A DNA stretch of 27,541 bases, taken from a virus. Below are positions 1 through 27,541 of this stretch, piece after piece. The translations under genes and the position numbers were made by a program. Every line of letters starts with the position of its first letter. Position 1 is the stretch's first letter. The notes beneath the pieces were generated by a model. That model saw nothing but the letters and a program-made list of their open reading frames with translations. It was not told the origin of the DNA and ran no database searches. The stretch is from IMG/VR virus record IMGVR_UViG_3300037087_000095, positions 1 through 27,541 of that record; one strand, given 5' to 3'.

Positions 1-15
1 AAAAGGAGCCGTTAA

Positions 16-120
16 TTGTCATTTTTGAGTGGATCTTCACTAAATGCTTGGTTTGTCAAGTATATAATTCCCATATTTAAAAGACATCACGGCCATCAAG
101 CTCGGCAACAAGGTGTTTAA
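16..120 (+). CDS. Possible 34-residue small ORF with TTG start
   Basis: A reading frame opens at a TTG directly after an in-frame TAA at 13-15. An AAGGAG-like site lies about seven bases upstream of the TTG. The product would be short, hydrophobic in its middle (WFVKYIIPIF) and basic at the end (FKRHHGHQARQQ). It stops 15 bases before the next gene. Another frame is also open from position 3 to 80, so this stretch could instead be the tail of an upstream gene cut by the window edge. I do not recognise either product. Confidence 0.25.
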   Translation: MSFLSGSSLNAWFVKYIIPIFKRHHGHQARQQGV

Positions 121-135
121 AGAGGAGAAGAAAAA

Positions 136-381
136 ATGATTGTTTATATTGTTGTTTGTTCCCTTTGGGCTGGGATTGATCCCGGCATAGATCTAAATTA
201 CGTCCCCTCGTACCATGTTAATTACTTTGAAAACATAAAAGAGTTGACGCCATATTTAGAGAAAAACCCAAATTGTCGATTGTTTAAGGCTGAACAACTC
301 AAATACTCCCTCCAATCAAAAACAGTTTTAAAAGAACATCAAGAAATTATCGGTGTCGAGATAGAGGAGAAAAAGAAATGA
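136..381 (+). CDS. Hypothetical protein, 81 residues
   Basis: The ATG follows a good AGAGGAG ribosome binding site (about 122-128). The last four bases overlap the start of the next gene (ATGA), as is usual in a phage operon. The first 16 residues are hydrophobic (MIVYIVVCSLWAG), followed by an ordinary soluble sequence and a Lys/Glu-rich end. The N-terminus could be a weak membrane anchor or simply a beta-strand core. I do not recognise the family. It is the first of a run of small genes ahead of the packaging module. Confidence 0.7.
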   Translation: MIVYIVVCSLWAGIDPGIDLNYVPSYHVNYFENIKELTPYLEKNPNCRLFKAEQLKYSLQSKTVLKEHQEIIGVEIEEKKK

Positions 382-623
382 AAAAACTAATCCTGTCTCT
401 CATGTTGTTGGCGGCTCCGGTGATGGCGGAAGAGTATGAAATATTCGTTTCAACTCCTATTACGAATATTTCGACTGTGGTCAGTCTCAAAATAGACTGG
501 ACTAGCGATTTGAATTCCATGCTCGCTCTTGGTCACAAGAATCGAATATATGAATTTGGATTTCGTTCGGATGGTGTTGTCGTTTGGAGAATTAAAAATG
601 ACCCAGCGAAAGATCAACATTAA
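378..623 (+). CDS. Small exported protein with Sec signal peptide
   Basis: The product has 81 residues and begins with a textbook signal peptide: MKK, a hydrophobic core of about 12 residues, then APVMA followed by EEYE, so cleavage is expected near residue 17. The mature part of about 64 residues shows no motif I recognise. The start overlaps the previous gene by four bases and is preceded by GAGGAG. Export would place it in the periplasm or outside the cell. It is separated from the other signal-peptide genes at 22-25 kb. A role at the host envelope is only an inference. Confidence 0.75.
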   Translation: MKKLILSLMLLAAPVMAEEYEIFVSTPITNISTVVSLKIDWTSDLNSMLALGHKNRIYEFGFRSDGVVVWRIKNDPAKDQH

Positions 624-650
624 GCTCATCGAGAAAATCAGGGGGAAATA

Positions 651-947
651 ATGCCAAAATTTGAAAAGCTCAGAATTAAAACAGGATTGTCGAATGAACA
701 AATGATGTCATTGGCTCATTTATTGGGTGCTGAAGGCCTTTGTCAATGCGGAAGATTTCTAAAAAAGACCGACGCTAAATACCAATTGGGTATTTTTCCT
801 CCTCCCGGGGCACCTCTTGGAGCGAATTGGATATTGATGATTTCATACTGCCATTCTTGCGCTATGGCAATCAACGACCTTTTACGTTACATAAATGGTC
901 GCCATAAACATCCAGAGGCGGACCGCGTTCGCCATGAAGGGAAATAA
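651..947 (+). CDS. Hypothetical protein with zinc-ribbon-like cysteines
   Basis: The 98-residue product contains CQCG near residue 32 and CHSC near residue 70. This spacing of CxC and CxxC pairs could bind one zinc ion. The N-terminal third (LSNEQMMSLAHLLG) looks like an amphipathic helix pair. The ATG has a GGGGGAAAT site just upstream. The stop codon TAA shares a base with the ATG of the next small gene (TAATG). The family is not recognised; zinc binding is inferred only from the cysteine pattern. Confidence 0.7.
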   Translation: MPKFEKLRIKTGLSNEQMMSLAHLLGAEGLCQCGRFLKKTDAKYQLGIFPPPGAPLGANWILMISYCHSCAMAINDLLRYINGRHKHPEADRVRHEGK

Positions 948-1117
948 TGCGGATAGATATCGCACTAAGAAATGACAAAATCCTGAAATACTATTTCAGA
1001 GGTGTTCCGCGAAAACAGATCGGGATGAAGATCTGCCGAAATTGTCCAATGCCTTATGAGACAGTCAGGAAAATTATCTACAAAACATTATTAGACCAGA
1101 GGAAAAATCCAAGATGA
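947..1117 (+). CDS. 56-residue helix-turn-helix-like protein
   Basis: This short frame is flanked by translational couplings on both sides: its ATG overlaps the previous stop (TAATG) and its stop overlaps the next start (ATGA). The product is basic and reads as three helices: ILKYYFRG, PRKQIGMKI, and YETVRKIIYKTLL. That arrangement suggests a minimal helix-turn-helix DNA-binding fold, although a CRNC pair between the last two helices is unusual. It lies 245 bases before the first intergenic regulatory module, so a role as a regulator of that region is possible. This is inference from pattern only. Confidence 0.6.
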   Translation: MRIDIALRNDKILKYYFRGVPRKQIGMKICRNCPMPYETVRKIIYKTLLDQRKNPR

Positions 1118-1359
1118 AAATTAGAATAACGCTAATCGATGAGGAGAACAATCACGTAAGGTTAGAGTGTCATCCAACTCTTCCAAAAATAATCGAAGAG
1201 CATAAACGAGGAAACGCTTCAGCAGCGCTCACCTATGCTGTTCTAGGATTATCAAAAATGATGGGAGATAGTGATGCAATTGCTAGAGAGCAGGAACATG
1301 GAAAGTCAGGTCTGTTAATGCCTTCTCATCCATCATTCAAGATGCCGCCAATAAACTAA
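1114..1359 (+). CDS. Hypothetical protein, 81 residues
   Basis: The frame starts in a four-base overlap with the previous gene and ends two bases before the first TTCCCAA box of the intergenic region. The N-terminus alternates charged and hydrophobic residues (MKIRITLIDEENNHVRLEC), as in a beta-hairpin. The middle is a helical segment (ASAALTYAVLGLSKMMG). No catalytic motif is visible and I do not recognise the family. It is the last gene of the upstream small-gene cluster; the terminator at 1504-1532 may end its transcript. Confidence 0.7.
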   Translation: MKIRITLIDEENNHVRLECHPTLPKIIEEHKRGNASAALTYAVLGLSKMMGDSDAIAREQEHGKSGLLMPSHPSFKMPPIN

Positions 1360-1360
1360 A

Positions 1361-1377
1361 TTCCCAAAATTTCCCAA
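1361..1377 (+). promoter_or_regulatory. Tandem TTCCCAA boxes, 10-bp phased (module 1)
   Basis: Two identical heptamers TTCCCAA start at 1361 and 1371, exactly ten bases apart, so they would face the same side of the helix. They sit directly after a stop codon and nine bases before a TTG that could be a -35 element. The same pair with the same spacing recurs at 21442-21458 in the other intergenic module. This looks like an operator or activator site; the binding protein is unknown. Confidence 0.5.
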
Positions 1378-1385
1378 TTAAGTAT

Positions 1386-1415
1386 TTGCAAAAAATAACT
1401 CCTATCGCGTAAACT
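1386..1415 (+). promoter_or_regulatory. Candidate promoter upstream of packaging module
   Basis: TTGCAA (1386-1391) and TAAACT (1410-1415) are separated by 18 bases and resemble sigma-70 -35 and -10 hexamers, each matching four of six consensus positions. An A-rich stretch lies between them. Transcription would begin near 1422, just before GGGAAG. The same TAAACT hexamer and a similar A-tract occur at 21464-21495. It is a moderate match, so a dedicated phage or alternative sigma factor could also be the reader. Confidence 0.4.
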
Positions 1416-1421
1416 ACTCGC

Positions 1422-1532
1422 AACGGGAAGGATCTCATCCAATTTTATGGGTGAGCTAATTTATACAAAAACTTTGAGAAACCTTCCCGGGCTCTTCTCT
1501 AATCCTCGCCATTCCCCTGGCGAGGCTTTTTT
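1422..1532 (+). ncRNA. Candidate structured leader RNA or small RNA
   Basis: Between the candidate promoter and the terminator lies about 110 bases with nested pairing. An inner hairpin pairs CTCATCC (1434-1440) with GGGTGAG (1449-1455) around the loop AATTTTAT. An outer helix pairs GGGAAGG (1425-1431) with CCTTCCC (1492-1498). The inner hairpin has a counterpart with almost the same loop at 21520-21541. The RNA could be a free small RNA ended by the terminator, or a leader that controls read-through into the terminase operon. No known RNA family is recognised. Confidence 0.35.
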
Positions 1533-1581
1533 ATGCCTTTCCAAAACTGAATTCAAAAGAATGAACGGAGGAATCAGTTGA
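1447..1581 (+). CDS. Possible 44-codon leader ORF through the terminator
   Basis: An ATG in the loop of the inner hairpin opens a frame that passes through the terminator and stops at TGA 1579-1581, overlapping the TTG start of the small terminase gene. The nearest purine-rich stretch (GGAAGGA) is about 14 bases upstream, too far for a normal ribosome site. The product resembles no family I know. If translated, ribosomes would disturb the terminator, but the weak start argues for caution. Confidence 0.15.
   Translation: MGELIYTKTLRNLPGLFSNPRHSPGEAFLCLSKTEFKRMNGGIS
1504..1532 (+). terminator. Intrinsic terminator before terminase genes
   Basis: CCTCGCC (1504-1510) pairs perfectly with GGCGAGG (1519-1525) around an eight-base loop, followed by C and six T residues (1527-1532). 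This is a classic rho-independent terminator. It lies about 110 bases downstream of the candidate promoter and 46 bases before the small terminase start, so transcripts from that promoter would need read-through or antitermination to reach the virion genes. Confidence 0.8.
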
Positions 1582-1868
1582 AGAATGGTGGGCGTCGTCC
1601 TGGTGCTGGACGTAAAAGAAAACCTGAAAATGTTCTTAAAGAAATGGAACTCAAAGCTCGGATAAAAAAAGCTGAAGAAGCATTCCAGTTCGAGTATGAC
1701 GTGATGAATGATAAGTCTGTTCCTTGGGGTATTCGTTTAGAGGCGTCCAAAGATATCCAAGATAGAGTTTATGGAAAGCCGAAACAAGTAACTGATTTTC
1801 AAAGCAAGGGAAAATCTCTTCTTGATATTTTGTACGAAGTCTACGGGTTACAAGCAAATGTCGCCTGA
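1578..1868 (+). CDS. terS: Terminase small subunit
   Basis: The 96-residue product begins with GGRRPGAGRKRKPE, a basic N-terminus common in phage small terminase subunits. It continues with a helical charged segment and a region WGIRLEASKDIQDRVYGKP that I recognise from this family. It would bind the packaging site on viral DNA and recruit the large subunit. The start is TTG, chosen because CGGAGGA lies six bases upstream and no ATG is suitably placed. The end overlaps the large subunit gene by 11 bases, supporting the pairing. The length is short for the family but within range. Confidence 0.8.
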   Translation: MKNGGRRPGAGRKRKPENVLKEMELKARIKKAEEAFQFEYDVMNDKSVPWGIRLEASKDIQDRVYGKPKQVTDFQSKGKSLLDILYEVYGLQANVA

Positions 1869-3345
1869 AGCTAAGCTCATTCAAAAATGGCTTAAAGATC
1901 CAGTATCTTTCGTTGTTGAGTGTTTGAAAGCCGAACCGGATAAATGGCAGATCCAATTCCTTAGAGAATTTAACAGCAATCAGAGAATGGCGTTAAAGGC
2001 TTGTAAGGGTCCTGGTAAAACAGCCGTGCTTGCTTGGTGCATTCTTCTTTTTCTCTGTACTCGTCCTCACTCAAAAATCGCCGCAACCTCAATAACCAAA
2101 GACAATCTTGAAGACAATCTGTGGCCTGAACTGTTTAAGTGGATGGATCATTCTGAATTTCTGAAGAAAGCATTCACTTGGACTAAGACAAGAATCTGTT
2201 CAAACGAAGCCCCTGAGACTTGGTTTGTTTCAGCAAGAACTTGGCCTAGAAATGCTGATGCTCAACAACAAGCAAACACGCTCGCCGGACTTCACGCTGA
2301 TTATCTCATGTTCGTCTTAGATGAATCAGGCGGTATTCCAGATGCAGTTATGGCCGCTGCCGAAGGGGGGCTCTCCACCGGGAAAGAGACTAAAATTTTA
2401 CAAGCTGGAAACCCAACGCACTTAGAAGGTCCACTTTACCGTGCCTGTACCTCAGAAAGACGGCTCTGGTATGTTCAGGAAATTACTGGAGATCCAAAAG
2501 ACCCAAATAGATCTACCCGTGTTTCTGTCAAATGGGCGCAAGAGCAGATTGAAAAGTATGGAACTGATAATCCATGGGTCTTGGTTAATGTCTTTGGCAA
2601 GTTCCCTCCCGCTTCTATAAACGCATTGTTAGGTCCAGATGAAGTAGAGGCTGCGATGAAACGAGTCGTAAGGGTGGAAGACTACGAATTCGCTCAAAAG
2701 AGGCTTGGCGTTGATGTAGCGCGGTTTGGTGATGATTCTACGGCACTTGCCCCAAGACAGGGATTAATGTGCCATCAAATCGAAGAAATGAGGAATGCGC
2801 GCGGGAATGAAGTAGCCGCCAGAGTAGCCCTAGGAAAGCAACGTTGGGGTTGGGAAGTCTGTTTTGTCGATGATGGCGCTGGTTTTGGAGGAGCGGTCAT
2901 TGATTCTATGCTTCAAGGTGGATTAGAGGCAATTCCTGTTAATGCTTCAGGCAAGGCCGATGATCCCAGGTACTTCAATAAACGCTCTGAAATGCACTTG
3001 CGGTTTTCAGAATGGGTTAAACGTGGCGGATGCTTGCCAAATAGTCCGAGACTAAAAAGTGAAATAACTGCCATAACTTACACCTTTGTTAATGGGAAAT
3101 TCAGGATTGTTGAGAAAGAACAGATCAAAGAATTGTTGGGATATTCGCCAGATTATACAGATGCTATTTGTCAAACCTTCGCTTGGGCTGAAATGCCCCG
3201 CGGCTCCAACATTAATCAAGCTTCTCTACCAAAAGATGAATTAAGTGGTTTATCTCTTACCTCAGAAGAACTTGGGATCACTAGTCATAAGGGAAACATA
3301 AAAAGTGAGTTTGACCCGTTTCGTGAGCCGGCGGGAGTTCGATGA
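1858..3345 (+). CDS. terL: Terminase large subunit (packaging ATPase-nuclease)
   Basis: This 495-residue protein is the motor that pumps DNA into the prohead and cuts the concatemer. The ATPase half has a Walker A (KGPGKT, residues 50-55), a Walker B (MFVLDE, 151-156, with D155 and E156) and a coupling motif LQAGNPT near 181. The RNase H-like nuclease half shows acidic residues at GVDVARFGDD (D286), FVDDGAG (D338/D339) and DYTDA (D432/D435). I chose the ATG at 1858 rather than an upstream in-frame ATG at 1822, because the later start gives the usual short overlap with the small subunit. The stop overlaps the next ATG. Confidence 0.95.
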   Translation: MSPEAKLIQKWLKDPVSFVVECLKAEPDKWQIQFLREFNSNQRMALKACKGPGKTAVLAWCILLFLCTRPHSKIAATSITKDNLEDNLWPELFKWMDHSEFLKKAFTWTKTRICSNEAPETWFVSARTWPRNADAQQQANTLAGLHADYLMFVLDESGGIPDAVMAAAEGGLSTGKETKILQAGNPTHLEGPLYRACTSERRLWYVQEITGDPKDPNRSTRVSVKWAQEQIEKYGTDNPWVLVNVFGKFPPASINALLGPDEVEAAMKRVVRVEDYEFAQKRLGVDVARFGDDSTALAPRQGLMCHQIEEMRNARGNEVAARVALGKQRWGWEVCFVDDGAGFGGAVIDSMLQGGLEAIPVNASGKADDPRYFNKRSEMHLRFSEWVKRGGCLPNSPRLKSEITAITYTFVNGKFRIVEKEQIKELLGYSPDYTDAICQTFAWAEMPRGSNINQASLPKDELSGLSLTSEELGITSHKGNIKSEFDPFREPAGVR

Positions 3346-3461
3346 GAAAAATTAGAGCTAAAGCGTTAAGAAAGCAGGCATACAAAGAGGTTCCCTATCG
3401 TTTCGTAAGGAATCGTTACCGCTTATTAAAACGAATGTATAACAGGAATCAAACCGTATGA
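3342..3461 (+). CDS. 39-residue strongly basic protein
   Basis: The frame is coupled at both ends: its ATG overlaps the terminase stop (ATGA) and its stop overlaps the next start (ATGA). About a third of its residues are Arg or Lys (for example MRKIRAKALRKQAYK), with aromatic residues in the middle, so it may bind nucleic acid. No family is recognised. The tight coupling to terL suggests it is genuinely translated. A helper role in packaging is possible but unproven. Confidence 0.6.
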   Translation: MRKIRAKALRKQAYKEVPYRFVRNRYRLLKRMYNRNQTV

Positions 3462-3961
3462 TCGCCACGTTTCCTATTTCTAAGCCATTAGATTTAAGAA
3501 TGAGAATCGTTGACTTCGCTAATGAAATTTATAGCGAAGAGCTTATGGATGAAATGAAACCGCTTTGGGAAAGACACAAGAAAGAATTAGAGGCTTACGA
3601 AGAGATGGAATTAGCTCCAGACTTGTCTCTGTTTAAAGCCTGTGAAGCCGCAAAGATTTTGAGGATCTACACAATCAGGAAAGAGAATCGATTGATTGGA
3701 TACAACATATTTTTAGTGACTCGCGATCCTCATTTTAAGGGATATCTCATTGCTAATCAAGATCTTGTATTCATTGAAGTGTCCGAAAGAAAAGGAATGG
3801 TCGGATATCAATTCATGAAGTGGTGTGATAACGAATTAAAACACGAAGGAATTCAGGTCATATTTCAACGGATCAATGTCAACCATGACCATGGTGCTCT
3901 ACTAAAAAGACTTGGCTACAAGCCAATTGATGTTGTCTACAGGAGGAATCTCAATGTGTGA
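3458..3961 (+). CDS. GNAT-like N-acetyltransferase
   Basis: The 167-residue product has the layout of a GCN5-related acetyltransferase: a helical N-terminus, a central strand (LRIYTIRKENRLIGYNIFLV), a strand and helix carrying the acetyl-CoA region (VSERKGMVGYQFMKW, about residues 109-123), and the typical ending in which a residue-rich loop precedes ALLKRLGYKP. The pyrophosphate loop RKGMVG is a degenerate form of the usual RxxGxG. Related GNAT genes occur beside terminase genes in other podoviruses. The substrate cannot be read from sequence. The end overlaps the next gene by eight bases. Confidence 0.75.
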   Translation: MIATFPISKPLDLRMRIVDFANEIYSEELMDEMKPLWERHKKELEAYEEMELAPDLSLFKACEAAKILRIYTIRKENRLIGYNIFLVTRDPHFKGYLIANQDLVFIEVSERKGMVGYQFMKWCDNELKHEGIQVIFQRINVNHDHGALLKRLGYKPIDVVYRRNLNV

Positions 3962-4292
3962 TCCAGTTACAGCAGCAGTTATCGTGAGCGCTGTTGTTAC
4001 AGCCGGGGCGACTGGCTATCAAGCCTCTGAATCCCAGAAAGCACAACTCCACGCGAAAGATGTTGCAGATAAGCAAAAACAAGATACTCAAAATGCAATT
4101 AGTGCTCAAGAGGCCAAGGACCAAGCGAATCTGAAAAATAAGGCTAATACAGGCGGAGCTACCCAGAAACAAGCCATAGACGCTATTAGGGCTTCAATGG
4201 CAGCTAGCTCTGGGATGGGTGGAACGATTTTGACCAACCCTCAAGGATCGCCCGGGACTCCCACAACTTCAAAAACGATGTTAGGAGCTTAA
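3954..4292 (+). CDS. Putative structural protein, 112 residues
   Basis: The start at 3954 is chosen because AGGAGG lies nine bases upstream, whereas the in-frame ATG at 3912 is buried in the previous gene. The protein begins MCDPVTAAVIVSAVVTAGAT, a short hydrophobic segment reminiscent of gp14-like internal virion proteins. A Gln/Lys/Ala-rich helical region and a Gly/Pro/Thr-rich tail (GGTILTNPQGSPGTP) follow. Proteins of this kind are commonly found between the terminase and portal genes of podoviruses. Its function is unknown; a minor virion role is inferred from position and composition. Confidence 0.7.
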   Translation: MCDPVTAAVIVSAVVTAGATGYQASESQKAQLHAKDVADKQKQDTQNAISAQEAKDQANLKNKANTGGATQKQAIDAIRASMAASSGMGGTILTNPQGSPGTPTTSKTMLGA

Positions 4293-4293
4293 A

Positions 4294-6096
4294 TTGATTT
4301 CAAAGATCAATCCAAGAGTTATCGAAGACACTTACAAAAAGTTCAATGCTCAGGTTATTAATCGACTTGAGCTTGAGCGTTTACGTTCTATGCTTTTAGT
4401 TGAAAGGTCAACTTTCTTTGCTCATTGGCAGGAATTAGGACGTTATATTTTCCCTCGAAGAACAAGGTTCTACACGACAGACGTTGACAAAGGAACGAGG
4501 CGCAACCAGTCAATCATAGATTCCACGGGCGGTTTGGCTGCGAGGACATTACGCTCAGGCATGATATCGAGCTTCACCTCTCCTTCCCGCCCATGGTTTA
4601 GGCTCACAACTCTCGATCCAGACTTGGCCAAGAGAGATTCAGTTAAGGAATGGCTCTATGACGTAACCTGGCTTATGTCGGATGTATTCTTTAAATCAAA
4701 CGTCTACAACTCTTTATCGACTGTCTATGGAGATATTGGGGTCTTTGGGACCGGGGCTATGCTTATTGAAGAGAGCTTTACTAAGGTCATTCACACACTT
4801 CCCTTTACCATTGGAAGCTATTACATTTTCGCCGATGACAAGTTAAAGATCAACGGATTCATGCGTGATTTCCGTTTAACCGTCAGGCAGATAGTCGAGA
4901 AATTTGGAATGAAAGAAGGATCTCCCGATATTGACTGGACTGGAATTTCTGGCATGGTCAAACGCCTTTGGGAGATGGGAACAACTGAAGCATGGATCGA
5001 AATGAGCCATGGAATTATTCCAAATCCAGACTGGAATCCAGACTCGCCTTTATCAGACAAGAAAAAATACATGAGCGTCTATTACGAGCGCGGAAGTCTT
5101 GGGGGGCAATTTTCTTTAAGTGATATCGACACGACAAAGGTTTTGCAGAAGAAGGGATATGACAAATTCAGGGTTTTGGTTCCTCGTTGGGAAGTGAGCG
5201 GAGAGGACATTTACGGGACGTATTGCCCCGGGATGGAGGCTCTAGGAGATATTCAGGGTCTTCAAATGTACGAACGTAGAGCGGCTCAGGCTCTTGAGAA
5301 GTCAATTAACCCGCCTATGGTTGGTCCAGCTTCGCTTCGCAACTCAAAAGCCAGTGTTCTTCCAGGTGACATCACGTACATCGAGGGTCGGGAAGGACAG
5401 CAAAGCTTTACTCCTGCTTATCAGATTCAACCCAATTTTCAGCAGTTAGAAGCTAAGGAAGAGCAGATCAGGCAAAGGATTAAGAAATGTTTTCACGAAG
5501 ATCTTTGGCTTGTCATTTCAAACATGGAGAAAGGAAACGTAACGGCTGAAGAGATTCGGGCACTCCAACAGGAAAAACTTCAGGAAATTGGTCCCGTAGT
5601 AGACAGACTTAATCAAGACTTGCTTGATCCGCTCATTGAGAACACATTTGACATCATGCAGATGCAGAGGATGTTACCTCCTCCTCCTCAAGAGATGTCA
5701 AAGATGCCTTTAAAAATTGAATATGTTTCGATCATGCACCAAGCCCAAAAAGCATTGGCGGCTTCTGGAATAGAAAGATTTTGGTCTTTCGCTTCACAGA
5801 TTCGTCAAGCAGAGCCAGAAAATCCTGATGTTCTGGACAAAATTAACGTAGACGAATTGATTGATCATTACGGAGATGCTTTGACGACACCTCCGGGTGT
5901 CATTCGTGATGACGATGAAGTTGAAAAGATCCGGGCTCAACGTCAACAGGCGATGGCTCAACAACAGAAAATGGCTCAAATTGAACAAGCGAGTAAAGCA
6001 GCTAAGAATCTTGGCGGGGCTGATACAAGCGGTCAAAACGCTTTAACAGATCTCATAGATCAAGGACAGGCCGGTAACCTAATGCCAGCGCGATGA
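4294..6096 (+). CDS. Portal (head-to-tail connector) protein
   Basis: The 600-residue product matches the T7 gp8-like connector family in length (T7 gp8 is about 536 residues) and in features I recognise. These are an N-terminal region with RSTFFAHWQELGRYIFPR, a WFRLTT segment after a Ser/Thr-rich stretch, and GTGAMLIEE near residue 150. A Gln-rich C-terminal tail lies beyond residue 550. It would form the dodecameric ring at the portal vertex through which DNA enters and leaves. The start is TTG at 4294, two bases after the previous stop, with TAGGAG upstream. It ends in an ATGA overlap with the phosphatase gene. Confidence 0.9.
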   Translation: MISKINPRVIEDTYKKFNAQVINRLELERLRSMLLVERSTFFAHWQELGRYIFPRRTRFYTTDVDKGTRRNQSIIDSTGGLAARTLRSGMISSFTSPSRPWFRLTTLDPDLAKRDSVKEWLYDVTWLMSDVFFKSNVYNSLSTVYGDIGVFGTGAMLIEESFTKVIHTLPFTIGSYYIFADDKLKINGFMRDFRLTVRQIVEKFGMKEGSPDIDWTGISGMVKRLWEMGTTEAWIEMSHGIIPNPDWNPDSPLSDKKKYMSVYYERGSLGGQFSLSDIDTTKVLQKKGYDKFRVLVPRWEVSGEDIYGTYCPGMEALGDIQGLQMYERRAAQALEKSINPPMVGPASLRNSKASVLPGDITYIEGREGQQSFTPAYQIQPNFQQLEAKEEQIRQRIKKCFHEDLWLVISNMEKGNVTAEEIRALQQEKLQEIGPVVDRLNQDLLDPLIENTFDIMQMQRMLPPPPQEMSKMPLKIEYVSIMHQAQKALAASGIERFWSFASQIRQAEPENPDVLDKINVDELIDHYGDALTTPPGVIRDDDEVEKIRAQRQQAMAQQQKMAQIEQASKAAKNLGGADTSGQNALTDLIDQGQAGNLMPAR

Positions 6097-6704
6097 TCAC
6101 AATTTATTTTGGAAGGCATGGGGAAACCGATCTTAACAGGGAAGATAGACTTCGCAGTTGGATTGACGAGCCCTTAAACGCTGACGGAATCAAAGAGGCA
6201 GAAGCGATGGCGAAGAAAATGGAAAAGTTTCCATTGAATAGAATTTACACGTCTGATTTAGATCGGGCTGATAAAACGGCGAGAATTGTGGCCAAAGCAC
6301 ACAACCTTAAGCCAATCCCGCGTCAGTGGTTTCGTCCGATCAACTATGGAGAATGGAATGGAAAAAAGGTCACAGATGTCAAAGAAGAGATGCAAAAACT
6401 TCTCGACGAATGGAAAACTAACCCAGATAAGAAAGCACCCGGGGATGGGGATTCATTCACTGAATTTCAAGATCGTTTTTTGGGTGGACTCCATGCTGTT
6501 ATTAATGCCGCGTCAGGAAATGAACAAATCATGATTTTAGGCCATTTGAGAAACTGTCTTTTGCTTTGGGCTGTAGCTAAAAATGGAGAACCGCTCAAGG
6601 GAGACACTTTGGATCTCATCGACGATAAGCATTTCCATCAAGAGAGTGGGTCTGTAGCCAAATACGAATGGGACGGATCGCTTCAATTTAAGGGGATTAT
6701 TTAA
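6093..6704 (+). CDS. Histidine phosphatase family protein
   Basis: The 203-residue product belongs to the phosphoglycerate-mutase-like histidine phosphatase superfamily. The signature GRHGETDLN (residues 7-15) supplies R8 and the phospho-accepting H9. R58 in SDLDRAD, E87 in NYGEWNG and H151 in LGHLRN complete the usual catalytic set. The length and spacing are those of small soluble phosphatases such as the alpha-ribazole phosphatase group, but the substrate cannot be told. It is translationally coupled to the portal gene (ATGA) and to the next tiny gene (TAATG). Its place inside a head-gene cluster is unusual. Confidence 0.9.
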   Translation: MITIYFGRHGETDLNREDRLRSWIDEPLNADGIKEAEAMAKKMEKFPLNRIYTSDLDRADKTARIVAKAHNLKPIPRQWFRPINYGEWNGKKVTDVKEEMQKLLDEWKTNPDKKAPGDGDSFTEFQDRFLGGLHAVINAASGNEQIMILGHLRNCLLLWAVAKNGEPLKGDTLDLIDDKHFHQESGSVAKYEWDGSLQFKGII

Positions 6705-6835
6705 TGCCATATGCTAGCGCATCTCAACGAAGGATGTTTAATGCTAGAGCCAAGAAGTCCAAGAAGTGGGCAAAGATGGCTGCGGAATTTAACAGAGCCA
6801 GCAAAGGCAAGAAATTGCCAGAGAAAAAGAGATGA
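6704..6835 (+). CDS. 43-residue basic protein
   Basis: The ATG overlaps the phosphatase stop and the stop overlaps the next ATG. The product starts MPYASASQRRMFNARAKKSK, and Arg/Lys make up roughly a third of it. Small proteins starting with a similar ASxxQRRMF sequence occur among phage head genes, but I cannot assign a function. It is probably a nucleic-acid- or capsid-interior-binding peptide; that is inferred from charge alone. Confidence 0.65.
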   Translation: MPYASASQRRMFNARAKKSKKWAKMAAEFNRASKGKKLPEKKR

Positions 6836-6957
6836 TTCCGACAATAGATGGAATATTCATTGAAGTATTTCTACATTTTGAAAGGTTGGTCTTTAAGAAG
6901 GGAAAGCTAGAAGTTGATTGGTTAGGACAAATGAATATTTCATACGGGATGAACTAA
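6832..6957 (+). CDS. 41-residue hypothetical protein
   Basis: This frame fills exactly the gap between two coupled genes, starting in an ATGA overlap and ending in a TAATG overlap with the Bbp19-like gene. It begins MIPTIDGIFIEVFLHFERLV and is mixed hydrophobic and charged, without a clear membrane segment. No family is recognised. The perfect couplings are the main evidence that it is real. Confidence 0.5.
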   Translation: MIPTIDGIFIEVFLHFERLVFKKGKLEVDWLGQMNISYGMN

Positions 6958-7304
6958 TGAGTGAATTACCAGGAAACCCAGCTCCAGAATCAGAAGACCG
7001 GGGAGAACTCTCCGATCCTAAAAAGGTTGGCCGTAAAGGTTTAATGGATCGAATCAAAGATCGACAGGCAAAAGAAGATGCGCTGTTTGTCCTATCCAGT
7101 ATTCAGGGTCGCAGATTCTATTGGAAGCTTATGAAGAGATGCGGAATCTTTCAGACTTCTTTTACAGGGAATAACACCACGTTTTTCAATGAGGGAATGC
7201 GGAATGTAGGTCTTGAGCTTTTGAAAGACGTGAACGAGCTTTCACCCGAAGCCTATTTGAAAATGATTCAAGAGTCGAAACTCGAAGAATCAAAGAATCA
7301 GTAA
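6957..7304 (+). CDS. Bbp19-like phage protein
   Basis: The 115-residue product contains a conserved block of the Bbp19 family of podovirus proteins, named after Bordetella phage BPP-1: GRRFYWKLMKRCGIFQTSF followed by TGNNTTFFNEGMRNVGLELL, then a helix ending in PEAYLKMI. Members lie between portal and scaffold genes; their exact role is not settled. I chose the ATG at 6957, which overlaps the previous stop, over an in-frame ATG at 6918. The first 40 residues are polar and low in order. Confidence 0.8.
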   Translation: MSELPGNPAPESEDRGELSDPKKVGRKGLMDRIKDRQAKEDALFVLSSIQGRRFYWKLMKRCGIFQTSFTGNNTTFFNEGMRNVGLELLKDVNELSPEAYLKMIQESKLEESKNQ

Positions 7305-7314
7305 AGGAGAATGT

Positions 7315-8046
7315 ATGACAGATACGCCCGAAACTCAGCCGAGCCTGATAAACGAGGCACCGAAAGACGCGCCGGCAGAACCAACGCCGGAATCGAAGTT
7401 ATTCCCAGAGTCAAAGCCAACAGATCAGAAGCCAGAAGAACCGGCCAAGCCGGAACCGACGTCTCCTAAGACTGAAGAGCCTAAACCTGAGGAACCAAAG
7501 AAAGAAGAACCAAAAGCAGAGCCATCAAAACCTTCGGAGCCAGCGAAACCCGCAGCTACCGATTACGAGAATTTGAAGCTCCCTGAAGGGAATCTCCTTT
7601 CTCCTGAAGAAGTAGACGCAGTTAAAAAAGAAGCCTTAGAACAGAAACTTACGATAGACGAAGCTCAAGGAGTGCTTGAAGTAAAGAATGATGCCGTAAA
7701 AGCCTTCGCAGCACGTCAAAACGAAATTCTGATTAAGGCAAGACAAGATTGGAAAGCAGCTTGGTCAAAAGACCCTGAATTTGGTGGCGATAAGCTAGCT
7801 GAAAGCAGCGAACTCGCAAAACGGGCTTGGGACAAAGTTGCCGATAACGAACTAAAGACACTGGCAAATCAGACTGGTTTTGGAGATCATCCAGCCGTTT
7901 TAAGAGCTTTTGCACGGCTTGGTCGTATGTTCTCAGAGGATCAATTGATACGTGGAAACGTGGGAGGAACACCTGAAAAAGGTAAATCTCCCGAAGAGAT
8001 TCTCTATGGAAAAACAACTCCTGGACCAGATGAACCCATGTCTTAA
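7315..8046 (+). CDS. Capsid scaffolding protein
   Basis: The 243-residue product has a long Pro/Glu/Lys-rich, disordered N-terminal part (about residues 1-85, with repeated EEPKPEEPKKEEPK-like units). A helical C-terminal half follows (LSPEEVDAVKKEALEQK; ALEQ and RQNEIL helices; HPAVLRAFARLGRMFSED). This organisation and the position just before the major capsid gene are those of podovirus scaffold proteins, which guide prohead assembly and are then lost. AAGGAG precedes the ATG by about five bases. The repeat composition makes similarity searches noisy, but the C-terminal part is characteristic. Confidence 0.8.
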   Translation: MTDTPETQPSLINEAPKDAPAEPTPESKLFPESKPTDQKPEEPAKPEPTSPKTEEPKPEEPKKEEPKAEPSKPSEPAKPAATDYENLKLPEGNLLSPEEVDAVKKEALEQKLTIDEAQGVLEVKNDAVKAFAARQNEILIKARQDWKAAWSKDPEFGGDKLAESSELAKRAWDKVADNELKTLANQTGFGDHPAVLRAFARLGRMFSEDQLIRGNVGGTPEKGKSPEEILYGKTTPGPDEPMS

Positions 8047-8062
8047 CTAAGGAGAAAACAAT

Positions 8063-9088
8063 ATGGCCGGACAAGGGAGTACAACTCTTACCCTATTGGA
8101 CATTGCGAAACGCACTGATCCAACAGGCGCCGTACCCGTTATAGCGGAATTGCTCGCTCAAAAGAACGAGATCATGAACGATATTCCGTGGATCGAAGGA
8201 AATCTGCCGACCGGAACGAGGAATACTCTTCGTACTGGTTTACCGCAGGCTTATTGGAAAGTAGCAAACACCGGAACCGCTGCTTCAAAATCAACCACGG
8301 CTCAGATAGACGAAGCCTGTGGAATTTTAGAAGCGTGGTCTGTGATTGACTACGATGTGGCTCAATTGAACGGAAACGTTCAGAAGTATCGTCTTAGTGA
8401 AGCCGATGCCTTTATTGAGTCCATGTCTCAGCAATTGTGTGGGACGTTGTTTTATGGTGATACACGAGTGAACTCTGAACAGTTCATGGGTCTATCGCCT
8501 CGCTTTGGCGCAATCGCCTCAGCCGTCAACGGTCAAAACATCCTAAATGCGAATGGTACTGGAGCCACAAACTCTAGCGTTTGGCTTATCGGATGGGGTC
8601 AGAATTCCGTGTACGGGATTTACCCGCGCGGAACCATTGGAGGACTTCAGCACAAAGATTGGGGTGAAAGGATTATTCAAACCTCAGTGACTTTGGGCGC
8701 CGGATATCTCCATGCGTATGTGGACAAATGGCAATGGAAATGTGGTCTTGCTGTTAAAGACTGGCGCTATATTGTCCGTTGCGCGAATGTGTATGTTCCA
8801 GACTTAGTAGCTGGAAGCGGAACGCAAAACGCTCAGCAACTCATTAAGTTGATGAGCCGGATGCTTTCTCGTCTACCTTCGTCTGGAAGCGTGACCCCGG
8901 TGTTCTACATGAATAGAACTCTCTATTCTATGTTGCGTGTCCAATCACTTGATAAATCCCAGAACGCTCTCGGAGTGATTCAGGGATTGGATCAGTTTGG
9001 GCATCCGCTTCGCGGAACTCTGGTATTCGACAATGTACCCATCAGATTGAACGATCAGTTGCTACTTACTGAATCGGCCATCAGCTAA
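8063..9088 (+). CDS. Major capsid protein
   Basis: The 341-residue product is placed directly after the scaffold, with a strong AAGGAG site. Features such as TLLDIAKRTDPTG, the EIMNDIPWIEGN segment and the QAYWKVANTG loop match the Bbp17-like major capsid proteins of BPP-1-type podoviruses, which have the HK97 fold. It would form the icosahedral shell and should be the most abundant virion protein. The length is typical, with no sign of fusion or truncation. A cement protein gene follows after 12 bases with its own good ribosome site. Confidence 0.88.
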   Translation: MAGQGSTTLTLLDIAKRTDPTGAVPVIAELLAQKNEIMNDIPWIEGNLPTGTRNTLRTGLPQAYWKVANTGTAASKSTTAQIDEACGILEAWSVIDYDVAQLNGNVQKYRLSEADAFIESMSQQLCGTLFYGDTRVNSEQFMGLSPRFGAIASAVNGQNILNANGTGATNSSVWLIGWGQNSVYGIYPRGTIGGLQHKDWGERIIQTSVTLGAGYLHAYVDKWQWKCGLAVKDWRYIVRCANVYVPDLVAGSGTQNAQQLIKLMSRMLSRLPSSGSVTPVFYMNRTLYSMLRVQSLDKSQNALGVIQGLDQFGHPLRGTLVFDNVPIRLNDQLLLTESAIS

Positions 9089-9100
9089 AGGAGAAATAAA

Positions 9101-9637
9101 ATGATACGTGATAGCTTATTGATGTTCACTGGCGTCGGAACTTCAGGTTATGCTCCGACAGCCCAGCAAGACAATATTGGCCCAAATACTTACGACACAT
9201 CTCCCCTGGGGCTTCCGACAGGATCAGGCGGCGCCGCTTCAGTTGGTTATGATGCCGGTTCGTCTGCAAACGCCGGGCGTGACATTGGAATTGGCGGAGA
9301 AATGTGGTTCGAAGTATTGGTAACGGCTGCCGTTACGTCAGCGGGCGCACCGACCGTTCAATTCATCTTGGGAACGGATTCGGTCGCTGCTTTGACGAAT
9401 GTGGCAGAAACGACTGGCGTTGGAGTTCTTATTTCTTCAGCCTCCTATCTCAAAGCGACATTGGTGAAAGGGTTTATTTACCGGACCCAATTGCCTGCGT
9501 CTCTTGTTTATCAGCAATACATCGGACTCGACGTTTACATCGGAACAACGACCCTGACTGCTGGAACATTTGAGGCGAAACTCCTCATGAATATTCAAGC
9601 GTCAGATCTGTATCTGAGCGGGTTCGCAGTTCAATAA
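9101..9637 (+). CDS. Bbp16-like capsid cement protein
   Basis: The 178-residue product begins MIRDSLLMFT, has a Gly/Ser/Ala-rich loop, then a beta-rich core (EMWFEVLVTAAVTSAGAPTVQF and YIGLDVYIGTTTL). This is the pattern of the Bbp16 family that binds the outer capsid surface as trimers or similar clusters and stabilises the shell. It follows the capsid gene directly with AAGGAG upstream. The assignment rests on position, length and beta-rich composition; another decoration fold is possible. Confidence 0.7.
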   Translation: MIRDSLLMFTGVGTSGYAPTAQQDNIGPNTYDTSPLGLPTGSGGAASVGYDAGSSANAGRDIGIGGEMWFEVLVTAAVTSAGAPTVQFILGTDSVAALTNVAETTGVGVLISSASYLKATLVKGFIYRTQLPASLVYQQYIGLDVYIGTTTLTAGTFEAKLLMNIQASDLYLSGFAVQ

Positions 9638-9648
9638 ATTCAGTAAAG

Positions 9649-9693
9649 GTTGGAGGAGTGATCCTTGGATCTATGATCCTAAAAACTCCCAAC
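9649..9693 (+). other. Intergenic hairpin after capsid cement gene
   Basis: GTTGG (9649-9653) plus GAGT (9656-9659), with a two-base bulge between them, pair with ACTCCCAAC (9685-9693). Inside, GGATC (9667-9671) pairs with GATCC (9675-9679). No T-run follows, so it is not a standard terminator. It could be a partial terminator, an RNA-processing site or an mRNA stabiliser separating the highly expressed head genes from the tail genes. Confidence 0.4.
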
Positions 9694-9709
9694 GATTTTA
9701 GGGGGCATC

Positions 9710-9943
9710 ATGAAAGTAAAAGCAAAGCAAGCTGGTCAATATCAAGGAACGATGCACTATCCGGGAGATGTCTTCGACATTGAAGTAGATGCTTGCCATC
9801 CGGCCCCGTGGATGGAACCCATTCCAGAAATCAAAGAAGTTTTTACGGAACCGATAGTGGAAGAAAAGATTTCTATTCCTCCAGTCGAAAAGCTAGAGGA
9901 AAAGAAAGAAGTAAAAACTAAAAAGAAGAGGTGGTTTAAATGA
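9710..9943 (+). CDS. Hypothetical protein, 77 residues, related to next gene
   Basis: The product starts MKVKAKQAGQYQGTMHYPGDVFDIE, a compact beta-type domain, and ends in a Glu/Lys-rich tail. The following gene has the same core pattern (VRAxKDGxYxG, then PGEVFEID), so the two look like diverged duplicates. Small proteins with this start are common between capsid and tail tubular genes of podoviruses, but no function is established. AGGGGG lies just before the ATG. It overlaps the next gene by four bases. Confidence 0.65.
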   Translation: MKVKAKQAGQYQGTMHYPGDVFDIEVDACHPAPWMEPIPEIKEVFTEPIVEEKISIPPVEKLEEKKEVKTKKKRWFK

Positions 9944-10314
9944 GAGTGAGAGCTATAAAAGACGGAACGTATGGCGGATATTTTCGGGTTGGTCCCATTA
10001 TCGGTGAGCAAGGCTCTTTCCCGGGTGAAGTGTTTGAAATAGATAACCGTCCTTTCCCAATCCTTGATATCGACGGAAAGCCTATATTTGAACTCGATGA
10101 AGATAAGAAAAGTATTATTGGAAAAGACGGTAAACCTAAGATGAAAATGGGAGTATGGTTTTCTCCTGAATGGATGGTAAGAGTTTCTGATGACGAACCC
10201 ATCACAAACGATTACCCGAAATTTGAAATTCCCATTCAGTACAGAGAGCGAAAAATAAATCCAAATCAACCCAAAAGCGGAGGAGTTACTCAAACCCCTT
10301 CCTCTGTCATTTAA
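9940..10314 (+). CDS. Hypothetical protein, 124 residues, paralogue-like
   Basis: The N-terminal half (MRVRAIKDGTYGGYF, then GEVFEID and WMVRV) repeats the pattern of the preceding protein, with an inserted loop containing FPILDIDGKPIFELDEDKK. The C-terminal 35 residues are polar and Pro/Ser/Thr-rich. It starts in an ATGA overlap with the previous gene. Position between head and tail tubular genes suggests a minor structural or connector role, but nothing in the sequence proves this. Confidence 0.65.
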   Translation: MRVRAIKDGTYGGYFRVGPIIGEQGSFPGEVFEIDNRPFPILDIDGKPIFELDEDKKSIIGKDGKPKMKMGVWFSPEWMVRVSDDEPITNDYPKFEIPIQYRERKINPNQPKSGGVTQTPSSVI

Positions 10315-10323
10315 GGTGTAAAA

Positions 10324-11076
10324 ATGTCATCGGTTGAGCAGACAACGACGGATATTGCGAATCTCGCTCTTTCTCATTGCGGAGTTTCTAAGCCTCTTGT
10401 CAATATATCCACTGACAAGAGCTTAGAGGCTCAGCTTTGCAGAACATTTATTGATATCACGAGGCAGACAGCCCTTCGTGAGTTTCCGTGGATGTTTGCT
10501 ACGAAACAGGTAGCGCCTTCCTTAATTGCGAATCAACCTACGAGTGAATGGCTTTATGCCTATCAATACCCGGATGATTGTTTAAGGCTTATTAAATTCA
10601 TGAGTTGGAGGCTTTCAAACGATACAAGGCAAAGCCGGGTTGAATATAAGATCATGCAACCAGCACCCGTGAATTTATCAACCTTATCTCCTAAACCAAC
10701 GAGTTATTCTCAAACAAGCGGATTATGGCTTTATACGAATTGGCCTGGTGTTAATGTAAGTATGCCAACGGTTATCGAGTATATTTTTGACAATAAGAAT
10801 ATTGCTCAGTGGCCGCCGGATTTCATTATTGCCATGTCTTATAAATTGGCTTCATTCTTGGTCATGACATTGACCAGTGGTGATCTCCAGAAATACGCCA
10901 CAGACATAGACGCAAGATACAAAGCGGCTATTGATACGGCGAAAGCGTTTAATCTGAACGAGGAACAAAGACCCGAGGAACCTCAGTCTGAATTCATTCG
11001 CGCGAGAGATGGGGATATGTTTGGCTATACAGGGATGACATGGATTGCTGAGCCCGCCGGGTTCCAAGTGCAATAA
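10324..11076 (+). CDS. Tail tubular protein A (gp11-like adaptor)
   Basis: The 250-residue product resembles T7 gp11 (about 196 residues): an N-terminal helical section with IANLALSHCGV and EAQLCRTFIDITRQTAL, the sequence REFPWMFATKQ, and WLYAYQYPDDCLRLI, which is a hallmark of this family. It would form the ring that joins the portal to the tail nozzle. AAGGTG precedes the ATG. The C-terminal helices (KYATDIDARYKAAIDTAKAF) also fit. It is followed almost directly by an HNH gene that separates it from its usual partner. Confidence 0.9.
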   Translation: MSSVEQTTTDIANLALSHCGVSKPLVNISTDKSLEAQLCRTFIDITRQTALREFPWMFATKQVAPSLIANQPTSEWLYAYQYPDDCLRLIKFMSWRLSNDTRQSRVEYKIMQPAPVNLSTLSPKPTSYSQTSGLWLYTNWPGVNVSMPTVIEYIFDNKNIAQWPPDFIIAMSYKLASFLVMTLTSGDLQKYATDIDARYKAAIDTAKAFNLNEEQRPEEPQSEFIRARDGDMFGYTGMTWIAEPAGFQVQ

Positions 11077-11077
11077 T

Positions 11078-11632
11078 ATGTATCCATCAATACGATTAGA
11101 AAATCTTCGCGGAACTCCTGAGAAAAGATTCATGGTGAAAACTCATCAGGAGATAAATGGATGCTGGCGATGGCTTGGTTGCTTTGATGGTACACCTCGG
11201 AATGGAGATAATCCACGCGGTCGTTATGGAAGATTTGCCCTTGATGGATATCACATGATTGGTGCTCACAAAGCTTCTTATCTTTTATTTAGAGGAATAA
11301 TAGAACCTAATCTTCAAGTTTGCCATTCCTGCGACAATCCCTCTTGCGTAAATCCCCAACATCTTTTTCTAGGTACATCTCAAGAAAACATGGACGATCA
11401 AGTTTCTAAAGGACGTGGATCTTTTCAGAAACCAGGATGGATTTCTCCAAGGAAGGGGACAGGAAAACTCATTAATCAAGATGGACGATACGGTGTATTA
11501 AGAAATTACACTGTCTGCGGAAAGGAAACATTACATTCAAATTCTTACATGGAAAAAGGTAAGTCTCCAAGTTGTAGTAAAAAATGCTCTGGAATATTAA
11601 GTGCAAGGGTTCGTTTTGGGAGAGGAAATTAA
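11078..11632 (+). CDS. HNH endonuclease (probable homing type)
   Basis: The 184-residue product has a classic HNH core: GCWRWLG, then GRYGRFALDG, HKASYLLFRG, CHSCDNPSCVNPQHLFLG and the following TSQENMDDQVSKGR. The two CxxC-like pairs can hold a structural zinc and the His residues form the catalytic site. The C-terminal part carries a second cysteine cluster (VCGKET and CSKKC). The ATG at 11078 follows the previous stop by one base; its ribosome site is poor, so it may depend on coupling. The stop directly precedes the start of tail tubular B, so the gene fits between two partner genes without breaking either. Confidence 0.88.
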   Translation: MYPSIRLENLRGTPEKRFMVKTHQEINGCWRWLGCFDGTPRNGDNPRGRYGRFALDGYHMIGAHKASYLLFRGIIEPNLQVCHSCDNPSCVNPQHLFLGTSQENMDDQVSKGRGSFQKPGWISPRKGTGKLINQDGRYGVLRNYTVCGKETLHSNSYMEKGKSPSCSKKCSGILSARVRFGRGN

Positions 11633-14434
11633 ATGTCAACCCCTATAAAAATAGTCAGTTTTTCCGGCGGGGAAGTAAGTCCTCTTCTTTATGGCCGGAC
11701 TGACTTAACAAAATATGAGACTGGCCTAAGAACTCTTCGGAATATGATTGCTTTACGTCATGGTGGAGCTACTCGGAGGCCGGGGACTCAATATGTTGGA
11801 ACGACTTTAAACAATGGAGATCCTGTTCGTCTTATCCCTTTCATTTATAACGAAACGGGAAACGGACAAAGCTATGTTTTAGAGTTTGGAAATCTTTACG
11901 TTGCTTTTATTCAGAATGGTGGATATGTTTTAGGGACATCTCCTCTTTCTATTTCCCTCTATAGTGTCACCAAAAATTACAGTCTCTATTCTTACGTCCG
12001 TTCATCCATCGGATTTAATTATATCAGTGTCGTCTCAAACAATTTAGGGAACAATATTCACGATACGAATTATTGGAAACTTCTTTATGATTGGGATATT
12101 TCAACGGGTTATTCCGTTGGAGATTTTGTTAGGGGAATGTCAGGAGGCAATGCCACGGGTTCTTATTTCATTTGCACTCAAGCAAATTCTGGCATCAATC
12201 CAATGTCAACAACTTCACCCTATTGGTCATTGGTCGCCTCAAATTATTCTCCATACACGATTGTTTCTCCATTTGCTCAGGCTGATCTTCAAACTTTGAA
12301 TTTCTCCGAAAGCGCGGATGTTCTGACTATTGTCCATCATAATTATGCGCCAAGGGAATTAAGAAGATTGGCGGCGACAAATTGGGCATTTTCAACAGTT
12401 GTTACTAAAACAGCAACGCCGAAGATATCAAACCTTTCCGCCTTTTACAACGCGGGATCATTAAATTATATCTATACGGTCACAGGGGTTTCCGCTTCGG
12501 GAGAAGAATCAGAGGGATCGTCAATATTAGTGTCGAATGTGATAGCCGCATCCGCAGCAAATCCAGTTCAGCTTTTTTGGAACACAGGTGGGAATTCCTA
12601 TTCCTATTATCGAGTCTATATGCAGCCAACGAGCAATTCTGCGAACATAGGCGGATACATAGGATCTACGGCAAGCGTCAATTTTTTCGATACAGGCATA
12701 AATCCTGATTTCACAAATACACCCCCTCAAGCCAATTCTCTTTTTGCCTCACCAAACAACTATCCGTCAGTTGTGGGCTTTGTCCAACAGAGACGTTTCT
12801 TCGCAAATACAATAAATAATCCTATTGGTTTTTGGGGGTCTGTCACCGGTAGTTATTCGAATTTCAATACTCACGTTACTCCTTTTGATTCAGATCCGAT
12901 CATAGGTTCAATTGCGGGATCTGAGGTAAATGATATCCAAGCTATTCTTGAGCTTAAATTCATGCTCATGATGACAGCGGGCGCCGAAATATATGTTCAG
13001 GGAAATGGTAGCGGAGTCGTTACTCCTTCTTCGATTAATGCTTCGACACAATCCCAATATGGGTGCTCTAAACTAAGACCCATAAAAGCTTCTGACGTAA
13101 TTATTTTTAACCAAGCGCTTGGAAGCTATCTCAGAGATTTCAGCTTTGATTTTGTCATATCGGGCTACAGGGGAAATGATTTAAGCGTTTTCTCTTCTCA
13201 TTTATTTGAAGGAAGCTCTCTCGTCGATTGGGATTTTCAAAAGATTCCAGACTCCATTCTTTGGGCGGTTAGAGATGATGGAATCCTTTTGGGTTTGACT
13301 TATGTTCGAGAGCAACAGATTCTAGCTTGGCATCGTCATGATTTTCAAAATGGGACAGTTCAAAATGTTTGCTGTATCCCGGAGAATGGGACTTATGCGG
13401 TTTACTTAACGATCGAGAGAGTGATCAATGGAAATACAGTTGTTTACGTCGAGAGAATGTCATCTAGAATTTGGTCAGATGTTTTGAACGCAACTTATTT
13501 GGATTGTTTTTCAAGCTATAACGGAGTGAATTCAGGAACAATGACGATGACTCTTTCCTCTCCGTCTGGAAGTTTCAGAGCACAAGATGACGGGACGGCT
13601 TATCAGCAGCAATTAACGTTGACTGCAAGTGCTGATTATTTCAATTCCGGTATGGTAGGAGATCAGATTTTCTTATCCGATGCAGATTTTGTAGAGAACA
13701 AAGGAAATATGATTGACCCGGAGACGGGAACAAATGCTCTCACTATGCCAACAACGGGGAATCAGATCAGATGTACAATTATATCTTATACAAGCCCGAC
13801 TCAAGTAACCGTGACTTCAAATAGGGCGGTTTCAATTGATCTTCAAAATACGTCTATATTAACATGGTCCCGGGCTGTTAAAAAGTTAACTGGATTGGAT
13901 TATCTGATTGAACAAGAAGTCTCTGTTTGGGCAGATCGTTTCGTCGTCGGAAGCCCTTTAAACTCTGATTTAAAAACAGTGTACACTGTAGATTCGGATG
14001 GAAGTATCACCTTAGACAAATGCTACTCAGTCATTTACGTAGGTCTGCCAATAACTTCAGACTTAGAGACTCTTGATTTAGAAACATCTTTTGGCGAGAC
14101 AATGTTGGGACGTAGAAAAAGGACGGCGAAGATTTCATTTTCTCTTTATCAGACCAGAAACCTCATGGGAGGAAGTGAAAACCCTGATTCAAATGTGAAC
14201 AACGCCAATGGAGATCCTCTTTTTCAACTATTTGAATTACAAGAAGGAACCCATAGAACCACTTATGATCAACCCCCTGAAATGGTTACGGATCAAGATT
14301 GGGTCTTAATAGAATCTCGTTGGAACAGAAACGGAAGGATTTTTATCAGGAATGTCGATCCAACTCCGATGACAATTTTGGCGATTTCTCCGGGTGGGGA
14401 TTATCCAGTCCAATCTCCGTATGTGAAGGTATAA
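11633..14434 (+). CDS. Tail tubular protein B (gp12-like nozzle)
   Basis: The 933-residue product opens with FSGGEVSPLLYGRTDLTKY and LRNMIALRHGGATRRPGT, sequence that marks the T7 gp12-like tail nozzle family, followed by a mostly beta-rich body. T7 gp12 has 794 residues, so this one is somewhat longer. It would form the distal nozzle of the short tail, to which fibres and ejection proteins attach. It starts immediately after the HNH stop with GAGG upstream and ends one base before the next gene. Despite the HNH neighbour the frame is intact. Confidence 0.92.
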   Translation: MSTPIKIVSFSGGEVSPLLYGRTDLTKYETGLRTLRNMIALRHGGATRRPGTQYVGTTLNNGDPVRLIPFIYNETGNGQSYVLEFGNLYVAFIQNGGYVLGTSPLSISLYSVTKNYSLYSYVRSSIGFNYISVVSNNLGNNIHDTNYWKLLYDWDISTGYSVGDFVRGMSGGNATGSYFICTQANSGINPMSTTSPYWSLVASNYSPYTIVSPFAQADLQTLNFSESADVLTIVHHNYAPRELRRLAATNWAFSTVVTKTATPKISNLSAFYNAGSLNYIYTVTGVSASGEESEGSSILVSNVIAASAANPVQLFWNTGGNSYSYYRVYMQPTSNSANIGGYIGSTASVNFFDTGINPDFTNTPPQANSLFASPNNYPSVVGFVQQRRFFANTINNPIGFWGSVTGSYSNFNTHVTPFDSDPIIGSIAGSEVNDIQAILELKFMLMMTAGAEIYVQGNGSGVVTPSSINASTQSQYGCSKLRPIKASDVIIFNQALGSYLRDFSFDFVISGYRGNDLSVFSSHLFEGSSLVDWDFQKIPDSILWAVRDDGILLGLTYVREQQILAWHRHDFQNGTVQNVCCIPENGTYAVYLTIERVINGNTVVYVERMSSRIWSDVLNATYLDCFSSYNGVNSGTMTMTLSSPSGSFRAQDDGTAYQQQLTLTASADYFNSGMVGDQIFLSDADFVENKGNMIDPETGTNALTMPTTGNQIRCTIISYTSPTQVTVTSNRAVSIDLQNTSILTWSRAVKKLTGLDYLIEQEVSVWADRFVVGSPLNSDLKTVYTVDSDGSITLDKCYSVIYVGLPITSDLETLDLETSFGETMLGRRKRTAKISFSLYQTRNLMGGSENPDSNVNNANGDPLFQLFELQEGTHRTTYDQPPEMVTDQDWVLIESRWNRNGRIFIRNVDPTPMTILAISPGGDYPVQSPYVKV

Positions 14435-14435
14435 A

Positions 14436-15032
14436 ATGTCAGCAACCGCGACAGCATCACCAGCGCTTATGTATAGCATGGTGGGAATGAGTTCCGTTAG
14501 CGCCTTAGGAACTGGCTATTCTCAGTCTCAGGCTATCAAGGCTACTGGAAGATATCAGTCTGGAATAGCAGAGACAAATGCTGCCATGGCAGACCTGGCT
14601 GGTAAAGAGACTTTGGAAGCCGGAGATATTCAAGCCAGCCGGAAGAATTTAGAAACTCAGCAAAGAGTTGGATCGAGACTTGCTATTCAGGGAGCCTCTG
14701 GGGTTGATGTTGGGAGCGGATCTTCCGCCATGGTTCGATCTGGGGAAAATTTAGTTGGGGCGACTGATGAATTAACGATACGAAGCAATGCTCAGAGGAG
14801 AGCATTTGGCTACAAAATTCAGTCTATGCAGGACACCTATCAGGCAAAATTCGCAAAGATGACAGCCGCTTCTGAATCGATGCAGACTCTTCTCTCTGGC
14901 GGTTTAAAAGTAATATCTGAACCTCTATCGATTTATTCAAACTATCTTCGTTTCTCTAGGTATATGGGTGGGGGAGCCGGCGGGAAAGTGCCTGATTCTT
15001 ATACGAGCGGTTCAGAAGGAGTAGAAGGATAA
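14436..15032 (+). CDS. Internal virion protein (gp14-like ejection protein)
   Basis: At 198 residues this is almost the length of T7 gp14 (196). It has a short hydrophobic N-terminus (residues about 10-28), then GTGYSQSQAIKAT and an Ala/Gln-rich helical body with GVDVGSGSSAMVRSGEN, all typical of the family. Such proteins leave the virion during DNA ejection and form the outer-membrane pore of the translocation channel in T7. It follows tail tubular B and is coupled to the next gene (TAATG), as in the T7 order. Confidence 0.85.
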   Translation: MSATATASPALMYSMVGMSSVSALGTGYSQSQAIKATGRYQSGIAETNAAMADLAGKETLEAGDIQASRKNLETQQRVGSRLAIQGASGVDVGSGSSAMVRSGENLVGATDELTIRSNAQRRAFGYKIQSMQDTYQAKFAKMTAASESMQTLLSGGLKVISEPLSIYSNYLRFSRYMGGGAGGKVPDSYTSGSEGVEG

Positions 15033-16606
15033 TGGCTATGATAGCCCCAGAAGTAATGCCTGAACCAATTAATCCTCCCCGGATTCAACCTTCTGCTTCT
15101 TTAGAGACATTTGGAGGCGGTCAAGGACTCGAAGCCATTGGTCAGCAGGAACAGAATATCACTAGGGCGGGAGGTGAAATAGCTGCTTTTGAAAAGATCC
15201 GCGCTGATCAAACGGCAGTGGAGGAAGCCATCGGAAACAAACTCTCTCCCGCTTTAACTCAGATTCTCCATGATCCACAAAATGGTGCCATGGCTAGAAT
15301 TCAGAGAGCTACGTCAATTGACGATATTCATAAAATCCACGATGACGTTTTAAAACAATATGACACAACCGCAAAAGAAATTGCCTCTAAATTAAGCGGT
15401 CCCGCTCAAATTGGAGTCTATAACAAACACGCCTATTCCTTTGGTGATTCCCTTAATAGAACCCTAATGGTTGCGGGAGATCAGAAATTCAAGGAATTGG
15501 ATAATAAATCTTTCCTTTCTTTCATCGATAATACAACGGCACAAGACGCCTTGATGTGGTCTCAACATACTGACCCAAATTACTTAAAGGCAAGGACAGA
15601 TTTACTTAACGATCATATCAACCAGTACGCTTTCAGAAATGGGTTGGGAAAAGACCAAAAAGAGGAATTGACTTCAAAAGTTTTCAGCAATTATCACGCT
15701 GCCATTATTGATCGGATGCTAGCTGATTCTCAAAAAGATTCAGACTACGATCAGGCAACAAAATATTTCAATGAACACAAGGATCAAATAGCGAATCTCG
15801 ACGTTAGAGGTAATGTCGAGAAGATGTTGGATGCCATTCCGAAACAAAAAAAAGCGATGGAAAAACAGGCAAACGAAGATAGGTATACCGCCAATGACAG
15901 GCAAGTCATCCTTAATATCGGGTCTAGCAACTATTCCGTCAATGAAGCTTTCAGGCAATATCAGAATGACGAAATAGACGAATCGACGTACAAATGGGCA
16001 AGGAGTCAATTATTGAGTCCAAATTTCCAAACTCAAAAGATGATGGCGAGTGATCCCGATACTTATAACTCAATTCGAGAAATGCAACTTCAAGGCGGGA
16101 GTCCTAGAGAAATTCAGGACAAGATAAAAGAAGGAATTACTGAAAAGAAACTGATGCCGAATGAGATAGATTATTTAACCAAATTGACCCAAAACATCAA
16201 ACCAACAGAAAGAGACAGACAGATAGAATCTGCCGCGAACTATGTCAGAGATTCAGCTAACAGATATTTTGACCCGGGCTCTTCCAGATTTGGAAACTTA
16301 TTTGGAATGGAAGATAAAGCCAATCAAAAAAGAAGCGAGAAAACAGAAGCGTTGGTTAAACAGTTTTATGAAGAGGTTGATTCTAAAAAGATTAAAGATC
16401 CTGAAGAAATTCGAGGAGCTGCCGAGAGGATTTTTGAAACAGCCATCAGAAAAGAACATCCTCATATTCCAGCCGGGAAGTTGCCAGATGTTGTCTTAAC
16501 TGTTGACGGAAAACTCATTAAACTTCTAAATGGTGAAGAACCATCTCAGGCAAAACCAAAATACAAGATAACTCCTACCATGGCTCAAGATGTTGAAGCT
16601 CAATGA
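15032..16606 (+). CDS. Internal virion protein (gp15-like ejection protein)
   Basis: The 524-residue product is mostly charged and predicted helical, with no membrane segment. It begins with a Pro-rich stretch (EPINPPRIQPSASLETFGGG) that is usual for gp15-like internal proteins of podoviruses, which are longer in T7 (747 residues). Position between a gp14-like and a gp16-like gene is the main evidence. In T7 the equivalent spans the periplasm with gp16. Start and stop overlap both neighbours (TAATG, ATGA), indicating coupled translation in fixed ratio. Confidence 0.75.
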   Translation: MAMIAPEVMPEPINPPRIQPSASLETFGGGQGLEAIGQQEQNITRAGGEIAAFEKIRADQTAVEEAIGNKLSPALTQILHDPQNGAMARIQRATSIDDIHKIHDDVLKQYDTTAKEIASKLSGPAQIGVYNKHAYSFGDSLNRTLMVAGDQKFKELDNKSFLSFIDNTTAQDALMWSQHTDPNYLKARTDLLNDHINQYAFRNGLGKDQKEELTSKVFSNYHAAIIDRMLADSQKDSDYDQATKYFNEHKDQIANLDVRGNVEKMLDAIPKQKKAMEKQANEDRYTANDRQVILNIGSSNYSVNEAFRQYQNDEIDESTYKWARSQLLSPNFQTQKMMASDPDTYNSIREMQLQGGSPREIQDKIKEGITEKKLMPNEIDYLTKLTQNIKPTERDRQIESAANYVRDSANRYFDPGSSRFGNLFGMEDKANQKRSEKTEALVKQFYEEVDSKKIKDPEEIRGAAERIFETAIRKEHPHIPAGKLPDVVLTVDGKLIKLLNGEEPSQAKPKYKITPTMAQDVEAQ

Positions 16607-19600
16607 TTGCCTATCTTGAAGGGAAAGATACGACTGTTGAAGTACCTGATAACATTGGAGAGAACGAGCTAAAAGACATTCAGGACAATTTCGCCTCTTA
16701 TGTTACCCCGGAACAACCGCAGAAACCAATTCCTACAAAGTCTGAGATAGCCCCAGAACCAGAAAAATGGGAGAAAAATTTCTACGAAAGCCATTTAAAG
16801 CCAGCTCTAAATCAAGCAAAACTTTTTGGTAAGGAAATTGGGGATGTTTTTTCGAATCCTGAGCCTTTACCTGAGCAATTCGCTAAAACAGAGACGGGAC
16901 AGGTCTTTGGAGGAAAGGCGACAGAACAATTAACCTTCGGATTGGCTAAGCCACTCATCGAACCGATTATCAGTCAAATGACAAAAGACCATCCTGTTGC
17001 TGCGTTTACTGGAGAAATGACAGGGGGGCTAGGAAGCCTATTAGCAACCGGCGGTGCTCTCCGTATTCTTGGTCTTGGAAAGGCGGCAGTAGCAGCCGGA
17101 CAAGCAGCTACAGAATTGATCCCAGAGGGTGAAATCGGAGCTAGGGTAGCAGCTTCTGCGGTCAATTGGCTACCTAAAGCTATTATGACCGGGTCTACCT
17201 TTGGGACCCAGACTTTTATCGCCAAGACAATCAAGATGTTTCAAGACGGGAATGTCGACCTACCTACTTTTGGACGCGACGTTTTGAGATCGACCACCAT
17301 AAGTACAGCTGCAGGAGTTACGTTAGGCGCCATTGGGCGAATTACCAGTATCCCGACATCTGTGGCCTCGGCAGCAGCCTTAGGCTTCGTAAACTCAAAA
17401 ATGGAAGGATCTGACAACCAAGAAGCGTCTTTGAGTGCTGCCATTTGGGCAGCGTTTGAATTTATTGGTTCGGAAGCTAAAACACCAGAATTAGTTAGGA
17501 ACACAGTGAAATCGACAGGAGATTCGATTGGAGATTATGTATCGAAAAAAGATGCCTCTCTGGATATAGAAACAGCCCGGGGTGTGGGGAAATCTTTTGT
17601 TGAAAACGAGATTCAAAGACATGGCGGGATCGAAGAGATGGGAAAGCCAGAGGTGGCTTTACAAACTCTTGAAGATATCAACCAGAAAATAAGGCAAGGA
17701 AAAATCTCTCCCGTTATTAAAGCTCCTCCTGAAATTGAAAGAGCGCCCGAACCCACAACGCCCGTTGAACCGCAGTCTGTAAGCCAAGCATTGGTCCCGA
17801 CAGAACAGCCTCAAGAGACGATGGCTCAGAAAGGGAAAAATATCGCCAATGTCATAACGGATCTTGTGAAAGGCGGAATGAAGGATATTCCGAAAGCTAT
17901 TTCAGACGTTAAGAATATCTTGAATCCTTCTCCATCTGTTAATCCTCAAGAAGAACTCACGAAGCATTTTACCGAGTTTTCCAAGATGCAAATTGAACAA
18001 GTGCCAGAAGATTTAAGGGACGTTCATCACTATATGAAGTTAGGAACAGAGAGAATGGCATTTGCTCGAAACTTGGCAGATATTTCAAACCATCTTGATT
18101 CGATAGGGTTAAGTCATGAAGAAAAAATGGCGGTGTTTGACGAATACGGATTAAATACGAAGAATGTTTTTGGACATCCGATGGTTGGGAAAAACGTTGA
18201 AGATTTAATTCATGCGCCAATTGAAGAACAATATCAACGTGTTGCTTCGGCAATAGCAGAAAAGAGAGATAGTGAATTAAATCCTAAAACAATAGAAGAA
18301 GCAAAATCAATTGTTGACATGATTGATGACCGTTTTAATCCTAAGTCTCAAGACGTTTTTAAATTTTCAGAGGAAAACAAAGGGAAGTCCGAAAATGACT
18401 TAGCACAAATGGCATACAATCGAGGAATTCTTGAAGAGCCTTCTTCTGATCTTTTGAAAGTCGAATCAATGAAAGCTAAAGAAGATAAATATCCTGTCAA
18501 AATAAGGCCAGAACCTATTTCTAAAACTCCGTCGATAAAACCAGAACCAAGAGAAGTTTCAACTGCTTTTAAAGAATCAGTGGATGAAATAAAAAATATC
18601 GTTTCACCAGCAAATTCTGCTCCATTAGCGGCGCAGATAACGAGAGAACAGCTTGGGATTATGGCGAGAAGTTATGATAGAGCTGAAGCGTCCTTAGAAT
18701 CTGCTAGTAAATTATTTTCAAAACAATCTGTTGAGAAAAATACTGATTTCATAAATCGGATGGAATTGGGACAAGAACAGGAAACACCTGAACTAAATTC
18801 AATCTCTAAGCAATTACGCAATCTTTTGGATACAAAGAGAAAAGAAGTCCAAGATCTTGGTAATGGAAAACTTGAGAGTTTCATCGAAAATTATTTCCCG
18901 CATATTTGGGAGCAGGGAGAGAAGACAGTATCGAAAGCCGTAATGAAAGCATCGAAGCGTCCATTCGAAGGATCAAAATCATTCATTAAAAAAAGGTCAA
19001 TCGAATTTTTCAAAGAAGGAATAGATCTAGGTTTGACTCCTGTTTCATTCAATCCTGTTGATTTGACATTATTGAAGGTTCGAGAGATGGACAAATATAT
19101 TATGGCTCATCGGACTATCAACGCTTATAAAGAGAATGGATTGGCTCAATATGTAGCTGTCGGAAAAGATCATCCTGAAGGATGGACACAAATTGACGAC
19201 AGAATCAGCACTGTTTTCAAAAGTCCTATGGTTGCGGTTAAAGAAGCTTACGATGAAAAAATGATGAATGATCTCAATATGGTAGCTAAATCTCTTGGTA
19301 TTGATCTCACACGAAATACTCATCCTGGAAAAGAAGGGAAGAGATTCGGAGATGTTTGGGGATTATCACAATCAGATGCCGCTAGATCAGGAACACCAGG
19401 GAAAATATGGACTCGATTTGCGGGTCCAGAGAGCGCACTTGCACATGAACTTGGCCATCAACTTGATCACATCTATGGACTTCAAGAGATGTTTCTATCT
19501 AATCCAACGATATCAGGTGAACTTACAAATTTGGCAAGCCAACGTGCTCCTTCCGGTTCATCAGAAAAATTCAATTCTTATATTCAAAAACCAGAAGAAA

Positions 19601-21438
19601 AGATGGCGGTGATGTTGGAATCTTATATTCATGCGCCGGAATTATTAAAAGAATATGCTCCAACAACTTATGGAAAATTGGTTGATTTTCTAAATAGTCA
19701 ATCGAAGTTAAAGCCATTGACGGAAATTAAACCGTCTTTAGTCCTTGGAACAGGTGAATCAGAAGTATATGCGGGTGGAAACGTTATTTCTGGACATATT
19801 TGGGCACAGCCAGACGCAGCCAGAATCATAAATAATTATCTATCCCCGGGACTTCAGAAGTCTTCGATTTATCAAGCGTTTCGTTATGCGGGAAATATGA
19901 TTAATCAGTTTCAGCTTGGGTTTTCAGCTTTTCACTTAGGATTTACCTCAATGGATGCAATAGTCTCAAAAATGGCATTGGCGATTAATGAGCTTTTTGA
20001 AGGGCACCCAATTAAGGCTGCGCAAGATGCTATTTCTTCTCCATTCTCTCCGATAACAAATATCATCCGTGGAAACAAATTATTCAAAGCATGGCGCGGG
20101 GAAGGGCAATCTCAAATGGATGAAATAATGGCGGATGCTATGGAATCTGCTGGTGGACGAATTCAAATGGATCAATTTTATGCAACGAGAGCCTATGATC
20201 AAATGAAAAAGTTATTTCAGGCTGGAAAACCAATTCAAGGAATTCTTCGTTTTCCAATGGTTATAACAGAGGCAAGTTCTAAACCGATTCTCGAATGGAT
20301 TGTTCCTCGTCAAAAACTTGGAGTATTTTCCGATATGATGAAGATGGAGATGGAGAACAACCCGAATATGACACATGAAGAAATGCGCCAAATCGCTCAA
20401 AGGGCTTGGGATAGTGTAGATAATCGCATGGGCCAACTCGTCTATGACAATTTATTCTGGAACCGGACTTTCAAAGATTTACTCATGGCTTCGGTTCGTT
20501 CTGTTGGCTGGAATCTAGGTACAATCCGAGAAATTGGAGGAGGTGTAAAAGATTACGCGCAAGCGACGAAAGACATTCTTAGTGGAAAAAAGACAGAATT
20601 TACTCCAAGGATGGGATACGTGTCAGCCCTTCCAATTGTTGCCGGACTATTCGGAGCAATTTATCAGTATCTGAGAACAGGAAAGGGACCGGAAGAATTG
20701 AAAGATTATTACTTTCCAAAAACAGGTGGAGTAGATGCTAATGGAGATCCGAATAGGATAGCTCCTCCGACATACATGAAAGACGTTTACCATTACACAA
20801 AAGAGCCTGTTAGAACTGTTACAAACAAATTGAATCCCCTCTTATCTATTATGGCGCAGATGTTTAATAACAAAGATTACTACGGTGTCACGATAAGAAA
20901 TCAAGAAGATAAGGTTGTACAACAAGCATTGAGCGAAGCAATGTTTACGATCAAGCAGATGGAACCGTTTGGTTTTAGGAATATGAGAAATCAGGCAGCG
21001 ACGGGAAACCGTTCGTTACTTGATACCATCCAACCATGGATAGGTATTACCCCGGCACCATGGGACATCAACCAAACAAAAGCTGAAAAATTGGCTCACG
21101 AGATATCAGCTTCAAAAATATCCATCGGTGGAAGAACCCAAGAGCAAGCAGATCGATCAAAACTTCTTCGTCAATTGGAAGTAGGATTCCAGACCGGGAG
21201 CCCTGATGCGACCAATAATCTCATCGATGCTTATCAGAAAGGGAAGATATCCGCTCAACAAATGAGAAATGTCATCATCACTTCAAAAATGACCCCATTA
21301 CAGAGACAGGCGCATAGTTTCACTTACAAGGAAATAAAAGCTGTTTATGATAAAGCGAACGATGATGAAAAGCAGCAACTTGAAAATATGATGAAACGAA
21401 AGGAAATTTCTTCAAAACGGGGATGGGTGACTCAATGA
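16603..21438 (+). CDS. Giant ejection protein with zinc-metallopeptidase segment
   Basis: At 1,611 residues this is the largest gene and occupies the T7 gp16 position (gp16 is 1,318 residues). The first 35 residues (GKDTTVEVPDNIGENEL) are a motif common at the start of such proteins. Residues about 120-270 are rich in Gly/Ala hydrophobic stretches suited to membrane insertion. A central segment (about 875-1040) contains HELGH (H948, E949, H952) and an ExxAxxxExY motif (E999, A1002, E1006, Y1008), as in zinc metallopeptidases of large phage polyproteins. The sequence IWAQPDAARIINNYLSPG resumes the ejection-protein core at 1065. The C-terminal third is helical. No lytic transglycosylase motif is obvious. 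It overlaps the previous gene (ATGA). Confidence 0.85.
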   Translation: MIAYLEGKDTTVEVPDNIGENELKDIQDNFASYVTPEQPQKPIPTKSEIAPEPEKWEKNFYESHLKPALNQAKLFGKEIGDVFSNPEPLPEQFAKTETGQVFGGKATEQLTFGLAKPLIEPIISQMTKDHPVAAFTGEMTGGLGSLLATGGALRILGLGKAAVAAGQAATELIPEGEIGARVAASAVNWLPKAIMTGSTFGTQTFIAKTIKMFQDGNVDLPTFGRDVLRSTTISTAAGVTLGAIGRITSIPTSVASAAALGFVNSKMEGSDNQEASLSAAIWAAFEFIGSEAKTPELVRNTVKSTGDSIGDYVSKKDASLDIETARGVGKSFVENEIQRHGGIEEMGKPEVALQTLEDINQKIRQGKISPVIKAPPEIERAPEPTTPVEPQSVSQALVPTEQPQETMAQKGKNIANVITDLVKGGMKDIPKAISDVKNILNPSPSVNPQEELTKHFTEFSKMQIEQVPEDLRDVHHYMKLGTERMAFARNLADISNHLDSIGLSHEEKMAVFDEYGLNTKNVFGHPMVGKNVEDLIHAPIEEQYQRVASAIAEKRDSELNPKTIEEAKSIVDMIDDRFNPKSQDVFKFSEENKGKSENDLAQMAYNRGILEEPSSDLLKVESMKAKEDKYPVKIRPEPISKTPSIKPEPREVSTAFKESVDEIKNIVSPANSAPLAAQITREQLGIMARSYDRAEASLESASKLFSKQSVEKNTDFINRMELGQEQETPELNSISKQLRNLLDTKRKEVQDLGNGKLESFIENYFPHIWEQGEKTVSKAVMKASKRPFEGSKSFIKKRSIEFFKEGIDLGLTPVSFNPVDLTLLKVREMDKYIMAHRTINAYKENGLAQYVAVGKDHPEGWTQIDDRISTVFKSPMVAVKEAYDEKMMNDLNMVAKSLGIDLTRNTHPGKEGKRFGDVWGLSQSDAARSGTPGKIWTRFAGPESALAHELGHQLDHIYGLQEMFLSNPTISGELTNLASQRAPSGSSEKFNSYIQKPEEKMAVMLESYIHAPELLKEYAPTTYGKLVDFLNSQSKLKPLTEIKPSLVLGTGESEVYAGGNVISGHIWAQPDAARIINNYLSPGLQKSSIYQAFRYAGNMINQFQLGFSAFHLGFTSMDAIVSKMALAINELFEGHPIKAAQDAISSPFSPITNIIRGNKLFKAWRGEGQSQMDEIMADAMESAGGRIQMDQFYATRAYDQMKKLFQAGKPIQGILRFPMVITEASSKPILEWIVPRQKLGVFSDMMKMEMENNPNMTHEEMRQIAQRAWDSVDNRMGQLVYDNLFWNRTFKDLLMASVRSVGWNLGTIREIGGGVKDYAQATKDILSGKKTEFTPRMGYVSALPIVAGLFGAIYQYLRTGKGPEELKDYYFPKTGGVDANGDPNRIAPPTYMKDVYHYTKEPVRTVTNKLNPLLSIMAQMFNNKDYYGVTIRNQEDKVVQQALSEAMFTIKQMEPFGFRNMRNQAATGNRSLLDTIQPWIGITPAPWDINQTKAEKLAHEISASKISIGGRTQEQADRSKLLRQLEVGFQTGSPDATNNLIDAYQKGKISAQQMRNVIITSKMTPLQRQAHSFTYKEIKAVYDKANDDEKQQLENMMKRKEISSKRGWVTQ

Positions 21439-21441
21439 AAT

Positions 21442-21458
21442 TTCCCAATTTTTCCCAA
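21442..21458 (+). promoter_or_regulatory. Tandem TTCCCAA boxes, 10-bp phased (module 2)
   Basis: TTCCCAA occurs at 21442 and again at 21452, with the same ten-base spacing as at 1361-1377. As in module 1 the pair begins only a few bases after a stop codon and ends five bases before a TTG. The repetition at two operon fronts makes chance less likely and suggests a common regulator. Confidence 0.5.
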
Positions 21459-21463
21459 AAATG

Positions 21464-21495
21464 TTGATACGAAAAAAATAAAGATCATCTAAACT
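21464..21495 (+). promoter_or_regulatory. Candidate promoter for fibre module
   Basis: TTGATA (21464-21469) and TAAACT (21490-21495) resemble the elements of module 1, but the spacer is 20 bases, long for sigma-70. An A-tract lies between them, as at 1386-1415. Transcription would begin close to the palindrome TTCCCGGGAA (21505-21514). The match between the two modules is better evidence than the match to consensus. Confidence 0.35.
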
Positions 21496-21512
21496 TTATC
21501 TGTATTCCCGGG

Positions 21513-21556
21513 AAGCGTGTCTCTTCAGTTTTATGAGGAGATATTAAGTGACGCTT
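21513..21556 (+). promoter_or_regulatory. Leader hairpin covering the fibre-gene ribosome site
   Basis: TCTCTTC (21520-21526) pairs with GAGGAGA (21535-21541) around the eight-base loop AGTTTTAT, with one G-U pair. The 3' arm is the ribosome binding site of the GTG start at 21548. An outer helix AAGCGT (21513-21518) with ACGCTT (21551-21556) would also enclose the start codon. A four-residue minicistron (ATG at 21533, TAA at 21545-21547) ends exactly where the gene begins. The hairpin could hold translation low until opened. Confidence 0.45.
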
Positions 21557-22114
21557 GCTGCCACGCCTATCGTCAATTCCTATATCGGTACAGGAACTGC
21601 GAATAGCTATTCTTTTTTATTCTCTGTTTTCACCTCCTCAGATCTTCTCGCTGTTGTCACTTCTCCAACAGGTGTCTCTACCCTCCTCGGTTTAACTACA
21701 GATTACACAGTCTCGGGTCTTAATCCTTCCGGCGGTCCCGCTTCCTCGGGCTCAATTGTCCTTGTCAACAATAGCCAGGCTTGGCTAACGGCAGGAAATT
21801 TAAAGACTGGTTGGACTCTTACGATCACTCGAAACGTTTCCCTTGATCAAAATACGTCTATCCGAAATCAGGGCGACTTCTACCAAGAATCTATCGAGTC
21901 TGCCTTGGACCGGATTGTGATGATGGTCCAACAGCTTCAACTCGCAATCAGTCCTACTAGTTATCCTTTTATTGGAACAATCTCCATTGTTAACGGGACG
22001 GTTGTATTCACGGCAGCAGGTGGGGGCCCCATAGTCACAACCCCAAACGGACTTCATACATACCAAATAGGAATAGCCAATGACGGCTCAATTCATCAAA
22101 TACAAATTTCTTAA
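21548..22114 (+). CDS. Tail fibre N-terminal adaptor (gp17-like)
   Basis: The 188-residue product resembles the N-terminal tail-binding domain of T7 gp17 fibres: YSFLFSVFTSSDLLAVVTSP, then TDYTVSGLNPSGGP, LKTGWTLTITRNVSLDQ, and RNQGDFYQESIESALDRI followed by MMVQQLQ. It would attach host-recognition fibres to the tail nozzle. It lacks the long shaft and tip of T7 gp17, so those parts are probably supplied by downstream genes. The start is GTG with GAGGAG seven bases upstream inside a hairpin. The end overlaps the next gene by 35 bases. Confidence 0.85.
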   Translation: MTLAATPIVNSYIGTGTANSYSFLFSVFTSSDLLAVVTSPTGVSTLLGLTTDYTVSGLNPSGGPASSGSIVLVNNSQAWLTAGNLKTGWTLTITRNVSLDQNTSIRNQGDFYQESIESALDRIVMMVQQLQLAISPTSYPFIGTISIVNGTVVFTAAGGGPIVTTPNGLHTYQIGIANDGSIHQIQIS

Positions 22115-22403
22115 ATTATTTTCTTCTCTCCTGTTTCTGTCAGGGGTGTCTTTCGCTACCTATTCTCCCGTAAAAGCGGTCATGCAAGATGGCCCGGCGA
22201 GTTTAACTTACGGAACTTTTTCAGGTTCAGTAACGGCAACTAATATCGTCATAGGTACAGTTACTTTCAAAAGTGGTCAAAGGTATCTTTGTATTTCAAC
22301 AAGCGCCTATATTAATTTGACGGTAAATGGCACGGGACAAACAGTGGATGTTCTTGGCGGATCTACCGTCTATTCATTTTGGACAGGTAGATTAGTCCAG
22401 TAG
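22080..22403 (+). CDS. Small exported protein, 107 residues
   Basis: The ATG at 22080 overlaps the adaptor gene and has an AGGAAT site eight bases upstream. The N-terminus has Lys residues, a hydrophobic core (LFSSLLFLSGVSFA) and a possible cleavage site near VKA around residue 33, consistent with a Sec signal peptide. The mature part is Gly/Thr/Val-rich and beta-like (GSVTATNIVIGTVTF). No family is recognised. Its setting beside the fibre adaptor suggests a virion- or surface-associated role, which is unproven. Confidence 0.65.
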   Translation: MTAQFIKYKFLKLFSSLLFLSGVSFATYSPVKAVMQDGPASLTYGTFSGSVTATNIVIGTVTFKSGQRYLCISTSAYINLTVNGTGQTVDVLGGSTVYSFWTGRLVQ

Positions 22404-22412
22404 GAGGAAGAA

Positions 22413-22532
22413 ATGTTTAAGAGATTGTTTTTAATCCTTATGGTTATAGGCGGTATTTTCTTAATAGCAAAGACAAAAAATAAAGGAGATATATCGCAAC
22501 AAGATCAGAAGAGAAATTTTACATTCAACTAA
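22413..22532 (+). CDS. 39-residue single-pass membrane peptide
   Basis: An AGGAGG site lies about seven bases before the ATG at 22413. The product has a short basic start (MFKR), a hydrophobic stretch of about 15 residues (LFLILMVIGGIFLIA) and a polar, charged tail. It looks like a single transmembrane segment with the tail on one side. Small phage proteins of this form include lysis helpers, but no family is recognised. It sits between two exported proteins. Confidence 0.6.
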   Translation: MFKRLFLILMVIGGIFLIAKTKNKGDISQQDQKRNFTFN

Positions 22533-22565
22533 TTTGTCACAAATAAAAGTGGAGGTTAATTCAAA

Positions 22566-23063
22566 ATGAAAAAGTTACTTGTTATGGTTTCAATGTTGTT
22601 CTTGGGTGCGCTGGCTCGCGCCGGAGTCCCAATTGATCAAAGCCCGACTAATTATCAGGGTCCATATTGGGATTCAACGTTATACATTAGTTCCGTTGCC
22701 GCAAGTGGTCAATCCCTGGTAAGCACATTCACAGCTGTTACTAAAGGTCAATCAGGATATACAGCTTCTGCCCGTATTTGTCTGACGAAGCTAATATTGC
22801 AAATGACCACCGGGACCACCTTCTATCTCATTGATGGTTCTTTAACTGCTGGAACGACAATACAGACTATCTTTGGAGCTGGACTTGGGTCGTCAGGAAC
22901 GAATACTCTTGTTCTTACTGAAGATCATCTTGGTCCGCTTTGTGGTACTGCTGGAAATGCGTTGACACTGAATATGCCAGCGCCATCCAGCGCTACAGTA
23001 AATAATCTCTATGATGCCGAAGGCTTCGTTTATTTCCCTCCGAATTTAAACGCGGGTCGATAA
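22566..23063 (+). CDS. Exported protein, 165 residues
   Basis: The product begins MKKLLVMVSMLFLGALARAG, a clear signal peptide with probable cleavage after ARA (residue 19). The mature part is rich in Thr, Ser and Gly, and beta-like, with two Cys residues (ICLTK and LCGTAG) that could form a disulphide outside the cytoplasm. GGAGG lies about nine bases upstream of the ATG. No family is recognised; the composition resembles tail-fibre proteins more than enzymes. Confidence 0.7.
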   Translation: MKKLLVMVSMLFLGALARAGVPIDQSPTNYQGPYWDSTLYISSVAASGQSLVSTFTAVTKGQSGYTASARICLTKLILQMTTGTTFYLIDGSLTAGTTIQTIFGAGLGSSGTNTLVLTEDHLGPLCGTAGNALTLNMPAPSSATVNNLYDAEGFVYFPPNLNAGR

Positions 23064-23081
23064 AAATTCAGGAGATTATTT

Positions 23082-23477
23082 ATGAAGAAATTATTGCTAT
23101 TCGCTCTGATATCGGGAGCATTTTTAATTCCTAGCATAGTCAGAGCGCAGCAGTTTAATCTTCCGCAGATAACGGGAACGCTATCTGTATCGACAGGGAC
23201 AATCACTTATTCAACTCCGACGGTTACTAATGCCATGAATTGTATTAGTCATCTGACAGCTACTTGCTCGTCTGTGGCTACTTTGACTTATCTTTCATTG
23301 GGAACGACTTATTATCAAGTAACTCTATCATCGAGTGTCCCTTTTGACACTCAATGGGCGCATGGGGCGGCTTTATGTTCCCCTGCGGGACAGCAATCAA
23401 TTATGCAGATTACCGGAAACACGGGATCGTATTTGATGAGTGTTGATGAGTTTCTTACAAAGGGTTGGAGTCCATGA
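23082..23477 (+). CDS. Exported protein, 131 residues
   Basis: The N-terminus MKKLLLFALISGAFLIPSIVRA is a signal peptide, with likely cleavage before QQFN near residue 22. The mature part contains Thr/Ser/Val repeats (GTLSVSTGTITYSTPTVTN) and three Cys residues (NCISHL, TATCSS, ALCSPAG). AGGAG precedes the ATG. The stop overlaps the next start (ATGA). It shares style with the two exported neighbours but not clear sequence identity. Function unknown. Confidence 0.7.
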   Translation: MKKLLLFALISGAFLIPSIVRAQQFNLPQITGTLSVSTGTITYSTPTVTNAMNCISHLTATCSSVATLTYLSLGTTYYQVTLSSSVPFDTQWAHGAALCSPAGQQSIMQITGNTGSYLMSVDEFLTKGWSP

Positions 23478-23806
23478 GACGTGGGTTTAAGTGTTGGGAG
23501 TTTTATTCGTCTCTTATCTTAATTGTTCTTTCATGGTGGTATCTAAAATCACTTGAGAGGTCAATTGCGATATCAGCGATTTCCAACGCTTATTTAGTCT
23601 CTCGGTTTTACTGTAAGCGGTTTCAAGCGAGGAAGGAGAGATCTTGGGCAACTACTGAAATATGGATTAACCTCCTAGCTCAAGGTTTCTCCTTCCTGAC
23701 CTTTAAGCTTTGTTGGTATCTGCCATTAATAAACCACGTCTTTTTTCTAATCTTTCGAGGAAGAATCAAAGGCCGAGATCAGACTTTTATTCACGTTTCG
23801 AGATGA
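23474..23806 (+). CDS. Membrane protein, holin candidate
   Basis: The start at ATG 23474 overlaps the previous stop; an in-frame TTG nine bases upstream is possible but has a poorer context. The 110-residue product has hydrophobic segments at about 10-24 (FYSSLILIVLSWWYL) and 32-46 (AISAISNAYLVSRF), a Lys/Arg stretch (KRFQARKERS), and a third hydrophobic region at about 62-93. The EFY-helix then AYLVSRFY layout recalls phage holins, which form lysis pores. No endolysin is visible in the window, so the holin call is tentative. Confidence 0.5.
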   Translation: MRRGFKCWEFYSSLILIVLSWWYLKSLERSIAISAISNAYLVSRFYCKRFQARKERSWATTEIWINLLAQGFSFLTFKLCWYLPLINHVFFLIFRGRIKGRDQTFIHVSR

Positions 23807-23809
23807 ACT

Positions 23810-24058
23810 ATGAGCCTTCCCTACCTTGCTGATTATTACCGCCTTTTCCCGGTTGACATTAATTTAGGAGCAACAGTCCTTAGAGACTTTTCAAGTGATG
23901 ATATTCAATATGTCGGAGTAGCCCAAAAGTGGAACGCTGATACTTCTAAAGCAATTTGGTGGATCATTAAATATACGATGTCCGGCGGTCAACCAATCCA
24001 GGATCAAGTTTCACCTCCAAATCAAATTTGGAATAACAGAGGAATCATTTTCCCGTGA
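23810..24058 (+). CDS. Hypothetical protein, 82 residues
   Basis: The soluble-looking product has the pattern IQYVGVAQKWNADTSKAIWWIIKYT, resembling small proteins found near fibre genes of podoviruses, where a beta-strand pair ends in a variable loop. No function is established. It starts three bases after the previous stop and ends in a GTGA overlap with the fibre gene, so it is likely co-translated with it. Confidence 0.6.
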   Translation: MSLPYLADYYRLFPVDINLGATVLRDFSSDDIQYVGVAQKWNADTSKAIWWIIKYTMSGGQPIQDQVSPPNQIWNNRGIIFP

Positions 24059-25467
24059 AGAGATTTATTCCGATCCTTTTCCTTTTCTCTTTTTGCCAAG
24101 CTAACGCAACATCTCCTATTTGTGGAAAATTAGCTGTTAATCCAGATACAGGATATCGGGATTGTGTCGGGATTTCTGTTTCTTCCGATACTCTTCCTTC
24201 TGGTTCAACCCAATATATCCAAAACGGATCTTCCTATCAAACCGGCGCCACGGCAAATATCCTCAGTCTAATCACTCAGGGAACCATCCAAGCCCTTGGA
24301 AACTTGTATGTCGGGAATTATACGTCTGGGATCTATCCGTACATTGTTGGAGCGGCCGCCAATGGGAGCCTATTTTTAAATGGCGGGGCTTCCGGGTCTT
24401 CTGCTTTTTGGTTCAGGGAAGGTGGTTCGAATAAAGCCAAGTTTGGGGGGAATGGTTTAGCCGGCTGTTATTCGATGGACGTTTCGACTCCCGGATTTTC
24501 TTCAACAATGTTGGCTCCTCCAAAGCGAATCATGGTCGACACGATCAGCGAAGCCGTCACAATCAACCCGCAGAACGCCGGGTTTCAAGTCACGACGTCC
24601 TCCATCACGTTTTTAAACCAAGATTCCGGCGGCGTCATCATCCCTCACTCTTCAATGGATTGGAAAACACCTTATCGGATGACCTTCTCGACCGGAGTTG
24701 TAGCTCCCATGTTTTACGGCCTTGGAACCGGACTCACCGACTTGGTTCCCTACGTCGGAGCCACGACGAACGTTAATCTGGGACTGTACAGCATAACGGG
24801 AGCCTTAATAACCGCGACAGATAAATTTTCAAATCCATTAACTGGTCATGGTACTTACGACGGATTTGCTACTCAATATTACATCCCGTTTGGTCATTAT
24901 TTGATCCAGGCGGCGGCCAGGCATGATCCGTGGTTCTGTTATTTGGCGGGAGTCTATCAGCCGGGAGATACGAGTGGTTATGGTTTGTATGCTGGGGATG
25001 GAACACGTTACGTCTATTTAGCAGACGGAACCTACGCCGTCAATGCGACTGGGCCAAGTTTATTTAGTGGGAACGTCAATTCGACAGGAACGATAACCGG
25101 AACATCCTTAATAAAATCTGGCGGCACCTCCTCTCAATTTCTTAAAGCGGACGGGACGGTGGATAGTTCGGTCTACCTCACAGCTATTCCCAATGACACC
25201 TACGTTGCAGTATCTGGAAACTATTCCATACTAACTACGGACAATTTTATTGCCGCTAGTGGTACGGGGACAGATACTTTGCCTACTGCGGTGGGAGTTA
25301 CAGGAAAATCCTACACAATTAAGAACGTCGGAACTGGGGTCATCACCATAGCCACCACTTCTGCTCAGACGATTGACGGTGTTACTACCTACGTCATCCG
25401 AACCACAAACAGCGGAATCACAGTTTTATCTAACGGGGCCAACTGGCTCATAAAGGCGGTGGTCTAA
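24055..25467 (+). CDS. Tail fibre-like protein with signal peptide
   Basis: The 470-residue product starts at GTG 24055 (GTGA overlap) with a signal-peptide-like N-terminus (MKRFIPILFLFSFCQANA). The body has fibre-like sequence: QYIQNGSSYQTGATANILS, VPYVGATTNVNLGLYSIT, and SLIKSGGTSSQFLKADGTV, motifs that recur in trimeric phage fibres. The C-terminal 90 residues (VAVSGNYSILTTDNFIAASG to the final NWLIKAVV) form a domain seen at fibre ends. Receptor binding is the expected job. The signal peptide is unexpected for a virion protein, because fibres normally assemble in the cytoplasm. Confidence 0.8.
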   Translation: MKRFIPILFLFSFCQANATSPICGKLAVNPDTGYRDCVGISVSSDTLPSGSTQYIQNGSSYQTGATANILSLITQGTIQALGNLYVGNYTSGIYPYIVGAAANGSLFLNGGASGSSAFWFREGGSNKAKFGGNGLAGCYSMDVSTPGFSSTMLAPPKRIMVDTISEAVTINPQNAGFQVTTSSITFLNQDSGGVIIPHSSMDWKTPYRMTFSTGVVAPMFYGLGTGLTDLVPYVGATTNVNLGLYSITGALITATDKFSNPLTGHGTYDGFATQYYIPFGHYLIQAAARHDPWFCYLAGVYQPGDTSGYGLYAGDGTRYVYLADGTYAVNATGPSLFSGNVNSTGTITGTSLIKSGGTSSQFLKADGTVDSSVYLTAIPNDTYVAVSGNYSILTTDNFIAASGTGTDTLPTAVGVTGKSYTIKNVGTGVITIATTSAQTIDGVTTYVIRTTNSGITVLSNGANWLIKAVV

Positions 25468-25919
25468 TGCCAGTCTCTAAACCTGCGGGTATAGTTCCGG
25501 TCGGAGGAGTAATAGCGTGGCTTAAATCTTTGACCAATACTCCCACATTACCAAGCGAGTGGTTGGAATGTAATGGTCAGGCCCTAACTGGTGGTAGTGC
25601 AGACGCACAGAGCGTTTATAATGGCGGAACAATACCAAACCTTAATGGTGCGAGTAGCGGAACAAAGAGATTTTTAAGGGGTTCGGCTACTTCTGGCGGA
25701 TCGGCAGATAATGAAAGTCATTCTCATAGTGTTGATGGGTCAAGTGCAGTTAGCCCTGATACTATAATTTCAGTAACTCCTGATATATGTCTGGGAACTA
25801 TTGAGGCGTGGGGAACAAGTTCTTGTAGCGGGGGTAATGGAAGTTTTAGTGTAAACACAGGTAGCGCATCAAGCCTTCCATCATATTATGAGGTTGTGTG
25901 GATTTTACGTATCAAGTAA
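25467..25919 (+). CDS. Tail-collar-like fibre tip protein
   Basis: The 150-residue product has the tail collar pattern: VGGVIAWLKSLTNTP, LPSEWLECNGQ, then IPNLNG, RFLRGS, SHSHSV and the closing SYYEVVWILRIK. Such domains sit at fibre or tail tips and contact the host surface. Its ATG overlaps the last base of the fibre stop (TAATG), so the two are probably made together and may be subunits of one fibre. A Gly/Ser-rich middle region is the likely variable surface. Confidence 0.8.
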   Translation: MPVSKPAGIVPVGGVIAWLKSLTNTPTLPSEWLECNGQALTGGSADAQSVYNGGTIPNLNGASSGTKRFLRGSATSGGSADNESHSHSVDGSSAVSPDTIISVTPDICLGTIEAWGTSSCSGGNGSFSVNTGSASSLPSYYEVVWILRIK

Positions 25920-25935
25920 TATGTGTATGGTTATA

Positions 25936-26475
25936 TTAAATAGTCCAATGTTTATTGGTGATTATAAGATGAATTGTGGGAACAGAAACATGAAACATTT
26001 CAGCCAAATTTTTCATAAATATCTTTCTATGATTTCTTCCAAATCTATTGGAGATACCATTGATTGGCTTTTTGTAAAGAGTTCTAATTTTATCAACTTG
26101 TTTTTGCGTAAGTTTCGCCCTTGCATTTTTTTCACCAATACAAGAACGCCTTTTTTTAGCCATATCTTTAAGATTATCGGTATTAGTTCCAAGCCAAAGA
26201 TGAGAAGGATTAACACACAAAGGATTGTCGCATTTATGAAGAACACACATTCCTTTTGGAATAGGACCATTGTGGATTTCCCAAGACAGTCTATGGGCGG
26301 CAACAAATCCTTGTCCTCTATACCCAATACCAATCTTGCCATAACCTTGAATATTAGTAGACGCAGTCCACAACCAACAAGACTTAGTTTTTTTAACTTT
26401 AGACCAAAATCTTTTTTCAAGCGGAATGGGTTTAGGCCCACCACCTACTCCTTGACCAATATGTTTTTTAGTCAT
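25936..26475 (-). CDS. HNH endonuclease on the minus strand
   Basis: The 179-residue product has an HNH core: SCWLWTAS, GYGKIGIG, AAHRLSWEIHNG, VLHKCDNPLCVNPSHLWLG and TNTDNLKDMAKKRR. A C-terminal segment follows (KNARAKLTQKQVDKIRTLY and NLAEMFHVSVPTIHLII) that resembles a helix-turn-helix for target recognition. This is the layout of free-standing homing endonucleases. It runs against the surrounding operon, with GGAGG six bases before its ATG and a perfect consensus promoter just upstream. It differs in sequence from the HNH at 11078, so it is not a recent copy. Confidence 0.9.
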   Translation of the reverse strand: MTKKHIGQGVGGGPKPIPLEKRFWSKVKKTKSCWLWTASTNIQGYGKIGIGYRGQGFVAAHRLSWEIHNGPIPKGMCVLHKCDNPLCVNPSHLWLGTNTDNLKDMAKKRRSCIGEKNARAKLTQKQVDKIRTLYKKPINGISNRFGRNHRKIFMKNLAEMFHVSVPTIHLIITNKHWTI

Positions 26476-26493
26476 TTTGCACCTCCAAGAAAT

Positions 26494-26522
26494 ATTATAC
26501 TGTATGGATAAGGATATGTCAA
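26494..26522 (-). promoter_or_regulatory. Perfect sigma-70 promoter for the HNH gene
   Basis: Read on the minus strand, TTGACA (26517-26522) and TATAAT (26494-26499) match the sigma-70 consensus at all twelve positions, with the ideal 17-base spacer. Transcription would begin close to 26487, only a dozen bases before the start codon, with GGAGG in between. It should be active with host RNA polymerase early in infection or when the phage genome is otherwise silent. Confidence 0.88.
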
Positions 26523-26541
26523 GTAATAAAATAAGGATAAA

Positions 26542-27087
26542 ATGATACCCATATTCGTTCCATTAAAGGATGGTGAGGCAATAATGCCCGAAGTCATGCA
26601 GGGTGTTTTAACCCAGAGTTTGGGATGCTGTATCATACCTATAACCTCTAAGGGTGAAGTAGTCTATCGGGAAACTAACCGCATAAACAATCTATTAAGA
26701 GCTTTGGCATTGAACAAGACAGATAGGTTTATTCTTATGGATTCAGATGTAGCAATCGGCAATCCTATGATGATTGAGGAGATGCTGAACGACAAGACTA
26801 ATATGGATAAAGACATTATCTCTGTTACTACGAAGAAGGAAATGGTGACTAAATGTCGTCATATTCCCCATTCACTCATGCTTATCAAGGGCATTATGTT
26901 GACTAAGTTTGTAGATTATCTGGAGAAATTGAACATAGACCCTGTAGTAGACGATGACAGGCATTGTTCTCTGTGTCATTTCTTCAGAGATAAAGGTGAC
27001 AGCACGATGTTTTTACAGAACGATAAAAATTGCGAAATAAAAAGACTTGATTTAACAAAGGAGCAAACAAATGGGCATACTTGTTGA
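26542..27087 (+). CDS. Putative small GT-A glycosyltransferase
   Basis: The 181-residue product has TDRFILMDSDVAIGNP around residues 60-75, where DSD is placed like the DxD metal- and sugar-nucleotide-binding motif of GT-A fold glycosyltransferases. The N-terminal IPIFVPLKDGE and the following conserved MIEEML fit a family 2-like half domain. Downstream is a short acidic motif (VVDDDRHC) and a CSLC pair. It is shorter than most such enzymes. It might modify host surface sugars or DNA, but the substrate is unknown. AAGGAT lies nine bases before the ATG. Confidence 0.6.
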   Translation: MIPIFVPLKDGEAIMPEVMQGVLTQSLGCCIIPITSKGEVVYRETNRINNLLRALALNKTDRFILMDSDVAIGNPMMIEEMLNDKTNMDKDIISVTTKKEMVTKCRHIPHSLMLIKGIMLTKFVDYLEKLNIDPVVDDDRHCSLCHFFRDKGDSTMFLQNDKNCEIKRLDLTKEQTNGHTC

Positions 27088-27247
27088 AAAAGTATCGGAT
27101 ACAGCGGTAAAAATTACAGATAATAATACAAGGGTTTCGGAGGTTACTTTAAAAGCTCTTTATCAACAACAGGCTATGTTTACAGACAGACTTTCGGATA
27201 TTAGCGAAAAGATAAAACAGGCAGAGGCATTGGGGATAAAACAATAG
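27071..27247 (+). CDS. 58-residue coiled-coil protein, possibly frameshifted
   Basis: The ATG has AAGGAG about eight bases upstream and overlaps the glycosyltransferase gene by 17 bases. The product (RVSEVTLKALYQQQAMFTDR, then ISEKIKQAEALG) is a charged helix likely to form a coiled coil. It stops at TAG 27245-27247. Moving to the -1 frame at the GGGG near 27232-27235 allows reading on as DKTIDDVNAKLALIENK to a TAG at 27286-27288, which continues the heptad-like character. The real product may therefore be about 72 residues. Confidence 0.55.
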   Translation: MGILVEKVSDTAVKITDNNTRVSEVTLKALYQQQAMFTDRLSDISEKIKQAEALGIKQ

Positions 27248-27288
27248 ACGATGTTAATGCGAAGTTAGCGTTAATAGAAAATAAATAG

Positions 27289-27384
27289 GACGTTCGAGGG
27301 AACCATCGAGGATAATGGGGTGTTTAAAAAACATCCACATAGAGGCATGTTAAATGACCAACCAATCTGAAAACAGGAGAAAAT
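27289..27384. other. Short gap without a confident gene
   Basis: Only very short frames occur here, for example a 12-codon frame starting at ATG 27316 and a 16-codon frame from GTG 27321. No terminator or promoter is convincing. I see nothing that can be annotated beyond the AGGAG ribosome site (about 27375-27379) of the next gene. Confidence 0.5.
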
Positions 27385-27510
27385 ATGGAATTAAAAGAAC
27401 TGTATGCGATGTATGGAAAATTGATCGTTGAGTTTGAAATTCTTCAAAATAAGATTCAAGAAGTAAAAAAACAGATAGCTTCTGAATTAAATAAACCAAA
27501 GGAACAATGA
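27385..27510 (+). CDS. 41-residue coiled-coil protein
   Basis: AGGAG lies about six bases before the ATG. The product (MELKELYAMYGKLIVEFEI, then LQNKIQEVKKQIASEL) shows heptad-like hydrophobic spacing typical of a short coiled coil. The stop overlaps the next ATG (ATGA). No family is recognised. It resembles its upstream neighbour in being a small charged helix. Confidence 0.55.
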   Translation: MELKELYAMYGKLIVEFEILQNKIQEVKKQIASELNKPKEQ

Positions 27511-27541
27511 TAGACAAATTTGAAAATAGACGAAAAGAAGA
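27507..27541 (+). CDS. Partial gene cut by window end
   Basis: An ATG overlapping the previous stop opens a frame (MIDKFENRRKE) that continues past the last base. Only 11 residues are visible, so no product can be named. The ATGA coupling and absence of a stop support it as a real gene start. Confidence 0.4.
   Translation, partial: MIDKFENRRKE

Follow-up and report, generated by a model that had tools for sequence, protein, structure and literature searches.

Genes and features of the locus

The window, that is, the whole viral record IMGVR_UViG_3300037087_000095 of IMG/VR (27,541 bases), contains two related stretches, designated M1 (1361–1460) and M2 (21442–21541), which lie upstream of the terminase genes and of a tail-fibre gene, respectively. 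The features considered below are as follows, P1 to P3 being stems predicted in the M1 RNA and L001 the closest relative of the phage.

1361–1377, + strand: paired TTCCCAA boxes of M1, starting at 1361 and 1371 (10 bp apart), about −53 from the presumed transcription start
1386–1415, + strand: promoter-like TTGCAA-18-TAAACT of M1, with TTG at 1386 and TAAACT at 1410; its counterpart in L001 is TTGCGA-18-TAAGCT
1424–1431, + strand: 5' strand of P1, CGGGAAGG, with the CGGGAAG common to M2 and L001
1434–1455, + strand: hairpin P2 of M1, CTCATCCA-ATTTTA-TGGGTGAG
1466–1476, + strand: weak stem P3 (CAAA/TTTG), stronger in L001
1474–1491, + strand: TTGAGAAACCTTCCCGGG, identical in L001 and carrying the 3' strand of P1
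1482–1489, + strand: 3' strand of P1, CCTTCCCG, pairing with CGGGAAGG
1504–1532, + strand: intrinsic terminator (stem 1504–1525, then a T-run), kept in L001
1578–1868, + strand: terS (phrog_15261), the first gene past the terminator, about 46 nt away
1822–3345, + strand: terL
21442–21458, + strand: paired TTCCCAA boxes of M2, starting at 21442 and 21452 (10 bp apart)
21464–21495, + strand: promoter-like TTGATA-20-TAAACT of M2, with TTG at 21464 and TAAACT at 21490; poor −35 spacing
21509–21515, + strand: CGGGAAG of M2, common to M1 (1424) and L001
21520–21541, + strand: hairpin of M2, TCTCTTCA-GTTTTA-TGAGGAGA
21548–22114, + strand: tail-fibre N-terminal protein with a GTG start (PHROG tail protein N-terminus, phrog_1640, 1.8e-25)

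The portal (Head-tail_con) and major capsid (GP7, epsilon15 family) proteins place the phage among the epsilon15-like podoviruses. A histidine phosphatase gene (6093–6704; PF00300, 2.5e-36) adjoins the 3' side of the portal gene within the virion block, and the 1,611-aa virion protein preceding M2 (16603–21438) has a HELGH metalloprotease-like motif and no Pfam match. Two HNH_3 homing-endonuclease-like genes are located on opposite strands (11045–11632, +; 25936–26475, −) and have in common a 47-nt inverted repeat with 72% identity (11330–11376 and 26186–26232).

A contig from a fen metagenome-assembled genome (MAG) of Syntrophaceae (L234, PLLV01000025.1) matches the window phage over 13,310 bases at 100% identity; this phage contig had been binned as if it were host DNA. 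It offers only a weak clue to the host and is not an independent copy. Since L234 is the same phage, the only independent relative is L001, a 4.9-kb contig with a TerL of 78% identity. L001 stops within terL, and the comparison thus covers the M1 side and includes no M2 region. Searches with TerS and with the zinc-motif protein described below yielded no additional close relative.

Two related modules before the packaging and fibre genes

The preliminary description had reported TTCCCAA boxes, a TTG, TAAACT, GGGAAG and a hairpin in both modules, and all of them were found at their reported positions and in the same order. The similarity that it had proposed to verify by alignment was also confirmed: within the window, M1 finds its best match in M2 and vice versa, and a whole-window search with 400 shuffled queries gave no score as high as the observed 22.5 (null mean 14.8, maximum 21.0). 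Markov-shuffled pairs equalled the M1/M2 score in none of 2,000 trials under a gentler scoring scheme and in 1 of 2,000 under a stricter one. The two-box arrangement TTCCCAANNNTTCCCAA (TTCCCAA-N3-TTCCCAA) occurs without mismatches exactly twice in the window, at 1361 and 21442.

The distance from the boxes to TAAACT is nearly constant, 49 bp in M1 and 48 bp in M2, while the spacer between TTG and TAAACT varies (18 versus 20 bases). Therefore, the boxes and TAAACT form a fixed frame, and the TTG, although present in both modules, probably represents a weak or absent −35 element in M2.

The two-box pattern is matched by 25 viral contigs, and a scan of 36 other related loci, with limited flanks, for paired modules gave a few borderline scores. 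In the MAG outside the phage, the pattern had a single one-mismatch match, located inside coding DNA. No M2-like element was seen downstream of relatives of the virion protein preceding M2, where the sequence differs.

Predicted leader RNA folds and the terminator upstream of terS

Both leaders fold much better than shuffled sequences (z-scores of −4.1 and −6.0). All eight pairs of the hairpin stem form in M1 as well as in M2. Five of them differ by substitution of both bases, with no pair disrupted; this count comes from two sequences and was equalled by a shuffle control in 13 of 500 trials. Slid registers performed far worse, with at most one pair changed on both sides. The loop, (A/G)UUUUA, and its A-U closing pair are common to both hairpins. 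Conservation of the loop combined with changes on both sides of the stem suggests a function of the hairpin at the RNA level. In M2, the Shine-Dalgarno-like GAGGAGA (21535–21541) of the GTG codon at 21548 falls within the 3' arm, and since this places the ribosome-binding site for the fibre gene inside the hairpin, the hairpin may limit translation of that gene. No Rfam family matched the window at the gathering score, and the sub-threshold matches were weak.

M1 comprises the elements listed in the preliminary description, but it extends further, into the long-range stem P1 (1424–1431 with 1482–1489) and the terminator at 1504–1532. P1 encloses P2 and the weak P3, probably forming a three-way junction. 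Unlike M1, M2 has neither a long-range stem nor an intrinsic terminator.

A promoter search and inspection revealed no plausible promoter between the terminator and terS, either in the window (1532–1578) or in L001 (3163–3198), and because of this, transcripts of terS and terL most likely arrive by read-through of the terminator. The preliminary description had proposed that related control modules precede terS/terL and the fibre gene and switch both blocks on together. The former part agrees with our analysis, but the latter misses the terminator; because it follows M1 alone, the packaging block would need an additional read-through step.

Conservation of the first module

The order of promoter, RNA, terminator, and terS is kept in L001 at the same location, with the terminator 43 nt upstream of terS. 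The L001 element consists of TTGCGA-18-TAAGCT, CCGGGAAGG, a hairpin of other sequence, a stronger third stem, and CCTTCCCGG; common to both phages are TTGCRA-18-TAARCT, CGGGAAGG, CCTTCCCGGG, and the terminator. The leaders have about 80% column identity, and the longest identical run over 3.3 kb of DNA, 18 nt, lies in the noncoding RNA, the longest in terL being 17 nt. Conservation upstream of terS, anticipated in the preliminary description, thus covers CGGGAAG, the promoter region, and an equally placed stem-loop, but not the TTCCCAA boxes, which L001 lacks. Given this absence, the boxes would be confined to the window phage, or other sites would take their place in L001.

Among 93 loci, the covariance model R2 gave a meaningful score only for the window and L001. 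In 197 bacterial genomes related to the MAG, it recovered the same phage only, along with one weak match in a coding region. Of the listed viral contig matches to the pattern CGGGAAGG-N40..70-ACCTTCCCG, those beyond L001 and the window look like chance. Nothing comparable was found upstream of terL in the Xanthomonas CP2-like TerL relatives. Most other TerL relatives have no terminator upstream of terS, and a few have one. Among those inspected, the terminators of the three contigs L148, L236, and L245 were rejected as gates, since a plausible promoter lies downstream of each and the arrangement resembles a usual boundary between operons. In L161 (1860–2122), a TerL relative at greater distance, another type of long enclosed hairpin, CACCCTGGTAGAAG...CTTCCACCAGGGTG, is located upstream of terS/terL.

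Candidate regulators

No protein of the Q families (PF06530, PF03589, PF06323) was found among the tested upstream ORFs of the window or in 3 kb of upstream L001 sequence, neither of which includes much of the early region, and the upstream proteins tested had no match to the Ogr/Delta family. A 98-aa protein with a CxC...CxxC motif is encoded shortly upstream of the late module (651–947) and has a counterpart with 48% identity in L001 (2232–2546). It has no Pfam match and its structure model is poor (pLDDT 54); the motif could form a zinc site, making this protein a candidate regulator only. The 56-aa ORF at 947–1117 had been read as a helix-turn-helix protein, but its single-sequence structure model did not support this.

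Comparison with known control systems

Late operons of phage P2 share an activator site: several late promoters with a poor −35 element are activated by Ogr from a site near −55. The modules resemble them in having a shared upstream site and a poor −35 before several late operons, but P2 sites have dyad symmetry, whereas the TTCCCAA boxes are direct repeats. The portal and major capsid families are common to our phage and epsilon15 (Uetakevirus), in which annotated operators precede terS, the portal block, and the tailspike; in both phages, one regulator site would thus precede terS and the fibre or tailspike gene. The epsilon15 operators, annotated as repressor sites, are palindromic (ATTACCN5GGTAAT) and located after the terminator, while the boxes form a direct repeat of another sequence rather than a palindrome, which sets them apart from that operator set.

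In phage lambda, the RNA-borne antitermination signals known as nut, with boxA and boxB as the elements recognized by an N protein, are repeated in two operons. The resemblance to nut is general, consisting of a linear element and a conserved-loop hairpin in two leaders. HK022 put likewise represents RNA-borne antitermination signals in two operons of one phage; put RNA, about 70 nt folded into a pair of adjacent stem-loops, belongs to the early operons and acts on the polymerase without a protein (PMC9378689). As with put and nut, one phage bears two related RNA elements, each in an operon leader, but a single common hairpin is predicted here, enclosed by P1 in M1 and standing alone in M2, and the leaders therefore fall outside the definition of put.

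Lambda, with Q and pR'-tR', provides a known case of gate-type control over virion genes (PMC7171158), and a pR'-tR'-like late control was proposed for the Pseudomonas phage YA3 (PMC7326022). M1 has this type of layout, comprising a late promoter, short leader, intrinsic terminator, and late genes that would need read-through. The terminator is clear; the promoter matches the consensus weakly and is conserved in L001. In contrast to lambda, the leader RNA is folded and conserved, the element stands directly before terS, a second module has no terminator, and no Q protein was found in the available sequence, which lacks most of the early region.

In the gene transfer agent cluster of Caulobacter, activation by GafY/IHF and antitermination by GafZ were shown experimentally (PMC11150451). 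An upstream activator site (putative in our phage), a poor −35 element, and a terminator near the start of the virion cluster are common to both systems. In Caulobacter, three 150-bp repeats downstream of the first gene make up the terminator, and the antiterminator site lies in promoter DNA; the sections consulted mention no leader RNA structure. We do not assign the modules to the lambda Q, put, P2 Ogr, or epsilon15 operator families, because there is one independent relative and no antiterminator or activator of a recognizable family was found.

Possible mechanism of late-gene control

The best explanation, which we advance as nearly an even call, is that both modules act as regulated late promoters and that terS and terL are gated by read-through of the leader terminator. 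From the sequence we infer promoter activity, binding of a regulator, and regulated read-through. A phage regulator would bind the TTCCCAA direct repeats near −53 and aid the host polymerase at poor promoters (TTGNNA, TAAACT). Each transcript would open with CGGGAAG and the conserved-loop hairpin, which could mark or load the polymerase or protect the RNA. The M1 RNA would then fold into the P1-closed junction and meet the strong terminator just upstream of terS. Since no plausible promoter separates the terminator from terS, packaging genes would be made only upon read-through, as at a promoter–leader–terminator gate of the lambda pR'-tR' kind. Points against this reading are the single independent relative, in which the boxes are not kept, the negative Q search in the tested upstream ORFs, the scarcity of terminators upstream of terS among the other TerL relatives, and the fact that M2 has no nearby strong terminator, so that antitermination would explain only half of the arrangement.

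Control could also operate at the DNA level only, through an ordinary pair of late promoters governed by a P2-like activator or an epsilon15-like prophage repressor. The hairpin would be a 5' stabilizer or a translation brake, and the M1 terminator would end an early operon with constitutive leakage into terS. This is possible, if on the doubtful side. Paired boxes at a constant distance upstream of both blocks, epsilon15 operators preceding terS and the tailspike, and the ribosome-binding site covered by the M2 hairpin all agree with it, but it leaves unexplained why no DNA is better conserved between the two phages than the noncoding leader and why, unlike in epsilon15, L148, and L236, a promoter precedes the terminator and none follows it. 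The direct-repeat form of the boxes further disfavors the repressor version, repressors usually having a palindromic site. If a single regulatory stretch had recently been duplicated, with a hairpin of no conserved function, this would account for the element order common to the two copies. We regard such a duplication as very improbable, given that the stems diverged by compensating changes around an unchanged loop, which a neutral copy would not do, and that the M1 arrangement is kept in L001 with the leader similarity noted above.

M1 might instead be a small-RNA gene, a reading we consider quite improbable, in which a promoter, a structured RNA of about 110 nt, and a terminator form a complete unit, as seen in two phages. 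The RNA would act in trans, perhaps through pairing of GAGAAACCTTCCCGGG with CCCGGGAAGCGTGTCTC of the M2 leader, opening the hairpin over the ribosome-binding site, with terS expressed by leakage. Across the plus strand of the window, the M1 3' arm pairs best with M2 (−25.9 kcal/mol), with a gain of 7 kcal/mol on cofolding, but the coding stretch that comes next has almost the same energy (−25.8 kcal/mol), so that the trans pairing is not significant and was rejected. In addition, much of the pairing follows from the common CGGGAAG, the M1 3' arm is locked in P1, and terS would be left without a promoter.

A bolder form of the gated-promoter reading holds that the leaders represent a new class of phage antitermination RNA, in which CGGGAAG and the conserved-loop hairpin recruit a phage protein or act directly on the polymerase in both virion operons, while the P1–P3 fold of M1 makes read-through of the terS terminator conditional. 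We consider this unlikely. Most likely, the kind of control is a known one and the leader RNA element itself is undescribed; the literature searched contained no description of such late-gene control in epsilon15-like podoviruses. If the proposal is true, a leader RNA that gates packaging genes and has its sister upstream of the fibre genes would be a compact and testable RNA-based antitermination system outside the lambdoid phages, and the leader RNA pair would provide a usable signature of late operons in metagenomic phages.
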